Source: an uncultured Spartobacteria bacterium
GTDB taxonomy: Bacteria > Verrucomicrobiota > Verrucomicrobiia > Chthoniobacterales > Chthoniobacteraceae
Length of the DNA stretch: 64,000 bases
Direction of reading: 5' to 3'
Assembly: GCA_903901425.1 (NCBI GenBank)
Contig: CAIURC010000195.1
Span: forward strand, 1 to 64,000
Position 1 is the stretch's first letter. Every line of letters begins with the position of its first letter. Below the pieces are notes generated by a model. That model ran no database searches. It was not told the origin of the DNA and worked only from the letters and a program-made list of their open reading frames with translations. Positions 1-64,000 of this stretch are shown here, piece by piece. The position numbers were made by a program, and so were the translations under genes.

Positions 1-3000
1 CACGTTCAGCCCGTTTACCCGGCCAACGTTCGCAATCTCACCCGCCAAGCCCCCCCCCGAAATCCGCAGTTCCACCGGCACAAGATCCGGCACGGTATCC
101 GTGACAACGCTGTTCACAGGCCGCTCCGGCCCGAACACCCCGTACGGATTCGCCGGCACCGGCACTGTCCGGGTCGGCACACCCGGCGCCACGTACTTCG
201 ATCCCACCAGCTCCACCGTAATCCCCTCTGGCCACCCCGCCGCATACGGCGCCGCCAGCCCGGCAGGACGGTACCATTCCAGCTCCGGCGCGGACACATC
301 GCTAGCCGCCTGCTGGTCGTCGAACCCGACCGTTCCATTCACAAATCCGCGGTTCCCGTACAGGTGCAGGTACAGGGGCAGCGTCCCGTCCGGGGCAAGC
401 CGGTTGCTGTAACTCACGGTCGTGCCGTCCGCCAGCACGCCGGTCAGCGTCACCGTGCCCGCAGGCGCCACCGTCATCCGCGCGTAACCCGCCGCCTGCG
501 GATACCCGGTCCGGGCAAGGCCACGGTTCGTCTCCAGGCCCTCATCCACGAGCGGTTCGAAAAGCACCGTGTATTTCCCGTTCTCAGACGCCGGATCCAG
601 GATGTCCACGGGCACACGTTCCATCCCGGCGGGAAGCACTCTGGCCGCACTGTACACCGCCTTCTGAGCCTCCACCGTGGCCAGTTCCACCGTTCCGTCC
701 GCAAAAGACAACTCGCCCACCAGCAGCGCCGGATCCCCCTCGCGCACCCGCAACGACAGCGACCCGAGCTCTGTTGCCACACGGCCCACCATTTTCCGCA
801 CCGCAAACCGCGCCTGTTTCCCGTCAAAAAGCACCGAGCCATCCCGCATCACCATCCCCTTGAACCCGGCCACCACGCCGCCCGTGCTGAGTTTGCCACT
901 CACCGCCCCACCCGCCGACACCGTGGCCGTCAACAGCCCACGTCCACGGCTCACCCCGAACGCCTCCGCGATTCCGGGCGACAACGGGTATCCCTCCACC
1001 AGCTCCGCCACGGTCGTCTCCGGCCGCAGCAGGCCGTCGTACGTCCCGGCGAACTCCGGACGGACATGCGAAAACTTGAACACCCGCACCAGCTCCGTCG
1101 AAGCGTTCCCGCGCGCATCCCAGGCCCGGATTTTGAGCGTGTTCGATCCCTGTTCCGGCACCAGCGCCAGCATCCAGCCCACTGTGTTCCCGCCCGCCGG
1201 TGACGCCAGTTCCGCCTCCTCCGCCGGGCCGTCGTTCAGCTTCACCTCCACACGCGCCACCTCGCTCGTGTCCGTCGCCGTCCCCTTCACCAACACGCTT
1301 CCGCCACTCACCGTCACCCCTGAGCCGGGCGATTCCACCGCCAGCACCGGCCCCGAGGTGTCTGAACCCAAAAGTTTCACCGTCACCACCGAAGTCCGGC
1401 CGATCAGCACCCCGCCCGACGCAGCCTGCAGCTTCAGCACCACCGTCTCGCCCAGGGCCCCGAGTTGCGCCCCCTCGGGAATCCGGAGTTCAAAGCTCTT
1501 CGCCCCCAGTTCGCCGTCCCCCCAGCCCAGCGCCACCGCCTCCTCCGGCAGCGTGTAATCCTCTCCCAAAACCGCGGTGCCGCCCGCGACCGCCACCTGC
1601 ACCCCCACCGGGCCCGCACCTCCCAGAATCCTTTGCACCGTGATGGGCACCACCGTGTCGCCCTCCACGGCCTTTGCCGCCTGCACCGACGCCGAGCCGA
1701 ACACCACCGTCCCGGGCAACGCAACAGGACGCACCGTCACCGTGCTCGACAGGATCCCGCCCGGCAGTGCCCCACCCGAAAGGTTCTGGAGCCGGAACTG
1801 CAGCGTCTTGCCCGACACGGGCACCGCCGCCCCCGCTTTGAACAAAACAGGCACACTCTTTTCCCCGGAATCGCCGTCCGCCCATTCCAGCACCACGGGC
1901 CGGTCGACCACGTAATCGGTGGCCAGGGCCGTTCCACCCGAAACCGCTACCTCCGCCCGGACCGCCCCCGAGGTTCCATGGAGCCGGCGCACCACCAGTT
2001 CCACCGAAAGATCGCCCGTGTCCGGCTTTACCCGCTCCAGCGAGGCCGCCCCGAACTGCAGCACGCCCGGGTTCCGCGCCGTCAGCGCCACGGTCGTCGT
2101 CCCGGTTCCGCCCAGCTGCGCGCCGACGGGATCCTGCAGGGTCAGCCGCAGGGTTTCGCCCGCCTCGGCCACGGTGCGTCCCGCCCGCAGCACCACCACA
2201 AACGTCTTCTCCGACAGGTCGCCCGACGCCCAGCGCAGCACCGGCGAGTCGGGCAGGGAATAATCCCCGGGCTGCAGCGTGTCCGAGGACGCCGCCACCC
2301 GCACCTCCACCGCCTTCGCACCGTCCGCAAGACGCTGCACGGTGACCGGCACCAGCAGTTCGCCCGGCCCCTTGGCGCCCGGATACACGGACGAACCGAA
2401 ACCGACCCGGGCCGCCTCTGGCACCTCCAGAACTGCAGCCGCGCTTACCACGCTCCCCGCGGCATTCGTCACCACCACGCTGTAGCTACCCACATCCGAG
2501 TCCGCCACGGAAGCAATCGCATGAGTGGGTCCTGTAGCTCCAGCGATGTCTACCCCACCCTTCCGCCACTGGTAACTGAGCGGACCCGTCCCCGTTGCCG
2601 TCACGCTGAAACTCACCGGGGAACCGGGAAGCACCAAGGCTCCCACGGGCTGCGAGGTGATCGCAGGCGCAGCCGTCAACGCCGCGCCGTTGCTCACCAC
2701 CGATCCCACCACGTTCGTCACCACACACGTGTATGTCCCCGAATGGCCGGGGGTCACCGACCCGATTGAATAGGTTGTCGAGGTCGACCCCGCAATGTTC
2801 ACTCCGTCCAATCTCCACTGGTAGCTCAATGTGCCCGTCCCCGTCGCCGCCACCGCAAAACTCACCCCCGCCCCTTGCAGCACTCCTCGGCTCAAAGGCT
2901 GCGCCGTAATCACCACCGGGTCGTTCACCGACAGCACCGCCCCCGCACTCGACACCGAACCCAGCGCATTCGACACCACCACCGAGTAAATCCCCTCGTC

Positions 3001-5376
3001 CCCCTCCGCCGCGGCGGCAATCGTATAGCTGGACCCGGTTGCACCGGGGATGTCCGTGGGCCCCTTGCGCCATCGGTACGTAACCGGACCTGTCCCGGTA
3101 GCCAACACGCTGAAACTTGCCGATGCACCCGGGTTCACCGTCCGGTTCACGGGTTGCACCGTGATCCCGGCCGGGTCATTCACGCTTAGAACCGCAGTCA
3201 CACTGGTCGTGCTCCCATCCACACTCGTCACCACCACCGAATACCCGCCCTCGTCTGATTCCGTCACCGCAGCAATCGTGTACGTCGAACCCGTTGCGCC
3301 TGGGATCACCACGCCCCCCTTGCGCCACTGGTAGGTCAGAGCGCCGCTGCCCACCGCCGCCACGCTGAAACTCGCCGTGCCCCCAGGATTCAATGTCACA
3401 CTGGAGGGCTGCGAGGTGATCGTCACCGGGTCGTTCACGCTCAAAAAAGCCGCGGCACTGACCACGCTGGAAGCGATGTTCGTCACCAGCACCGAGTATT
3501 CCCCCTCGTCTGCCTCCACCGCCGAAGAAACCGTGTACGTCGCCCCGGTAGCACCCACGATCGCCACCGAGCCCTTCCGCCACTGGTAACTGAACGGCCC
3601 CGTGCCCGTCGCCGTCACGCTGAAGGTCGCCAGTTCGCCGGGATTGACCGTCGCACCCAGCGGCTGCGCCGTGATGACCACCGGATCGTTCACACTCAGC
3701 ACGGCAACGGAACTCGTCACGGTCCCCGCTAGGTTACTGACCACCACATCGTAACTCCCCTCGTGCGATTCCGTCACCGGGTTCATCGTGTACGTTGAAT
3801 TTGTGGCGCCCGGAACCGCCACCCCGTTCCGACGCCACTGGTAACTAGAAGGGGAACCCGTCACACCCACGCCCAAGGTCACCGGGGTGCCGGGGTTGAC
3901 CGTCGAGCCCACGGGCTGCGAGGTGATTACGGGGGCAACCGTCAACACCGCGCCGTCGCTCACCACTGTTCCCACCACGTTCGTCACCGCGCAGGTGTAG
4001 GTCCCGGAGTGGACTGGTGTCACCGACCCGATCGAATAGGTTGCCGAGGTCGCCCCGGTGATGTTCACGCCATCCTGCCGCCACTGGTAGCTCAGCGTGC
4101 CCGTCCCGGTGGCCGTGACGCTGAAACTGGCAGAGCCCCCCTGCAGAAAGGCACGGGCCGCCGGTTGCGCCGTGATCACCACGGGGTTGTTCACATTCAA
4201 CACCACCGCGGAACTTGTCACGGTCCCCGCCAGGTTGCTGACCACCACGTCGTAACTCCCCTCATCCGACTCCGTCACCGGGTTCATCGTGTACGTTGAA
4301 CTCGTCGCACCCGGAACCGCCACTCCGTTCCGACGCCACTGGTAGAGTGGTGACGAACCAGTGGCCGTCACGCTCATACTCACCACGGTGCCGGGATTCA
4401 CCGTGGACCCCACGGGCTGCGAGGTGATCACCACAGGATCATTCACACTCAGCACCACCGTAGAACTCGTCACACTCCCCAGACTGTTGGATACCACCAC
4501 ATCGTAGCTGCCCTCATGCGACTCCGCCACCGGATTGATCGTGTACGTAGCACCCGTCGCACCAGATATATTCACCCCACCCTTCCGCCACTGATAATTC
4601 AACGGAAAACCCGCAGCCGTTACACTCAAACTTGCCGAATTCCCTGGATTCACCGTCGCATCCACAGGCTGCACCGTAATCGTCGCGCCAACCGTCAGCA
4701 CGGCACCGGTCGAAACCACTGTTCCCACCACATTCGTCACCGCGCACACGTACGTCCCGCCATGGGTGCCGCTCACCGAATCAATCGAGTATGTGGCCAC
4801 CGTGGCTCCACTGATGTTCGTCCCGTTCAGCCTCCATTGGTAACTCACCGGACCTGTCCCAGTCGCCATCACACTGAAATTCACACCCGCACCCTGCAAC
4901 ACCCCCTGACTCACCGGTTGTGCCGTAATCACCACAGGATCATTCACACTCAGCACCACCATAGAACTCGTTACACTCCCGAGGCTGTTGGATACCACCA
5001 CGTCATAATTTCCTTCGTGCGCCTCCACGACAGAATTGATTGTGTACGTGGCACCCGTGGCACCAGACACCGCAACCCCGTTCCGACGCCACTGGTAATT
5101 CAGCGACGATCCGGTAGCCGTCACACTCAAATTCACCAACGTCCCCGCATTCACCGTCGCACCCACAGGCTGCGCTGTGATCACCACAGGATCCCGGCTA
5201 TCCACCACCGTGTCTGTGGAATCCGCACTCACAATCGCGGCAACCACTGGCCCCGCGCTCAAGCACAGAGTCGCGAAAACCGCCATCCACGTCAGAAATC
5301 TTCGGCTATGGTTCAAAAACGATATACGCTCCGTCCAAACCGCTCCGCTCTCCTCTGCTGTGCTCAGGCCTCTCAT
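1..5376 (-). CDS. Giant secreted protein with 11 Ig-like repeats and Calx-beta-like domains (3' end beyond window)
   Basis: I translated this frame by hand; it stays open for 1792 codons from an ATG at 5376 to the left edge with no stop. The ATG overlaps the stop of the upstream gene as ATGA, which suggests translational coupling. Order seen: an N-terminal stretch with a hydrophobic signal segment (about residues 28-50); 11 Ig-like domains of about 83 residues (roughly 5195-2410), each with a core like YQWR and a DxGxYxVVVSN strand; three Calx-beta-like units (about 2420-1370, with motifs such as DGDxxEK); one bacterial Ig-type domain (about 1365-1080); then a domain starting GTYDGLLRP near 1060. 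Such proteins are usually exported and work as adhesins or surface layers; the exact role is inferred. The C-terminus, where a sorting or anchor signal would lie, is outside the window. Coding and frame are certain; function is open. Confidence 0.9.
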   Translation of the reverse strand, partial: MRGLSTAEESGAVWTERISFLNHSRRFLTWMAVFATLCLSAGPVVAAIVSADSTDTVVDSRDPVVITAQPVGATVNAGTLVNLSVTATGSSLNYQWRRNGVAVSGATGATYTINSVVEAHEGNYDVVVSNSLGSVTSSMVVLSVNDPVVITAQPVSQGVLQGAGVNFSVMATGTGPVSYQWRLNGTNISGATVATYSIDSVSGTHGGTYVCAVTNVVGTVVSTGAVLTVGATITVQPVDATVNPGNSASLSVTAAGFPLNYQWRKGGVNISGATGATYTINPVAESHEGSYDVVVSNSLGSVTSSTVVLSVNDPVVITSQPVGSTVNPGTVVSMSVTATGSSPLYQWRRNGVAVPGATSSTYTMNPVTESDEGSYDVVVSNLAGTVTSSAVVLNVNNPVVITAQPAARAFLQGGSASFSVTATGTGTLSYQWRQDGVNITGATSATYSIGSVTPVHSGTYTCAVTNVVGTVVSDGAVLTVAPVITSQPVGSTVNPGTPVTLGVGVTGSPSSYQWRRNGVAVPGATNSTYTMNPVTESHEGSYDVVVSNLAGTVTSSVAVLSVNDPVVITAQPLGATVNPGELATFSVTATGTGPFSYQWRKGSVAIVGATGATYTVSSAVEADEGEYSVLVTNIASSVVSAAAFLSVNDPVTITSQPSSVTLNPGGTASFSVAAVGSGALTYQWRKGGVVIPGATGSTYTIAAVTESDEGGYSVVVTSVDGSTTSVTAVLSVNDPAGITVQPVNRTVNPGASASFSVLATGTGPVTYRWRKGPTDIPGATGSSYTIAAAAEGDEGIYSVVVSNALGSVSSAGAVLSVNDPVVITAQPLSRGVLQGAGVSFAVAATGTGTLSYQWRLDGVNIAGSTSTTYSIGSVTPGHSGTYTCVVTNVVGSVVSNGAALTAAPAITSQPVGALVLPGSPVSFSVTATGTGPLSYQWRKGGVDIAGATGPTHAIASVADSDVGSYSVVVTNAAGSVVSAAAVLEVPEAARVGFGSSVYPGAKGPGELLVPVTVQRLADGAKAVEVRVAASSDTLQPGDYSLPDSPVLRWASGDLSEKTFVVVLRAGRTVAEAGETLRLTLQDPVGAQLGGTGTTTVALTARNPGVLQFGAASLERVKPDTGDLSVELVVRRLHGTSGAVRAEVAVSGGTALATDYVVDRPVVLEWADGDSGEKSVPVLFKAGAAVPVSGKTLQFRLQNLSGGALPGGILSSTVTVRPVALPGTVVFGSASVQAAKAVEGDTVVPITVQRILGGAGPVGVQVAVAGGTAVLGEDYTLPEEAVALGWGDGELGAKSFELRIPEGAQLGALGETVVLKLQAASGGVLIGRTSVVTVKLLGSDTSGPVLAVESPGSGVTVSGGSVLVKGTATDTSEVARVEVKLNDGPAEEAELASPAGGNTVGWMLALVPEQGSNTLKIRAWDARGNASTELVRVFKFSHVRPEFAGTYDGLLRPETTVAELVEGYPLSPGIAEAFGVSRGRGLLTATVSAGGAVSGKLSTGGVVAGFKGMVMRDGSVLFDGKQARFAVRKMVGRVATELGSLSLRVREGDPALLVGELSFADGTVELATVEAQKAVYSAARVLPAGMERVPVDILDPASENGKYTVLFEPLVDEGLETNRGLARTGYPQAAGYARMTVAPAGTVTLTGVLADGTTVSYSNRLAPDGTLPLYLHLYGNRGFVNGTVGFDDQQAASDVSAPELEWYRPAGLAAPYAAGWPEGITVELVGSKYVAPGVPTRTVPVPANPYGVFGPERPVNSVVTDTVPDLVPVELRISGGGLAGEIANVGRVNGLNV

Positions 5377-6461
5377 GGAACTGAACTCAGAGCCAGCCGG
5401 AACCCCACGTTGAAGCCGGGGTAGGCCGGGTCGGGGTAGTCGTCCAGGTACCCCACCAAGCAGGCGTCCGCGAGGCTGTACCAGCCCCCGCCACGGATCA
5501 CCCGGGGCGGCAGCCAGTAGATACCAAAGCACCACTCCCACACGTTGCCGCTCATGTCGTAAGTCCCCAGCTCATTCGCTGCCTTCGTTCCCACCACATG
5601 CGTTGCAGAGCCAGAGTTGTCGTAATACCACGCCACCGCATTCACATCATTGCTCCCGCTGTGCGCGTACCCATGAGTCTGTGTCCCACCACGCGCAGCC
5701 CATTCCCACTCCTTCTCGCTCGGCAACCGGTACCCGTTCGCCGCCCCATTCACCACAGGAACCCGATCTCCAGTCCGATACACAGCCCCATTGGACAGCT
5801 TGTACACAGGCGTCTTCCCCTCCTTCTGACTACGCGCGTTGCACCACTTCACCGCCTGATACCAAGTCACATCTATCACGGGATAATTGCTCCCACTCCC
5901 CGCACCCACACTCCCAATGTCATACCCATTGGACGCTGCCCACGTACGTACCGTCTGAAACTCACCCCACTGCACCTCATACTTCCCAATATAAAACGTG
6001 CTCACAGACAATGCTCCCAACGGGGATGTAGATGGCAGTGTGCCTCCATCCACCTTGATAAACGGTTCCTCCACCGACACCCGGAAGCGCGTCTGCGTCG
6101 AATACTGCCCGTTCCAATCCACACCTGCATCCCAAGTGATTCGAAGGTTCCTTCCAGGTGTCACTGAGTCTCCCACCGCGCCCGTGGCCGAAGTCACAGG
6201 TACATTCCACGTCGCCCCTCCATCCGGCGACACCTGCAAACCGACCGCGAGCGACATAGTCGCCCCCGCCACATCGTAATCGATATCGACCAACTTTGTC
6301 CCGGCACGCTGGGCCGCGCGCACGTTGCTTATGGTTATCTCCGATGATGCAGACCCCGTTAGGATTAAAAACAAACCACTGAAAACAAGAAGAAAACAAT
6401 TCCAGCAGGAAGCTCCTGCTTTCCCTCCAAGACTTTGATTTAGGTGTGAGGCGGCAAACAT
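5373..6461 (-). CDS. Secreted SUMF1/formylglycine-generating-enzyme-fold protein
   Basis: 362 residues. Residues 15-40 are a hydrophobic signal peptide. An N-terminal beta-rich stretch (about 40-135, with VDIDYDV and a DGGATWN motif) precedes a SUMF1-type domain: FYIGKYEVQWGEF, VIDVTWYQAVKWCNARS, YRLPSEKEWEWAARGG, DMSGNVWEW, RVIRGGGW and a closing NVGFRLA. True formylglycine-generating enzymes carry a cysteine pair near the C-terminus. Here the segment between RGGGW and GFRLA has only one cysteine, so a structural or carbohydrate/protein-binding role is more likely than sulfatase activation (inference). It lies 5 bases after the TIR-like gene and overlaps the giant Ig-repeat gene by ATGA, so the three probably form one transcript. 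Confidence 0.9.
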   Translation of the reverse strand: MFAASHLNQSLGGKAGASCWNCFLLVFSGLFLILTGSASSEITISNVRAAQRAGTKLVDIDYDVAGATMSLAVGLQVSPDGGATWNVPVTSATGAVGDSVTPGRNLRITWDAGVDWNGQYSTQTRFRVSVEEPFIKVDGGTLPSTSPLGALSVSTFYIGKYEVQWGEFQTVRTWAASNGYDIGSVGAGSGSNYPVIDVTWYQAVKWCNARSQKEGKTPVYKLSNGAVYRTGDRVPVVNGAANGYRLPSEKEWEWAARGGTQTHGYAHSGSNDVNAVAWYYDNSGSATHVVGTKAANELGTYDMSGNVWEWCFGIYWLPPRVIRGGGWYSLADACLVGYLDDYPDPAYPGFNVGFRLALSSVP

Positions 6462-6466
6462 TACCT

Positions 6467-7102
6467 TTAGATCTCGCCTCCATCCTCCTCTTCAAACTGT
6501 GCACCGCCTGTGTCTTTCCACATCCCGCGCACACGGGCGTCCTCGATAATCCTGGTTTTCAGTGCAGCGCGAAATCCCGGATAATCACGCAGAGAATATC
6601 CAAGCTTCGCCTTTAAATTCGCCTTGTACCGGGTGAAGAAAAATCCGCCGATGTCCGATGGAGCATCGTGTATTGGCTCGTCCTTTTCGCCACCTGCCTC
6701 CTGAAAAACAAAAACGCGGCCCGAGTAAGGCCCTTTAAAAGCCAGAGCCATTCCCAACTCCAGCATCACATTGGGATTCTGCTCTGTAATGTCGAACATC
6801 ACGACGTCCGACTTTTCGCAACGGTCAATTAGACTCGGAAGCAGCATCGCGCCATGCAGAGCCCGCATTCTGGAAACACGCACCGAAAGCGGATGCGCCG
6901 CCTTCTTCTTGCTTGCCTCCCGAACCACGGATTCTACCACTCCCATCACGGTCTCCTTCAGAAAATGCCACCGCTTATCAGCAGCGGGATGCACATCCTT
7001 TTTCCACTCGTATCCCACCCGGATCGTGACCGGTGGATTTTCTGGGCGGGTATCGTCCGAATCACCGTCGATTGCAGACACAGTGCTTTTTGCCTTTTTC
7101 AT
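6467..7102 (-). CDS. TIR / nucleoside 2-deoxyribosyltransferase-like protein
   Basis: 211 residues with no signal peptide, so cytosolic. The core reads SDVVMFDIT (Asp104) followed by QNPNVMLELGMA (Asn109-Pro-Asn111, Glu115). This is the DxT...NPNVxxELG pattern shared by nucleoside deoxyribosyltransferases and the TIR-like NAD-processing proteins of bacterial immunity; the Glu is the usual catalytic residue. The N-terminal 25 residues are polar and the last 12 strongly acidic. It is the first gene of a minus-strand trio with the SUMF1-fold and giant Ig-repeat genes. The family assignment rests on the motif only. Which nucleotide it binds or cleaves, and whether it is a defence effector, are unknown. 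Confidence 0.75.
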   Translation of the reverse strand: MKKAKSTVSAIDGDSDDTRPENPPVTIRVGYEWKKDVHPAADKRWHFLKETVMGVVESVVREASKKKAAHPLSVRVSRMRALHGAMLLPSLIDRCEKSDVVMFDITEQNPNVMLELGMALAFKGPYSGRVFVFQEAGGEKDEPIHDAPSDIGGFFFTRYKANLKAKLGYSLRDYPGFRAALKTRIIEDARVRGMWKDTGGAQFEEEDGGEI

Positions 7103-8701
7103 AGATGCTTGAAACCCACCGGAAAACCACGCCGGTGCGGGGCCCGTTTGGAACCTGGGGCCTTAATACACGCCGCCTTTGGGGTTGCGCTGAGTTCAGC
7201 GCCCCTCAACTCCGAGACGGAAAATGCGCACCGAAAATTTACGATTCCACCCCGCGCCCCAGATTGACACCCCTTCGGATTATACGACTGTCGGAAAAAC
7301 GTCCCTAGGCACCCCTCTTCGACCCACGACTCTCCTCTAGAATCACGAATTCCCTGTAAACGATCGACCCAATACGGCGAACCCCAGAAGGATTTGCGTG
7401 AACACGATGATGTTCTGCTCCGCGCCGCGGAACCGTTCAGAGGATGTCGAGGCAGGTCACTGCCTGCTGCCTGCTGGGTTTCGCATTTCTGAGATGGTTT
7501 GTGTGCGCAGGTTCGCCTCGGACCACCCGTTGCGGGCCGGGTACGCTGCGCTCACGGAAAGAAGCAGGCCCCGTGCCACACCGGTATCGCACCGTCCATT
7601 CCCATGGCCGTTTTTGCCATTTCCGACCGGGTCAATTCCGGACCGAGGACTGGGAGGGGCGGGACACACGACAGGTTTCCTATCCCACCTCAGGGCTGCC
7701 GGCAAGAAAGTACTCGTACACTCCGCACACTCCCCGTTCGCTGGAGCCGCTCAGCCTGTTTCAAAAAGAGGCACCGCTGGGACTGGGCACGCATTCCTCT
7801 CTCCGAGCCCTCGATTCTTACTGGACGGTGAAAACAACCGTTTCCAGTGAGGAACCCCTCGGATGTTTACTCCAATCGCTCATTCCTGCCTTGCAGCGCA
7901 TCTACGCAACCTCCAGTGCGTACAATCCGCGGCAGACTGCACTCGCTGAGAGCGCTTTTCTGACCCTGTGGTCCACGCTCGGCCGATGGCATGGCGATCT
8001 CTTTCTGGGAACTCGCTGGCCAGGGCTTCAAGAGGAGTGAAAAGCACCCGGCCCATCTGCTCAAAGCCGCCATCGCAGGAGCGCCACCCAATCAGCCACC
8101 CCCGCTTTTAGCGATTTAAGGGAGACACCCGGTGCGCCGCAGGCCAGAAAACGGCCGGACCTGATTCGCCAAACAACGCAACGGCGCCGTTGGCGATATT
8201 CCCCTTCCTCAAAGAATTCACCCGGTTTGAAACGGGCGCCCAGGAATCCGAGGGCTGACTCCTGAAAGGCGGATACACGGACTCTGCGGGGACTCTGTTT
8301 CCCGAGACCCTGCGCCGCTCGCCCCCGGGGCGGGGGCGTCCAGCGGGAACAAGGTGCTCTCCCGCAAGTGCGGCTGCGCTCAATCGTCGGCTACGACCTG
8401 GGTTTCCTCCGGGAACCCGGCTGTTCAAGGTCAAGGCTTTGTAGGGCATTCCACTCCGCTCCCGGCTCCGCCGGGCCCTCTGGCCTTGGCCAACGGCCAT
8501 GCGCCCCGGGGTTGTTGCACCCCTGGGATCCCGCGCCGATCCCCCGTGGCCCCCATCCCTCCCCGGACGGGTTCCCCCTGCTTTCCCCGGATACGCCAAG
8601 AATCCTCACCCGCAGATCCCGGAGGGATCCCAGCCTATAGTCCGCAGAGGAGCGCTGACCCGATTTCCCCTAAACGAGCAATCCTCGTTCCCTCCCTTGC
8701 A
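7103..8701. other. 1.6 kb stretch without a convincing gene
   Basis: Six frames give only overlapping, low-quality reading frames (for example plus 7398-7850 and 7444-8040) with no recognisable domain. The segment holds copy A of a dispersed repeat (7561-7659). Between about 8290 and 8660 there are many short GC palindromes, such as gcccccggggcgggggc, ccggctccgccgg and gggttgttgcacccc. I see no tRNA, transposase or clear promoter. It separates the operon at 7102 from the toxin-antitoxin locus at 8702. Confidence 0.6.
7561..7659. repeat. Dispersed intergenic repeat, copy A
   Basis: This ~100 bp block matches 16935-17040 in the same orientation. The best part, 7614-7659 against 16995-17040, is 46 bases with two mismatches that I can see. 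It includes atttccgaccgg and caattccggaccgagg. Further left, shared blocks such as gaagca and ccgtgccac are interrupted by substitutions and a length difference of about 7 bases. It lies outside any supported gene. Confidence 0.85.
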
Positions 8702-9163
8702 CTAGCCCAGCGACTCGCCCGCCAATTTCAAGGCCTCCGCGCGAAGGTCGTCGCTGATCCGGAAGTGATTTGCATCCAGCGCGTCAAGCAACGGACGCAC
8801 GTTGGCGATCACGCCTTCCTGCTTTGCTTTCAGCAGTAGCCCCACAGTGCCAGTGACGGGAACCCCAAGGCGCTGGGCCACTTCACGAGCCTTTCGGTCA
8901 TCAACGATGATGCGCAGACCCTTCCCATAGGCCAGCGCAATGGCTTCTGACTCTCCTGGATCAACCAGCAGTCGCAGCGCAGCCACCATGCCCGCATCGC
9001 GGGGCTGTTCCACGTTCATCCAGACTGGCCGCGAACCAAACTCGCGATTGACCGCCTGCGGCGCAAAAATGGGATCAAGCAGTGCAGGCAGCAGATCCAG
9101 TCGTCCAATGCGCTCCAGCCCGATTCAACAGGCGCTGTCCACGACAGCGGCTATCTTTACCAT
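8702..9163 (-). pseudogene. DUF3368 PIN-like toxin gene with a nonsense codon
   Basis: Reading from an ATG at 9163, the frame gives MVKIAAVVDSAC, then TGA at 9127-9125, then IGLERIGRLDLLPALL and the rest of a DUF3368 protein through to 8702. Family members have a hydrophobic residue, normally Leu, where the stop sits (consensus like DxSPLIALAKIG), so a single change from TTA would make the TGA. Ignoring it, the length (153 codons) is normal for the family. Downstream motifs match: PGESEAIALA, IVDDRKAREVAQRLG, GTVGLLLKAKQ and the C-terminal HFRISDDL. The only intact piece is an internal ATG frame (9019-8702, 105 aa) lacking the first PIN acidic residue (Asp9). The ATG overlaps the antitoxin stop by 7 bases. 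Confidence 0.85.
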
Positions 9164-9363
9164 GCGAGCTCTTGGGAAAGCTCACTGGCGGGATAGTCCG
9201 CCACCGGGATGCCATACTGGCCCAGCACATCCATGAATGCGCGTTTCGAGTAGCCCGCGACTTCAGCGGCCTGCCCGAGTGAAAGACGTCCAAGCTCAAA
9301 AAACTTCAACGCCATCATCAATCGCCCCTTCACCGCACTTACGAAAGGCGGCAGAGTGGTCAT
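9157..9363 (-). CDS. UPF0175 family antitoxin
   Basis: 68 residues from the ATG at 9363. The open frame extends upstream to 9600, but that part is Pro/Ser-rich with no family similarity, so I chose the internal start. The recognisable UPF0175 core is FELGRLSLGQAAEVAGYS, then FMDVLGQYGIPV, then a short acidic tail: a small helix-turn-helix-like protein that pairs with DUF3368 PIN toxins. The stop overlaps the toxin start by 7 bases, the usual arrangement. With the partner toxin broken by a stop codon, this antitoxin may be an orphan. Confidence 0.85.
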   Translation of the reverse strand: MTTLPPFVSAVKGRLMMALKFFELGRLSLGQAAEVAGYSKRAFMDVLGQYGIPVADYPASELSQELAW

Positions 9364-9670
9364 GAGTTGTTCAGGCTGGCCTGGCTCCTCCTTGGTCCTT
9401 GAGGGGTTGGTTGCAGGAGGCAAGCTTTCCGCTTTTCCGGGTTGGCTGGAGCCCCCGGTGCGCCTGCCCTGGGTGCCCCGCTCCCTGGGGCAACCAAACA
9501 CAGCATTGTTTTTGTCTTTTGCTTCGCTCTGAGGCGGGTTGAGCGCGACGCGGCGTGACAAAGGCTTTACAATCGGACGGACTTTTGATTCAGCGTACAT
9601 GGCCCCCTGCCTCCCCCCTGAATCAACGAGGCTTTGTTCGGTCCTCCGTTAACCCAAACCTGAGCAACAG
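9364..9670. other. Divergent intergenic region
   Basis: 307 bases between the minus-strand antitoxin start and the plus-strand kinase start. The minus frame stays open through most of it, but the composition looks like chance. Promoters for both genes should lie here; I see no box pair clear enough to annotate. Confidence 0.5.
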
Positions 9671-10858
9671 ATGTCGGATCGCGCTCCCAGTAAAGTTGCA
9701 TTTCTGAGGAACCTCCCCCTTTTTTTTGGCCTGGATGGGGAGCAGCTTGAAGCCGCGGCCCAAGCTGCGACGGAGGTACAGCTTCCATGCGGTGAGACTC
9801 TCTTCCATAAAGGGGATCCAGCCGACGCAATCTACATCATCGTGGACGGCTCCGTGCGGATACACGACGGGGAGTTCACGCTTACCTACCTGCCGGCTTT
9901 CACAAGTTTTGGGGAGTCCTGCATCACCGCTCATCCGTTCCGAACAGCCTCTGCAACAGCAACCGCAGCTACAAAACTCCTGAAGCTCGCCCTGAACTCC
10001 AGGTGTTTCCCAATCGAACAGAACCCGACATTCCTGCGCGCGATCGTCTCCCTCCTATTCAAACGCATTTCGGAAAAAGACACCCTGGAGGGCGAGATCC
10101 AGCTCAACCTCAAAGAAATCCAGCGGCAAAGGGATGAACTTCTGCAGATTAATAATTTGAAGAACAAGTTATTCACCGTCATTGCACACGATTTGAGGAG
10201 TCCTTTGGAGTCACTCTCATGGCTCACCGGGTGGGCATCCAAGTCTTCTGACCGGCTGACCAAGGAGAAACTTGCCGAGAGCCTTGACTACATTCATGGA
10301 GAATCACAGAGCGCGGGTCGTCTGCTGGAGAATCTCCTCGATTGGGCGAGATCGCAGTCCCACCAGATCCAGCTCAACCCGAAAAGCGTGAATCTCTTCG
10401 AGGTCGTAGATGAATCGCTGGAGTCGATCGCGGGCTCTGCAAAAAGAAAAGGCGTTGCCCTGTGGAATGAAATCCCCAAAGACACCTCCGTTACTGCCGA
10501 CCGCAATACTCTCGCAACCATCGCGAGAAACCTCATTTCCAACGCGGTGAAATTCACCCAGAATGGCGGCAGGGTCCGCATCTCCGCGACCGAGGCAGGG
10601 GAAAAAATTGTGTGGTGCACAACCGACAACGGTATCGGGATAGCTCCGGAGCGCCTCGGTTTGCTCCTCGCATCCGATACGCAATCGAGCACCCACGGAA
10701 CTGCCAACGAAAAGGGTGCCGGCCTGGGGCTCAAGCTCTGCCGGGAGTTTGCCGAAAAAAATGGCGGTACAATTCATGTCTCCAGCGAACCAAACCGCGG
10801 CACTTGTGTTACAGTGACGCTCCCCGGAAGCGCCCACCAAGACCCCCGCTTGATTTGA
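9671..10858 (+). CDS. Cyclic-nucleotide-binding sensor histidine kinase
   Basis: 395 residues, no membrane segment. Residues 10-110 form a cyclic-nucleotide-binding domain: GETLFHKGDPADAIYIIVDGSV, then FGES (Glu82) and FRTASATA (Arg91), the Glu and Arg of the phosphate-binding cassette. A helical linker (about 125-165, probably coiled coil) leads to the kinase: H-box FTVIAHDLRSPL with His173, N-box RNLISNAVKF (Asn287/291), G1 DNGIGI (319-324) and G2 GAGLGL (349-354). All catalytic motifs are present. No response regulator is adjacent. It lies 131 bases before a soluble-adenylyl-cyclase-like gene on the same strand, so cAMP (or cGMP) from that enzyme is the obvious candidate ligand (inference). 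Confidence 0.93.
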   Translation: MSDRAPSKVAFLRNLPLFFGLDGEQLEAAAQAATEVQLPCGETLFHKGDPADAIYIIVDGSVRIHDGEFTLTYLPAFTSFGESCITAHPFRTASATATAATKLLKLALNSRCFPIEQNPTFLRAIVSLLFKRISEKDTLEGEIQLNLKEIQRQRDELLQINNLKNKLFTVIAHDLRSPLESLSWLTGWASKSSDRLTKEKLAESLDYIHGESQSAGRLLENLLDWARSQSHQIQLNPKSVNLFEVVDESLESIAGSAKRKGVALWNEIPKDTSVTADRNTLATIARNLISNAVKFTQNGGRVRISATEAGEKIVWCTTDNGIGIAPERLGLLLASDTQSSTHGTANEKGAGLGLKLCREFAEKNGGTIHVSSEPNRGTCVTVTLPGSAHQDPRLI

Positions 10859-10989
10859 TGCGAAAAGGAAGGAGTCCCCAAGGGAGTCTGCCAACAGCAA
10901 GTGATGAGAACGATGCTCACACATAGCTTTGCCCCCCGGCTGGGACGGATTGAACAGCGCCTGCGTGTTTGTCGCCCCCCGGCAGTCTG

Positions 10990-13900
10990 ATGAATCCCCA
11001 GCCCGACAGATTCAGCGCCTCCGTCATCCAGCCGTCGTTCCTCGCTCAGGCAATCTCCCCTCACATTTCCACGCTGGCTCTGGAGGATGTCTGCAGGAAA
11101 ACCGCCTCTTCCGCTTGCAACGATGGCACCCTCTTCAAATGCATCATTCTGGTCACCGACATCGCAAACTTCACCTCGCTCACCGAGCGTCTAGAGCACT
11201 CTGGACCGTCGGGTGTGGAAAGCCTCTCACGTGTGATCAACGGGTGCTTCGCCCATTTGATCAACCTTGTTGAGGCCCACGGCGGACACCTCGTCACATT
11301 CGCAGGTGATGCCCTCATTTTTCTCTGGCACCAAGACGGCGAATCAATCGAAAGGACCGCCCACCGCGCTGCTCAGTGCGCACTCCAACTCAACTCTCTG
11401 CGTGTACAAACCTCGCCCAAAGAGGCGCAGCTCTCCGTGCGGGTCGGCATCGCCCTTGGCGAAGCCGTTCACATGATCCTCGGGGGCAAAAGCGGCATCT
11501 GGATTCCCCGGCTCGCCGGGCCTGCAGTTTCAGAGGCTTTCAAAGCAAGCCGCTATGCGGCTCCGGGCCAGGTTTCCGTGTCCAGATCGGCCTCCCTGCT
11601 GCTACATTCCTGTGCTGACTCGTTTCCCATATCGGATGACTACTCTGGGCTCAGAGCGGTCGCTTCATTGACGCCCCGCTCTCTAATCCGCCCCGCGATC
11701 GCTGTGGAAGACGTTGAACAACTCTCGGGCTTTGTTCCCCACGCGATTTTGCAGCGGATTGCGTTGGGGCACCAGGACTGGATCGCTGAATTCCGCACCG
11801 TTTCGGTGATTTTCATACAAATACCCGGCTCATCCGAAGAGAACCTCTCCTTTGTCCGATCACAGACCGTTGTTCACAAGGCCCAAGATCTCCTCGAGCT
11901 TTACAACGGATCGCTCCACAACCTGAGCGACGACCAACCCAGCCTCACGTTGGTTGCTGCTTTTGGGCTCCCCATGCATGCCCACGATGACGACGCCGCC
12001 CGGGCGGTCCGCTTCGCCCTCAGCATCAGTTCTCACCTCCACTCGCTCGGATGGAAATCGGGCATCGCCGTCACAACCGGACGCATGTATTGCGGAATAC
12101 TCGGTGCGCCGCAACGCCATGCCTACTCGTTACTGGGAACCCCCATGAACCTGTGCTCGCGGCTCGCCGCCATCGCGGACGGAAATGTCCTCTGCGATGA
12201 CACGACCCGAAGGGCGGCAGAAAAATGGATGCGTTTCGATTTCGTTAAAGAGGCTGCCCTCAAAGGGAAATCGCAGACTCATCGAATCTTCCGCCCCGTT
12301 GGCCCCTGCTCACCCGCTGTTCCTTCCCGCCGCCTTGTTTGGGGCCGTGAACTCGAAAAGACGCAACTCAAAAACATCGTCACAAACCTCCGAAACGGCT
12401 GCAGCGGCGGCTTCGTTCTTATCGAGGGCGAAGCTGGCATCGGAAAATCCACGCTCCTTTCAGACCTTCTCGGCACGGCCGCGGAGTTAAACATCAGGTT
12501 CCTCAGCGGCACGGGTGATTCCTTCACGCACACCAGCAGTTACCATCCATGGCGCCGGATCTTCCATACGCTGTTCCCACCCGAGGACAGCCACTCCAAG
12601 GCAGCCCCCTCCCAAAAACTCTCTCGCACCCTTCAGCAACACCCCAAGGGCGGTTCTCTCGCACCGCTTCTCAACACACCCCTCGGCCTCAACCTCCCCG
12701 AAACGGAAATCACTGCCCAACTGACAGGCCGCGCCCGCGCGGAGGCAACCCGCGATCTCCTTTCCCATCTCCTGGTGTCTGCAACTCAAGCAGATCCGAT
12801 CCTCCTTGTTCTCGATGACGCGCATCTGGCGGACTCCGAATCTCTGGAGTTTTCGCTGTATCTTTCGCGGAAGGTTCCAAACCTGCTTCAGGTGCTGGCA
12901 GCTCGCCCCTCCGCTGCAAGCGTTCCAGAGCTTTGGGAAACGGTCCGCGACACAGTCGTTTCTCACCACACCCACATTCCCCTGGGAGCACTGGAGGAAC
13001 CGGCATTGCGGGAACTTGTCCAGGATAAACTCCAGGCCACAGAGCTGCCGCCGGAAATCCTTCAGATGATCCGTAGCACATCGGGTGGAAACCCCTTTTT
13101 CTCGGAGCAACTGGCTCAAATGCTTTTGGAATCGGGTTTTGTCACTGTCGATTCAGGAACCTGCTTGATCACACCGAGTTTCAAGGCTCTTCCACTCCTC
13201 AGTCTCCCTCTGACGGTTCAGGCGGCCGTTAACCAACGTCTTGACCGCAGACCAGCGCGCGAATCTCTGGCAGTAAAGGTGGCCAGCATCTTGGGAAACC
13301 AATTTTCATTTGCGGCTCTTCACTCCATTCACCCTGTTGCAGACGACCTAGTTCATCTTGCCGCGTCACTGGAAAACCTAGTCACCGCCGGCCTCCTTCT
13401 GAAATCCCGCTCCCTAGAGGGCGATCATTTTTTCTTCAAACACCAAATCATACGGGAGGTTGCGTATGGACAACTTCCATTTTCTCAGCGAAAATACCTC
13501 CACCAGGGGTTTGCCGAGTTTCTCGAACAGGTGGAACCGCTCAACCATCCTGTTCTGGCTCATCACTGGCTAAAAACGGACTCGCTCTCTCGGGCCATCA
13601 GCCACCTTGACCTCGCGGCCACTCAAGCCCTCACGCGCCATGCAAATGCCGAGGCCGTTGAATTCCTCACCAACGCCATACAGACGGCCCTGAACATTCA
13701 GGAAAAGCAGGATCGATACCGCTTCGGTCGCTGGCACCGGCAACTCGGGGAGGCCTACCACCGCCTCGGCCGCATGGAACAGAGTCGCAAATGTCTGGCC
13801 GACTCCCTGCGGATCCTCCAGCACCCGGTCCCGTCGCCATCCCGCATCAGGCTCTACGGGCTTCTCAAAGAAACCGCTATTCAGTGCTGGCGCCAGGTTA

Positions 13901-14997
13901 CCGGCCACTTTCCCACACCCGCCTCAGGAAGGGTCGCAGAGGAACTGGCGGAGGCAATCCGCGCAGACAACGCGCTCGCAGAAATCGCCTTCTTTACTGA
14001 CGATCTATTAACCTCCGTATTTCATGTGTTGCATGGCCTTAACCTCGCTGAGGCGCTCGGGCCATCCGACCAAAAGGTGGAGATGTACGCCGCCGTGATG
14101 CTCCTCACCTCCGCAATGCCGCTACAATCGATCGGCGACCGGTATTTTGCACAGACAGAAAGCGCCTTGGACCGCCCCGTACACCCGGTTTCTCTCGCCT
14201 ATGTGCGCCAACTCATGGGGGTCTTTCTCAATGGCCGGGGCCGATTCGCCCTTTCATTCCGAATGCTGGAGGATGCCGTCCACACCTTTGACCGTTTTGG
14301 TAACAGGCGAAGATTGGAAGAGTGTTGGGTCAACATTTTCTATCTCCATTTGTACCGGGGCGAGCTCGCAACCGCAAAATCGAGCCTGCGCCTCTTGCAA
14401 GACTCTGCCTCCGACCGGCAGGACCCGCAGACCATGGGTTGGGCCGTTGCACTGGAGGCTCATCTGCTCCTGGCTCTCAATGGCCCAAATGCTGTCCTCG
14501 AAAGACTTGCCCGGCTGCCCTCCCCTGAGTGGGACAGGCTGACCCACGCCGCCTTCCATTCCAACCTGGCAGCAGCACATTTCCGAAGCGGCAACATGGG
14601 TGCCGCCCGCGAACATGCCGTCCAAGTCCTTGAATCATTGGCTCGCACCCCACCCGTCTCGTACACCTCCCTCCTAGACTACTCCCACACCGCAGAGGTT
14701 TTCTTGGGTCTCCTCAGCCGGGCTGATCCCAACTCTCCATCCGCAGACCTTTCCAGGAACGCTCACAGAGCCTGCAAAGCCATGCGCGCGTTCGGCAGCG
14801 CTTTTCCCATCGGCCAGATCCGCGCGCAACTCTGGAGCGGCACTGAGGCATGGATCAACGGCTCCAAACAAAAAGCGTTGCGCCTCTGGGAAAGAAGTCT
14901 CTCCGCTGCCCTCCACCTCGATTTGCCCGAGGAAATCGCGTTCATCAAATCTCACCGATCCTCCCTAGAATCCGCCAAGAGCCGCCTCCCAGAGTGA
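10990..14997 (+). CDS. Soluble-adenylyl-cyclase-like protein: two class III cyclase domains, AAA ATPase, TPR-like tail
   Basis: 1335 residues from the ATG at 10990; a TTG at 10969 could add seven. The first cyclase domain (about 45-240) has both metal aspartates: VTDIANFTSL (Asp57) and FAGDALIFLW (Asp107). The second (about 265-435) has the transition-state pair in TPMNLCSRLA (Asn387, Arg391) preceded by GRMYCGILG, very like the C2 half of animal sAC. So one polypeptide supplies a complementary catalytic site. Next comes an AAA/STAND-type ATPase: Walker A GEAGIGKS (480-487) and Walker B ILLVLDDAHL (604-613). The last ~500 residues are helical and TPR-like. No membrane segment. The sAC lysine before the second Asp (KFAGD) is Thr here, so substrate choice (ATP or GTP) cannot be read safely. 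Confidence 0.92.
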   Translation: MNPQPDRFSASVIQPSFLAQAISPHISTLALEDVCRKTASSACNDGTLFKCIILVTDIANFTSLTERLEHSGPSGVESLSRVINGCFAHLINLVEAHGGHLVTFAGDALIFLWHQDGESIERTAHRAAQCALQLNSLRVQTSPKEAQLSVRVGIALGEAVHMILGGKSGIWIPRLAGPAVSEAFKASRYAAPGQVSVSRSASLLLHSCADSFPISDDYSGLRAVASLTPRSLIRPAIAVEDVEQLSGFVPHAILQRIALGHQDWIAEFRTVSVIFIQIPGSSEENLSFVRSQTVVHKAQDLLELYNGSLHNLSDDQPSLTLVAAFGLPMHAHDDDAARAVRFALSISSHLHSLGWKSGIAVTTGRMYCGILGAPQRHAYSLLGTPMNLCSRLAAIADGNVLCDDTTRRAAEKWMRFDFVKEAALKGKSQTHRIFRPVGPCSPAVPSRRLVWGRELEKTQLKNIVTNLRNGCSGGFVLIEGEAGIGKSTLLSDLLGTAAELNIRFLSGTGDSFTHTSSYHPWRRIFHTLFPPEDSHSKAAPSQKLSRTLQQHPKGGSLAPLLNTPLGLNLPETEITAQLTGRARAEATRDLLSHLLVSATQADPILLVLDDAHLADSESLEFSLYLSRKVPNLLQVLAARPSAASVPELWETVRDTVVSHHTHIPLGALEEPALRELVQDKLQATELPPEILQMIRSTSGGNPFFSEQLAQMLLESGFVTVDSGTCLITPSFKALPLLSLPLTVQAAVNQRLDRRPARESLAVKVASILGNQFSFAALHSIHPVADDLVHLAASLENLVTAGLLLKSRSLEGDHFFFKHQIIREVAYGQLPFSQRKYLHQGFAEFLEQVEPLNHPVLAHHWLKTDSLSRAISHLDLAATQALTRHANAEAVEFLTNAIQTALNIQEKQDRYRFGRWHRQLGEAYHRLGRMEQSRKCLADSLRILQHPVPSPSRIRLYGLLKETAIQCWRQVTGHFPTPASGRVAEELAEAIRADNALAEIAFFTDDLLTSVFHVLHGLNLAEALGPSDQKVEMYAAVMLLTSAMPLQSIGDRYFAQTESALDRPVHPVSLAYVRQLMGVFLNGRGRFALSFRMLEDAVHTFDRFGNRRRLEECWVNIFYLHLYRGELATAKSSLRLLQDSASDRQDPQTMGWAVALEAHLLLALNGPNAVLERLARLPSPEWDRLTHAAFHSNLAAAHFRSGNMGAAREHAVQVLESLARTPPVSYTSLLDYSHTAEVFLGLLSRADPNSPSADLSRNAHRACKAMRAFGSAFPIGQIRAQLWSGTEAWINGSKQKALRLWERSLSAALHLDLPEEIAFIKSHRSSLESAKSRLPE

Positions 14998-15175
14998 TCC
15001 GGCCCCCGAAAACTGTACCGGCTTGGATGTGAGTTCTTCGGTGCAACCGAATTCGCTCTCCAGCGGTTGTATCCCGCCAACTAGTTGGCCGGGGCTCTCT
15101 GGAGGTCATGCACGGTTTCTTTCGCCCACAGGCGGACTCCCGCGTGCTTCCCCGATCGCCACATGGCTGGGGACG

Positions 15176-15642
15176 CTCAAATTGCACCATTTCGCCCCCC
15201 CGGCTTGGTACAGGATCCGAAGGAGTCAGAGCGGCACCGGGCAGGGCGACCCAGTGAGTGCGGGCCACTGTCTGAGGTCATCGGGGGCAATCTGGAGCTT
15301 GGGTTGTCGGCAAAGCGGATCCACTAGGATCTGCGAACCGAGCATGGGTTTGCCGGCAGGTACCAAAGTGTGAAGCGCTTTGTGAATCAGCTGCGGACGT
15401 ACCAGCCAAAGGGGGGCTGGAGGCTGGAGTGTCTGGCGGGTGCGGAGGCCCAGGTGGACTTTGGGGTGGGTGCGTCGATCGTGATGGCCGATGGCAAGCG
15501 TCGCAGGACGTGGGTGCTGCGGATCGTGGTTACTCGCGGAAGGCCTACAGCGAGGCCGCGCTGCGTCAGGACACCTTAAAGGCGGCCCAAGTGGTGCATT
15601 TTGAATCGATCCTCCGTGGTGCACTTAAATCGACCCCTGACA
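15176..15642 (+). mobile_element. IS21-family remnant (IstA fragment with right-end repeats)
   Basis: Plus-strand frames read SECGPLSEVIGGNLELGLSAKRI, a TAG stop at 15325-15327, then DLRTEHGFAGRYQSVKRFV, AEAQVDFGVGA and DGKRRRTWVLRIV. A frameshift near 15530 is followed by GYSRKAYSEAALRQDT in another frame. This is the middle of an IstA transposase (DDE acidic residue in QVDFG). At the right are two imperfect direct repeats, gtggtgcattttgaatcgatcc (15591-15612) and gtggtgcacttaaatcgacccc (15616-15637), ending ctgaca at 15642, like the multiple terminal repeats of IS21 elements. An inverted partial copy, ctcaaattgcacca, lies near 15177. istB and most of istA are missing, so the element is dead. 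Confidence 0.75.
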
Positions 15643-15649
15643 CCATGGC

Positions 15650-15820
15650 AGTTCCTGGGTTTGCACTCAACCGTCTCCATTCCCTTCCACTCCATGATCC
15701 GGCACCTGCACCGGATGCAGGTGGCTCTTGGCAGCTATCTATCTGGATGGTATTCCCTTGATCGCTTCATGGGCGATCCGGGCCTTGAACCCCGCGCTGT
15801 GGTTTGTTTTTTTGCCTCAT
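15650..15820 (-). pseudogene. IS3-family OrfA fragment
   Basis: On the minus strand an ATG at 15820 begins MRQKNK. After a frame change the sequence continues HSAGFKARIAHEAIKGIPS, then TAG, then IAAKSHLHPVQV. This matches the helix-turn-helix N-terminus of IS3-group OrfA proteins (pattern FKAxVAxEAIKG...IAxxxxVHPxQV). Only the first ~55 codons remain, with one frameshift and one stop. It abuts the IS21 remnant, so two unrelated elements decayed at the same spot. Confidence 0.7.
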
Positions 15821-16010
15821 GACCTCTGCAGTGTTGTTCCACCACAGAGGCCCTCCCTCAAGCTAACCATCCGCTTTGCTCCGTTCACCGAGCCACCCTA
15901 AGATCCTGAGGCGTCTGGCTTTCGCATCAATAGAGAGGAAGCCTACCCCCACCCGCCCACCCACCCCAACCGTAAAATTAGACTCCACCACACCTCCCTT
16001 CGCACCCCGT

Positions 16011-16153
16011 TCAGATCCGGCCCGTCAAAAGCAAAATGATCAGAATGAGGACGATCAGGCCAGCGCCCCCCCCAAGAGGTGGTTTCCAGAACTAAAACCA
16101 TAGCCACCCCCGCCCAGCAACAAAAGAATCAGCAGAATAACGATAATATTCAT
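16011..16153 (-). pseudogene. DUF3309-like small membrane protein, frameshifted in a G8 run
   Basis: From the ATG at 16153 the minus strand reads MNIIVILLILLLLGGGGYG and then enters a run of eight G (C8 on the plus strand at about 16066-16073). Adding one G restores a frame reading GGAGLIVLILIILLLTGRI and a stop at 16011. The repaired product, about 47 residues with two hydrophobic strands around a Gly-rich turn, matches the DUF3309 layout. As written, the frame stops early (about 16051) after 32 residues. Such genes often sit by stress genes, and here the divergent neighbour is CsbD. True slippage and a homopolymer read error are both possible. Confidence 0.7.
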
Positions 16154-16392
16154 AATATTTCTATTTTTGAGGCCTTCGGCTGGCCCGATTTCGCTTTGGT
16201 CGCAGCGTCGCAGTGAAACGGCTGCCTTGGCCTAAACTAGCGCGGGAACCATTGGGGTTCCAATGGGGAGTTCACCCCATTTGAAAAACTCGTCCAAGGA
16301 GTACCGTTCATCGAGTGTTGAAGCGCAATGAGGAGGCATCCGCCTCCATTGTTTCGCTCCATGCATGGGGAACCCATACGCAGTTAATTATT

Positions 16393-16584
16393 ATGAACAC
16401 ATTGGAAATCAAAGGCGACTGGAACATCATCAAAGGCCGCCTGAAACAAAAATGGGCCGTGCTAACGGACGACGATCTCCACTACGTTGAAGGCAAGCGA
16501 GATGAGTTGCTGGGCAGAATTCAGAAGGTGACCGGTGAAACCCGAGAGGCCATCGAAAAAGCGCTCAAGGAAGCCGTCTTTTAA
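16393..16584 (+). CDS. CsbD family stress-response protein
   Basis: 63 residues from the ATG at 16393. The frame is open upstream to 16315, but those residues are not family-like. The sequence shows the CsbD pattern: GDWNIIKGRLKQKW near the N-terminus, then LTDDDLHYVEGKRDELLGRIQ. CsbD/YjbJ proteins are small, soluble and abundant under general stress or in stationary phase; their molecular role is poorly known. It is divergent from the DUF3309-like gene across 239 bases. Confidence 0.9.
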   Translation: MNTLEIKGDWNIIKGRLKQKWAVLTDDDLHYVEGKRDELLGRIQKVTGETREAIEKALKEAVF

Positions 16585-16924
16585 TCGGCATGGTGCCAAG
16601 TCAATAAATGGGGATTCGGTTTCCTCCTCCCGGCGGCATTTACAGTGTCGGCGTGAGGAGTTTGGCATTCATTGTGCCCTGACCCGAATGGCGCTAGGAT
16701 AAGGTTTTCCGGCTAGTCCCGGCGGCCGTTCTTTTTCGGCCGGTTTCTGCGGGGAAGGTTGCCGGTTGAATGACGCGGCTTTGTTAGGAGTTCATAGTTT
16801 TTCGGGCGCCTTTTCCTTGCTCTTGGCTCGCTCCTCCCCGGGCGCTCCGGAACTGGGTTTGCCGCAATAATCGCCAGCATTTGGTCGATCAATTCGTCCT
16901 GCTTTCCCGATTTGAAGAGCTCGC
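16585..16924. other. Gene-free interval upstream of the PIN toxin locus
   Basis: About 340 bases with no supported reading frame. The minus frame 16792-17496 is a shadow: it crosses the PIN gene and the dispersed repeat. No hairpin with a T tract was seen after the csbD stop. Confidence 0.5.
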
Positions 16925-17152
16925 GTGAATGGCAGAAGCAAACTGGCGCACCGTGCCACCCCGGAAGTCGAACGCAGCATTCCCACAGCCATTCTTGCCA
17001 TTTCCGACCGGATCAATTCCGGACCGAGGGCTGGGAGGGGAAGGATACCTTGGCGGGCGCGTTCCGGTGCCTCGGAACTGACCGGGGCGGAGATCGCCGC
17101 CGAAATAGCCGCCACCCGTAAAAACCGCCGATCCTGCAGATCCGGCGAATGA
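16925..17152 (+). CDS. Possible antitoxin, N-terminus replaced by repeat copy B
   Basis: A 75-codon frame whose stop overlaps the PIN toxin start as ATGA, the normal spacing for an antitoxin. Only the last ~27 residues (ELTGAEIAAEIAATRK followed by an Arg-rich tail) look like an antitoxin C-terminus. The first ~40 residues are encoded by the dispersed repeat at 16935-17040, which has a non-coding sister copy at 7561-7659. The simplest reading is an antitoxin gene truncated at its 5' end by the repeat. Chance overlap is the alternative. Confidence 0.35.
   Translation: MNGRSKLAHRATPEVERSIPTAILAISDRINSGPRAGRGRIPWRARSGASELTGAEIAAEIAATRKNRRSCRSGE
16935..17040. repeat. Dispersed intergenic repeat, copy B
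   Basis: Second copy of the repeat at 7561-7659, same orientation. The core 16995-17040 differs at about two of 46 positions. This copy sits inside the 5' part of the putative antitoxin frame upstream of the PIN toxin. Confidence 0.85.
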
Positions 17153-17571
17153 CCGCCCCGGATCTTGCCCCGCTCTGGGTACTCGACACCCATGTTGTGG
17201 TTTCCGCTGCGCTCACAGCCGGCGGCACCTGCGATCGGCTGCTGCGTGCCGCCGTTGCAGGTCGGGTACGTCTGGCGTGGAGCGCGCCTCTGCTCGCCGA
17301 ATACCGTGCGGTCCTGCTCCGGCCGAAGTTTGGATTTTCCCGCCCGGTTGTCTCCGCGCTGCTGGCTGTCTTTGACCCCGCGCACCAGGTTCCGGCCGGA
17401 GCGTCCCCCGCCCTGCCAGACCCAGACGACGCGGTGTTCTTGGCTGGCGCGCTTGCCACCCCGGATCAGGTTCTTGTCACCGGCAACGCCGCCCATTTTC
17501 CCGCCAAACTTAGCCGTCCCGTCCGGATTCTCTCACCTGCCGAAGCCCTGCGGGAGTTGGAGCGGGAATGA
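17149..17571 (+). CDS. PIN-domain toxin (COG1569 type)
   Basis: 140 residues. The PIN pattern is complete: VLDTHVVVSAAL (first Asp, residue 13), SAPLLAEYRAVL (Glu ~51), then ALPDPDDAVFLAGALA with the acidic DPDD cluster, and VTGNAAHFP at the end. COG1569 members are putative toxin RNases; the acidic residues bind Mg2+. GC content and codon use match the surroundings. The start overlaps the end of a truncated antitoxin-like frame, so this toxin may be active without its normal partner, or silent because its promoter was lost. Confidence 0.85.
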   Translation: MTAPDLAPLWVLDTHVVVSAALTAGGTCDRLLRAAVAGRVRLAWSAPLLAEYRAVLLRPKFGFSRPVVSALLAVFDPAHQVPAGASPALPDPDDAVFLAGALATPDQVLVTGNAAHFPAKLSRPVRILSPAEALRELERE

Positions 17572-17787
17572 GTGGAGAATCTACGTCGCATCTTGATATT
17601 CGAAATTCAGGACCAAATGCCGGTCCGCCAATTTTCCAACCTTTAACCCGTCGCCTTCACACCCGGTCTCGAGGGGCATACGCCCCGGGGTGGTTTCCGT
17701 CTTGGGATTGCACGCTGCAAACTGGCAAACGCATCCCCGACCGAAATCCGTCCGGGCATCACGACTCAATAACACGCCGGAAACCCA

Positions 17788-18032
17788 TCAGGCCCCGAGG
17801 AGTTTCAACAAATCTGGAACGGTGAGCCCATGATTGGCCGCAACGGGCTTCAGCACCCCACCCAGGAGCGTCCCGACCTTCAGCGGGGAATGTCGTAGAA
17901 CCGTCACATGATGCACCCCGTTCAGGGTCGTGTTGAGCCGGATATGCGAGCCTTCCTGCCGGCTCGGGCATACCCCAAAACCCGCAGCATCCTCGCAAGA
18001 TCCGAGCCGTGCCAGTCTCTCGGGACCCTCAC
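17788..18032 (-). pseudogene. HicA-family toxin gene, frameshifted
   Basis: A GTG at 18032, overlapping the HicB stop, starts VRVPRDWHGSDLARMLRVLGY. The next part of a HicA protein, SRQEGSHIRLNTTLNGVHHVTV, then SPLKVGTL and the C-terminal LTVPDLLKLLGA, lies in the neighbouring frame. One extra base near 17965-17985 (around the CCC/GG stretch) would join them into an ~81-residue HicA with the catalytic His of GSHIRL. As written, no full toxin is made. Confidence 0.82.
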
Positions 18033-18244
18033 GCAGAGAGGATTTCATCCCGAACAAAGTGCAGACGGATCATCCGGGGTGCCTCCGCTTCAACCCCAAA
18101 ATGACAGCGCACGGCATCCCTCACCATTTCACGAAGTTCCGCCACCGACTCCCCCTGGGTGGCAATCGCGTGACCCATTGCCACAGCCACATAGCCCCCG
18201 TCCACCTCGTCTTCGCGCACCTCAAAGATGATCTCGCTCACCAA
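18029..18244 (-). CDS. HicB-like antitoxin
   Basis: 71 residues: SEIIFEVREDEVDGGYVAVAMGH, then IATQGESVAELREMVRDAVRCHF, then PRMIRLHFVRDEILS. This is the partial-RNase-H HicB fold of short antitoxins, a family often misnamed as a 2-oxoisovalerate dehydrogenase subunit in databases. It lies directly upstream of the frameshifted hicA with a 4-base overlap. HicB neutralises HicA and usually represses the operon; no DNA-binding tail is visible here. Confidence 0.85.
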   Translation of the reverse strand: MVSEIIFEVREDEVDGGYVAVAMGHAIATQGESVAELREMVRDAVRCHFGVEAEAPRMIRLHFVRDEILSA

Positions 18245-18419
18245 GGCACTATCCCCCCCGGAAACCTGCCCTTCAAGCCCCGGAGTTGATTCTCCCTCAC
18301 GGATCGCCTCCGTGACTCCGATGATCCGGACCGCGCAGACCGGGCTTGACCCGGCTCGGTTTCATCGCTTTGACGGGGCTACGGTGCGAAGTCTTCCCCA
18401 CCGTGCAGAATTTCCCCGC

Positions 18420-19859
18420 ATGCGGCTTTTCATTCGATTCACTTTGCGACTGGTCTGGGCACTGGCTCTGATCTCGGCAGGCCTGCATGCCGCGCCTGCC
18501 CCCAAAACCAGCACCCGCAACGCACTGATCATTGGAAACGCCCGGTACGAACCTTCCGTTGGGCCGCTCCGGAATACGCGGAACGATGCCAAAGCCATCG
18601 CCAAGGCGCTCCGAGAACTCGGCTTCTCCGTGATCGAAAAACACGACATCACCCGGGACCAGCTTCTGAAGGCCATCTTGGAATTCAGATCCACCCTTGC
18701 AGGGGCCGAAGTCGCCCTCTTCTATTTCGCCGGACACGGAATTTCGGTGGGCGGCTCCAACTATCTGGTTTCTCTGAAATCGGGTTACACCCCAGAAGGA
18801 GCGGACGATGCCACGCTCCGGATGCTGGCCGAAACCCGGCTACTGAACGTGGAACAACCGCTGGCCGACATGGTGAGCGCGGGAGCCCGCTGCAACATCA
18901 TGATTCTGGACGCCTGCCGGACCACCGCACTCGCGCGCGTCGGCAGGACCCGGGACCTTCAGAATCCGGGCGGCCTTTCCGAGATGCGACCGCCGGCCGG
19001 GTCCTTGGTTGCGTTTGCGACCGACGCCGGCCAGACGGCGCTCGACGGAGACGGCACCAACGGTCTCTACACCGAGGAACTCCTCAAACACCTCCGGACC
19101 CCTGGGATCACCATCGAACAGGTTTTCAAACGCACGCGGGCGGGGGTTCTGGAACGCTCTGAGGGAAGCCAGATCCCCGCGGAGTACTCGCGTCTGGTCG
19201 GGGACGACATTTTTCTTGCCGGAACTAGCACGGACTCCCCGGAGCCCCAGACTGCCGCACTGGCGCCCACCCGACGCGCTACTCCTGTTCCACGTCCGGC
19301 GGATCCTCCGCCGGGGCCACTGCCCTCGATCAGAGAAATTCTTGGCTACGCGGGTTTGGGAAAAGCGCGGGAATGCACGGAAGCGCTGCGCACACTTGCC
19401 GGAACCACCGGGGCAGGAAACTACGCGGTGGCACCGCTGGAAGTTCTGCTTGAAAAGGTCAAAGCGGACCTCAAAGACCCGAGCGGATCCACCATCAAAC
19501 CGGCGCTTGCTGCAAGCACCTGCACGTTGGTCTTGGAAAGTCTGGACGCGTGTCTTCCACCGGACAGCCAGAATAAGATCCAACTCAGGGCGCGGGCGCT
19601 GAACCGCCGGGGCGACGCGTTGCTGCTGCTCGGGCAACCCGAGGAAGCGTTGCACGACTTTGATTCCGCGATCCCGCTGCAACCGGAAGACTCCTACATC
19701 CTCTACAACCGCGGCCGCGCCTATCTCGCATTGGGCCGCACCGAAGAGGCGCGCGCAGACTTCACTGCGGCGGCGAATCCAAAATGGAAACAGCCCGGGG
19801 CGCTCAAACTTGCCACCCAAGCCCTCTCGGGATTGAAGGAATCGGCATTGAAACCGTGA
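18420..19859 (+). CDS. Secreted caspase-fold (peptidase C14) protein with TPR tail
   Basis: 479 residues from the ATG at 18420, which places a signal peptide (residues 4-24) at the N-terminus; the frame is open further upstream. The caspase-like domain (about 33-275) has ALIIGNARYE, the catalytic His in YFAGHG (His106) and the catalytic Cys in ILDACR (Cys166). A Pro-rich linker follows. The last ~110 residues form two TPR-like repeats (RRGDALLLLGQPEEALHDFD and a YNRGRAYLALGRTEEARADF-type unit). Family members are Arg/Lys-specific metacaspase-like proteases or inactive scaffolds; here both catalytic residues are present. Confidence 0.9.
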   Translation: MRLFIRFTLRLVWALALISAGLHAAPAPKTSTRNALIIGNARYEPSVGPLRNTRNDAKAIAKALRELGFSVIEKHDITRDQLLKAILEFRSTLAGAEVALFYFAGHGISVGGSNYLVSLKSGYTPEGADDATLRMLAETRLLNVEQPLADMVSAGARCNIMILDACRTTALARVGRTRDLQNPGGLSEMRPPAGSLVAFATDAGQTALDGDGTNGLYTEELLKHLRTPGITIEQVFKRTRAGVLERSEGSQIPAEYSRLVGDDIFLAGTSTDSPEPQTAALAPTRRATPVPRPADPPPGPLPSIREILGYAGLGKARECTEALRTLAGTTGAGNYAVAPLEVLLEKVKADLKDPSGSTIKPALAASTCTLVLESLDACLPPDSQNKIQLRARALNRRGDALLLLGQPEEALHDFDSAIPLQPEDSYILYNRGRAYLALGRTEEARADFTAAANPKWKQPGALKLATQALSGLKESALKP

Positions 19860-19912
19860 ATCGCCCCGTCTGGCGTCGCCTAAAGCCCCTGCTCGCCACC
19901 CAATCTTTTCCC

Positions 19913-20740
19913 ATGCGTATTCCTACCGCTGCGCTCTGGAGCGCCCTGCTCCTTGCCGGATGTTCCACCCCCAATGCCCTCCACTCCACTGCCCTTGAAC
20001 CGGGCGACGCCAACGCCCCTTCACAGGTGACCCCAAGCGAATCCCTCGCGATCGCGCAGGCCTACACCCAGCATGGATGGAAACCCTTTGCCCGGAACAT
20101 CCTGCACGGCAAGGATTCAGACGGCATCCTGGTCCATACGCCGGACATCAGCCACCAAACACCCCCGGAGCGCCGGGGGTGGTGGATTCCAGGAGAACTC
20201 AACCGGGGAGTTCCCTACAAATGGGGCGGATACGACAACCTGACATCCTTTGACCAAGGCGTTGCGGACGGACTGGCTGCGGGAGATGTTTCCACTCCGG
20301 CAAAACGCCGGGCCGACAATGCCGCGGTCAGCACCCGGGCCGTGGGCTTGGATTGTTCCGGGTTCGTTTCCCGCTGCCTTAAACTCCCGAAAGCGCACGA
20401 CACCACCCAATTGCCGGCCGTCTGCACCCCGCTGCCCGATTCCTCGGATCTGCGGCCCGGCGACATTCTCAACATCCCACGAGGCCATGTGGTTCTCTGC
20501 GCAGGCTGGGCGGACCGGGAAAAACGCTGGGTGTACTATTATGACACCGGCGGGGCGCCCGACTACTGGAAGCCCAGCCTCAAAGAGTCCCCAGTGGAAC
20601 AATTGCTGGCCCTCGGTTACCAGCCTCTCAGGTACCGCGGGATGGCCCGCGAATCGAAACCCTCTGGGAAAGAGATTCTCACGCGCAACCTCCAATCCAC
20701 GGCGCTCCGCGTGGCCGACCCCGAGATTGGCGCGCCCTGA
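19913..20740 (+). CDS. NlpC/P60-like lipoprotein, putative cell-wall peptidase
   Basis: 275 residues from the ATG at 19913; the open frame reaches further upstream and overlaps the caspase-like gene, but this start gives a clean lipobox (LLLAGC, Cys17). The C-terminal domain has GLDCSGFVSR (Cys148) and the His of IPRGHVVLC (His192), the Cys/His pair of NlpC/P60 amidases. An upstream VPYKWGGYD segment also fits the family (usually PYxWGG). Likely anchored to a membrane and acting on peptidoglycan peptides (inference). It starts 53 bases after the caspase-like gene on the same strand. Confidence 0.85.
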   Translation: MRIPTAALWSALLLAGCSTPNALHSTALEPGDANAPSQVTPSESLAIAQAYTQHGWKPFARNILHGKDSDGILVHTPDISHQTPPERRGWWIPGELNRGVPYKWGGYDNLTSFDQGVADGLAAGDVSTPAKRRADNAAVSTRAVGLDCSGFVSRCLKLPKAHDTTQLPAVCTPLPDSSDLRPGDILNIPRGHVVLCAGWADREKRWVYYYDTGGAPDYWKPSLKESPVEQLLALGYQPLRYRGMARESKPSGKEILTRNLQSTALRVADPEIGAP

Positions 20741-20770
20741 CGCAGCCACCCCACCGACCCGTCGCCTAAA

Positions 20771-21232
20771 CTAGCCCCCCCGGACCACGAGCAGGAGCAC
20801 CAGCACCTGACCCTTGGCGTGCATCGGCCCCCGGATAAAGAGCGGGCTGCCCAACCCCAGAACCGCATCGGTCTCGATCAGGGGCCGTTTGTCGTGAAAA
20901 AGCTCGAGGGACAGACGGTAGCGCTGTTCCTGGGCGCGGCGGGCATTGACCCGGAGCCAGAAATGGTCGGTGGGAACCATCCAGTTCTCGACCTGCTCGT
21001 CCATAAGCTGAGTGGCGGCTCCGAGGATCTCAAACTGGTTGTAATTCAGGACCCGCTGAAGCCGGCCACACGCCTCCCCAAGCGGTCCGGGAAGCGGCTT
21101 GGGGTGGTCCACATTCGAAGCGAGTAGGACTGCGGTCAGGACGCGTTCCTCGGCCTTGAGATGCGCGCCTGCACAGAAGAGGGCCCCGAGCACCAAAAGC
21201 CAGCTTACCAGTGTTTGCTTAGCGCAACGCAT
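20771..21232 (-). CDS. Secreted protein of unknown function, last gene of the sigma-factor operon
   Basis: 153 residues from the ATG at 21232, giving a signal peptide MRCAKQTLVSWLLVLGALFCAGA; an upstream ATG at 21253 would add seven residues. The rest is a small mixed domain with no family I recognise (segments VLNYNQFEILGAATQLM and HFWLRVNAR) and a hydrophobic C-terminal strand. It overlaps the anti-sigma gene by 14 bases, so it is probably co-transcribed with the ECF sigma factor. Confidence 0.8.
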   Translation of the reverse strand: MRCAKQTLVSWLLVLGALFCAGAHLKAEERVLTAVLLASNVDHPKPLPGPLGEACGRLQRVLNYNQFEILGAATQLMDEQVENWMVPTDHFWLRVNARRAQEQRYRLSLELFHDKRPLIETDAVLGLGSPLFIRGPMHAKGQVLVLLLVVRGG

Positions 21233-21713
21233 AGCTCTCCGGCAGGTAATCAAGGCCGTCGATCCAGATCAGGGTCACTTCTTCTCCGGAGGTGGATACG
21301 GGCTCAGCCCAGAGGCTGGGATCTGCCACCCGCACCGACTTGACCTCCGCCCAGTAAGAACCCTGCACCGGGTGCGGCTTGGGAATGAGCGTTTGGTAAA
21401 GCCCGGCCGCCACCGCAAGGCACCCCACCCCGGCCCAGACCAGCCAGCGGAGCCGCCAGGGAACGGTCCTCCGCTCCCGGACGGATTCCATCCGGTCGAG
21501 GATCTGTTGGTTGAACACCTCGGGAAACTCGAGTTCCGGTGCCGAGGCATGACGTTTGAGAGCTGCGCTCAGGCTCTTGAAGACGGTGCGCTCTTTTTCA
21601 GCGGCTGCCAGTCCACCCTCGCGGCGTTGAAGTTCGCGTTCGAACTCCTCCAACTCCCGGCCCGCCAGTTGTCCGTCCATCCATGCGGTGAATTTTTCCT
21701 CAAAGGCTTTCAT
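21219..21713 (-). CDS. Membrane-bound anti-sigma factor (putative)
   Basis: 164 residues. The N-terminus (1-60) is acidic and helical, with a FTAWMDGQLAGRELEEFERE segment typical of short anti-sigma domains. One membrane segment lies at about 86-106 (LRWLVWAGVGCLAVAAGLY) and a short extracytoplasmic part follows. It overlaps the sigma gene upstream by 14 bases and the secreted protein downstream by 14. No zinc HxxxCxxC motif is visible, so assignment rests on position, size and topology. Confidence 0.75.
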   Translation of the reverse strand: MKAFEEKFTAWMDGQLAGRELEEFERELQRREGGLAAAEKERTVFKSLSAALKRHASAPELEFPEVFNQQILDRMESVRERRTVPWRLRWLVWAGVGCLAVAAGLYQTLIPKPHPVQGSYWAEVKSVRVADPSLWAEPVSTSGEEVTLIWIDGLDYLPESYALR

Positions 21714-22305
21714 AAACGTCTTTCAACAGGGTCTGCAGTTTTTTCCGGGCGTAAAAGAGCCGCGACATGACAGTTCCGAGCGACGCCCCGGTGCGGGTGG
21801 CGATTTCCTGGTATTCCAGGCCTTGAATTTCCCGGAGAACAATCACCACCCGGTGTTCCTCCGAGAGCTTGCCTAGGGCCTCATCCATTCTGACCCTGAG
21901 TTCCTGATCGGAGAGCCGCTCCGACGGCCCCAACTCGGCGCGGGGCACCGTCAAAGCGCCGGGCTCCACCCCTGAGATGCCCCGGGAATCGTCAAACTCC
22001 CCGACCTGGCTTCCGCGCCGGCGCCGGAGCCAGTCAATGGCCACGTTGCTGAGGATCCGGTGCAGCCAGGTGCCAAACGCACTTTCTCCCCGGAACCTGC
22101 CCATGGACTTCCACGCCTTGAGAAACCCCTCCTGGGCAAGGTCCCATGCGTCCTGTTCGTCCCTGACTATCTGGTAGATCATGGCAAACGCCCTCTGACG
22201 GTGCCGGGTGACCAGGCGGTTGAACGCCTCCCGATCCCCGTCCTGGCACAACCGGACAAGCGCAAGGTCTTCCTCCGCTGCAGCAGCCTGGTTCTGTTCG
22301 GACAA
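21700..22305 (-). CDS. ECF sigma-70 factor, RpoE-like
   Basis: 201 residues. Region 2: DREAFNRLVTRHRQRAFAMI, then DEQDAWDLAQEGFLKAWKSM and the FGTWLHRILSNVAIDWLRRRR core-binding/-10 recognition part. Region 4: SEEHRVVIVLREIQGLEYQEIA, then TGASLGTVMSRLFYARKKL, the -35 helix-turn-helix. A ~45-residue linker joins the two. First gene of a three-gene operon with its presumed anti-sigma factor. Confidence 0.95.
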   Translation of the reverse strand: MSEQNQAAAAEEDLALVRLCQDGDREAFNRLVTRHRQRAFAMIYQIVRDEQDAWDLAQEGFLKAWKSMGRFRGESAFGTWLHRILSNVAIDWLRRRRGSQVGEFDDSRGISGVEPGALTVPRAELGPSERLSDQELRVRMDEALGKLSEEHRVVIVLREIQGLEYQEIATRTGASLGTVMSRLFYARKKLQTLLKDVYESL

Positions 22306-22373
22306 TTCGGAAATACAGCCTCCCTTTACTCCTCTTTCTGACGAGGTGCGCCTCAGAGGAATTCAAATTTTCT

Positions 22374-23036
22374 TCAGCCTGTTCGGTCTTTGGGATGCCG
22401 ACGGCGCCACTCGGCCCGGTAAACCCCCATGAGTTCCACGATCCCGTCCCGGATCTGGAAAATACGCCGCTCAAGCTCCGGGGCCGTCTCTGGGGGGAAC
22501 GGGCACTGCTGGTTGCTCTGGATGCCGGCCTCCAGGGCTTGGTTTGCAGCCCGGAGGGCGCGTTTGAGGTACGCGAGGGTCATTCCGATCTCGTCCACCT
22601 CATCGCCCGCCAGGGCGAGCGCCAGTTTGGCCTCCAGAACAGCCACCTGGCTAGTCAGTTTCACCGCGCACGGAAGCGTCTTTTTCTCCCGTTCAAGCAA
22701 CCGGTCCACCCAGACCGCAAGTTCGGAAGCGGCACTGCAGAGGGGGTGATGCCGGTAACCATCCCCCGCCTCCGCCCCCTGCTCGATCTCCCCCAACTCC
22801 TCCTGGTGCGAGGAAAGCGAATCCATGTCCTCCGCCCACAGCAACCCGTCCCTGTCCAGAAGATGGTACCAACCCATTTCCTGGGCAATGATCTGATCCC
22901 GGTTCGGATCGTCGATGTAACGCTCCAGCAGTTCCATGTATTTCCCGGTCCTGCGCTCCTGCTCCTTGAGAAACTTCTCCCAAGCATACTCGTCCCATGC
23001 CCCCTCCGGTTCCGGCAAATCGGCCATGGTTAACAA
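22374..23036 (-). CDS. Conserved-looking hypothetical protein
   Basis: 220 residues, cytosolic, rich in acidic and aromatic residues, mostly predicted helix. Notable segments: DEYAWEKFLKEQERRTGKYMEL, MGWYHLLDRDGLLW, and a central helical block LAVWVDRLLEREKK. I recognise no domain. Codon use is as in neighbours. It lies 68 bases upstream of the sigma factor and 43 downstream of rlmN on the same strand. The start could also be the ATG three codons later (23027). Confidence 0.8.
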   Translation of the reverse strand: MLTMADLPEPEGAWDEYAWEKFLKEQERRTGKYMELLERYIDDPNRDQIIAQEMGWYHLLDRDGLLWAEDMDSLSSHQEELGEIEQGAEAGDGYRHHPLCSAASELAVWVDRLLEREKKTLPCAVKLTSQVAVLEAKLALALAGDEVDEIGMTLAYLKRALRAANQALEAGIQSNQQCPFPPETAPELERRIFQIRDGIVELMGVYRAEWRRRHPKDRTG

Positions 23037-23079
23037 ATTAGCCGTTCGGAGCGGCCGGGCAAAGCCGAAACTGGCTCCC

Positions 23080-24159
23080 CTATCCGCCGCTCACCGGGAG
23101 ACTCTGGCGACGCAACTGCCCGCAGGCCGCCGCGATGTCGTGCCCCTTTTCCCGACGGAGCGTCGCGGGAACGCCCGCACGTTCGAGGATGGACAGGAAC
23201 AACTCCTGGCGCGCCTCGGAGGGCCGTTTCCATTCGAGGCCGTCGACCTGGTTGTACGGGATGCAGTTCACCTTGGCCCCCACCTGGCGGGAAACACGGA
23301 CCAGCGCCGCGGCATCCTGTTCCCGGTCGTTGACCCCCTCGATCAGGATGTATTCAAAGGTGATCCGCTGTTTTTTCCGGCCGACGTAGTACTCACAGGC
23401 CTCCAGGAGTTGCTGGAGAGGATACTTCCGGTTGACGGGCATGATCTGCTGGCGGACCTCGTCGGTGGCTCCGTGCAGCGAGATCGCCAGACGCACCTGA
23501 AGCGGTTGCTCGGCCAGAAGCCGGATCTGGGGCGCCAGCCCGCTCGTGGAGATCGTGATCCGGCGCGCCCCAATCCCCACCCCCCACGGCGCATTCAAAA
23601 TCTCGATGGCTCGCATCAGGTTCGCATAGTTGGCAAGCGGTTCCCCCATCCCCATGAACACCAGGTTGCTCACCCGTTCCCCGCAGAGTTCCTCCACCCG
23701 CAACACCTGGCTCACGATCTCGCCCGCATTCAGGTTCCGGCTGAACCCGTCCAAACCGCTGGCGCAGAACTTGCACCCGTAGGCGCAACCCACCTGCGTG
23801 GAAACACAGAGGGTCCGACGATCCGAACTCTCCCCGTACAAGGCCGGAGAGGCCGGAATCAGCACCGTTTCAATCAGGCTTCCGTCCCCGAGCCGGAAAA
23901 GGTACTTGCGCGTCGTGTCCTCCGAACCAAGCACCCGGAGGGATTCCAGCGCCCCGAACTGGTAGCGTTCCTCGAGACTGCGCCGGAACCCTGCCGGCAG
24001 ATCGGTCATGGCATCGAAAGAATTCACCCGCCGCTGGTACAGCCACCGGGCCACCTGCTCAGCGCGGTACCCGGGTTGCCCCAGCTCGCGCATGGCCTCC
24101 CCGAGTTCCTCCAAAAAAAGGGAGTGGATCGGCAACTTGTCTGTGGGTCCGGGCACCAT
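23080..24159 (-). CDS. rlmN: Dual-specificity 23S rRNA/tRNA adenine-C2 methyltransferase RlmN
   Basis: 359 residues from the ATG at 24159; the open frame goes further upstream but without similarity. Radical-SAM motif CAYGCKFC (Cys125, 129, 132) binds the [4Fe-4S] cluster. The two methyl-transfer cysteines are in RRTLCVSTQVGC (Cys118) and DIAAACGQL (about residue 345). FMGMGEPLANY and ISLHGATDEVR are family hallmarks. The enzyme methylates C2 of A2503 in 23S rRNA and A37 in some tRNAs. It follows the L,D-transpeptidase gene by 76 bases. Confidence 0.95.
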   Translation of the reverse strand: MVPGPTDKLPIHSLFLEELGEAMRELGQPGYRAEQVARWLYQRRVNSFDAMTDLPAGFRRSLEERYQFGALESLRVLGSEDTTRKYLFRLGDGSLIETVLIPASPALYGESSDRRTLCVSTQVGCAYGCKFCASGLDGFSRNLNAGEIVSQVLRVEELCGERVSNLVFMGMGEPLANYANLMRAIEILNAPWGVGIGARRITISTSGLAPQIRLLAEQPLQVRLAISLHGATDEVRQQIMPVNRKYPLQQLLEACEYYVGRKKQRITFEYILIEGVNDREQDAAALVRVSRQVGAKVNCIPYNQVDGLEWKRPSEARQELFLSILERAGVPATLRREKGHDIAAACGQLRRQSLPVSGG

Positions 24160-24235
24160 CCCCACATCCTCGCCCAGTCCAGCTTGAACTCCAAGCCCCC
24201 ATTTGCGCCGGACCAGCAGCCGAACTCCGTCGGGA

Positions 24236-25687
24236 TCAATCCCGGATCCGGACAAAAGTCCCCAAGGGCAGTTCCCCAAAAAACCGTTTGGCCACCTCCG
24301 AGGGCAACCGGATGCAGCCGTGCGAGGCAAACGGCGCATCGGTGATCCCCGAATGCATCCCAAACTCCCTGAAGTTCAGCCGGAGAAAGTACGGCATGGG
24401 CTGCTTGTAAATCGTGGAAAGATGTTCCATGTGCTTGTCGGTCACGACAAACTCCCCCTTCGGAGTCGGAAAACCCGGCCGGCCCGTGGACACCGTGGTC
24501 CGAAAAACCGATTTGCCGTCCCGGAAAAGTTCCGCCCTTTGGGCTGAGATCGAGATCTCCACGCGCAATACCTCGGGTTTCGGCGCCCCCGCAAACAGGA
24601 CATGCAGGGTCCGCCAGTCTTGGACGCAGGAGGCAAAATGAAGCGGCTCCACCCGGATTTTCCCACGGGTCAACCCCTTGCGCTTGGCTCCCAACCCGAG
24701 AAGCAGTTCCACCTCCTCCGACCATCCCAGCCCGGCTGCCAGCATGATCAGGTTCACCCCGGACGCATTTTCCGCATACTGGCGGACGCCGCCCGAAGGC
24801 AGCCGGGCCAGAAACTCCGCCCCCACCGGCTCCAGCAGTTCCTGGTTCGGATCCGCGCCGCACTCCAGCAAAAGCCTGAGCACGGGCCGGTTCCGTTCCG
24901 CCAGCGCACAGTGCGTCAACGGCTGCCCCCAGACCGGCGACACCGGCACTGCCGCATGGCGGCCGAGCAAAAAACGGACCCGGCTTTTCTCGCCATCCGC
25001 CATGGCCCGCAACAACGCCTCCATGGCCAGCGGCCGCCAGTTCTCCTGAATGGGCACCCCCTCCAAAACCGCATCCAGCACTGGCGCTCCGCCCCGTTCG
25101 AGCGCGTGATCGAGAAGATCCATCCCCTCGCAGCAGGGTTCCATGCAGTTCCTGGTCCGACCAATCAGACGCTGGACCATGCCCGTGTCCTGGCCCAGCA
25201 CGGCGTAGTGAAGCGGGCTGTGCTCCCCGTCGTCCCTCACCTGAGGGTCTGCGCCCGCATCCAAGAGACGGTCCACCCAATCGCCGCGCCGCTGAACCAC
25301 CGCCGCTAGCAGCAGGCCGCGGCCCCGGGCGTCCAGCACGTCGGTTTTCGCGCCCAGCTTGAGCAACCGGTCCACCAGCGGCCAGTCCCCCGCCGCTGCA
25401 GCCAGAAGAACCGGGGTGCGCCCCTGGTCGTCCCGTGCCTCGAGCCCGGCACCGGCTTTTAAAAAAAGGTCCACCAATTCGCCCGCACCGGTACCCGTGA
25501 GCCGGAGCAACTCCTCTGCCGTCACCTCAAACCCCAGCCTCTCCAAAACCCAGCGCGCCTCCTGTCCCTCGGCAGCCACACGCTCAGCCCCAGCGCACCG
25601 AATGCCCCCGGCCAAAAGCGCCAGCGCCAGGATCGGTATCCCGATCCAGCGGCGTATCTGCATCCTGATGTTCCCAATCAAGCTCAT
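24236..25687 (-). CDS. Ankyrin-repeat L,D-transpeptidase (YkuD domain)
   Basis: 483 residues from the ATG at 25687, which overlaps the upstream stop as ATGA. Signal peptide about 9-31 (IRRWIGIPILALALLAGG). Ankyrin-like repeats fill about 65-340 (units like ARDDQGRTPVLLAAAAGDWPLVDRLL and DDGEHSPLHYAV). The C-terminal ~110 residues are a YkuD domain with FGMHSGI (His) and SHGCIRLPSEVAK (catalytic Cys). Such enzymes make 3-3 peptidoglycan crosslinks or attach proteins to peptidoglycan. An ankyrin array before YkuD is an uncommon architecture; it may bind a partner in the periplasm (inference). Confidence 0.92.
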   Translation of the reverse strand: MSLIGNIRMQIRRWIGIPILALALLAGGIRCAGAERVAAEGQEARWVLERLGFEVTAEELLRLTGTGAGELVDLFLKAGAGLEARDDQGRTPVLLAAAAGDWPLVDRLLKLGAKTDVLDARGRGLLLAAVVQRRGDWVDRLLDAGADPQVRDDGEHSPLHYAVLGQDTGMVQRLIGRTRNCMEPCCEGMDLLDHALERGGAPVLDAVLEGVPIQENWRPLAMEALLRAMADGEKSRVRFLLGRHAAVPVSPVWGQPLTHCALAERNRPVLRLLLECGADPNQELLEPVGAEFLARLPSGGVRQYAENASGVNLIMLAAGLGWSEEVELLLGLGAKRKGLTRGKIRVEPLHFASCVQDWRTLHVLFAGAPKPEVLRVEISISAQRAELFRDGKSVFRTTVSTGRPGFPTPKGEFVVTDKHMEHLSTIYKQPMPYFLRLNFREFGMHSGITDAPFASHGCIRLPSEVAKRFFGELPLGTFVRIRD

Positions 25688-26715
25688 TCCCCGTTCCAGA
25701 CCGCCAGAGGCTCCACCAAGTTGCCCGGCAGGGGCCAGACCCGCTGCTGGACCCGGGGCGCAATCCGGTCCGCGGTTCCGTACCCGACCCGCATCATCTC
25801 CAGCTTGGCATCCAGGTTGTCCACGTAATGCAATGCCCAAGCCTCCGGCGTCTTCGGAGGCACGGGCGACCCGAACTGCAACTCCCCGTGGTGAGCGGCA
25901 ATCAGGTGCAGCAGGTGGAGGCGGACATCCTCACTTGCAGGCTCAAGTTTCTCCCAGTCCGCCGCGGTCTCGCTCCCCAACAAACGCCGCCACAACTGGT
26001 TGACCAGTTCGATCCCAATTGAAATGTGCCCAAGAAGTTCGCCCCGCTCATCAAACGGCATCTGAAAACCGTCTGCGGGCAACCCGTTCTCCCAGAGCTT
26101 TCCGCAGTCGTGAAAAAGCACACCGGCCAGAAGAAGGTCCCGGTTCAACCGCGCGTCCACCGACGCCACCGCCCCGGCCAGACGCAACATCTGCGCCACG
26201 TGCTCCACCAGTCCCCCGCGCCGCGCATGATGGTTGCTCCGGGCCGCTGCCGCCCGCCGGAACCGGTCCCCGAACTCCCGGAGAAAAAACTCGGACAAGC
26301 CCCGGAGCCGGGGATCCCGGATGCCCGCCACGGTTTCCCGGATCGACTCGAACTCCCGGTCTTGGAATGCCCGGACCTCCGGCGGACCGGCAAGGAGCGC
26401 TGCGCGTTCCTCAGAATTTAGCTCACGCAGGTTCCAGCGTTTGGCGTCGATGCCGAAAGCCGGGGACGCAGCGAACTCCCCCTGCACCTCGATAAACGCG
26501 CCGGCCGCCAACTGCCGGCAGGCCGCGTAGGCGGGACCATCGCTCCACGCACAGAGCTTGAGCCGGTCGGCTCCGTCCACCAAGTGCAACTCAAAATAAG
26601 GTTTGCCGTCCCGGGTGGTCTTGGAGGCGTTCGATTCGACCTGCACATGCAGGAGCGCTTCGATCCGGCCCCCGGATACTGCCTGCCTGAGTGTTGTGAT
26701 GGTCTGCGTCTCCAC
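25684..26715 (-). CDS. OB-fold plus HD-domain protein, YhaM-like 3'-5' exoribonuclease
   Basis: 343 residues. The N-terminal OB-like domain (about 10-105) includes TRDGKPYFELHLVDGADRLKL. The HD domain has the metal ligands in HHARRGGLVEHVAQML, LFHDCGK and a later HLIAAHHGELQFG, ending with ALHYVDNLDAKLEMM, the same order as YhaM. YhaM degrades RNA and single-stranded DNA 3' to 5' using Mn2+ or Co2+. It is the first gene of a two-gene unit with the L,D-transpeptidase. Confidence 0.87.
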   Translation of the reverse strand: METQTITTLRQAVSGGRIEALLHVQVESNASKTTRDGKPYFELHLVDGADRLKLCAWSDGPAYAACRQLAAGAFIEVQGEFAASPAFGIDAKRWNLRELNSEERAALLAGPPEVRAFQDREFESIRETVAGIRDPRLRGLSEFFLREFGDRFRRAAAARSNHHARRGGLVEHVAQMLRLAGAVASVDARLNRDLLLAGVLFHDCGKLWENGLPADGFQMPFDERGELLGHISIGIELVNQLWRRLLGSETAADWEKLEPASEDVRLHLLHLIAAHHGELQFGSPVPPKTPEAWALHYVDNLDAKLEMMRVGYGTADRIAPRVQQRVWPLPGNLVEPLAVWNGE

Positions 26716-26862
26716 AAAACCCGCGAATCAAGCGCAAACCCCAACCAAACTCCAGCCCCGGCTTTTCTGAGCCCTGGCTTTTTGCAGAAGCCCCGCGTCC
26801 GGAGCACCCGCCCCGTTCGATTGAATTTTTGGAGATGGGCGGCCTGATCCCCCAAACCCACT

Positions 26863-26916
26863 CAGTCCATCCAGTCCATCCAGTCCATCCAGTCCAGCCA
26901 GTCCATCCAGTCCAGC
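26863..26916. repeat. Intergenic tandem repeat, 9-base unit
   Basis: Six head-to-tail copies of cagtccatc; two (26890-26898 and 26908-26916) read cagtccagc. They lie in the divergent space between the YhaM-like and 2-hydroxyacid dehydrogenase genes. A 9-base unit keeps frame, but no supported gene covers it. Confidence 0.9.
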
Positions 26917-27062
26917 CACTTCAAAATGCCTAGCGCTTCAAAAGCCACGCTCCAGTGAACAAACTTCTGCCAACTGTGCCAGGCCACCGGCTCCTGCCAT
27001 CCCCCCCCTCGGGGCCTTGGGAACCCGTACCCGCCCCGGGGGGGCGCTCTCGGGGCAGCCCC

Positions 27063-28496
27063 GTGCGCCGGGTTTCGATCGCCGGTGCCGAACCCGGAGA
27101 CGAGGATTTTTACCGGTTGGCGCTCGGAGCCGCGAGGAAACCTGCCCCCCCCCCCTCCCCCCTGCCCGGTCCGCCGGAGGAAGGCCCGGCCTTGGAACTC
27201 TCCTTTCCGCCGGACCTCGACTCCGTTCCAGCCGACTGCGAGGTGCTCTCGGTCTTCCTCGGGATGCCCGTCGATGGCGGGTTTCTGGACCGGCATCCCG
27301 GGCTGCGCGCCGTGATGACCCGATCCCATTCCGTGGACCACATCGACGCGGAGGCGTGCCGGGCCCGAGGAATCCGGATCTGGTCGCTGCCCCCATACGG
27401 CACCCGGAGCGTGGCGGAACACACGTTCGCGCTTCTGCTGACGCTCTCCCGGCGGATCCGGGAGACGGTCGGTTCGGCGCGCGGGCCCGCCTTTTCCTAT
27501 GCCGCCACGCGGGGGTTCGAACTGGCCGGAAAAACCCTGGGCCTGGTGGGACTTGGCCGCGTGGGCACCCGGGTGGCCCGGATCGGGCTCGGATTCGGGA
27601 TGCGGGTGCTGGCCTGCGACCCGGAGGCCAGACCGGTGGCCGGGGTGCGGATGGCTTCTCTGGAAACCGTGCTGGGCAGGGCACGGATCCTCAGCCTGCA
27701 TGCAAAGCTCACCCCGGAAAACCGTCACCTGCTCAACCGGGAAACCCTGGGGCTGTGCCGGCGCGGGGTCATTCTCCTGAACACGGCCCGGGGCGGACTG
27801 GTGGACCTTCAGGCGCTGCGGGAGGCGCTTCAGAGCGGTCAGGTGGGCGGGGCCGGCCTAGACGTGCTGGAGGAGGAACGCCTGCTGCACGACACCGCCG
27901 CCCATGTGCTCAGCGACGAGATCCTGGACCGGCTCAGGACCGGTCCGGCCCGGTCACCGGAACGGCTCCAGCGGCTGAGGGAACTGGTGTGGAGCGACTG
28001 TGTGCTTTCCCGGCAGAACGTGATTTTCACCCCGCACGTGGGGTTCAACAGCGAGGAGTCGGCCCGCCGGGTGCGCCACCTCACCGTGCGCTGCCTGCGC
28101 CGGTGGGTGCTGGAGGCGCCCATCGGCGGGCCGAGGGCGCGTCCCCCGCCAAGGGGGGGCGTGGCGGGACCGGAATGGACCGGCATTGAACTCCTCGCCA
28201 TGGCTTGGGGGCTCCGGCTAGAATATCGGGCAACATGGCACTCCCGATCCGGTGGCGGCTTCTTTTGGGCGAGGAATGGCACTCCACGGAACAGACCGTT
28301 CCGGTGGTGGACCCGTACACGGGCCTTGTGGCGGCGCAGGCGCCGCTGGGTGGGCCGGTGGAACTGGAGCGCGCCTTGGGTGCCGCGCATGCGGCATTTG
28401 CCGGGACGCGGCGGCGTGCGCCGCATGAGCGGGCGGAGTTGCTGCAGGCGGTGGCGCGGGGGATCCGGGAGCGGGGCCGGGAGTTTGCGGACCTGA
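27063..28496 (+). CDS. D-isomer-specific 2-hydroxyacid dehydrogenase with an anomalous C-terminal extension
   Basis: Start uncertain: the frame opens at an ATG at 26955, but similarity begins near VRRVSIAG, so I use the GTG at 27063. NAD-binding motif GLVGLGRVGTRVA, catalytic Arg in NTARGGLVDL, Glu in GLDVLEEE and His in FTPHVGFNSEES. D-lactate or a similar 2-hydroxyacid is likely; the exact substrate is not readable. Family proteins should end near WVLEAPIGG, about 28125. Here the frame runs on for ~120 residues, Arg/Trp/Gly-rich and unlike the family, 262 bases into the aldehyde dehydrogenase gene in another frame. One extra G in the G7 run near 28155 would end the protein at 28189, with no overlap. 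Confidence 0.82.
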   Translation: MRRVSIAGAEPGDEDFYRLALGAARKPAPPPSPLPGPPEEGPALELSFPPDLDSVPADCEVLSVFLGMPVDGGFLDRHPGLRAVMTRSHSVDHIDAEACRARGIRIWSLPPYGTRSVAEHTFALLLTLSRRIRETVGSARGPAFSYAATRGFELAGKTLGLVGLGRVGTRVARIGLGFGMRVLACDPEARPVAGVRMASLETVLGRARILSLHAKLTPENRHLLNRETLGLCRRGVILLNTARGGLVDLQALREALQSGQVGGAGLDVLEEERLLHDTAAHVLSDEILDRLRTGPARSPERLQRLRELVWSDCVLSRQNVIFTPHVGFNSEESARRVRHLTVRCLRRWVLEAPIGGPRARPPPRGGVAGPEWTGIELLAMAWGLRLEYRATWHSRSGGGFFWARNGTPRNRPFRWWTRTRALWRRRRRWVGRWNWSAPWVPRMRHLPGRGGVRRMSGRSCCRRWRGGSGSGAGSLRT

Positions 28497-29692
28497 TTGT
28501 GATGGAGTCGGGCAAACCGGTGGCGGCGGCCGAGACGGAGGTGGAGCGTGCGGTGTGGACGTTCCAGATCGCTGGCGAGGAGGCCAGGCGTCCGGAGGGG
28601 GAGGTGCTGGCACCGGACGCCGTGCCGCAGGGCGTGTTGCACACGGGCTGGACCCGCCGTTTTCCGCTGGGGGTGATTGCGGCCCTGACGCCGTTTAATT
28701 TCCCCCTGAATCTGGTGGCGCACAAGGTGGCGCCTGCGCTTGCCACGGGAAACACGGTGGTGTTGAAGCCCTCGCCGAAGACGCCCCTGACGGCGCTGCT
28801 TCTTGGGGAGGTGCTCCAGGCGGCGGGGATGCCGCCCGGACAGGTCAACGTGGTGACCTGCCGGAACGAGGAGGTCTCCCTGCTTTTAAATGATCCCCGG
28901 GTCCGGAAACTGAGTTTCACGGGAAGTCCCGCCGTGGGTTGGGAGTTGAAATCCCGGGCGGGCGCACGGCGGATCACCTTGGAACTGGGGGGAAACGCCG
29001 CCGTTCTTTTGAATCAGGACGCCGAATTTGAGGCGGCAGTTCCGGGGATTGCCACTGCCGCGTTTGGTCTTGCGGGACAGTCCTGCATCAGTGTCCAGCG
29101 GATCCTGGTCCATGCGTCGATTGCCGAAAGGTTCCGTGCGCTTCTGCTCGAGCACACCCTGAACCGGGTTCGTACGGGAGACCCGCGGGATCGTGCGACC
29201 TTGGTGGGGCCAATGATTGACCCGGCTGCGACGGCGCGTGCCGAGGCTCTCATCCAGGATGCCATCCAGAAGGGAGCGCGGTTGTTGAGCGGGGGAAATC
29301 GGCGCGGTCCCTGTCTGGAACCGACCCTGCTGGAGAATGTTCCGCGGACAGCCCGTCTGGCCCATGAAGAGGCTTTTGCGCCGGTGGCTACAATCGAAAC
29401 GTTCTCGGAGTTCTCCGAAGGGCTTGCCCTGATCAACGAGTCCCCGTTTGGGCTGCAAGCCGGCGTCTTTACCCAAAACTTGGAACTCGCCCTGCAGGCC
29501 TTTGAAACCCTCGACGTGGGAGCCGTGCTCATCAACCAAGTCCCCACCTGGCGGGTGGAACACCTGCCTTATGGCGGCATCAAACAGAGCGGGTACGGCC
29601 GCGAAGGCATCCGGTCCGCCATGCGCGAAATGACCGAGGAACGCGCCTTGATCATCAAACGCAAACCCCTCCCAGAAACTTTCAGCCCCTGA
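28235..29692 (+). CDS. NAD(P)-dependent aldehyde dehydrogenase
   Basis: 485 residues from the ATG at 28235; an upstream GTG or ATG would add about ten. Motifs in order: GVIAALTPFNFPLN, KPSPKTPLTAL, FTGSPAVGWEL, catalytic Glu in LELGGNAAV, catalytic Cys in GQSCISVQRI, then HEEAFAPVA and NESPFGLQAG. Length is normal for the superfamily. It oxidises an aldehyde to an acid; by motif and context a lactaldehyde or glyceraldehyde-3-phosphate-type substrate is possible but unproven. It lies downstream of the 2-hydroxyacid dehydrogenase and 6 bases before the AsmA-like gene. Confidence 0.93.
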   Translation: MALPIRWRLLLGEEWHSTEQTVPVVDPYTGLVAAQAPLGGPVELERALGAAHAAFAGTRRRAPHERAELLQAVARGIRERGREFADLIVMESGKPVAAAETEVERAVWTFQIAGEEARRPEGEVLAPDAVPQGVLHTGWTRRFPLGVIAALTPFNFPLNLVAHKVAPALATGNTVVLKPSPKTPLTALLLGEVLQAAGMPPGQVNVVTCRNEEVSLLLNDPRVRKLSFTGSPAVGWELKSRAGARRITLELGGNAAVLLNQDAEFEAAVPGIATAAFGLAGQSCISVQRILVHASIAERFRALLLEHTLNRVRTGDPRDRATLVGPMIDPAATARAEALIQDAIQKGARLLSGGNRRGPCLEPTLLENVPRTARLAHEEAFAPVATIETFSEFSEGLALINESPFGLQAGVFTQNLELALQAFETLDVGAVLINQVPTWRVEHLPYGGIKQSGYGREGIRSAMREMTEERALIIKRKPLPETFSP

Positions 29693-29698
29693 CCCGGA

Positions 29699-30928
29699 AT
29701 GCCGCTCTCCCCTTTTCCCGAAAAAAACACGCCCCCTGCCCGCCCAGGGATGGGCTGCCTCGGTAAGTTCCTACTTCTGTGCTTCGCCTTTGCTCTTGCA
29801 ATCCCGGCATCCCTCTTCGTCATCGCTTTTCACACCGCCCTTCCACTCACTCTGGCCGGACGCACCCTCGAGGCGGTTCTGGAAAAACAACAGTTCCGGA
29901 TCGAAGGAATCGGGGGGTCCTTGAGCTCCGGATTCCGGTTCAAGTCTGCACGATGGCAGGGCGGCCAAATCTTGGACTTTTCGATCCGGTACACAAACTT
30001 TCTCTGGAACCCACGGAACGGAATCCGGATTGGAGAAATCCGGTTCTCGAAATTCCATGTTCAGATGCGAGCCCGCACCACGGCGGAGAACTCCCAAACC
30101 GACCCTGGGAAACCGGCGAGCAATTTGGGGTCGCCCACTGAAAAACCGCAATTTGGTGGCGTTCAGATTGAGCACGCAGAGCTCAAAGACATCCGAATCA
30201 CGGACCCTGAAACAGGGCTGGATCTGGCGGTCGATCTTCTGGAACTAGGCCAGTTCTCTGCGGGACCGGGCGGGATGTCCATTGGACAGTTAAAACTCCT
30301 CAGCGACAGGCTGGAACTGAAGAGCCACGCGGACCAGGATTCCGGCGCGCTCCGTTTGGATGCGACCCTGCTCCCCAAAATTCATCCGGGCATCCGCAAA
30401 CCGCTGCCGGTGACGCTGATGGTGAGCACGGCACCCCCAACCCATCCAGGCACCGGACAACTCGTCCATTTCGTCTATCCGCCCAAGAGCGATGCTTTCC
30501 TCCTGACGGATCAACTGGACGTCAGACCGTTTCTGGATTTCCCCGTGCCAGGCAATCTCACCTGCCGGCTGCCCCTCGCCACACCGGAAAATCCCGGCTC
30601 TCCAGAATCCTCGGCCTCCGGTTCCTTTGAACTGGGATCGCTTCGGTTCCACGTCGCTGCACCAAAAGCACAGTCCCAGTCTGAACTGTTCGGCCGGGCA
30701 GTCGATCCAGAGGGTGAACTCCTCTACAGTCTGAGCTTCAACCAGCAACGCCTCCAACAAAGCTTGGAGTCGGTTCCGCCCCAAAAACCCGAGCAACTCG
30801 TGGCCCGGATATTTTTTGCCAAATCATTCGCCTCACTCTCACCCAAGGAGCAGGAGGAGGCGTCACGACTCCGGTCGTTTTTCAAGTTTCCCCAGACCCC
30901 TGACCCGGATCAAAAGCCGGCCCCATGA
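29699..30928 (+). CDS. AsmA/TamB-like single-pass membrane protein
   Basis: 409 residues. A membrane anchor (about residues 19-45, GKFLLLCFAFALAIPASLFVIA) is followed by a long soluble part. The segment after it (FRIEGIGGSLSSGFRFKSARWQG, later GVQIEHAELKDIRITDPETG) looks like the beta-repeat style of AsmA/TamB-type envelope proteins; I could not place it firmly in a family. The C-terminal 40 residues are helical and Pro-rich. Its stop overlaps the next gene's start (ATGA), tying it to the type II secretion F protein. Confidence 0.7.
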   Translation: MPLSPFPEKNTPPARPGMGCLGKFLLLCFAFALAIPASLFVIAFHTALPLTLAGRTLEAVLEKQQFRIEGIGGSLSSGFRFKSARWQGGQILDFSIRYTNFLWNPRNGIRIGEIRFSKFHVQMRARTTAENSQTDPGKPASNLGSPTEKPQFGGVQIEHAELKDIRITDPETGLDLAVDLLELGQFSAGPGGMSIGQLKLLSDRLELKSHADQDSGALRLDATLLPKIHPGIRKPLPVTLMVSTAPPTHPGTGQLVHFVYPPKSDAFLLTDQLDVRPFLDFPVPGNLTCRLPLATPENPGSPESSASGSFELGSLRFHVAAPKAQSQSELFGRAVDPEGELLYSLSFNQQRLQQSLESVPPQKPEQLVARIFFAKSFASLSPKEQEEASRLRSFFKFPQTPDPDQKPAP

Positions 30929-31902
30929 GCAGCCTTCTGAAGCATAAAGTGGCGGCCTACCGATCTCTGGCCAGTCTGCTCAGGGCCGGTGTCACGTTTC
31001 CGGCTGCACTGGAAAAAAACGGGCGTTCTCCCTGGCTGCGCTCCTCAATGGGATCAATCCAAGCGTCATTCCGGTCCGGAAACACCGTTTCGGAGACGGT
31101 GGCGCAGCATGCTGCCGTGTTCTCCCCACTGGAATCCGCTGTTCTTGCAGCCTGCGAACGATGCGGCCAACTTGAAAACGCCTGCGCGTATCTCGGGTCA
31201 CACTTTGAGTTGCTCCAGAGTCTCAGCGTTCAAACCCGGCTCCAACTCGGATACCCGCTTTTTCTGGCGGGCTTCGCAATCCTGAGTTCCGGAGTACCCA
31301 CACTTGTGGAAAAGGGCTGGATCCCATTTGCGGTGCTGGTGGTACCTGGTTTTGCTCTCCTTTTGGCTGCTCTCGGTTCTCTGGCTTTGATTTTTCAGGG
31401 CGTTTTCCATGCCGCACGGAACATCCCCCTCATTGAAAGAGTGCTGCTCCTCCTGCCATTTCTGGGTCCGCTTTACAGGGACTGGATCGCGTTCCGGTTT
31501 GCCTCCGTCTACGCTCTGTGTACGCGGACCGGAATCCCGATCCTTGAGACACTTCGCCTGTGCGGCCCGGCCAGCCAGAGCGCGATCCTTGAGCGTGCCT
31601 GCAAAACCGCCTCCCGGGAGGTTCTCAAAGGCAAAACCGTGGGGGACATTCTTTCAGCTGCTCGTATCCTGCCCGACACCCTTCTTCCTCTCTGGATCAG
31701 CGGCGAGGAGTCCGGGGACTTGGACCGCTGCTTGGATCACTGGTGCGCAATCTCGGCAGACGAATTGCGTTCCAAAACCAAGGCCACAGTCACTTTCGCA
31801 ACCCGCGCATTTGGCATTCTGGTCATGCTCGGGATCGCATGGAAAATTGTCGCCTCTGCAAAAGGATACTTCGATTCCCTCAATCAACTGATGGATTTCT
31901 GA
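30925..31902 (+). CDS. Type II secretion / type IV pilus inner-membrane F protein
   Basis: 325 residues. Two T2SF-type helical units: SLASLLRAGVTFPAALEK near the N-terminus, and YALCTRTGIPILETLRLCG about residue 193, each followed by a segment ending like ISGEESGDLDRCLDHW. Hydrophobic segments lie at about 112-155 and near 300. GspF/PilC proteins form the inner-membrane platform that works with a secretion ATPase. No ATPase, pseudopilin or secretin gene is nearby, so this is a stand-alone copy coupled to the AsmA-like gene. Confidence 0.85.
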   Translation: MSSLLKHKVAAYRSLASLLRAGVTFPAALEKNGRSPWLRSSMGSIQASFRSGNTVSETVAQHAAVFSPLESAVLAACERCGQLENACAYLGSHFELLQSLSVQTRLQLGYPLFLAGFAILSSGVPTLVEKGWIPFAVLVVPGFALLLAALGSLALIFQGVFHAARNIPLIERVLLLLPFLGPLYRDWIAFRFASVYALCTRTGIPILETLRLCGPASQSAILERACKTASREVLKGKTVGDILSAARILPDTLLPLWISGEESGDLDRCLDHWCAISADELRSKTKATVTFATRAFGILVMLGIAWKIVASAKGYFDSLNQLMDF

Positions 31903-32034
31903 ATAACCTCCAGCAGACCAAGGACCCGCAGTGGAACCTCTTGGTCGGTATTCCCAGAACTTGCCAACGCCCGCATTCCGGACCGCGGGAAGGGTCCAAT
32001 TCTCCCCCCTGCGAACCCTCCTGACTCGCACCGG

Positions 32035-32054
32035 CGGACAGCTTTCACTGTCCG
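32035..32054. terminator. Convergent hairpin between the F-protein and sufT genes
   Basis: Perfect 7-bp stem, cggacag and ctgtccg with a six-base loop. It lies between two convergent genes but has no T run on either side, so it is only a weak terminator candidate. Confidence 0.35.
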
Positions 32055-32064
32055 TCTGCGGTCC

Positions 32065-32616
32065 TCAAATCAGGCCAAGCTTCATCTTCCCCGCTTCGCT
32101 GATCATGGACTGGTTCCACACCGGGTCCCAGACCAACTCGACCTCGGCTTCCGCCACACCGGGCACGCCAAGCACCTTCTGACGCGCCTCCGCCGCAATG
32201 GTCGGTCCCATGCCGCAACCGGGAGCCGTCAGCGTCATCTTGACCCCCACATGCGTCCCCTGACCGGGACGCGGCGTCAAAACGCAGTCGTACACCAAGC
32301 CAAGATCCACGATGTTCACGGGGATCTCCGGGTCGTAGCACGTCTTCAACTGGGCCCAGACCGCGGCGGAATCCACCGGCGCGTCCAAATCCGCTGCCGT
32401 TCCCGCCACAACCGCAGTTCCCGCCTCCAAACCGAGTGCATCCGCATTGGATGCAATGATCCGTGCGAGACCGGAATCGGTGGCTACCGTGTAACTGCCC
32501 CCCAGCGCCTGCGTGATCAACACACGCGACCCTTTCGGCAAATGCATGGTTTCGCCACTAGGAATCCGGATGGCCTCACAATCACGGACAAGGAAAATTT
32601 CAGTGTTTTCTGTCAT
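32065..32616 (-). CDS. sufT: Fe-S assembly factor SufT (MIP18/DUF59 family)
   Basis: 183 residues from the ATG at 32616. The N-terminal half (SGETMHLPKGSRVLITQALGG) is the extra domain of the SufT family. The C-terminal half is the DUF59 domain: KTCYDPEIPVNIVDLGLVYD, then KMTLTAPGCGMGP and VELVWDPVWNQSMIS. SufT helps mature Fe-S proteins. It follows a NifU-like scaffold gene and a rhodanese-like gene on the same strand, a small Fe-S cluster. Confidence 0.92.
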   Translation of the reverse strand: MTENTEIFLVRDCEAIRIPSGETMHLPKGSRVLITQALGGSYTVATDSGLARIIASNADALGLEAGTAVVAGTAADLDAPVDSAAVWAQLKTCYDPEIPVNIVDLGLVYDCVLTPRPGQGTHVGVKMTLTAPGCGMGPTIAAEARQKVLGVPGVAEAEVELVWDPVWNQSMISEAGKMKLGLI

Positions 32617-32653
32617 ACAACGATTTCTATGAAACTGGGTTCTTCCGGTCGCA

Positions 32654-33280
32654 CTACTCCTTCGGGCGCAACTTGACTCGTCCGCCGACGGGGGCTTGGA
32701 AACTTTCGACCAAACTGCCACCGCCAGCCCGGTTTGCCCCCCCGGTTGCAGGGTTTTGAGCCGGTTTGTTCTCGGGCGCTGGAGCTGTCTGAGCAGCAGT
32801 CCCCGGCACGGCTGCCTGCGGGGCCTGCAAAGCCGAACGAAGCGCTCCTTCCACCAACTGCGCGCAATGGATTTTCATCGGAGGCAACGGCCCCAAGGGC
32901 GCGGCCAGTTCCGTGCCCGAATATCCCAGTGCCTCTTCCACTGTCTTGCCACTGATGAGTTCCGTGGCGACACTCGCCACCGCAATCGCCGTCTCGCAGC
33001 CAAACGTCTGGAACGTGGCGCGGTCAATGACCTTGCGCCCCCGGTCATCCAGCTTGAATTTTACCCACATCCGAAGCATGTCCCCACAGTCGGGACTGCC
33101 CACGGTTCCCACCGAGTCCGCATCCGCCATTTCCCCAAGGTTCTGCGGATTCTGGATTGCCTGACGGATCCGCGCCTCCATTCCAGCCGAGGGTCCAGCC
33201 GAGCTCACCGAATCTGCTGCCGCAGAACTCCGGGCGGGCTCCGGAGCGGAAGCAGAGAGATTGTCGTTGGCATCAGTCAT
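32654..33280 (-). CDS. NifU/IscU-like Fe-S cluster scaffold protein
   Basis: 208 residues from the ATG at 33280. The IscU-type core lies at about 35-150 with the cluster ligands in place: GSPDCGD (Cys65, Asp67), TFGCETAIA (Cys95) and KIHCAQL (His138, Cys139). A Ser/Ala-rich N-terminal tail (1-34) and a Pro/Ala/Asn-rich C-terminal tail (about 155-200) are unusual additions of unknown use. It is 37 bases upstream of sufT and probably co-transcribed. Confidence 0.9.
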   Translation of the reverse strand: MTDANDNLSASAPEPARSSAAADSVSSAGPSAGMEARIRQAIQNPQNLGEMADADSVGTVGSPDCGDMLRMWVKFKLDDRGRKVIDRATFQTFGCETAIAVASVATELISGKTVEEALGYSGTELAAPLGPLPPMKIHCAQLVEGALRSALQAPQAAVPGTAAQTAPAPENKPAQNPATGGANRAGGGSLVESFQAPVGGRVKLRPKE

Positions 33281-33346
33281 TCCCGACACCTTGCAGCGGC
33301 CCGGATCGGGGCGCAAGGCTGCTCGTTGAACCGAGTTTTCTGCCTC

Positions 33347-33895
33347 TCACTCTAGTTCGTATCTCGGCAGACTCGAATCCGCTTCCACGCTCCAGGCATC
33401 CATTCCACCGCGAACGGCTCTGACCTGCGTAAAGCCATGCCCGGCAAAATAAGCGGCCGCATCCAGGCTGCGCGCTCCGCGGTGGTCCACAATCATCAAA
33501 AGCCCGTCCCGATCCCAGCGCTGCAGGATTTCCTGCATCAACTCCTGGGTAAAGAACACAGCGCCCTCGACGTGCACCGCATCGAACTCCTCCCGGGTGC
33601 GGATATCGAGAAGCCGAACACCGGATTGGTTTGCGAGAGCGGCGGCCGCCTCCACGGGTGCGATCTGGATCTGCAGATCGCTCTGGTGGCTCTCCAGAAG
33701 GTGTTCAACAACCTCCCCGACATTCAAGGAGTTGTTCCGCGCACACACCTGTTCCAAAGTTTCTTCTTCAGAGAACCCGCAGCTTGAGCAGCCTCCAATG
33801 TGGTAGCGCCGAAACAATGCGCGCCGGGCCCCGGGATAGAGCCGGGTCAGTTCCCCCATCGAAATCTTCGGGTCAATCAATTCAGTCGTGGCCAT
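33347..33895 (-). CDS. Rhodanese-like protein with N-terminal CSSC domain, lacking the catalytic Cys
   Basis: 182 residues. The N-terminal part has HIGGCSSCGFSEEETLEQVC, resembling small redox or Fe-S-linked domains (DUF1858-like). The C-terminal rhodanese fold has RLLDIRTREEFDAVHVEGAV, but the active-site loop reads IVDHRGARS where active sulfurtransferases have Cys at the Asp position (CxxGxRS). It is therefore probably a non-catalytic, binding rhodanese. Neighbouring NifU-like and SufT genes suggest a role in Fe-S supply (inference). Divergent from psd. Confidence 0.85.
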   Translation of the reverse strand: MATTELIDPKISMGELTRLYPGARRALFRRYHIGGCSSCGFSEEETLEQVCARNNSLNVGEVVEHLLESHQSDLQIQIAPVEAAAALANQSGVRLLDIRTREEFDAVHVEGAVFFTQELMQEILQRWDRDGLLMIVDHRGARSLDAAAYFAGHGFTQVRAVRGGMDAWSVEADSSLPRYELE

Positions 33896-33977
33896 GGATC
33901 ACAAACTAACCCGGACCGGGCGCTCTGACAACGCCAACGCTTGACGCCCCGGCTCCAGCCCCGAGAATGGCGGACTC

Positions 33978-34613
33978 ATGCGTTTTCAGACCCTTTACGA
34001 AGGCCGGGCGATTTTTGCCGTGGTGTTCCTGCTCGGTGCAGTCGGTTGGTGGTTCCATCTCCCGTGGCTTCTTGGCCTGTTCGGCGTTCTTTTCCTGTTC
34101 TGCGTCAATTTCTTCCGGGACCCGCACCGGGACGTTCCCACCGAGCCTGGACTCGTCATTTCCGCAGCAGACGGGACGGTGACCGACATTGTGGAGGTGG
34201 AGGAACCGGAGTTCCTGAAAAGCAAGTGCCTCCGGGTCGGCGTGTTTCTTTCGGTGTTTGATGTTCACGTCAACCGCGCCCCGATCGCCGGAAAAGTCAC
34301 GTTTGTCCGCCATTTCCCCGGGCTGTTTCTGGATGCACGAGACTTGGAATGCTCAGTGAAAAACGAAGCCATGGCCTGGGCATTTGAAGGAGAAGGCGTG
34401 ACCTTGGTGGTCCGCCAGATCACCGGCGCGATCGCACGACGGATCGTCCCATGGTCCAAACTGGGCGACGTGGTCCAGCGCGGCCACCGTTTCGGCATGA
34501 TCCGGTTTGGTTCCAGGACCGAGGTTTATCTCCCCCTCGGGACCGAGGTCACTGTGGAAGTCGGCCAGAAGGTCAAAGGCGGCCTGACTCCAATCGCCCG
34601 ACTCTCCCGCTGA
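33978..34613 (+). CDS. psd: Phosphatidylserine decarboxylase proenzyme, short (archaeal-type)
   Basis: 211 residues. Two membrane segments near the N-terminus (about 12-45), then FFRDPHRD, FLSVFDVHVNRAPIAG and the self-cleavage site RFGSRTEVYLP (Gly178-Ser179, Ser becoming the pyruvoyl group). The short length is typical of the archaeal-type family found in many bacteria. Makes phosphatidylethanolamine from phosphatidylserine. The next gene, pssA, makes its substrate. Confidence 0.95.
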   Translation: MRFQTLYEGRAIFAVVFLLGAVGWWFHLPWLLGLFGVLFLFCVNFFRDPHRDVPTEPGLVISAADGTVTDIVEVEEPEFLKSKCLRVGVFLSVFDVHVNRAPIAGKVTFVRHFPGLFLDARDLECSVKNEAMAWAFEGEGVTLVVRQITGAIARRIVPWSKLGDVVQRGHRFGMIRFGSRTEVYLPLGTEVTVEVGQKVKGGLTPIARLSR

Positions 34614-34636
34614 ACCGGCCTTCCAGGCTTCCGGAA

Positions 34637-35485
34637 ATGAGCGAACCCGAAGATCCAAAAATCTATCTCCTGCCCAATCTGATGACGGCAGGGAACCTGT
34701 TCTGCGGGTTTGCAGCGTCCCTCAACGTCCTCCAAGGGGCACTGATTAAGGCCGGTGCCGCCCACGATCCGGCTTCCCTGGCACTTGCGGCGGAACAAGC
34801 TGCCACCAAGTTCCACACGGCCATCTGGCTCATCCTGGCCTCGTGCATCTTTGATCTTCTGGACGGCCGGCTCGCCCGGCTCGGGGGACACGAAAGCCCG
34901 TTTGGCCGCGAATTCGATTCCCTGGCGGACATTGTTTCCTTCGGAGTCGCCCCGGCCCTCATGGTGTACCGGATCGTCCTTCACGAGTTCAACAACTCGG
35001 GCTGGATCATTGCCTCCATCTACCTGATTTGCGGTGCCCTCCGTCTAGCCCGGTTCAACTGTCTGGCCGCTTCCAACAGCGCGGCAGCCAACCGCGAGTT
35101 CCGTGGGTTTCCCATCCCGGCGGCGGCCGGACTGATCGCTTCCCTGACCCTGTTCATGCTCTGGCTGGCGGAAGGGGAACGCCACCTCGGGAACTGGAAA
35201 TGGGTGCTCCCCATCCTCCTCCTGTTCCTGTCTTGGATGATGTTCAGCGGATTTAAGTACCCCAGCTTCAAGGGGGTCAACTGGCGGACAACCCGCTCGT
35301 TGCCCCGGTTCCTAGCGCTGGTCCTCGTCCTCATTCTCACCGGCATCTACTACCAGTGGATGCCTTTTGCTCTCTTCCTGACCTATCTCCTCTATGGGTT
35401 CCTGCGTCCCTTCCTCTCCTCAAAAATGAAGGAGGAAATTGAGGAAGACGGCGAGCCCGACGCCGACCCCCCTGTCCGGCCCTGA
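34637..35485 (+). CDS. pssA: CDP-diacylglycerol-serine O-phosphatidyltransferase
   Basis: 282 residues from the ATG at 34637, with ggaa just upstream. The frame is open to 34451, but that part overlaps psd. The CDP-alcohol phosphotransferase motif is complete: Asp76-Gly77, Ala80-Arg81, Gly90, Asp94 and Asp98 (the DG..AR........G...D...D pattern). Several membrane segments follow. Starts 23 bases after psd, so the two steps to phosphatidylethanolamine are in one transcript. Confidence 0.95.
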   Translation: MSEPEDPKIYLLPNLMTAGNLFCGFAASLNVLQGALIKAGAAHDPASLALAAEQAATKFHTAIWLILASCIFDLLDGRLARLGGHESPFGREFDSLADIVSFGVAPALMVYRIVLHEFNNSGWIIASIYLICGALRLARFNCLAASNSAAANREFRGFPIPAAAGLIASLTLFMLWLAEGERHLGNWKWVLPILLLFLSWMMFSGFKYPSFKGVNWRTTRSLPRFLALVLVLILTGIYYQWMPFALFLTYLLYGFLRPFLSSKMKEEIEEDGEPDADPPVRP

Positions 35486-35512
35486 ACGCGGCGGATTTCG
35501 CGGCCTCCTTCC

Positions 35513-36646
35513 ATGAGCGACTTCGCCCAAAGCGGCCTGATCGCCACCCTCCAGCAACTCAATCCGGCCCATGGGCCGGTGTTGGAATCCGAACTGGCCG
35601 CGCTCACCCCGCGGATCGTCCTGATTCTGCCCTGCCATGGAGCCGATCTTGAACGCCCTGCCCTCACCCACATTGCCCGGGAACTGAAAGGGGCAGGATT
35701 CTTGGAGGAGGTGCTCCTGTGCACCAACCATGCCTCGGATTCCGCCCTCCAAAGGGCGCGCAGCCTCTTTGACTCCGTCCCCGCAAGACTCAGGGTCCTG
35801 CAGACGGACTCCCCCCGGGCAGACACCCTGCTGGCAGGAATCCCCAAAGGAAAGGGATTGAACGTCTGGGCGGGCGTGGGCCTTCTGTACCATGAAAAAC
35901 GGGACACCTTCATCGCGTTACAGGACTGCGATGTCTCATCCTTCCGCCGTGAAGACCTTGCACGGCTCTGCTACGCCTGCGCTCATCCTGACCTGAACTA
36001 CCGGTTCGCAAAACTCTACTACAACCGCGCCACTGACCGACTCTATGGCCGGGTGAGCCGGCTTTTTTTCGCACCTTTGCTCCAGGCTTTGGTCCGCCTT
36101 TTCGGGCACCAACCTCTCACGGATTTTCTGCTGAGTTTCCGCTACCCGCTCGCAGGGGAATGCGCCATGAACCTTGCGCTCGCCGCCACTCTGCCCTTTT
36201 CCAACCACTGGGGTCTCGAAACCACCATGCTCTGCGACGTGTTCCGTCACGTGGACCCAAGGGAGGTGGCACAGGTGGCCTCGGGGACCAGCTACGACCA
36301 CAAACACCAACCGGCAGCCGGTGCGCTCGAATCCATGTGCGCCCAAATCGCCAACGCACTCTACTCCGAACTGGCAGCTGAAGGCGTGGCCGCTTTTTCC
36401 GCCCTCAGGGCGCTGGCCTCTGGATACCGCCGCGAAGCTTCAGAAGCGCTCCGCCGATCGGCACACCTCGCCCGGATCAATGGCCTCCCGCACGACTCCA
36501 CTGCGGAACATCAACTCGTCCAAGGCTTTGCCGCCACGCTGGAAAGCCCGGCCCCAGCGCCGGCCAAGCTCCTCCCCTGGTCCGTTTTGGAAAAAAAACA
36601 GCCGTCGCTACTTGAGGAACTGCCCTCCCTACTCTGGACCGGTTGA
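35513..36646 (+). CDS. Glycosyltransferase related to glucosyl-3-phosphoglycerate synthase
   Basis: 377 residues, GT-A-like. IVLILPCHGADLERP opens the nucleotide-sugar fold; FIALQDCDV holds a DxD-type metal motif; KLYYNRATDRLYGRVSRLF and RYPLAGECAMN, then HWGLETTMLCDVF, fit GpgS/mannosyl-3-phosphoglycerate synthase-like enzymes. The product may be a compatible solute or a lipid head group; the lipid genes directly upstream (28-base gap) make both possible. The last 18 bases overlap the convergent CrtC-like gene. Confidence 0.75.
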   Translation: MSDFAQSGLIATLQQLNPAHGPVLESELAALTPRIVLILPCHGADLERPALTHIARELKGAGFLEEVLLCTNHASDSALQRARSLFDSVPARLRVLQTDSPRADTLLAGIPKGKGLNVWAGVGLLYHEKRDTFIALQDCDVSSFRREDLARLCYACAHPDLNYRFAKLYYNRATDRLYGRVSRLFFAPLLQALVRLFGHQPLTDFLLSFRYPLAGECAMNLALAATLPFSNHWGLETTMLCDVFRHVDPREVAQVASGTSYDHKHQPAAGALESMCAQIANALYSELAAEGVAAFSALRALASGYRREASEALRRSAHLARINGLPHDSTAEHQLVQGFAATLESPAPAPAKLLPWSVLEKKQPSLLEELPSLLWTG

Positions 36647-37795
36647 CCCCCGGGGAGGCTGCCCTTCCGCCGGCCCCGCTGGATCGGTTAAACCCACCAG
36701 CGCACCCGCGTACCCGGTCATTTCAAGATAGCCGCGACCACTCACCGGCGCGCCCATGGCGCTGCCCGCGGCCTCCACAGCGCCTTCCCAGTACACCACC
36801 GGCTGCATCACCAACTCCTGTTTTTCCATCGGAGTCGAGACCCGGATCCGGAGACCCATTGAAGGCACCTCCACGTCCCACTCCACCGGATACCGGGCTC
36901 CAGTCTGCGGGCTTTTCCAGTGCCGCAGGGGCCGCATCTGGTACTCGCTGGACTTTAGAAAAACGGAGGAACCGTCAGGCCGGATCCAAGTGCCGTTGGA
37001 ACCGGAATCAACTCCCCCATCACGGAGACGCATCTGATACAGCATCAGATCAGAGCCGTCGGAGAGCTGAATGCTCATCCAGTTCCATCCTACCTGGCCC
37101 GGAGCAAGCTGGTTGGACGCCCATTCGTGGTCGAACCAACTCTCTCCTGAAACGCGCCTCACCTTGCCGCCCAAGCTCAGTTCACCGGCCGTCTTCATCC
37201 GGGTCCCCGAGTAGTAATGGGAGGCGTGCCCGGGCCGGTCCGATTTCGGACTGATCCCGCCCACCCCGTGCGCCACCCATCCCCTGCCGGACTCCAAATC
37301 GAACACCAAACTCCCCGCCTCCATCGACGCCCGGATTCGGAACCGGTTGTTTTCAAGCTGCTCCACGCTCCAGTCCTCCAGCCACACCAACCGGCTCCCA
37401 TCGCCATCGCCAGCCTCTCCAAAAGCACCCCGGCTGAGCTTCTGCGAAAAATGAAACCGGCTCCCGGACAACTCGCTGACTGCAAAGTGGCCGAAGTAAA
37501 ACGCATCCACCAAAAACCTCGACTTGCCTGCCGGAGCGCCCCCCGGCGGTCTGACCCCCTGCCGGAAAAGCGTGAATTGGTAACCGTACCGGTGCCCGTC
37601 GTCATCGGAAAGATTCCCGGTGAAGTACCACCACTCCGTTTTAAACGCGTGATGCGGACCATGGTCCGCCGGGAACTCGTAGTTCCAACCGGGCAGCGCC
37701 GTCTTCCATCCGGGCCCGGTGGCCGGCATCTGTGCCAGACAGAGGGCGGGAAAAGCCCCGAGGAGCCCCCCCAGCCAAAGGCGCCGACTCAGCAC
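36629..37795 (-). CDS. Secreted CrtC/AttH lipocalin-like protein (COG5621)
   Basis: 388 residues. Signal peptide 4-22 (RRLWLGGLLGAFPALCLAQ). The AttH/CrtC pattern is clear: FKTEWWYFTGNLSDDDGHRYGYQ, TLFRQG, VDAFYFGHFAVSEL, later GESWFDHEWASNQL and WNWMSIQLSDGSDLMLYQ. CrtC hydrates carotenoids; many COG5621 proteins are annotated only as secreted hydrolase-like. No carotenoid genes are near, so substrate is unknown. Its start overlaps the pfk stop by 7 bases. Confidence 0.87.
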   Translation of the reverse strand: MLSRRLWLGGLLGAFPALCLAQMPATGPGWKTALPGWNYEFPADHGPHHAFKTEWWYFTGNLSDDDGHRYGYQFTLFRQGVRPPGGAPAGKSRFLVDAFYFGHFAVSELSGSRFHFSQKLSRGAFGEAGDGDGSRLVWLEDWSVEQLENNRFRIRASMEAGSLVFDLESGRGWVAHGVGGISPKSDRPGHASHYYSGTRMKTAGELSLGGKVRRVSGESWFDHEWASNQLAPGQVGWNWMSIQLSDGSDLMLYQMRLRDGGVDSGSNGTWIRPDGSSVFLKSSEYQMRPLRHWKSPQTGARYPVEWDVEVPSMGLRIRVSTPMEKQELVMQPVVYWEGAVEAAGSAMGAPVSGRGYLEMTGYAGALVGLTDPAGPAEGQPPRGSTGPE

Positions 37796-39087
37796 AGCCG
37801 AGCGGGTTGACCGGTGGATTCAAGCACCGAATGCCACAACTCGCTCTTGGGGTCCACCTTCCGCCTGCCCATGGTTGCCAGACGGATGGGCAAATGGACG
37901 AATGCGCCGTGCCAGCGCCCCACCAAAAGGTCCGTCTTTCCGGCCATCGCCGCATGGACCGCGTGCTGCGCCAACTGCGAACAGTACACGTTGTCCTGCG
38001 CGTTGGCGGGAACGCTCCGGATCATGTAACTCGGGTCGATGTAGCGGATGCTCGTGGGAATTTTGCGCTCCTTGAAAAACGCCGCGAGCCGGTCCTTGAG
38101 AAAGAGGCCGATGTCGCCCATGCGTTTGTTGCCGCTGGCATCAAACTCGTCTGGACAGTTCTTGATCAACTCCTGGCCGGCGCCCTCGGCCACCACGATC
38201 ACCACGCTTTTCTTTTTGGCCAACCGGTAGCGGACGGCCTCCAGAAGCCCGCGCTGGCCCTCCAGCGAAAATGGCACCTCGGGAATCAGAACGAAATCCA
38301 CGTTGGAACCCGCAAGGGCGGCGTAACTGGCGATGAACCCGGAATCGCGTCCCATGAGCTTCAACAATCCGATCCCGTTCATGGCACCGGAGGCCTCAAT
38401 GAACGCGCATTTCACGGCCTGAACGGCAATCGCAAACGCCGTTTCGAAGCCGAAACTCTTGTCCAAGTACATGATGTCGTTGTCGATGGTTTTGGGAATC
38501 CCAACCACGGCCTTGTTCAGGCCGCGCTTCTGGACCTCCTCAGCAATCGCCGAGGCGCCGCGCAGGGTCCCATCCCCACCCACCACGAAAAACATGTCGA
38601 TCTTCATCTCCTCCAAGAGGTCCACCATTTCGGACACGTCCTGGTGGCCGCGAGATGTGCCCAGAATGCTGCCGCCAAAGTTGTGGATCTGGGAGACCGA
38701 CTCCGGCTTGAGGATCATGGGCATGTGCCCATACCGCTGGATCAGCCCCTCGTATCCGTACTTGAACCCGTAAACCTTGGTGACGCCGTACCGGTAATGC
38801 AACTGGTTGACCAAACCGCGGATGATATCATTGAGCCCCGGACAAAGCCCGCCGCACGTCACAATTGCGGCGGTGGTTTTCGGCGCATCGAAAAACAGTT
38901 TCTTCCGCGGCCCGGCCACCTCGAATCCGAGGGGCTCAGCCAGGTTGCGTTCCGCGCCCTCGACATGATCAAACAGGATCCGCGTGGAATCCTCCTTGAA
39001 AGGCACCTCGATTGCGCCGTGGTGGCAAAGAGGCGAATCGAACCGGCATTCTCCGAGCGACTTGATGGTGGTCTGCATCGGGTGCAA
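37789..39087 (-). CDS. pfkA: ATP-dependent 6-phosphofructokinase, plant-like group
   Basis: 432 residues from 39087; an ATG three codons later is an alternative start. Motifs: VTCGGLCPGLND, GTSRGHQDV, VVGGDGTLRGA, PKTIDNDI, GLLKLMGRDSGFIA and FVLIPEVPF. The Gly after GGD (GGDGT) is the ATP-type residue, while the Lys of PKTIDND is usual for pyrophosphate enzymes; plant-like ATP-PFKs show this same mix. Catalyses fructose-6-phosphate to the 1,6-bisphosphate in glycolysis. The CrtC-like gene follows with a 7-base overlap. Confidence 0.92.
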   Translation of the reverse strand: MHPMQTTIKSLGECRFDSPLCHHGAIEVPFKEDSTRILFDHVEGAERNLAEPLGFEVAGPRKKLFFDAPKTTAAIVTCGGLCPGLNDIIRGLVNQLHYRYGVTKVYGFKYGYEGLIQRYGHMPMILKPESVSQIHNFGGSILGTSRGHQDVSEMVDLLEEMKIDMFFVVGGDGTLRGASAIAEEVQKRGLNKAVVGIPKTIDNDIMYLDKSFGFETAFAIAVQAVKCAFIEASGAMNGIGLLKLMGRDSGFIASYAALAGSNVDFVLIPEVPFSLEGQRGLLEAVRYRLAKKKSVVIVVAEGAGQELIKNCPDEFDASGNKRMGDIGLFLKDRLAAFFKERKIPTSIRYIDPSYMIRSVPANAQDNVYCSQLAQHAVHAAMAGKTDLLVGRWHGAFVHLPIRLATMGRRKVDPKSELWHSVLESTGQPARLC

Positions 39088-39277
39088 ATCAGTGCGTCAG
39101 GACGCCCCCCTGTTACAAGGTAAAACGCCACTTTTGCTCTGCAAATGCTTGCTCCGCACCCCCTGTTGGTCATGATCACCGCCGTTTCCAGTCCCGGGCT
39201 GTCCTCCGCAGGAGCGGAACAGACACCCGGCCTACTGGAACCATCCAACCCTGATTCCAACCAAAAACACACGGATT

Positions 39278-39907
<630 letters not shown>

Positions 39908-39996
39908 TGCCCGCGCTCCCAGGCCATCCCAAAAACCTTCGGTGAGCCGCGGTCCCAACCACCGCCAAAACTGCCGGCTCGGTTTTTAAAAAATCT

Positions 39997-40038
39997 CCCG
40001 GTTCCGCCCTCCAATGGACGGAACCGGGTTTTCTTTTT
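39997..40038 (+). terminator. Rho-independent terminator after the SOD gene
   Basis: Perfect 10-bp stem cccggttccg / cggaaccggg (39997-40006 and 40019-40028), 12-base loop, then ttttcttttt. Confidence 0.92.
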
Positions 40039-40621
40039 ACTTCGGAGCCTCAGATCCACCAGCCTCCACCACATCCACCCCCATCCATTCCCGGCGTTCC
40101 CGGTCGAACCCCAACCGGACCCGCCACCGGACACTGCGGACCTCACCGCTGGGTCCTGCCATGGAGGCCTGAAGGATCACTTCGGCCCCGTCGCCGCCCT
40201 GACTGCCCTCCCCCCCCTCCAGTTGGACGCTGGACTCCGCAAAACCGGCGAACCTGAGCACACGCTCCGCACCATCACGGTTCCGCACCGCCTCGCGCGC
40301 GCGCCAGTAAGCCGCGCGGGCCGAGTAATCATGCTGGAAAACTTCCCGCCAACCGTCCACCGCCGGGGGCCCAAAAAACGCCAGCACCAAAACCAGAATC
40401 ACAGCCGCCGGAACCGCATACATCACCCAGCGCCAACGGTCCTCAGGCTTGCGCCGGGTCACTAATTCCGTGACCGGCAACCACTGCTCCATTCCTTCCC
40501 GGAGAAACAGCGTGTTTTCATCAATCAATCCCGAATTCAACAGGTGATCAATATGGCGGATTGTGTAAGGCCCCTTTTGCTGGCCGTCCACATGCAGGTA
40601 AAATGACTCCTCCGATTTCAT
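40037..40621 (-). CDS. GYF_2 (DUF4339) membrane protein
   Basis: 194 residues from the ATG at 40621; the frame opens further upstream but would enter the tRNA gene. The N-terminal GYF_2 domain reads FYLHVDGQQKGPYTIRHIDHLLNSGLI and later LFLREGMEQWLPV. One membrane segment (about 65-85, VMYAVPAAVILVLVLAFFG), then a soluble C-terminal domain with no clear family. GYF_2 domains usually bind Pro-rich peptides; partner unknown. Confidence 0.87.
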   Translation of the reverse strand: MKSEESFYLHVDGQQKGPYTIRHIDHLLNSGLIDENTLFLREGMEQWLPVTELVTRRKPEDRWRWVMYAVPAAVILVLVLAFFGPPAVDGWREVFQHDYSARAAYWRAREAVRNRDGAERVLRFAGFAESSVQLEGGEGSQGGDGAEVILQASMAGPSGEVRSVRWRVRLGFDRERREWMGVDVVEAGGSEAPK

Positions 40622-40715
40622 CGCCCCAAGTCCCCTAATCCCCCAAAGCCCGTGTTCCAATCCCTCCCACAACACTGCCCCGAGGGGCTCAGACCGGAAC
40701 TGAACGGCCAGAAAG

Positions 40716-40798
40716 TGCCGGCGGAGGGACTCGAACCCACACACCCTTGCGGATACCAGATTTTGAGTCTAGCGCGTCTGCCATTCCGCCACGCCGGC
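40716..40798 (-). tRNA. tRNA-Leu (anticodon CAA)
   Basis: Minus strand: 7-bp acceptor gccggcg / cgccggc, anticodon arm ctaga-ctcaaaa-tctgg giving CAA, a long variable arm (tatccgcaagggtgt) typical of class II leucine tRNAs, and the T loop gttcgag. 83 bases; no encoded CCA (the following bases are ct). Confidence 0.95.
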
Positions 40799-40827
40799 TA
40801 AGGTCCGAGGAAACTAGATGCACATTT

Positions 40828-41475
40828 CTAGCTTTGCAAGCCCCGAGGTCGACCAAGTATTTCCCCAAGCACCAAAGCATCGCGCACCCCCTCCCGGTCC
40901 GACAGACGGGCACGGATTCCCCCCGGCTTCCGGAGTGGTTTCACCTCCGCAACCCGCTCAGCCACCACAGGTCGCCCTTCAGACAATGCCGTGACCCGCG
41001 AAGCCACCGTTTCAAGTTTCGGTGGCGCAGGAACCCGCATTTCAGGAAAATGGAGCTCTGCGGCGCGGCCCTTCGGCCCTTCCGATTCCTCAACCGGAGG
41101 CGGTACACGCGGGGATTTCGGGGGGACCCCAGACGGCATGCGCGGGGATGGGCGGGAAACCCGCCGCCGCACGGTGATTGTGTGGGAATCAGACTGAACC
41201 GGGTAGCCTCCCACGCGCGGCGGCAATCCTAAAGCCTCCTCCAAACGGCGGCGCGCAAGATCCGGTTCAACGGGACGCGATCCCCCCCGAGGAGGACCGA
41301 CTTCCGGCAATTCGGTCAAAGACCGCCGCCGCTCCGGCTCCCGAGCCCCCCCCTCCACGCCTTTCTTGATCGCCGAAATGAGCTTGAAAAACAATCCGCC
41401 GAACGCCGTGACGATCAGAAAAAGGATCTTCACCAAGAGTCCGAGATCGAACTCCGTGTGAACCGCGGCAATCAT
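40828..41475 (-). CDS. Hypothetical protein with N-terminal membrane segment, partner of FloA
   Basis: 215 residues. A hydrophobic segment lies at about 10-35 ([21 protein letters not shown]), followed by a polar, Pro/Arg-rich and probably disordered region. No recognised domain. Its start overlaps the floA stop by 4 bases (ATGA), so it is probably made with FloA; it might be a membrane-anchored adaptor (inference only). Confidence 0.8.
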
Positions 41476-42554
41476 TCCACTTCCCCCGTCCGTTCAGTCC
41501 CCGCAATCGACTCGCGCATTTCGGTGTCCGCCTGCACGTTTTTCAAACGGGCGAAATCCATCACCCCGAGATTGCCGGCACGGAACGCCTCGGCAATCGC
41601 CTGCGGGACTGCCGCTTCGGCTTCCACCACCTTGGCACGCATCTCCTGAGTTTTAGCCCGCATCTCCTGCTCGGCAGCAACCGCGGCGGCACGGCGCACC
41701 TCCGCGTTGGCCTGGGCAACCCGCTTGTCCGCATCAGCCTGCTCCGCCTGCAGTTTTGCCCCGATGTTTTCGCCAATGTCCACGTCGGCTATGTCGATGG
41801 ACAGGATCTCAAACGCCGTCCCGCTGTCCAAACCCTTGGCCAGCACCGCTTTGGAAATCCGGTCGGGATTCTCCAGCACCTGCTTGTAGGTGTCCGCAGA
41901 ACCAATCGCGCTGACAATCCCCTCGCCCACCCGCGCCACCACCGTCTCCTCTGTCGCCCCGCCCACAAACTGCGTCAGGTTGGTCCGGACCGTGACCCGG
42001 GCCTTGGCTTTCACCCCGATGCCGTCTTTGGCCACCCCATCAATGGTGGTTTTCCCGCTGGCGGGATTCGGACAGTCGATCACGCGCGGATTGATGCTCG
42101 TCTTCACGGCGTCCAGCACCGTTTTCCCGGTACCCTTGGTCGCGAGGTCAATCCCGCGCGCATGATCAAAACTGAGCTGAATCCCTGACTTCTCCGCGGC
42201 AACAAGCGCCAGGATGACTTCGTTGACGCTCCCGCCGGCCAGATAGTGGGCCTCCAACGGGTCGGTATCGATCTGCAAACCCGCTTTCACCGCCGTGATC
42301 CGGGCATCCACAATCTGCGCCACAGGCACCCTCCTCAAGCGCATCGCCACCAACCGTCCCAGACTCACCGGCGCACCGGAAATGTTTGCCCGGAGCCAGA
42401 GCCCGAAAAAGTTGAAGATGACCACCGCAAACACGAACCCGGCCAAAAGGAAGGCCATGAGGAACACGTTGGAGAGAGATGCCAGCCCGGGAATCCCCAG
42501 AGGGTTCGACAAATCCAGTGGTCCCTGAACAGCAGCGAAGGCGGTTGATTTCAT
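41472..42554 (-). CDS. floA: Flotillin-like protein FloA
   Basis: 360 residues. Membrane segment at about 30-55 ([20 protein letters not shown]), then a long SPFH-like domain with [13 protein letters not shown]-type residues (here [12 protein letters not shown]), [15 protein letters not shown] and [24 protein letters not shown], and a C-terminal Ala/Glu-rich coiled coil. Matches the FloA (UPF0365/YqfA) family, which scaffolds functional membrane microdomains. Followed by an ATGA-coupled membrane protein instead of the NfeD partner seen in many genomes. Confidence 0.93.
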
Positions 42555-42627
42555 TCCCCTCCCTGTAGCCCAACTCCCCTAAGCCGGGCGATTACAAAAC
42601 GGACCGGCGTCCGTAATCCGGCCCTGA

Positions 42628-43314
42628 CTAATTCACCACGAAATCCCGGACGTTGCCCGCACATTTTCCCACAAACCGACCGATCCTTCGGCAGAAACTT
42701 GACAGCCCGCGGATGGGTTCCGGCTCGTCCTTCTGGGGGGCAAGAGTGCGCACTTGGGAAGGCCTGGGTGCCGGAGACTGCACCTTGGAAGTTCCACTCC
42801 CCGGAGCCACCTCCAGAACGCTCCCGGTGTCGGCGGCAATCTTGAGCACGCTGAGTTCTGTCGCGGACCCGTCCCTGAGGCGCAATTCCCACACGGGAGC
42901 ACCGCCGCCAGTGCCACTCTTAAGCGTGTAATCCACCAACTGAAAAACAACACCCGTCTTTTCGGCCTCCTGATTGGCCATTGAAAACGCGCCTTCAGAG
43001 TCCAGATTGAGCTGGTTAAAATTCATCGCCGTCCCCAGGGACCGGCTCACCGGAGCCCTCTCGGCCACCACGCGCCCCGCCTGAACCTCGAACTCTCGGA
43101 TCCCGCCTCGCGCCTGCGGATCGCTCACCGCCACTTTCCACACCTGCGGCTGGGGCGCCCCCGAAAGCCCGCGGACCTCCACCACCTTTTCGAGCAGATG
43201 CCCGCCGCGCTCATTGCCCAGCGCCTTCAGCGCCGTGTAGGCCGTGTCAGCACCGTAACTCAAGACCGGCACCAGACTCAGGACCACCACCCAAATTTTT
43301 TCTCGCGAAAACAT
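42628..43314 (-). CDS. Secreted protein of unknown function
   Basis: 228 residues from the ATG at 43314. Signal peptide 5-22 (KIWVVVLSLVPVLSYGA). The central part (HLLEKVVEVRGLSGAPQPQVWKVAV, later VDYTLKSGTGGGAPVWELRLRDG) looks like a PepSY-like alpha/beta fold but I cannot place it firmly. The C-terminal 35 residues carry two Cys in basic helices. It lies 73 bases upstream of floA on the same strand. Confidence 0.8.
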   Translation of the reverse strand: MFSREKIWVVVLSLVPVLSYGADTAYTALKALGNERGGHLLEKVVEVRGLSGAPQPQVWKVAVSDPQARGGIREFEVQAGRVVAERAPVSRSLGTAMNFNQLNLDSEGAFSMANQEAEKTGVVFQLVDYTLKSGTGGGAPVWELRLRDGSATELSVLKIAADTGSVLEVAPGSGTSKVQSPAPRPSQVRTLAPQKDEPEPIRGLSSFCRRIGRFVGKCAGNVRDFVVN

Positions 43315-43367
43315 ACTCCCCTCTTTCTTCACTGCAAACCTGAACAAGTCAACCGGGCGCCGCTTTT

Positions 43368-44348
43368 TCAGGGCCCCAAACCGACGCCAACTCCCCCCAC
43401 CCGAAGGGCAGCAATCCAGCAGGCTGCCAGGAGGAGCAGCGCCGCCGCTCCAGCCGACCACTGCCCCCACCCCCCAGGGCGCAATCCTTTCCCGCCCGTC
43501 CCAAAGCCTGCGGCAGTCCCCACGAAAAACCCGAGGAGATGCGCCATCAGGTCAGTGGCTCCAGAACCGGTCCCCAAGTGCGCCAAAAGCCCAAGCCCCG
43601 CCCCCAAGGGCAGAAGCCAGGCCCGGCCTTGCCGGCTTCCATACCCGCTGCCCCCCAACTCTCCCCCCACCAACCAACCCAATGCGGCAAACACCGCCGT
43701 GGACGCCCCGATGGAAACCTGCGGGTGCCCCCGGTGAAACACCGCGTTCAACGCGTTCGCAAGCCCGCCACAGCCCAACACCCATGCCCAGCCCACCCCA
43801 AAACCCGCCCTGCCCGCCACAAAACCGCAAAACAAGGCACCAAAAATCCAGTTCGCAAGAAAATGCGCCCCATCTGCGTGCAGCGTCAGCGCCGTTACAG
43901 CCCGCCACCATTCCCCCCCCCAGATTGCCTCGCTATCCGCCCCTCCTCGCTTCAAACCCATCTCGCCCAAACTCCTTTGCCAAATCCAGCATCCTGCCAA
44001 AACCCACGCGGATCCCGCAAAGTGCAGCAGACCCGCCCGCCAGGGTTCGGGCCGAACCTCGGGAGTTGCCTCCGCCGTGCGTTCAGCCGAATACTTGCCC
44101 AGTTCCTCCAGAGCGCGCGGCGCGTCCGCCGCCGAAACCTCCAACTCAAAACGGTCATCCCTCCTCCGCACCCAGTACGCAATGGCCTGTGCCGCCAGCA
44201 CCAACCCGTGCTCACGCGCCATGGAGAGCCGCGGATACGCTCCCACCACAACCGCACAAGCATGGCCCTCCTGGTGAACATCTCCAGAACCTGCGTCCAT
44301 CCCAGGAGAGTCCTCGTCTCCCCCGTCCGGAGCCACACCGGGATTCAT
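43368..44348 (-). CDS. Rhomboid family intramembrane serine protease
   Basis: 326 residues. A ~110-residue cytosolic N-terminal domain precedes about six membrane segments. Rhomboid marks: TALTLHADGAHFLAN (His/Asn), the catalytic Ser in SIGASTAVF and the catalytic His in DLMAHLLGFFVG. Active-site residues are complete, so it is probably an active intramembrane protease. It starts 1 base after the stop of the RlmD-like gene. Confidence 0.92.
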   Translation of the reverse strand: MNPGVAPDGGDEDSPGMDAGSGDVHQEGHACAVVVGAYPRLSMAREHGLVLAAQAIAYWVRRRDDRFELEVSAADAPRALEELGKYSAERTAEATPEVRPEPWRAGLLHFAGSAWVLAGCWIWQRSLGEMGLKRGGADSEAIWGGEWWRAVTALTLHADGAHFLANWIFGALFCGFVAGRAGFGVGWAWVLGCGGLANALNAVFHRGHPQVSIGASTAVFAALGWLVGGELGGSGYGSRQGRAWLLPLGAGLGLLAHLGTGSGATDLMAHLLGFFVGTAAGFGTGGKGLRPGGWGQWSAGAAALLLLAACWIAALRVGGVGVGLGP

Positions 44349-44349
44349 T

Positions 44350-45471
44350 TCAGCGCACCAACCCCTGCCGCTTGAGGTGGGTCACCACCTCGATCTCCGC
44401 AGTTTGAGGGAACATGTCCACAGGCAACACGCTCACCAATTCAAATCTCGCGGTCAACCGCGCCAGATCCCGGGCCAGTGTCGCGGGGTTGCACGACACG
44501 TAAAAGATTTCCTCCGGCGGATTCTCAAGAATCAACTCCAACACTCCCGGCCCCAGTCCCGTCGCGGGCGGATCGAGCAGCAGCACGGTCCCGCTCCAAC
44601 GCCCGGATGAGCCCTCCGATTCCCTCAAGAGCGGCCCCAAATGCTCGGCTACGTCCCCGCACAGATACCGCTCATGAGGCTCTGCATTGGAACGCGCGCT
44701 CTCCACGGCATGCGAATTTTCCTCAATCCCCACCACCTCTGAAAAGCGGCCTGAAAGGTTCCTTGCAAACAATCCCGCTCCACAATAGGCGTCCACCAAA
44801 CGCTTCCGCGTTTGCCCCACCCGTTCCCCCACCCAGCGCACCATCTCCCTCGCCATGGCTTCGTTGGTCTGCTCAAAAAACGGCCCCCCACCTCCGGGGG
44901 CACGCAGAGAATAATCCCCGTCCTCCAAACCCGCACCGCGCAAACGCCTGAGCGCGGAATTCACCTCCGGGCGGGCAATCGCACATCGCTCCACATCCAC
45001 TAACGCGTTTGAACCCGCCGCATAAAACCCGGCCTGTCTCCCCCGGACATGGACCCGGATCCGGTTTCTGTACTCGAAAGGCGCAGGAGCCCCCATCGCT
45101 GGCTCCATCGGCACGGGATCAAGTCTGCCCACCCGGCGCAAGGTCTGCTCCACCTGCGCCGATTTGATCCGCACCTGCGCGCCATACTCCAAATGCTGGT
45201 ATGCACAGCCCCCGCACCGCCCGAAATACTGGCAGACCGGTTCCACCCGGTCTTTCCCCTTCCCGAGTACCTCCAGCAGTTCCGCCTCCGCAAACTTGCG
45301 GCGATCCCGCAAAACCCGAACCCGCACCCGGTCGCCCGGCGCAGTAAACGGCACAAAGAACACCTTCCCATCGCGGCGCGCGACCCCGCTTCCTCCAAAG
45401 GCGACGTCGGTGATTTCGAGTTCCAAAACCGGTTCTTCGCGGTCAACACGGAATGGCTTTTTGGATTTCAT
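44350..45471 (-). CDS. 23S rRNA uracil-C5 methyltransferase, RlmD/RumA type
   Basis: 373 residues. TRAM domain near the N-terminus (DVAFGGSGVAR), cluster ligands CQYFGRCGGCAYQHL, SAM-binding VDAYCGAGLFA, LLLDPPATGLGPGVLE and the catalytic segment FYVSCNPATLARDLARL. Somewhat shorter than E. coli RlmD (about 430) but all motifs are present. Methylates C5 of a uridine in 23S rRNA or, in related enzymes, tRNA U54. It is followed at once by the rhomboid gene. Confidence 0.88.
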   Translation of the reverse strand: MKSKKPFRVDREEPVLELEITDVAFGGSGVARRDGKVFFVPFTAPGDRVRVRVLRDRRKFAEAELLEVLGKGKDRVEPVCQYFGRCGGCAYQHLEYGAQVRIKSAQVEQTLRRVGRLDPVPMEPAMGAPAPFEYRNRIRVHVRGRQAGFYAAGSNALVDVERCAIARPEVNSALRRLRGAGLEDGDYSLRAPGGGGPFFEQTNEAMAREMVRWVGERVGQTRKRLVDAYCGAGLFARNLSGRFSEVVGIEENSHAVESARSNAEPHERYLCGDVAEHLGPLLRESEGSSGRWSGTVLLLDPPATGLGPGVLELILENPPEEIFYVSCNPATLARDLARLTARFELVSVLPVDMFPQTAEIEVVTHLKRQGLVR

Positions 45472-45495
45472 GGGCGTTTGACGGTTTTGAACGGG

Positions 45496-45527
45496 AAAAA
45501 AAGAGGCTTCCGTCGAGCGGAAGCCTC
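45496..45527 (-). terminator. Rho-independent terminator, minus strand
   Basis: 10-bp perfect stem gaggcttccg / cggaagcctc with a 5-base loop, followed on the minus strand by seven T. It ends transcription of the TIGR04073 gene upstream, 149 bases from its stop. Confidence 0.9.
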
Positions 45528-45675
45528 ATGGAGACAGAGATCTTGATCGAAATCGGAGCCCAACAACCCTCTGGCTCCGCCAGACATGACACAATTTCTG
45601 GCAAAGACGGAGGACTTGGAAACCCATCACACGCTTCCCGGTTTGGAAGCGCTTGGGTGCACTGCCAAGCAGCGC

Positions 45676-46149
45676 TTAGGGCACAATCGAGTAGTGCCGG
45701 TTGTAGTTGTACCGGGTCTCAAACCCGAGTTCGGGCGGGAACTCCTCCAACCCGCCGTTCACCCAGGGAATGTTGCTCCGGTAGGGCGGGTAGTAAGTAC
45801 CCTTCTGTGTGGGAATCGGGAAAGTTACCACCTCATAGACCCCAAAACCCAACCGGGAAAGAAACCGGCCCACGCCACGAATCGCACCGTAACTGAAGGC
45901 CGTCGCATTCCCATCCGCCTCGTTGCTCAGGATCATCTCAAACGGAATCTCAGAGACCCCAAACGCAATGTTTGCAATCCCGCGGGCCAGTTTCCGGGAA
46001 GGCCCCTGATCATTGAGAGGCGGATCCTGAATGTCGGCAGACACAGGAAAGAACGGAACCAGCGCACAAGTCGCAGACAAAGCCGCTGCGGCGAGGAAAG
46101 AGAGGGGTTTCATTCCGGAGGAACGGGAAGGGAGACTCATGGACGCCAT
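45676..46149 (-). CDS. TIGR04073-type (exosortase-associated) protein
   Basis: 157 residues from the ATG at 46149, preceded by ggggg; two later in-frame ATG codons (46140, 46113) are alternatives. A signal peptide (about 13-36) is followed by the family pattern: RKLARGIANIAFGVSEIPFEM, then GVGRFLSRLGFGVYEVVTFPIPT and a Tyr-rich C-terminus (RYNYNRHYSIVP). TIGR04073 is known from Verrucomicrobia and relatives that carry exosortase/PEP-CTERM systems; its molecular role is unknown. No exosortase is in this window. Confidence 0.88.
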   Translation of the reverse strand: MASMSLPSRSSGMKPLSFLAAAALSATCALVPFFPVSADIQDPPLNDQGPSRKLARGIANIAFGVSEIPFEMILSNEADGNATAFSYGAIRGVGRFLSRLGFGVYEVVTFPIPTQKGTYYPPYRSNIPWVNGGLEEFPPELGFETRYNYNRHYSIVP

Positions 46150-46472
46150 TTCTACCCCCAGATTTCCGCCGAATGCAACCGGCTTTTGCGGATGAGGCCC
46201 ATGAAAACCTGCCTTTTCCTCCCTGGGACAGTCAGCGGGCAGGTGCCCGCCTTCCCCATGGCCCCCATCCCCCACCAGGTCCTGTGCCGCCCCGGCGTCT
46301 GCCTTCCGCCCTCCCCGAGAGATGACTCCAAGCTTGCCACGCGAAGTCCAGCGGCTAGGTTCCGACCGGGTATCCCCCCGGAACTCCAATCCATTTCAAC
46401 CGCCCCCGGGCAAACCGATTCATTCAGCCGACTGAAACCAGAAGCCGAGGAATAATCAGAAACAGGGAAACC
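46150..46472. other. Divergent intergenic region
   Basis: 323 bases between the TIGR04073 gene (minus) and glgP (plus). The minus frame stays open but looks like chance. The glgP start has gaaac and ggga just upstream. I see no other gene or structured element. Confidence 0.5.
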
Positions 46473-49046
46473 ATGCAGCCGCTCCACATCTACAACGTCG
46501 TCCCCAAGCTTCCCAAAGAACTCGAACCCCTCAGGGACATCCTAGCCAACCTCTGGTGGACCTGGCAGCCGCAGGCGAGGTCCCTGTTCTGGAAACTGGA
46601 TCCTGACCTCTGGCACCAAACCAACCACAATCCGCTCAGGATGCTGCAACTCTGCCGCCAGGCGCGTCTGGAGGAGGCGGCACGGGACGAGGATTTCCTC
46701 GCCCAGATGCAGTCCGTGCACGCCCGGTTCAATGCCTACCTCAAGAGCAAGGACACCTACGGTGCCCTGCGCAAAAAGTCTCCGATTACGGCCGAATCCC
46801 CCATCGCCTACTTCTCGGCGGAATTCGGGTTCCACGAGTCCTTTCCCATTTATTCTGGCGGCCTCGGGATCCTCTCCGGCGACCATTGCAAATCCGCTTC
46901 TGATTTGGGCCTGAATTTTGTCGCGCTTTCGCTGCTCTACCGGCACGGGTATTTCCGCCAGCAGATCAACAAGGATGGCGGCCAGGAAAGCGTTCAACTC
47001 AACCAGAACTTCAGTCATCTGCCGATTTCCGAGGCGACCGACTACGCCGGGAAATCTCTGGTCATTGGCGTCGAGATCTTGGGCCGGACCGTCAAAGTGC
47101 GGGTGTGGAAGGTGGAGGTCGGACGGATCACCCTGTTCCTCCTCGACACCGACATCCCGGAAAACTCGGATGACGACCGCCAGATCACCGCCCAGTTGTA
47201 CGGGGGCGACCACGAGATGCGGATCAAGCAGGAAATCGTGCTCGGGATCGGCGGGATCCATGCGCTCAACGCAATGGCGATCAAACCGGCCGTCTACCAC
47301 ATGAACGAGGGGCATGCCGCGTTCATCTCCTTGGAACTGATCCGGCGGGCAATTGCGGAACAGAAGCTGGACTTCTACTCGGCTCTCCAGGTGGTGGCTG
47401 CGGGCAACATTTTCACCACGCACACCCCGGTGCCCGCCGGCAACGACGCCTTCCCTCTGCACCTCATGCAGAAGTACTTCGGCTCCTACCCGGCCAAGTT
47501 CGGCATCAGCTTCGAGAAGTTTGTGAGCTTTGGCCAGACCCGGAACGATCCAGCGGAACCCTTCTCAATGACCATCCTGGCCCTGCGGACCAGTCGCCAT
47601 GCAAACGGCGTTTCAGCCCTCCACGGGCGGGTCAGCCAGGGGCTCTGGAAGGACGTCTGGCAGGGCGTCCCCGAAAACGAAGTGCCCATCGTCAGCATCA
47701 CCAACGGCGTCCACACCAAGACCTGGATGGCGCCTGATTTCTCAGACCTCTATGACCGGTATCTCCCGGGCTGGGAGGACAAACTCACCGACCCGGAATT
47801 CTGGCGCGGCGTTTATGACATCCCCGACGAGGAACTCTGGGCCGTCCACTCCAAACTCAAGAACCGGCTCATCGAGTTTGTCCGTGGCAGGATCCGCAAA
47901 CAACGCATGCGGATTGGCGAACCGCCCTCCAGCATGCGCAATGTGAGCCGGCTGCTGAACCCCGAATACCTGACCATCGGATTCGCGCGGCGGTTTGCCA
48001 CTTACAAGCGGGCTACCCTGCTTTTCCGCGACCCGGAACGGCTGCTCAAACTGCTCAACAACCCTGAGCGCCCCGTCCAGTTTGTGTTTGCCGGCAAGGC
48101 GCACCCCAAGGACGAGCCCGGCCAGCATTTCATCCGCGAGGTGTACAAATTCTCCCGCCAACCCGAGTTCGAGGGCAGGATCGTGTTTGTCGAGGACTAC
48201 GACCACTACGTCGGCCGCCGCCTCTATCAGGGCGTCGATCTCTGGTTGAACAACCCCCGCCGCCCGTTGGAGGCCAGCGGAACCAGCGGCATGAAACTCC
48301 CCCCCAATGGCGGGCTCAACCTCTCCGTTCTCGATGGATGGTGGTGCGAGGGGTATAATGGCAAGAATGGCTGGGCAATCGGCTCCGAAATCCCCGAAAG
48401 CACGGACGTCATCGACCCTGTGCGCGAAGACGAGGTGGACATCAACAGCCTCTTCCATGTGCTGGAGACTCAGGTCGTACCGCTCTTCTACGCCAAGCCA
48501 GATGGCCGCCTCCCGATCGCGTGGATCCAACTCATGCGCGAATCCATCCGCAGCATCACTCCGGTGTTTAACACGCACAGGATGGTCAAAGAATACTGTG
48601 AACGCCTCTACGAACCTGCCGCGTTCGCGCACCACGATCTGTCCACCAATTCCGGCAAAAAGGCACTCGACCTCAGCCGCTGGAAAGACTCCATCCGCGA
48701 GGGCTGGCCTCAGACCCGCATCTCCGATGTCCAGATCGGTGACAACGCCGCCGGCGTGCTGGTCGGTGAAAAACTGCCTGTCAGCGCAGTCGTCCACCTC
48801 GGCGACCTGGCCCCGGAATGCGTCACCGTCCAAGCCTACATTGGCAAAACCGTCAACAACCAGATTGGCGATCCATACACGGTAAACCTCGAGCTCCGCA
48901 AAAAGCTCGAGGGCGGCACGTACCTGTACGGAGGAGGCATCGAGGCCAATGAAAGCGGCAGCTACGGGCTCAGCATCCGGCTGATCCCCACCCATCCCAA
49001 CCTCACCCAAGCCCACGAACTGCGCCTGATCACCTGGGCCAAGTAA
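46473..49046 (+). CDS. glgP: Alpha-glucan (glycogen/maltodextrin) phosphorylase
   Basis: 857 residues, the length of the TIGR02094-type phosphorylases (GT35). N-terminal DUF3417-like region (LRDILANLWWTWQPQARSLF), then YFSAEFGFHESFPIYSGGLGILSGDHCKSASDLG, HMNEGHAAF, and the PLP region about residues 600-628 with EASGTSGMKLPPNGG (Lys in GMKLP). Releases glucose-1-phosphate from stored alpha-glucan. A hairpin follows 9 bases after the stop. Confidence 0.95.
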   Translation: MQPLHIYNVVPKLPKELEPLRDILANLWWTWQPQARSLFWKLDPDLWHQTNHNPLRMLQLCRQARLEEAARDEDFLAQMQSVHARFNAYLKSKDTYGALRKKSPITAESPIAYFSAEFGFHESFPIYSGGLGILSGDHCKSASDLGLNFVALSLLYRHGYFRQQINKDGGQESVQLNQNFSHLPISEATDYAGKSLVIGVEILGRTVKVRVWKVEVGRITLFLLDTDIPENSDDDRQITAQLYGGDHEMRIKQEIVLGIGGIHALNAMAIKPAVYHMNEGHAAFISLELIRRAIAEQKLDFYSALQVVAAGNIFTTHTPVPAGNDAFPLHLMQKYFGSYPAKFGISFEKFVSFGQTRNDPAEPFSMTILALRTSRHANGVSALHGRVSQGLWKDVWQGVPENEVPIVSITNGVHTKTWMAPDFSDLYDRYLPGWEDKLTDPEFWRGVYDIPDEELWAVHSKLKNRLIEFVRGRIRKQRMRIGEPPSSMRNVSRLLNPEYLTIGFARRFATYKRATLLFRDPERLLKLLNNPERPVQFVFAGKAHPKDEPGQHFIREVYKFSRQPEFEGRIVFVEDYDHYVGRRLYQGVDLWLNNPRRPLEASGTSGMKLPPNGGLNLSVLDGWWCEGYNGKNGWAIGSEIPESTDVIDPVREDEVDINSLFHVLETQVVPLFYAKPDGRLPIAWIQLMRESIRSITPVFNTHRMVKEYCERLYEPAAFAHHDLSTNSGKKALDLSRWKDSIREGWPQTRISDVQIGDNAAGVLVGEKLPVSAVVHLGDLAPECVTVQAYIGKTVNNQIGDPYTVNLELRKKLEGGTYLYGGGIEANESGSYGLSIRLIPTHPNLTQAHELRLITWAK

Positions 49047-49054
49047 ACTTCACG

Positions 49055-49084
49055 GCCCGCGCACCCCACGGCGGGTGCGCGGGC
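49055..49084 (+). terminator. Strong GC hairpin after glgP
   Basis: 12-bp perfect stem gcccgcgcaccc / gggtgcgcgggc with a six-base loop. No T tract follows, so it may stabilise or attenuate the transcript into the next gene rather than end it. Confidence 0.5.
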
Positions 49085-49110
49085 TCCCCGCCCCCGCCAG
49101 AGACTTTCGG

Positions 49111-50022
49111 ATGCTGAGTTGCTCGACCTGCTGGAACTCCGCTCGTCACACCGACGGCGAAGCCATGGTCATGGAACTGGCCGATCTGGGCTTCTCTCAG
49201 GTCGAACTCAGCCACGGCATCCGCATTTCCCTTGTCGAAGGCATCCAGCGCGCCGCCGACAAGGGACGCATCCAGTTTTCCAGCCTCCACAACTTCTGCC
49301 CGCTTCCGGCCGAGGTCACCCGACCATCTCCGGATTGTTACCAGTTCTCTTCGCCGGACCCCGCAGAACGCCAGCGTGCGGTCCGGCTTTCCTTTCAAAC
49401 CATCGACTATGCCGTTCGGCTCGGCGTGCCAAGGATCGTCCTCCATTTGGGCCGGACGCCGCGCGCCATCTCCTCCGAACCGCTCCTCCAACTCGCCTTG
49501 GAAGGCAGGATTCATTCCCGGCTTTACGTCAAAACCAAACTCCGCCTGATCGAGGAACGCGCCCGCGCGGCGGCCAAACCCCTGGCACATGCCCGGGAAT
49601 GCCTCCTTCAGGTCGCTGAGTACGCCGAAAAAAAGCGGGTCACACTCGGCATTGAAAGCCGCCACAAATACGAGGAAATCCCCTGCGAATCCGAGATGCT
49701 GGCCCTGCTCGACGAATTCCCAGGACCCACCGTCGGCTACTGGCACGACTTCGGTCATGTCCAGGTCAAACACAACCTTGGGTTTCTCAACCACCTCCAG
49801 TGGCTCCAAAAAACCGCCCAGAGGCTGGTTGGATGCCACCTCCACGACACCGCATGGCCGGGCAAAGACCATCTTCCGCCCTTCTCCGGAGATATCGATT
49901 ACCCCGCCCTCCTCCGACTCCTGCCAAACTCCACCCTGTTCGTGTTCGAAATTCACCCCAAACGCGACGCCAAGGAACTCTCCGAAGCCCGCGAAAAATG
50001 GACCCAGCTCTTCGGCCCATGA
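49111..50022 (+). CDS. Sugar phosphate isomerase/epimerase (xylose isomerase-like TIM barrel)
   Basis: 303 residues from the ATG at 49111; a GTG at 49075 would add twelve. Barrel segments: VELSHGIRISLVEGI, IQFSSLHNFCPLP, PRIVLHLGRTPR, VTLGIESRHKYEEIP, VGYWHDFGHVQVK and LVGCHLHDTAW with His/Glu/Asp residues suited to metal binding. Family members isomerise or epimerise sugars, or act as AP endonucleases; substrate not readable. Its stop overlaps the RibD-C gene start (ATGA). Confidence 0.85.
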   Translation: MLSCSTCWNSARHTDGEAMVMELADLGFSQVELSHGIRISLVEGIQRAADKGRIQFSSLHNFCPLPAEVTRPSPDCYQFSSPDPAERQRAVRLSFQTIDYAVRLGVPRIVLHLGRTPRAISSEPLLQLALEGRIHSRLYVKTKLRLIEERARAAAKPLAHARECLLQVAEYAEKKRVTLGIESRHKYEEIPCESEMLALLDEFPGPTVGYWHDFGHVQVKHNLGFLNHLQWLQKTAQRLVGCHLHDTAWPGKDHLPPFSGDIDYPALLRLLPNSTLFVFEIHPKRDAKELSEAREKWTQLFGP

Positions 50023-50720
50023 CCCATGCGCCCCAAACCCCACGCCCCCGCGTGGAGGTCAACTTTGCACAAACCTGGGACGCCAAGATCTCCACCCGGG
50101 CCCTGACTCCGTCCGACTTTTCCTCCAGCACTGACAAACATCGGCTTCTCCAAATCCGCTCCAGCGCAGATGCCGTGCTCGTCGGTGTCCGGACCGCCAT
50201 TGCAGACCGGATGACCCTCGGACTGCGAGACCCCGACCTCCGGGAACAGCGCATGCGCAGAGGCCAGCCTGAGTTCCCCCTCCGAATCCTTGCCTCACGC
50301 TCTGGGCTGATCCCCCTCGATCTCCCCGTGTTCCACTCCGAGGGCGGCCCCATCATCATTTTCTCCACCTCCGCCATGCCGGACCGAGTCCGCGCGGCAC
50401 TTGAACCCCGGGCCACGCTGCACCTCCAAACCGGCCCCGAACTTCGGATGGCTGAGGTGCTTGAAATTCTCACCTCACAACACGGAGTCCAGCACCTGGT
50501 GTGTGAAGGCGGTCCCACCCTGCTCCGGAGCCTGCTCGCTTCGGACATGGTGGATGTGCTGAACCTGACCGTTTGCCCCCGCATTTTCGGCGGGAGAACG
50601 GCACCCACACTGAGCGGCCCCGCTGGGGAGTTTCTGAGCGAATCGCGACGTTGGAGGATGGAGAGGATGGAGACGCTGGATGGAGAATGTTTTCTGCGCT
50701 ACGCGCGAACGCGCGATTGA
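50019..50720 (+). CDS. RibD C-terminal domain reductase (dihydrofolate reductase fold)
   Basis: 233 residues from the ATG at 50019, which overlaps the upstream stop by ATGA; the frame is open much further upstream but only as a shadow. Motifs: RVEVNFAQTWDAKIST, then ADAVLVGVRTAIADRMTLGLR, then HLVCEGGPTLLRSLLASDMVD. This is the NADPH-dependent reductase half of riboflavin synthesis; as a stand-alone protein it may reduce another pterin or pyrimidine. No other rib genes nearby. Confidence 0.88.
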   Translation: MTHAPQTPRPRVEVNFAQTWDAKISTRALTPSDFSSSTDKHRLLQIRSSADAVLVGVRTAIADRMTLGLRDPDLREQRMRRGQPEFPLRILASRSGLIPLDLPVFHSEGGPIIIFSTSAMPDRVRAALEPRATLHLQTGPELRMAEVLEILTSQHGVQHLVCEGGPTLLRSLLASDMVDVLNLTVCPRIFGGRTAPTLSGPAGEFLSESRRWRMERMETLDGECFLRYARTRD

Positions 50721-50737
50721 GGTGGTTTTTTCCACTT
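50720..50737 (+). terminator. Weak U-rich hairpin after the RibD-C gene
   Basis: aggtgg and ccactt can pair (one wobble) around a t6 loop, followed by more T. Short stem, so only a candidate. Confidence 0.3.
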
Positions 50738-50819
50738 TTTTACCCGAATCGATTTTTTTGCTTGCCGCTCAACCCCGTCTTCTCTTGGATGGCGCATGTC
50801 TTCCGGCCCCCTCCCCAGA

Positions 50820-52097
50820 ATGAATCCCTCCATCCGGCTCCGGCTCTCGGTGATGATGCTCCTCCAGTATGTGGTTTGGGGAACATGGTATGTGCCCATG
50901 TATCCGTACCTGAGCAAAACCCTTGGGTTTGCGGGAGACAAGATCAACACGGCCTACAGCTGCACGGCATTCGCGGCGATGGTGTCGCCGTTCTTTGTCG
51001 GAATGATTGCAGACCGTTTTTTCGCCTCCCAGCGGGTTCTGGGTTTTCTGCATCTCCTGGGCGGGGTGCTTCTCTATCTGGCTTCGAAGCAGACTGAGTT
51101 CAGCGCTTTCTTTGCTCTGCTGATGGGTCACACGCTCTGTTACATGCCCACGATGTCGTTGAGCAATTCGCTCTCGATGGCACAGATGCGGGATCCAGCC
51201 CGGGAGTTTCCCTCGATCCGAGTGTTGGGTACGATTGGCTGGATTGCAGCCGGGTTGATTGTGGGAGGCCTGAAGAAGACGGCGGAAGGCGCATTCACCT
51301 ACCAACTCAAGCTCGGGCCTTGGACTCTGGGAACTGCGGGCGAATTCCAGAGCATCGAACCCACCAATCTTCCGATGCTTCTCGGGGCGGGAGCCGCGAT
51401 CCTCTTGGGCGTCTACTGCTTTTTCCTGCCACACACTCCACCGCCCAACAAGGGAACAGCGGCGGACTGGCGCACCATTCTGGGACTGGACGCCCTCCGG
51501 TTGTTCCGGGACCGTTCATTTGCGGTGTTTGCAGCCGGCTCGTTTCTGATCTGCGTCCCCCTGACGTTTTACTACAACCTCACCAACGGTTTTCTGAACG
51601 AACTGCAGGTGGAGAACGCTGCTTTCAAAATGACTTTCGGCCAGATGTCCGAGATTCTTTTCATGCTCTTGATGCCGTTCTGTTTCCGCAAGTTGGGCAT
51701 TCGCTCCCTGCTGCTTCTTGGGATGGCAGCGTGGGCCGTCCGGTATTTCCTGTTCAGCTTTGGGAACAACGGACCGCTTTTCTGGATGCTTCTCCTTGGG
51801 ATCGTTCTGCACGGGGTCTGCTACGACTTCTTCTTTGTCACGGGCCAGATCTATGTGGACCGCCAGGCCGATGCCGGATGCCGCGGCCAGGCGCAGGGAC
51901 TCATCTCCTTCCTCACCTACGGACTGGGAATGTTTTTCGGATCGTTTGTGGCCGGCCGCGTGGACAAGGCGCTCACCCTGGCATCTGGTGGCCATGACTG
52001 GTCGCGGCTCTGGATGTTTCCCGCCCTCGGCGCCACCGGACTGCTTTTGATCTTCGCACTCACCTTCAAGGAACCGCCCGCCCGCCGAGTGGACTAA
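50820..52097 (+). CDS. MFS transporter, NupG-like nucleoside/sugar:H+ symporter
   Basis: 425 residues from the ATG at 50820; an ATG at 50796 would add eight. About 12 membrane segments. N-terminal SVMMLLQYVVWGTWYVPMYP, the loop SPFFVGMIADRFFASQRVLG between helices 2 and 3, and FFFVTGQIYVDRQADAGCRG in the second half match NupG-type permeases that are common next to Gfo/Idh and DUF1080 genes in Verrucomicrobia and Planctomycetes. Substrate not readable; context suggests a sugar or sugar derivative. The DUF1080 gene starts 106 bases downstream. Confidence 0.87.
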   Translation: MNPSIRLRLSVMMLLQYVVWGTWYVPMYPYLSKTLGFAGDKINTAYSCTAFAAMVSPFFVGMIADRFFASQRVLGFLHLLGGVLLYLASKQTEFSAFFALLMGHTLCYMPTMSLSNSLSMAQMRDPAREFPSIRVLGTIGWIAAGLIVGGLKKTAEGAFTYQLKLGPWTLGTAGEFQSIEPTNLPMLLGAGAAILLGVYCFFLPHTPPPNKGTAADWRTILGLDALRLFRDRSFAVFAAGSFLICVPLTFYYNLTNGFLNELQVENAAFKMTFGQMSEILFMLLMPFCFRKLGIRSLLLLGMAAWAVRYFLFSFGNNGPLFWMLLLGIVLHGVCYDFFFVTGQIYVDRQADAGCRGQAQGLISFLTYGLGMFFGSFVAGRVDKALTLASGGHDWSRLWMFPALGATGLLLIFALTFKEPPARRVD

Positions 52098-52203
52098 GCC
52101 GGGACTCAACCGGTCACCCAAACCGGGCGTTTGAATATCCTTTTCCACTTCCCCCTTCTGCAGACCACCCGTTGTCGAGTATCGCCCACACAGTCTCCCA
52201 CCC

Positions 52204-53514
52204 ATGAAACCCACCCTGTTCACCCTTCTTGCCGCATTTGCCCTTCCCGTCCTCTCCGCTTCAGCGGCAGAAAACGGATTCAAGCCCCTGTTTAACGGAC
52301 GCGACCTCGAAGGGTGGCGGGGCGGCACCACCGAGGACCATCGCAAACTTCTGGCTCTGACCGACGAAGAACGAAAAACGAAGCTCGACGCATGGACCCA
52401 AGACATGTTGGCCCACTGGAAGGTGGAAAACGGTGAACTGCTTAACGACGGACAGGGCAAGTACTGCACCACCGTTGCCGAGTACGGCGACTTTGAACTC
52501 CGCCTGGAATACAACATGGCGCCCCACGGCGATTCCGGCGTCTACCTCCGCAACGTGCCCCAAGTCCAAATCTGGGACCCCACCGATCCGGACCCAAAAA
52601 ACTTGGGACGCAGCAAGGGCAGCGGCGGACTCTGGAACAATTCCCCAGGCGCTCCGGGCAAGGATCCGTTGGTGCTCGCAGACAAACCTGCAGGCGAGTG
52701 GAACCATCTCCGCATCCTCATGGTCGGCGCACGGGTCTCCGTCTGGCTCAATGAAAAAGTGGTGGTCGACCATGCCCTTCTCGAAAACTATTACGACCGC
52801 AAAACACCAGTTCCCAGTCGCGGCCCCATTGCCCTGCAAACCCACGGCGCCCCGATCCGGTGGCGCAATGTCCAACTCCGCGAGATCCAAGGATCCGAGG
52901 CCAACCAGATCCTCGCCTCAAAGGGCGGCGAAGGATTTGCCCCGGCTTGGAATGGAAAGGATTTTGACGGCTGGGCGGGCCCGCTTGAGAACTACGAAAT
53001 CGCAGACGGCGCAATTGTCTGCCTCAAAGGCAAGGGTGGCACCATCTACCGGAACGAGGATCTGACCGACTTCGCCGCGCGCCTTGAGTTCAGGCTCACC
53101 AAAGGCGCCAACAACGGACTGGCCATTCGCTACCCGGGCACCGGCAACACCGCGTATGTGGGAATGTGCGAGTGCCAGGTCTTGGACGACAATTACGAGA
53201 CGGCCACCGGCCACAAGATTGACCCCCGCCAAGCACACGGTTCTGCATATGGGATGGTTGCTGCCGCGCGCGGGTACCAGCGCCCGGTGGGCGAATGGAA
53301 CTTCCAGGAGGTCACGGTCAAGGGATCCACGCTTCGGGTCGAACTCAACGGCACCGTGATCTTGGATGCGGACCTGAGCAAGGTGGATCCCTCCTCATTC
53401 ATGGGCAACAGCCCGCATCCGGGCAGGGAACGGACCAACGGCTTCTTCGGTTTCGCAGGCCACAGTGACCCCGTTGGCTTCCGCCACATTCTCCTCAAAA
53501 AACTCCAGCCATGA
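52204..53514 (+). CDS. Secreted protein with two DUF1080 (3-keto-disaccharide hydrolase) domains
   Basis: 436 residues. Signal peptide 1-21 (TLFTLLAAFALPVLSASAA). Two DUF1080 domains: the first (about 24-220) begins FKPLFNGRDLEGWRGG and ends IRWRNVQLREI; the second (about 235-434) begins FAPAWNGKDFDGWAG and ends FRHILLKKLQP. The DUF1080 domain has a concanavalin-like fold and is linked to hydrolysis of 3-keto-glycosides. It is ATGA-coupled to the first Gfo/Idh gene, which fits a pathway that oxidises sugars at C3 and then cleaves them. Confidence 0.92.
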   Translation: MKPTLFTLLAAFALPVLSASAAENGFKPLFNGRDLEGWRGGTTEDHRKLLALTDEERKTKLDAWTQDMLAHWKVENGELLNDGQGKYCTTVAEYGDFELRLEYNMAPHGDSGVYLRNVPQVQIWDPTDPDPKNLGRSKGSGGLWNNSPGAPGKDPLVLADKPAGEWNHLRILMVGARVSVWLNEKVVVDHALLENYYDRKTPVPSRGPIALQTHGAPIRWRNVQLREIQGSEANQILASKGGEGFAPAWNGKDFDGWAGPLENYEIADGAIVCLKGKGGTIYRNEDLTDFAARLEFRLTKGANNGLAIRYPGTGNTAYVGMCECQVLDDNYETATGHKIDPRQAHGSAYGMVAAARGYQRPVGEWNFQEVTVKGSTLRVELNGTVILDADLSKVDPSSFMGNSPHPGRERTNGFFGFAGHSDPVGFRHILLKKLQP

Positions 53515-54623
53515 GCAAGAAATACAAAGTCGGAATCGTAGGATACGGGTGGGCGGCCACCGCACACATTGCCGCCATCAACGCCACCCGTCAGGCGGAG
53601 GTGGCCGCGGTCTACTCCTCGCGCCCTCTGGACGATGCGGAGCTCTCCAAAAAACACGGGGGCGCCATCCGCTCCTACCAGAGCCTGGAGGAAATGCTCC
53701 GGTCCAAGGATCTGGATGCCGTGTCGATCACCAGCTACCCGAACCAGCATGCCGCACAGTTCATCGCGGCAGCCGAGCACGGCAAACACGTGATTCTGGA
53801 AAAGCCCATGGCGATCGAATGGAAAGATATCCTCGCCATGAAAGCCGCCGTGGATCGGACCGGAATCCGGGCCACCGTCTGCTTCGAGTGCCGGCACTCC
53901 TCCCAGTTCCTCGCCACCAAGGCGCTCATTGACTCGGGCCTGTTGGGTTCCATCCACTATGGCGAGGTGGACTACTACCATGGCATTGGCCCCTGGTACG
54001 GTCAGTACCGCTGGAATACCCGCCGCGAACTGGGCGGCAGCGCCCTGCTCACTGCAGGATGCCATGCCCTCGACGCGCTCCTCCTGTGCATGGGAAGCGA
54101 TGTCACCGAAGTCACCAGTTACTCGACCCAGAGCAAAAACCCCATCTTCTCCGCGTACGAGTACCCGACCACCTCCACCACTCTGCTCAAATTTGCCAAC
54201 GGCTCGGTCGGCAAATCCGCTGCCGTGGTGGACTGCCTCCAACCCTACTATTTCCACACCCATCTGGTTGGCAGCGAAGGCAGTCTCCTCGACAAAAAAT
54301 TCCATAGCCAGAAGCTCAACGGCCTCAACCGCCATGCCTGGAGCGAATTGAGCCTCCAACTCCTGGATTCTGGAGACGTAGGCGACCACCCGTACTCCAC
54401 ACAGTTTCAGGCGTTCTTCGATGCCCTCGACAAAAACTCGGACATGGCACTGACCAGTTTCAGCCACGCGTTTGCCTCTCACCGGGTCATCGCCGCTGCC
54501 GACCTCTCCGCACGCAAGGGACGCCCGGTCCGGCCCGAGGAAATACCGGACTGTCTCCCCTCCAAACCCGCCCGGCGCCCCGCAAAGGCCGGGGCAAAAA
54601 CTCTCCGCCGCAAGAAATCCTAA
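53511..54623 (+). CDS. Gfo/Idh/MocA family oxidoreductase (cytosolic)
   Basis: 370 residues, no signal peptide. NAD(P) site KVGIVGYGWAATAHIAAI, then HGKHVILEKPMAIEWKDIL (catalytic Lys of EKP), and the C-terminal domain with GGSALLTAGCHALDALL (active-site His of the GxHxxD pattern). Likely oxidises or reduces a sugar. Its start overlaps the DUF1080 gene stop (ATGA). The C-terminal 30 residues are basic and Lys/Arg-rich, an unusual tail. Confidence 0.92.
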   Translation: MSKKYKVGIVGYGWAATAHIAAINATRQAEVAAVYSSRPLDDAELSKKHGGAIRSYQSLEEMLRSKDLDAVSITSYPNQHAAQFIAAAEHGKHVILEKPMAIEWKDILAMKAAVDRTGIRATVCFECRHSSQFLATKALIDSGLLGSIHYGEVDYYHGIGPWYGQYRWNTRRELGGSALLTAGCHALDALLLCMGSDVTEVTSYSTQSKNPIFSAYEYPTTSTTLLKFANGSVGKSAAVVDCLQPYYFHTHLVGSEGSLLDKKFHSQKLNGLNRHAWSELSLQLLDSGDVGDHPYSTQFQAFFDALDKNSDMALTSFSHAFASHRVIAAADLSARKGRPVRPEEIPDCLPSKPARRPAKAGAKTLRRKKS

Positions 54624-54636
54624 CCCCATCCACCCC

Positions 54637-55938
54637 ATGACACCCCGCATCCTGAACCCGAACCAACTCGACCGCCGGAGTTTTCTCCGGAACACCGCCG
54701 CACTGACCGCATTTGCGGCCGCGCCAGCCATTCTGCGCGGGGCTCCCAGCGACAAAATCCTCAAAGTCGCCCTGGTGGGCTGCGGCGGACGCGGCACTGG
54801 CGCCGCCAACCAGGTGTTGAACACCTATTCGCAAGGCCCGATCCAGATGACGGCCATGGCGGACATGTTTGAGGACCGCCTGACCACCTCGCTCAAAAAC
54901 CTCCAGGCCAACCACGCTGACCGGATTGACGTCCCCAAGGAACGTCAGTTCATTGGCTTGGACGCGATCGACAAAGTCCTTGCCACCGACGTGGACGTTG
55001 TCCTCCTCACCTCCCCTCCTGGATTCCGCCCGGAACACTTTGAAAAGGCGGTCAAAGCCGGCAAACACGCGTTTTGTGAGAAGCCCGTGGCCACCGATGC
55101 GCCGGGCGTCCGCCGATTTCTGGCTGCCGCTGCAGAATCCAAGGCCAAAGGCCTCGGGTGCCAGTCGGGCTTCTGTTGGCGCGCCAAGTATGCCGAGCGG
55201 GAAACCTATGGGCGTATTGAGAAAGGACTCATTGGCGAAGTCCGCGCGGCTTACGGCACCTACATGGGCGGCACCCCATGGGTAAAGGAGCGCAAACCGG
55301 AATGGAGCGACTTGGAGTACCAACTCCGCAACTGGATGTACTTCTGCTGGCTCTCCGGGGACCATCTCGTCGAGCAGGCGGTCCATACCGTGGACAAAAT
55401 GTCCTGGGCCTTCGGCGATGTCGCCCCAATCAGCGCCACAGGCCAGGGCGGCCGGCAGCAGCGCGTCGAGGAACAGTACGGCCACATCTACGACCATTTC
55501 ACCATCGTCTACGAATATCCCAACTCCGCCCGCGGCATCATCGCTTGCCGCCAGCAGCAGGGGTGCGCCGCCGACGTCTCCGACCACATCCTCGGCACCA
55601 AGGGATATGTCCGCAAAACCAGCGGCCGCCTTTACCGGATGGAGTCCGGATCTGATGCATGGAAGTTCGAGGGGCAGAACAACGACATGTACCAGACCGA
55701 GCATGACGAATTTGTCGCCTCCATCCGGGCCGGCAAACCCGTCAACTTCGCGGACAAACTCGCTCACTCCACCATGGTGGCCATCCTTGGACGCATGTCC
55801 GCATACACGGGCCAGACCATCACCTGGGAAGACGCCTGCAACTCCAAGGAAGACCTCCGCCCGCCGGGCCCCTTGGACTTCTCCTCCAAGCTCCCCTTCC
55901 CGCCGGTCCCCGTCCCCGGCCGGACCAAGTTCATCTAG
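54637..55938 (+). CDS. Gfo/Idh/MocA family oxidoreductase with Tat signal
   Basis: 433 residues from the ATG at 54637. Twin-arginine signal LDRRSFLRNTAALTAFAAAP, so exported folded, probably with bound NAD(P). NAD site KVALVGCGGRGTGAANQVL, then HAFCEKPVATDAPGVRRFL and a C-terminal domain with SGDHLVEQAVHTVDKM. Spaced 13 bases after the cytosolic Gfo/Idh gene. The pair (one inside, one outside) with a secreted DUF1080 protein suggests 3-keto-sugar chemistry in the periplasm (inference). Confidence 0.93.
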   Translation: MTPRILNPNQLDRRSFLRNTAALTAFAAAPAILRGAPSDKILKVALVGCGGRGTGAANQVLNTYSQGPIQMTAMADMFEDRLTTSLKNLQANHADRIDVPKERQFIGLDAIDKVLATDVDVVLLTSPPGFRPEHFEKAVKAGKHAFCEKPVATDAPGVRRFLAAAAESKAKGLGCQSGFCWRAKYAERETYGRIEKGLIGEVRAAYGTYMGGTPWVKERKPEWSDLEYQLRNWMYFCWLSGDHLVEQAVHTVDKMSWAFGDVAPISATGQGGRQQRVEEQYGHIYDHFTIVYEYPNSARGIIACRQQQGCAADVSDHILGTKGYVRKTSGRLYRMESGSDAWKFEGQNNDMYQTEHDEFVASIRAGKPVNFADKLAHSTMVAILGRMSAYTGQTITWEDACNSKEDLRPPGPLDFSSKLPFPPVPVPGRTKFI

Positions 55939-55973
55939 AACCGCAGAGGTTTTAAAAAGATCCTGACATCTCT

Positions 55974-56011
55974 CCCCCGGCCCATCCACATGGATGGGCC
56001 GGGGGATTTTG
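55974..56011 (+). terminator. Rho-independent terminator ending the Gfo/Idh cluster
   Basis: 14-bp perfect stem cccccggcccatcc / ggatgggccggggg (55974-55987 and 55992-56005), four-base loop acat, then atttt. Confidence 0.9.
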
Positions 56012-56048
56012 CTCACATCCAACCCCATCTGCGTTTACACTTCAGGGC

Positions 56049-56522
56049 ATGAAGTCCCATGAGGTGTTCCGTGAACTGTTCTCCACTGCTTCTCCCAAAG
56101 AAATCGCAGCAGAACTCGGGCTCTCCCTCTCCATGATCTACAAGTGGGCGGAACCTGCGGGCCCCGGCGGCAGCGGGACTCCCAACCCGTTGGACCGCAT
56201 CTCGACACTCCTCGGCCTCACCAACGATCCGCGGATTGCCCAGTGGATCTGCCAGCGGGCCGGTGGGTTCTTCACCAGAAACCCCCACGCCCCAGACGAT
56301 GACCAAGACTGTGTAGTCGCCGCCACCCAACAGATTGTCAGCGAATTCGCCGAACTTCTTTCCAGCATCGCCATCGCGGCGTCCGACAGCCAAATCACCG
56401 AAACCGAGTCCCGCCAGATCCGGGCCCGGTGGGAGCACCTCAAATCGGTGACAGAATCATTCGTGTGCTGCTGCGAAAACGGGAATTTCGAGCCGCTCAA
56501 GCATCCGGAAGACCGGCCCTGA
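56049..56522 (+). CDS. Phage CII-like helix-turn-helix regulator (putative)
   Basis: 157 residues. The N-terminal part reads VFRELFSTASPKEIAAELGLSLSMIYKWAEP, a small DNA-binding domain like phage regulatory CII proteins. The middle (ICQRAGGFFTRNP) and a helical C-terminus (QQIVSEFAELLSSIA, later ITETESRQIRARWEHLKS) also fit that family. No other phage gene is near, so it is probably a domesticated chromosomal regulator. It is isolated by a strong terminator upstream and a convergent neighbour 19 bases downstream. Confidence 0.75.
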   Translation: MKSHEVFRELFSTASPKEIAAELGLSLSMIYKWAEPAGPGGSGTPNPLDRISTLLGLTNDPRIAQWICQRAGGFFTRNPHAPDDDQDCVVAATQQIVSEFAELLSSIAIAASDSQITETESRQIRARWEHLKSVTESFVCCCENGNFEPLKHPEDRP

Positions 56523-56541
56523 AGGGCCTCTTTCTGCGGGA

Positions 56542-57429
56542 CTACTCGCCGTCTTCAGAGGACGCAGCGGAAGCGCCCGCCAGCAAATCGGGATCCTGCT
56601 CCAGGGCGTCAAAAAATGATCCGTACTTTGGGGCCCACCCCATGGACCGGAGTTTGGCGTTGCTGACCCGCTTGTGGGTCCAGCCGCGTTTGCGCCCAAG
56701 ATCCACCGGCCCGTACGGAGGCATCGGGCGGCCCAACTTTTCCGACAAGCCCTGGTACAACTCCTTCTGTGTGAGCGGGGTGTTGTCCGCGAGGTTGAAC
56801 ACCCCTGAGACATCCCGCTCCAGCAGAAAAGCGAGGCCGGAAGCGATATCATCCCGATGCACCTGATTGATCCAACGCGCCCCGTCGCCCTCCAGCACTG
56901 CCTCGCCCCCCAGAAACTTCCTGAGCAACACGGAGCGCCCCGGCCCGTAGATTCCCGCCAACCGCGCGCTGACCCCGCCAACTCCCACCACAAACTCCTC
57001 CGTTGCGCGCAACCAGCGCCCTGTCTCGCGGTCCGGTTCCGCGGGACTCTCCTCGCTCACCCAACCGCCGTCTGTCTGCGCATAGACCGACGTGCTGCTG
57101 GTAAATATCAACCGCGCACCAGGCGCCTTCGCCGCCAGATTCTTACAGCCCTGAAAATACACCCGCTCATAGGCTTCAGCCCCGCCCCTTCCTGAACTGG
57201 CCGAGTGCACCACTGCCTCGCATTCTGACAGCCCTGCCACCGCATCCAGACTCTCCAGATTTGCCAAGTCGCAGGAAAAAGCCTCAAACCCCTCCGCCCG
57301 AAGCCCCTCCGCAGACGCTTGGCCATAAGTTCCCGCCAGCACTTGCCACCCGCGTTCCCGCAGCAAACGCGCCAGCGCCAATCCCGCGAATCCGCAGCCC
57401 GCAACAAAAACCCGCCGGTTTCCCGTCTT
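56542..57429 (-). CDS. NAD-dependent epimerase/dehydratase family (extended SDR, YeeZ-like)
   Basis: 295 residues from the ATG at 57429, chosen because it starts 4 bases after the upstream stop (57434); an ATG at 57453 would overlap it. NAD site FVAGCGFAGLALARLLRERGW, SDR block LIFTSSTSVYAQ and a shortened Lys-less region EFVVGVGGVSARLAGIYGPGRS. The usual YxxxK pair is not clear, as in YeeZ-like members. Function unknown; paired with an aldo/keto reductase. Confidence 0.85.
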   Translation of the reverse strand, partial: KTGNRRVFVAGCGFAGLALARLLRERGWQVLAGTYGQASAEGLRAEGFEAFSCDLANLESLDAVAGLSECEAVVHSASSGRGGAEAYERVYFQGCKNLAAKAPGARLIFTSSTSVYAQTDGGWVSEESPAEPDRETGRWLRATEEFVVGVGGVSARLAGIYGPGRSVLLRKFLGGEAVLEGDGARWINQVHRDDIASGLAFLLERDVSGVFNLADNTPLTQKELYQGLSEKLGRPMPPYGPVDLGRKRGWTHKRVSNAKLRSMGWAPKYGSFFDALEQDPDLLAGASAASSEDGE

Positions 57430-57433
57430 CATC

Positions 57434-58399
57434 TCAGGGCAATGCGCCTCCACGCGCTACGGTCAAAAGTTCATACCAGTCCTCGCGCCCGAGATTCACA
57501 TGGACACTCTCCGCCGCCTCCAGAATCCGGGACGGCTTCGTGCTTCCGAGGATGGGAATGATTCCGCTCGGATGCGCCAACAACCATGCCAGCGCCACAG
57601 CCGTCCGGCTTTGACCCAGCTTCTGAGCCAATTGCCCAAGCACCGCCGCCACGGCGGCGGGACGGTACCCGCGTTGCCCCGGCAAAAGATCCACACCGCC
57701 GTCCCCAAGCAGCCCTGCGCCGAGCGGGCTCCATGCCATGGGCCGAATCCGGAGCCTCTGGCATTGGTCCAGAGTGCCGTCCTCAAAAGCAGCCAACTGG
57801 AGGAGACTGACCTCCACTTGGTTCACGACCAGAGGCAGATCCAAGTGCGCCTGAAGCAATTCCACCTGCGACGGCCGGAAATTGCTCACCCCAAACTCGC
57901 GGACCTTTCCTGAGCGATGCAACTCCTCGAAAGCGCGCGCCACCTCCTCAGGATTCATCAGGAAATCGGGGCGATGAATCTGATACAGGTCCAGAGTCTC
58001 CACCCTGAGCCGCCGGAGCGATCCCTCGCAGGAGTTCACAATGTGGCTGTACGAGGAGTCGTACCGGTAGGGCGCTCCCGGCCCGCTCTCCCCGGGAAGA
58101 CAGATCCCGCACTTGCTCGCGATGCGGATTTGATCCCTAAGACCCGTGCGTTCTGAGAGCAACTCCCCAAACACGCTCTCAGAACGGCCTCCGCAGTAAA
58201 TGTCGGCATGGTCAAACAAACGGATTCCGGCATCCAGAGCGGCATCCACAGCCGTCTGGGCTGTTGCACGATCACTGGCCGGATCCCCCGACACCGCCAG
58301 CCTCCAGCACCCATAAGCCAGATCCCGAGCCGCCTCCCGTATCCGATGTGAACCGGCCAAGGATTCCCCCGCCTTACCGTCAAAAACGCTGTTTCCCAT
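57434..58399 (-). CDS. Aldo/keto reductase (YdhF-like)
   Basis: 321 residues. TIM-barrel AKR: LAYGCWRLA, LFDHADIYCGGRSESVFGELL (catalytic Asp/Tyr), IASKCGICL (catalytic Lys), LDLYQIHRPDFLMNPEEVA (His) and IIPILGSTKPSRILEAAE (NADPH binding). The Asp/Tyr/Lys/His set is complete. YdhF-like enzymes reduce sugar-like aldehydes; substrate unknown. First gene of a two-gene unit with the SDR. Confidence 0.92.
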   Translation of the reverse strand: MGNSVFDGKAGESLAGSHRIREAARDLAYGCWRLAVSGDPASDRATAQTAVDAALDAGIRLFDHADIYCGGRSESVFGELLSERTGLRDQIRIASKCGICLPGESGPGAPYRYDSSYSHIVNSCEGSLRRLRVETLDLYQIHRPDFLMNPEEVARAFEELHRSGKVREFGVSNFRPSQVELLQAHLDLPLVVNQVEVSLLQLAAFEDGTLDQCQRLRIRPMAWSPLGAGLLGDGGVDLLPGQRGYRPAAVAAVLGQLAQKLGQSRTAVALAWLLAHPSGIIPILGSTKPSRILEAAESVHVNLGREDWYELLTVARGGALP

Positions 58400-58584
58400 C
58401 CTCGAACGCTAGCGGGGCCAGTGGCCCCCAATCAAGTCCGCCGCGCCCGGGTAGAATGCTGCGGCACCTCCAACTTCTGCTGTTTCCGGAAAAAGAGTCT
58501 TAGACCGGATTGACCTTCAGGCCCTTCCCCCCCATATTCCCCGCCCTTCATACACGGCTCACAGGTCAGAAACACCGACTGCAA

Positions 58585-60405
<1,821 letters not shown>

Positions 60406-60513
60406 GTCCCTGCCCACGGGCGGGAAATCATTCCGGAATCCGGACGGTTTTCAAACGGCACGGATCTGGACCGGGTCGGTGACCCCGGGCAGCATCCATC
60501 CATGGACGTCTGT

Positions 60514-61674
60514 CTACTCGGACTTGATGCGCCTCTCAACCCGGGCGCCAAGTCCCGTGTAGATCTCCCACGGAATGCTGCTGGCCCAACCGGCCATCTC
60601 GCCCACCCGGATCTCCCCCTGCTCCTGACGCCCAATCAGCACAGCCACGCTCCCCGCACGCACTCCTGACACGCCAGTGACGTCCACCATGATCTGGTCC
60701 ATGGTGATCCGCCCCAGCACGGGGCACCGCTTTCCACCGACAAGGACCTCGGCTCCCCGGCCCGACATTTGGCGGCGGTAACCGTCGGCATACCCCACTG
60801 CTAAAGTGGCAACCTGCATCGGCCGGGGCGTCACATATGTGCGCCCGTAGCTGATCCCACGCCCCGCCCCGAAATCCCGGACCAGAGTCACCCGGGTTTT
60901 CCATGCGAGCACGGGCTCCAGTTCCCCTTGAAACTCCGGCCGCGGCGACTCCCCGTACAGCATCAACCCCACCCGCGCGAGGTCGCCCGCATGCCCGGGA
61001 AATGCCAGAAGACCCGCGCTGTTTTCCACCTGCACCCGGGCTTGGGGAAAAAACCGGCCCACCAACTCACGGGCCAGAACATGAAATCGTTCCAACTGTG
61101 CGACGGTGTATTCGTCGTCCTCATCGGCACAGGGCAGATGCGACGCAATCGACTGCACACGGAGCCCGTCCAGCGAATGAATTGCTCCAGCCAGTGCCAC
61201 CGCATCTTCCTCCCAGACGCCCATCCGGCCCATGCCCGTGTCCAAACAAAAATGAACCGGGACTGCCCCCGTTGACCCAGCAGCCCGTGCATACGCGGAA
61301 GCCTCCTCCCAGCTTGAAATCATTGGCACACAGCCAGACGCCGCAATAGCCGGCCTCTCTGCGGGAAGCGCAGGACTCAAAATGGTGATGCACCGCCGAT
61401 CCACCCATTCCGGCAACTCCATCGCCTCCTTCAGGTTGGCCACGGCAAAATGCCGTACCTCCGCCCTCAAGGCTTCCACCACCAACCCCACACCGTGCCC
61501 ATACGCATTCGCCTTCACCACCGCCATGCACTCCGCTCCTGCCCCCAAACGCCCGGACGCTACCCGCGCATTTTTCACCAAGGCCCCAGGATCAATCTCT
61601 ACCCAGCAGCGTCCAAAATCTCTATCCCCGACCGCATATTCCGCCCCCGTGTTCTCAAGAAAACTGGCATTCAC
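60514..61674 (-). CDS. alr: Alanine racemase
   Basis: 386 residues. PLP lysine in VVKANAYGHG (Lys54), barrel motif FCLDTGMGRMG, and the second catalytic Tyr in GISYGRTYVT. C-terminal beta domain with CPVLGRITMDQIMVDVT. Makes D-alanine for peptidoglycan. It is convergent with typA. Confidence 0.95.
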   Translation of the reverse strand: MNASFLENTGAEYAVGDRDFGRCWVEIDPGALVKNARVASGRLGAGAECMAVVKANAYGHGVGLVVEALRAEVRHFAVANLKEAMELPEWVDRRCITILSPALPAERPAIAASGCVPMISSWEEASAYARAAGSTGAVPVHFCLDTGMGRMGVWEEDAVALAGAIHSLDGLRVQSIASHLPCADEDDEYTVAQLERFHVLARELVGRFFPQARVQVENSAGLLAFPGHAGDLARVGLMLYGESPRPEFQGELEPVLAWKTRVTLVRDFGAGRGISYGRTYVTPRPMQVATLAVGYADGYRRQMSGRGAEVLVGGKRCPVLGRITMDQIMVDVTGVSGVRAGSVAVLIGRQEQGEIRVGEMAGWASSIPWEIYTGLGARVERRIKSE

Positions 61675-61809
61675 CCCCCTTCCCTGCGTTATTTACCCGA
61701 GATTATCAATCCCCCGGCCATAAAACGAGCTTCCCAGCCCCGTTGTAGGCTTGCACTCCCGTTTCGCTGCTCCGATAAAGAAACGGGTCTCACGACCCTC
61801 CTTCACCGT

Positions 61810-62928
61810 ATGCGCAGACTCGCTTTTCTAATTCTGGTTTCTCCACTGATCGCAGCCGGTCCTTTGCTCGCTCAGGAGAGTGCAAATCCCAACTCGACTG
61901 CTCAGAAAAAGAAAACCACGCCTGCATCAGAGCCCGCTCGCACGCCCGCGCCGAGTCCTGCGAATGCAAAACCGCCCCAGCAAGACCCGGCATCGGTGAC
62001 TCCCTCCACCGAAGAAGCTGCTCCGGTGGAAAAGCGCCGCGGTCTTCTTAGTCTCTTCCGGAGGCGTACAGCTCCAGCCCAAGAGAATCCGGAAGCTGCT
62101 CTCCCGCAACCCACGCCTGCTGCGGCTCCTGGAGTCAGCGCTCCGAAGGCCACTCCGACTCCGAAGGCCACTCCGACTCCGAAGGCCACGCCCACTCCGA
62201 AGGCCACGCCCACTCCGAAGGCCACGCCCACTCCGAAGGCCACGCCCACTCCGAAAGCCGCGCCGACTCCGAAAGCCGCGCCGACTCCGAAGCCGACACC
62301 CACTCCGAAACCAGCGCCAGCAGCGAAGGCCGCGGACCAAACCCCGGTGGAACAGGGGCAGACAGCGACTCAGAAAACTTCCCCGCGTGATCAGGCTTCT
62401 CAAAAGCCTGCCCCCTCTGCAGATGGCCTTGTGGAAACCATTTCGCCCGCACCTGAGCAATCTCCCAAAAAACGCGGCTTCTTCGGGTGGCTATTCTCCT
62501 CAAAACCCAAGCCCACTCCTGTTCCGGCGACGCCCACGCCGATGCCCACGCCGATGCCTGCGAAGAAGGTTTCTACGGAACCCAAAAAACTGGAGCAACC
62601 GGTCCAGCGTCCGGCGACTGAGCAGGAGCCCAAGCCGCGGAAAACTCAGCCCACTCCCAAACCGGTGGCGAAAAAGTCCGTGAAATCTGTCGAGGACGAT
62701 GCCGCAGAGAAGGAGCGTTTCAACACTGCCAAGAGAAAGGCGATTGAGGTTGAGAGAATCCGCGAACTGAAAGCAGTCGCTGACAACGCCATGGGTGAAG
62801 ATGAAGGCCGAAAGGCGCTTCGGACCTACAACAAGGCGCTCTACGAGGAAATGCGCAAGATCGATCCAGAAATTACGGACCGGATCAACCAAATTGAGGC
62901 GGCCATCATGCGACGCCTCGCGGACTAA
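61810..62928 (+). CDS. Secreted Pro/Thr/Lys-repeat protein with helical C-terminus
   Basis: 372 residues from the ATG at 61810; the frame is open upstream across the alr promoter region. Signal peptide 2-22 (RRLAFLILVSPLIAAGPLLAQ). Low-complexity middle with tandem ATPTPK hexapeptides (residues about 114-161) and further PTPKP and KKRGFFGWLFSS-type segments. The last ~90 residues (about 285-372) form a charged helical domain (ERFNTAKRKAIEVERIREL). It may be a wall-spanning or stalk protein; function unknown. Confidence 0.85.
   Translation: MRRLAFLILVSPLIAAGPLLAQESANPNSTAQKKKTTPASEPARTPAPSPANAKPPQQDPASVTPSTEEAAPVEKRRGLLSLFRRRTAPAQENPEAALPQPTPAAAPGVSAPKATPTPKATPTPKATPTPKATPTPKATPTPKATPTPKAAPTPKAAPTPKPTPTPKPAPAAKAADQTPVEQGQTATQKTSPRDQASQKPAPSADGLVETISPAPEQSPKKRGFFGWLFSSKPKPTPVPATPTPMPTPMPAKKVSTEPKKLEQPVQRPATEQEPKPRKTQPTPKPVAKKSVKSVEDDAAEKERFNTAKRKAIEVERIRELKAVADNAMGEDEGRKALRTYNKALYEEMRKIDPEITDRINQIEAAIMRRLAD
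62149..62292 (+). repeat. 18-base in-gene tandem repeat encoding ATPTPK
   Basis: Eight in-frame units of 18 bases: two gccactccgactccgaag, four of the gccacgcccactccga type, then two gccgcgccgactccga variants. The unit is a multiple of three, so copy-number change keeps frame. Confidence 0.93.
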
Positions 62929-62984
62929 CAGGGCACGGACCCGGGCCATGATCCTCTGAGATTAGGCCTCGGCGTTTGATTTGC

Positions 62985-64000
62985 ATGGCTCACGAAAGCC
63001 GCCGTCGGTCTGTTCTGAGCCGGGTTCAGGCGATGATCCTCGTGTCCATGCTCCCGGGATCCACTTTGTTTTGCGACCAGCGTTCGACCGGCGCCGAACC
63101 TTCTGGCAACCGACTGGCCGGGGAGCGCTCGCCCTACCTTCTGCAGCATGCGCATCAGCCCGTGGCGTGGCTTCCTTGGGGGGAAGAGGCGTTCCAGAAG
63201 GCGGTCCGGGAGGACAAACCCATCTTCCTTTCCATCGGGTACTCCACCTGCCACTGGTGCCATGTGATGGCGCGCGAGTCGTTTGACGACCCGCGGACCG
63301 CCGAACTCCTGAACGCCTCTTTTGTCTGCATCAAGGTAGACCGGGAAGAGCGCCCCGACGTGGACCGGGTCTACATGACCTACGTGCAGGCCACCACCGG
63401 CGGTGGCGGCTGGCCCCTCTCTGTCTTCCTCACACCAACCCTTCATCCGTTCTTGGGCGGAACCTATTACCCGCCGGAAAACCGCGATGGACGCCCCGGT
63501 TTTCCCACCGTACTGCGGCGCATCTCCGAGGCTTGGAAAACCGAGCGAACCCAAATCGAATCACACTCCCGGGAGGTGATTGGCAAACTCAACGAACCCC
63601 CTCCGGAACCGGAGTCAAATCCTGCGGATCCAAAAACTCTCGCTGAAACTGCCCTCGGCCAGTACGTCCAGAGTTTCGATGAGGAACACGGCGGTTTTGG
63701 CCGGGCCCCAAAATTTCCGCGCCCGGTCAACCTGCGCCTCCTCCTCCGTCTGGCTGCCGATCCAAGCTTCAAGCAGCAGGACCGCCAACTGGCATCGGGA
63801 ATGGTACTCCATACCCTGCGCAAGATGGCAGGAGGCGGCATGAGAGATCATCTGGGAGGTGGGTTCCACCGTTACTCCACAGACCGGATCTGGCAGGTGC
63901 CTCACTTCGAGAAAATGCTCTATGACCAGGCCCAACTCGCGCAGGCCTACTTGGAAGCGTTTCAGTTTTCCAAGGACCCTTTTTTTGCGGAGGTGGCCCG
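62985..64000 (+). CDS. DUF255 / thioredoxin-fold protein (YyaL, SSP411-like), cut by right edge
   Basis: I translated this frame by hand from the ATG at 62985; it is open through the right edge (338 codons seen). The N-terminus is hydrophobic with a lipobox-like LPGSTLFC (residues 23-30), so export is likely. Then [20 protein letters not shown], the thioredoxin-like [14 protein letters not shown] with a CxxC pair, [14 protein letters not shown] and a [15 protein letters not shown] run, then [15 protein letters not shown], all hallmarks of the DUF255 family (about 650-700 residues when whole, with an alpha/alpha barrel domain after the thioredoxin domain). Function not established. Confidence 0.93.

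Follow-up and report, generated by a model that had tools for sequence, protein, structure and literature searches.

A soluble adenylyl cyclase-like protein without the bicarbonate-binding residues, encoded beside a histidine kinase with a cyclic nucleotide-binding domain in a Spartobacteria genome

Introduction

In the animal soluble adenylyl cyclase (sAC, ADCY10), an ATPase and a long helical tail follow a tandem of two cyclase domains, C1 and C2, an order shared by the protein described here. Orthologues of sAC reportedly occur in bacteria, according to a 2002 analysis by Roelofs and Van Haastert. Our literature search on bacterial sAC with an ATPase tail, on kinases with a cyclic nucleotide-binding (cNMP) domain and on cAMP in Verrucomicrobia found little that was directly relevant. 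In human sAC, the metal ligands are D47 and D99, pyrophosphate is contacted by K144, recognition of adenine falls to K334 and T405, the residues acting in C2 are N412 and R416, and K95 and R176 bind bicarbonate (PMC12250328, PMC12867704). According to a recent report, regulation of sAC by bicarbonate is found chiefly in mammals (PMC12867704). The sea urchin and salmon enzymes, each of which lacks one of the two bicarbonate residues, are unresponsive to bicarbonate (PMC12867704).

We analysed a 64,000-nucleotide stretch of DNA (hereafter the window) from an uncultured Spartobacteria bacterium (GenBank assembly GCA_903901425.1, contig CAIURC010000195.1), in which a gene for an sAC-like cyclase, P0002, follows a gene for a histidine kinase, P0001. 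A preliminary description had proposed that the two may form a complete second-messenger relay, in which the kinase reads the product of the cyclase, and had likened the domain order of the cyclase to that of animal sAC, the bicarbonate sensor.

Results

Both open reading frames (ORFs) are intact on the + strand of the source contig (Table 1); the kinase gene lies directly upstream of the cyclase gene, with zero genes between them. Residue numbers of P0002 are counted from the ATG at 10990, and an alternative start at the TTG at 10969 is possible. The intergenic gap showed neither a terminator-like site on the + strand nor a sigma-70-like promoter. Because this gap measures 110–131 bases, co-transcription of the two genes is uncertain. 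Other genes of the window include a DUF3368/UPF0175 toxin–antitoxin-like pair just upstream (8702–9600, − strand), an FGE-sulfatase-domain protein (5373–6461, −), a PIN_3 gene downstream (17149–17571, +) and a caspase-domain (Peptidase_C14) protein with TPR (18228–19859, +).

Table 1 Features of the kinase–cyclase locus, in window coordinates
Feature	Position	Strand	Evidence
Soluble cNMP-binding histidine kinase P0001, 395 aa	9671..10858	+	ORF; Pfam cNMP_binding, HisKA, HATPase_c
P0001 cNMP-binding domain, residues 36–107; E82 and R91 of the phosphate-binding cassette	9776..9991	+	Pfam; alignment to PKA regulatory subunits and CRP family
P0001 HisKA domain, residues 164–230; phospho-acceptor His173 in AHDLRSP	10160..10360	+	Pfam; residue positions
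P0001 HATPase_c, residues 277–385; N box LISNAVKF (N291), G1 DNGIGI, G2 GAGLGL	10499..10825	+	Pfam; residue positions
Intergenic gap, 131 bases (110 if the start is TTG 10969)	10859..10989		ORF coordinates
sAC-like cyclase P0002, 1335 aa from ATG (1342 aa from TTG 10969)	10990..14997	+	ORF; Pfam; PDB sequence match
P0002 C1 cyclase domain, residues 51–207; metal Asp57 and Asp107; Thr103 and Phe184 at the bicarbonate positions	11140..11610	+	Pfam; PDB match; alignment; model
P0002 C2 cyclase domain, residues ~244–438; Asn387, Arg391; Asn311 and Ser380 at the adenine positions; Gln316-Pro317 for Asp-Lys	11719..12303	+	PDB match; alignment; model
P0002 AAA/STAND ATPase, residues 452–628; Walker A GEAGIGKS (480–487), Walker B LVLDD (606–610)	12343..12873	+	Pfam; alignment; residue positions
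P0002 helical tail, residues ~900–1335; weak TPR matches; aligns to the end of relatives	13687..14994	+	Pfam; alignment

Profile searches for domain boundaries placed Pfam domains in both proteins. In P0002, Guanylate_cyc matched in two stretches (5.6e-16), followed by AAA_16 at residues 452–628 (1.3e-20) and weak TPR matches; the PF00211 match, at 59.1 bits, exceeds the curated Pfam cut-off of 21.9. The top PDB matches by sequence, like those by fold, were all ADCY10; the best sequence match, human ADCY10 (E 1.9e-24), covered C1 and then C2. For residues 1–452, an AlphaFold2 model built from 57 sequences (pLDDT 87.9, pTM 0.87) had human sAC as its best fold match (Foldseek E 5.8e-31, TM 0.81). 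By VIA, the model matched human sAC with Z 44, the next class, membrane cyclases (AC9), with Z 35, and 6yii with Z 26.5; identity to human sAC over the structural alignment is ~20%. The tree built from 68 catalytic regions puts P0002 in one supported group with ADCY10 and bacterial relatives of the type that keeps the adenine-reading Lys/Thr pair; P0002 and ADCY10 both sit on long branches. Sequence, fold and tree thus place P0002 nearer to sAC than to the other class III cyclases. Its two cyclase domains are followed by a P-loop ATPase, then by a long helical tail; the domain order proposed in the preliminary description is borne out by Pfam, the top PDB match and the fold match. Judged from sequence and the predicted structure, the likeness to sAC is far beyond chance.

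We then compared the residues that matter for function in human sAC. The alignment equates D47 with D57, D99 with D107, K144 with R151, N412 with N387, R416 with R391, K334 with N311, T405 with S380, K95 with T103 and R176 with F184. Since C1 gives the two metal Asp residues and C2 gives the transition-state Asn and Arg, there is one active site at the domain interface, as sequence and predicted fold show. The four residues, Asp57, Asp107, Asn387 and Arg391, had been named beforehand; their positions are exact from ATG 10990, and they fit the single asymmetric active site of sAC. At least 66 two-domain relatives of P0002 were found, spread over many phyla. Among 66 bacterial relatives examined, both metal Asp residues are invariant and the C2 Asn and Arg nearly so.

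The adenine-reading pair is altered: P0002 has Asn311 and Ser380 where human sAC has Lys334 and Thr405. The Lys/Thr pair is kept in ~20 of the 66 bacterial relatives; since two thirds depart from it, the pair is not a defining feature of the wider group. At sAC positions 339–340, P0002 has Gln-Pro, where most other relatives have Asp-Lys. With the adenine pair altered, cGMP, mixed or low activity is possible, and Asn311/Ser380 together with the loss of Asp339-Lys340 could leave P0002 with low or no activity. Catalysis is plausible, its substrate and strength being uncertain; the product is probably a cyclic nucleotide, most likely cAMP.

Neither bicarbonate residue is present, as Thr103 and Phe184 take the places of Lys95 and Arg176. 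Because both binding residues are gone, bicarbonate is unlikely to activate P0002, and a reading of P0002 as a bicarbonate sensor is not supported by its residues. None of the 66 bacterial relatives has Arg at the position of sAC 176. The lack of this switch in every bacterial relative examined fits the view of bicarbonate control as mainly mammalian (PMC12867704).

The kinase, P0001, matched Pfam cNMP_binding at residues 36–107 (2.2e-12), HisKA at 164–230 (2.4e-9) and HATPase_c at 277–385 (4.5e-24), and has the phospho-acceptor His173 and normal N and G boxes of a HisKA histidine kinase. Its N-terminal cNMP domain can be aligned to those of PKA regulatory subunits and CRP-family proteins, and the motif FGE82...R91TA is kept. 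The reading of P0001 as a soluble histidine kinase whose cNMP domain retains Glu82 and Arg91 was therefore right in its domains and its exact residue positions. The domain has the cassette Glu and Arg of cyclic nucleotide-binding domains and may bind cAMP or cGMP. Its best-domain match is the weakest among the cNMP proteins of the genome (49.9 bits vs 61–88). No full-length homologue of P0001 was found in 384 genomes of the class, matches elsewhere covered only the kinase core, and a search of viral contigs found no relatives.

Proteins like P0002 are widespread. A wide scan of genome contigs yielded 80 loci, most with an ORF showing recognisable C1, C2 and AAA, in Chloroflexota, Cyanobacteriota, Acidobacteriota, Myxococcota, Actinomycetota, Pseudomonadota, Verrucomicrobiota and other phyla. 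Their occurrence across so many phyla makes the sAC architecture an established bacterial kind. P0002 is, by its sequence, a further member of these known, widespread bacterial sAC-like cyclases, one that lacks the bicarbonate site and has a changed adenine pocket. One such cyclase, in a record titled Klebsiella pneumoniae MAG (L073), groups with another gammaproteobacterial MAG, and the label may reflect a binning error.

The pairing with a kinase is another matter. A cNMP-kinase adjoined the cyclase in none of the 12 loci with a homologue that were retrieved from the class, including that of Chthoniobacter flavus Ellin428 (L066), a species of the same family as the genome of the window, and adjoined none of 72 cyclase ORFs in loci from the wide scan, for which at least 1.3 kb was in view upstream of 64 and downstream of 56. 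Pfam searches of 105 neighbour proteins of the relatives revealed no recurrent partner among the matches listed (the best 25 of 125 families), and a direct kinase search of the relatives' loci found no neighbour with both cNMP and kinase domains. Thus, an sAC-like cyclase and a cNMP-kinase do not form a conserved module in the class loci, the wider loci or the 384-genome class sample. Other neighbours were seen: CRP-type regulators adjoin sAC-like cyclases in two other bacteria (L079:10306-11088(-) and L084:4857-5609(-)), and a conserved protein of ~304 residues adjoins the cyclase in C. flavus (L066:10057-10968(+)), whose copy has no Pfam match, and in another Verrucomicrobiota genome (L037:5814-6770(+)).

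We also surveyed cyclic nucleotide signalling in the genome of the window, which has 13 class III cyclase domains and 8 cNMP domains in 7 proteins: P0001, a second kinase, an MscS channel, a glucose-6-phosphate dehydrogenase fusion, an Fe-S protein and two single-domain proteins. No CRP-type HTH exceeded the cut-off and no clear CRP regulator was seen in this genome, which is 96% complete, so that kinases are credible effectors. The glucose-6-phosphate dehydrogenase carries a C-terminal cNMP-binding domain (L169:2902-4983(-), on contig C211 of the same genome), a fusion that suggests direct cyclic nucleotide control of a metabolic enzyme.

The second cNMP-kinase has family matches in 97 of the 384 class genomes. 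Within the order, a PF00211 cyclase lay in the fetched stretch in 7 of 15 loci of this family vs 0.45 expected (Poisson P ~5e-7, a value that is post hoc, because the clustering was first spotted by eye in the coordinates, and that comes from related genomes). The partners were CHASE2-cyclases accompanied by a FecR-domain protein, or else an FHA- or a TPR-cyclase; a cluster in which a cNMP-histidine kinase lies with a FecR-domain protein and a CHASE2-cyclase recurs in five order-level relatives (L204, L206, L208, L212 and L213), and FHA- or TPR-cyclases lie near a cNMP-kinase in L216, L218 and L210. Beyond the order, profile searches found no such cyclase near this family, which there often adjoins mutL. 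Given that P0001 shares only 21% identity with the second family, the order-level clustering is an analogy to the pair in the window rather than evidence of its homology. A plain verdict that the pairing is meaningless was rejected in view of the clustering seen in the order.

Discussion

We consider P0002 to be probably an active sAC-like cyclase that is not regulated by bicarbonate; the kinase encoded next to it may read its product. We hold this combined reading about as readily as we doubt it. P0002 would make a cyclic nucleotide, most likely cAMP, at the C1–C2 interface. Its ATPase and helical tail more likely gate the cyclase, as in STAND proteins, through some ligand. In the cytosol, the cNMP domain of P0001 may sense the product and change autophosphorylation, and the phosphate would pass to a response regulator encoded elsewhere.

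That P0001 reads this product is suggested by adjacency, by the shared strand and by the recurrent clustering of cNMP-kinases with cyclases in the order. The relay proposed in the preliminary description therefore survives in part: this exact pair is not conserved in relatives, contrary to what a conserved adjacency would have required, but cNMP-kinases do occur with other class III cyclases in the order, and this general pairing keeps the idea reasonable. On adjacency and the analogous pairs, we regard the relay as plausible, with a likelihood approaching an even one.

A competing explanation, which we take seriously at a likelihood somewhat under even, is that the two are chance neighbours: both would be real signalling proteins, with P0001 sensing the cell's overall pool of cyclic nucleotide, or some other ligand, and not the product of P0002. 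The pairing is kept in no relative locus, and 13 cyclase domains and 7 cNMP proteins give 0.04 adjacent pairs expected, a number that is small but not negligible across many windows scanned. Chance is argued against by the position of the kinase, immediately upstream on the same strand with nothing intervening, and by the other cNMP-kinase family that recurrently clusters with cyclases in the order.

P0002 could also be a degenerate cyclase, an sAC-like NTP-binding protein that has lost cyclisation and serves as a nucleotide- or metabolite-sensing scaffold like 6yii. The change of the adenine pair to Asn/Ser, of Asp339-Lys340 to Gln-Pro and of Lys95 to Thr would suit such a role, as does the presence of 6yii among the fold matches. 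We nevertheless think it unlikely, as both metal Asp residues, the Asn and the Arg are kept, a basic residue, Arg151, stands at the pyrophosphate position, and the match to the active human enzyme is far closer. A complete bicarbonate-responsive sAC relay, to which the domain order and fold might point, is highly improbable, given the neutral or hydrophobic T103 and F184, the missing Arg176 switch in all 66 relatives and the unresponsiveness of sea urchin and salmon sAC with a single residue lost (PMC12867704).

If P0001 and P0002 do form a relay, they would constitute a CRP-independent bacterial path from an sAC-type cyclase to a histidine kinase, and would help to reveal the input to which the ATPase and helical tail of sAC-like enzymes respond. 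A broader and doubtful conjecture is that a CRP-less Verrucomicrobiota lineage feeds cyclic nucleotide signals into two-component phosphorelays through repeated pairs of cNMP-kinases and different class III cyclases, and that such a pair has in this case recruited an ADCY10-like cyclase whose nucleotide pocket is re-shaped and whose trigger is not bicarbonate.

Compared with known systems, P0002 has in common with animal sAC the C1–C2 tandem with metal Asp residues in C1 and Asn and Arg in C2, and differs from it in the replacement of Lys95/Arg176 by Thr/Phe, of Lys334/Thr405 by Asn/Ser and of Asp339-Lys340 by Gln-Pro. Pseudomonas aeruginosa has an ATP-binding protein, PDB 6yii, that resembles class III cyclases and shares the tandem cyclase-like fold, but it is much more distant from P0002 than sAC is, and P0002 keeps the catalytic residues. 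Closer in full-length architecture are the bacterial sAC-like cyclases of Chthoniobacter flavus (L066), Verrucomicrobia (L075), Chloroflexota (L057 and L078) and Archangium (L058), with ~28–33% identity to P0002 over ~1300 residues; none of the bacterial two-domain sAC-like cyclases examined adjoins a cNMP histidine kinase, and ~20 keep the Lys/Thr pair that P0002 has lost. On the kinase side, the cNMP-HisKA-HATPase kinases of Verrucomicrobiota (L204, L206, L208, L210, L212, L213 and L218) are soluble and lie near a class III cyclase, as in the window, but their partner cyclases have a single catalytic domain, whereas the partner of P0001 is an sAC-like tandem.

Follow-up and report, generated by a model that had tools for sequence, protein, structure and literature searches.

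The locus studied here raises the question of why an enzyme of the L,D-transpeptidase type should carry an array of ankyrin repeats, and whether such an array could decide where in the cell envelope the enzyme works. The window, i.e., the whole stretch of 64,000 nucleotides that was analysed, encodes on its minus strand a protein of 483 residues in which ankyrin repeats and a YkuD-type domain are read in one frame. The gene starts with an ATG at 25687 and stops with a TGA at 24236-24238, so that the span 24236-25687 reported in the first-pass annotation, made from the sequence letters, was right; an alternative start is possible at an internal ATG at residue 9. The parts of the gene are as follows, where occupancy and residue counts refer to 63 aligned members of the fusion family.

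24236..25687, minus strand: ankyrin-YkuD fusion gene, 483 aa (open reading frame and Pfam)
25586..25687, minus strand: signal-peptide-like N-terminal segment, residues 1-34 (by eye and by hydrophobic-segment scan)
24923..25519, minus strand: variable ankyrin array, residues 57-255, hairpins 1-6 (Pfam and model; occupancy 0.60-0.94, n=63)
24572..24922, minus strand: conserved ankyrin core, residues 256-372, hairpins 7-9 with insert (occupancy 0.97-1.00, n=63; core model pTM 0.90)
24752..24841, minus strand: 30-residue helix-containing insert between hairpins 7 and 8, residues 283-312 (occupancy 1.00, n=63)
24239..24571, minus strand: YkuD L,D-transpeptidase domain, residues 373-483 (Pfam; VIA-align to 4xvo)
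24353..24355, minus strand: codon of the catalytic-motif His445 (kept in 63/63 members)
24305..24325, minus strand: SHGCIRL motif, residues 455-461, with the nucleophile Cys458 (Cys in 63/63, His456 in 61/63)

Both halves of the protein passed the curated cut-offs of Pfam. Ank_2 matched in three stretches (E 1.3e-20, 74.2 bits vs a cut-off of 27.3) and YkuD matched residues 375-481 (E 9.5e-17, 62.4 bits vs 23.4). The YkuD match covers profile positions 3-146, that is 144 positions, with just 107 residues, and the domain is therefore complete but short-looped. The catalytic motif is intact (H445, S455-H456-G457-C458, R460), where the catalytic role of His445 is presumed from the YkuD motif. The C-terminal part also matched the catalytic domain of the Enterococcus faecium L,D-transpeptidase 3zg4 in sequence (E 3.4e-10). 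Among the curated NCBIfam families, no named subfamily reached its cut-off with the fusion. The best-scoring named family for the YkuD part was PRK06132 (NF004785; E 4.9e-24), and membership was rejected, as 85.2 bits stand against a cut-off of 169 and only positions 63-171 of its 353 are matched. Two adjacent cysteines were observed in the middle repeats at residues 185-186 (NCMEPCC, 25130-25135), and a CC pair is found in the middle repeats of relatives from the same family as well (L013, L014, L016, L020, L023, L024); in an exported protein these residues could possibly form a disulphide or a metal site.

The full-length AlphaFold2 model, built on an alignment of 22 rows, had a mean pLDDT of 92.3 and a pTM of 0.79. 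Its helices were read by us as nine ankyrin-type hairpins at residues 57-364, followed by a YkuD fold at 374-482; two further helices, 290-293 and 300-307, lie within the insert. The closest solved folds to the C-terminal domain in VIA-align were 4xvo (Z 18.4, rmsd 1.5, 113 aligned) and LdtMt1 4jmn (Z 18.1, rmsd 1.5, 112 aligned), while the repeats were closest to DARPins, e.g., 6mof (Z 17.6, rmsd 1.9, 160 aligned). DARPins are designed ankyrin proteins that bind proteins. By profile, His...SHGC motif and fold the protein is thus a YkuD L,D-transpeptidase, and by profile and tandem helix hairpins an ankyrin repeat protein. The earlier description, about eight ankyrin-like units in front of a complete YkuD domain, is borne out by these results: with nine hairpins read in the model the count was fair, the domain is complete though short-looped, and the structure prediction, which had been named as a check, gave no other repeat fold as the better explanation. 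For residues 250-483 a second model, built from 63 sequences, reached pLDDT 96.1 and pTM 0.90, a value which we take as confident relative placement of the last repeats and the YkuD domain in the model. Here 4xvo was matched with Z 19.8, rmsd 1.4 and 114 aligned residues. Among the VIA-align matches listed for the core model none aligns more than 118 of the 234 residues, and the Foldseek matches listed extend to 174 columns including gaps, with TM-scores (by query length) no higher than 0.46; no ankyrin-YkuD pair appears among the listed matches of either program, which excludes nothing.

The window protein begins with MQIRRWIGIPILALALLAGGIRCAGA/E, where by eye two arginines precede a hydrophobic run and a putative AGA/E cleavage site. 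A hydrophobic N-terminal segment was recorded in 62 of the 63 members (L065 failed), a figure that is biased because the start codons of relatives were set partly for such a segment, either by eye or by a script favouring it; moreover, 234 of 1260 internal 50-residue stretches pass the same test, and the pass of L084 is meaningless since its sequence is cut at the contig start. Lipobox-like motifs were found by a loose pattern in 22/63 members, three of them doubtful (L013, L020 and L022, where the match sits inside the hydrophobic core), and three further members missed by the pattern (L073, L077, L080) resemble lipoboxes by eye. In a good number of members from other families, a lipobox-like motif such as LAGC, LTAC or LTGC stands directly after the hydrophobic run. 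Five members of g2, a genus of the window's own family (L020, L022-L025), carry by eye an apparent uncleaved anchor and then a proline-rich linker. Most members seem to begin with a signal peptide, a membrane anchor or a lipobox, and the three kinds of N-terminal feature together make an envelope location likely for the family. The signal peptide of the first-pass annotation is in this way supported as a likely export signal, by the biased count of hydrophobic N-termini and by the lipoboxes. The accompanying premise that ankyrins are usually cytosolic goes too far, since Bdellovibrio has in Bd3460 an ankyrin protein of the periplasm (PMC4686830). Judged from its sequence, we consider the protein very probably an exported enzyme of the L,D-transpeptidase type.

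How widely the architecture occurs had also been put forward as a check, and it proved to be a conserved and recurrent family. The fusion was found in 89 of 213 genomes of the window's order, counting matches that start within the first 8 of 233 model positions, and this recurrence argues that the architecture is not a product of chance. In a profile search of the class it was found in 52 of 286 genomes, spread over 12 families (matches of 229 bits or more that start no later than position 246 of the 438 in the model). At E <= 1e-45, 95 of the 213 order genomes match, 93 of them with a single match; six of the 95 matches begin later in the model, one of these (G701) at a contig start. Matches running from the ankyrin part through YkuD (start at query residue 305 or before) were present in 22 of 57 close-relative genomes. 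The gene is patchy within the window's own family, where the 12 genomes listed for genus g4 hold no fusion. In a phylum-wide sample 22 of 387 genomes matched at E <= 1e-45, all from the same class. In genus g34 the class search gave only matches without most of the ankyrin part, in 20 genomes, all starting at position 267 or later. Since an Akkermansia YkuD protein had its best match, 62% over 168 residues, to a g34 genome among the nine searched, we take g34 to be Akkermansia or a near relative of it, and the class to be Verrucomicrobiia. When contigs were scanned with the window protein, using narrow peptide patterns, the single locus obtained was L042, an ankyrin protein of Akkermansia that lacks YkuD; given such narrow patterns, the scan says little on other phyla. 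A long array is not a requirement, since other families of the order have short forms (254-311 aa) with few repeats.

A mobile origin was rejected, since none of 26 matching plasmid records and none of five matching phage records reached 80% cover in tblastn. These results bear on the reading in which the fusion, instead of being an enzyme in the envelope of its own cell, is passed to other cells as an effector or toxin. Such a role has parallels, as ankyrin arrays occur in secreted effectors (PMC3482391) and EAT6 is an antibacterial toxin of the L,D-transpeptidase type (PMC8213781). With a gene spread through an order mostly in single copy, with lipobox-like motifs in a good number of members, with nothing near full length on plasmids or phages, and with nothing but generic genes recurring next to the fusion across families, delivery to other cells appears most improbable to us.

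The alignment of 63 members excluded seven duplicates (L043-L045, L049, L052, L053, L057) and included L087 and L088, which the motif search had missed and which were added after reading. Cys458, His445 and Arg460 are kept in all members and His456 in 61; in L087 and L088 the His of SHGC is replaced by Arg and Ala, respectively, and these two members may be inactive. By region, residues 256-483 are filled in nearly all sequences (occupancy 0.97-1.00), while repeats 1-5 have an occupancy of 0.60-0.80 and a mean top-residue frequency of 0.25-0.30. The latter frequency is 0.47-0.50 in repeats 7-9, 0.40 in the insert and 0.61 in YkuD. The lengths of members, by the chosen starts, range from 254 to 679 residues. 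The family thus seems to pair a constant core, made up of enzyme and adaptor, with a variable arm ahead of it. Part of the core's constancy comes from selection, as the profiles used to find members cover this region; ankyrin-YkuD fusions of another make would escape such a search.

This division into core and arm can be read in more than one way. Firstly, the array may serve just as a rigid spacer, by which a catalytic domain anchored in the membrane gets to the peptidoglycan; it would bind no specific partner, and its length would follow the gap between membrane and wall. The wide range of lengths with poorly conserved outer repeats, the anchor-like segment or lipobox in a good number of relatives, and the absence of a recurrent neighbour gene besides generic ones all suit a spacer. 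The conservation of the core repeats and the 30-residue insert (occupancy 0.97-1.00) exceeds the needs of a spacer, ankyrins generally serve as binding modules, and the N-terminus of the window protein looks cleavable by eye rather than anchored; we regard the spacer as a serious but rather unlikely reading. Secondly, the core could act in cis, with repeats 7-9 and the insert shaping or gating the active site or holding the peptide stem, and the outer repeats tuning it. That the core and YkuD co-occur and are modelled as one unit (pTM 0.90), that repeats 7-9 approach YkuD in conservation, and that the YkuD domain has only 107 residues for 144 profile positions would agree with this. However, short-looped YkuD proteins that by eye lack ankyrins exist in the same order (e.g., L034, L036, L037), so that ankyrins are not needed to compensate for a short loop, and this reading seems improbable to us.

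The YkuD domains of 63 fusion and 35 non-fusion proteins were placed in a tree, on which the fusion label needs two changes; with shuffled labels the mean was 28.9 changes and none of 500 shuffles came as low as 2. The non-fusion rows were mostly chosen as the closest non-fusion matches, and the tree itself is weakly resolved, with 45 of 94 inner branches open, 112 columns and a long-branch warning. These rows came from 44 loci scanned for non-fusion YkuDs, of which 42 gave a hit (L006 and L152 gave none) and seven short hits were dropped (L001, L002, L003, L004, L005, L007, L151); among the 35 kept, L036 and L146 are the same gene. The fusion YkuDs cluster, a pattern that fits one origin as far as the sequences resolve it. 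The sole non-fusion row nested among the fusions is L144 (genome G205, 3-708, plus strand), which has ankyrin-like pieces upstream and a further change at the position of the catalytic His445; it is a frame-broken remnant of a fusion, or an assembly error.

Two genes adjoin the fusion in the window.

25684..26715, minus strand: YhaM-like HD-domain gene, upstream (HD domain over cut-off)
23080..24159, minus strand: rlmN, rRNA methyltransferase, downstream (TIGR00048, E 4.6e-122; start chosen by us)

The stop of the YhaM-like gene overlaps the start of the fusion as ATGA, and its product matched NCBIfam NF010007 with E 6.8e-37, yet below the cut-off. It lies near the fusion in four of 40 other neighbourhoods, all within the window's family, directly upstream in L091, L093 and L099 and about 1.2 kb off in L092. 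rlmN was found beside the fusion in none of the 40. An all-against-all comparison of open reading frames over 41 neighbourhoods, grouped by sequence without domain annotation and with several neighbourhoods ending at contig ends, gave 12 clusters present in three or more. Recurrent clusters were the fusion itself, its antisense artefact, the YhaM-like gene and small ones mostly from close kin; a cluster of ABC ATPases occurred at eight loci in several families and was taken as generic, and a cluster of ECF sigma factors was shared by the window and two f8 genomes, some kilobases from the fusion. A conserved operon or partner gene was rejected, since across families none recurs except the generic ABC ATPases.

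Other features of the window were recorded along the way. At 21219-22305, on the minus strand, an ECF-type sigma factor is followed by a small protein with a weak zinc-finger anti-sigma-like N-terminus (zf-HC2 E 0.099, below the cut-off). A protein with a caspase domain (Peptidase_C14 E 9.6e-36) and C-terminal TPR repeats is encoded at 18228-19859 on the plus strand, and a very large frame of at least 1847 aa with Ig-like units, repeated by eye, leaves the window at 1-5541 on the minus strand. Just upstream of the YhaM-like gene lies a 9-base repeat in 6.2 copies (26863-26918), and at 62141-62333 there are tandem repeats of 18, 36 and 54 bases, in frame, encoding Lys-Ala-Thr-Pro-Thr-Pro-like runs.

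The genome of the window holds 11 YkuD matches, six matches to the penicillin-binding transpeptidase domain and three Ank_2 matches at E <= 0.001, the last all within the fusion frame. With 11 YkuD matches and a single Ank_2 gene, the fusion is a specialised paralogue, one of many L,D-transpeptidases in a cell whose wall-synthesis genes are ordinary, and it does not belong to an ankyrin expansion. L,D-transpeptidases are known to tether beta-barrel proteins. The fusion could correspondingly attach an outer-membrane protein or lipoprotein to the peptidoglycan, the array selecting that protein, and an arm that binds proteins would be readily understood on an enzyme of this kind; the neighbourhood comparison suggests no substrate protein, and we hold protein attachment to be unlikely.

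The best explanation in our opinion is an exported envelope L,D-transpeptidase rigidly joined to its last three repeats, with the outer array holding a partner; as a whole we give it an even chance. YkuD enzymes form a cysteine acyl-enzyme at the third residue of the stem. By inference from other YkuD enzymes, a donor peptide stem would be attacked by Cys458 at its mDAP3-D-Ala4 bond, and the acyl group would then be passed to an amine; the acceptor could be a second stem (giving a 3-3 bond), a protein or some other amine. The active site would be presented by the ankyrin core, which likely belongs to the working unit of the enzyme. The outer array, of a length varying by species, would reach from the membrane and hold a periplasmic protein partner, so that transfer would happen where the partner sits. 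That the outer array binds an envelope protein is the most likely of its roles, by analogy, because ankyrins do so and because Bd3460 is a precedent alongside a wall enzyme. Protein binding by the array, with the enzyme directed through it, is the weaker part of the explanation, and we judge it to be evenly balanced; the partner-directed placement of 3-3 crosslinks put forward in the first-pass annotation is plausible. Against partner placement stands the lack of a neighbour gene recurring across families other than the generic ABC ATPases. The poor conservation of the outer repeats would also suit a spacer, or a partner that differs by species. Further points against the best explanation are the short forms, the loss of the motif His in L087 and L088, and the patchiness in the window's family.

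A wider reading, tentative and in our estimate somewhat on the doubtful side, is that ankyrin-guided L,D-transpeptidases form a class-wide family descended from a single ancient fusion. A constant adaptor of three repeats, together with an arm specific to the species, would bring different envelope proteins to the catalytic site. If true, recognition of proteins would decide where crosslinks or protein-to-wall bonds are made, in bacteria in which the tethering of wall to membrane is poorly grasped. To our knowledge, it is poorly understood how L,D-transpeptidases reach their envelope sites or substrates. A built-in binding arm would make targeting testable, as what the array holds would tell where the bond forms, and the fusion could serve as a marker enzyme for the little-studied envelopes of the class.

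No account of an ankyrin-YkuD or ankyrin-L,D-transpeptidase fusion was found in the parts of the open-licence literature covered, among them passages of PMC12502724, PMC3482391 and PMC8213781. With YkuD-type L,D-transpeptidases (PF03734) such as LdtMt1 and LdtFm the window protein shares fold, sequence, the H...SHGC motif and likely export; unlike them, it has an ankyrin array joined to a shorter catalytic domain. The nearest parallel for the other half is Bd3460, which binds and blocks peptidoglycan endopeptidases (PMC4686830); it is an inhibitor in its own right, and the DD-endopeptidases that it inhibits have their genes next to it or elsewhere. Both are ankyrin proteins associated with a cell-wall enzyme, the window protein being likely exported as Bd3460 is, and both have an extended non-standard loop inside the array. 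However, Bd3460 is free-standing, whereas the array of the window protein is covalently part of an L,D-transpeptidase in one frame, and the fusion adjoins the YhaM-like gene and rlmN with no DD-endopeptidase gene adjacent in the window. It thus differs in two respects from a self-protection ankyrin of the Bd3460 type. The ankyrin and YkuD halves are each known, and it is their conserved combination that appears new.
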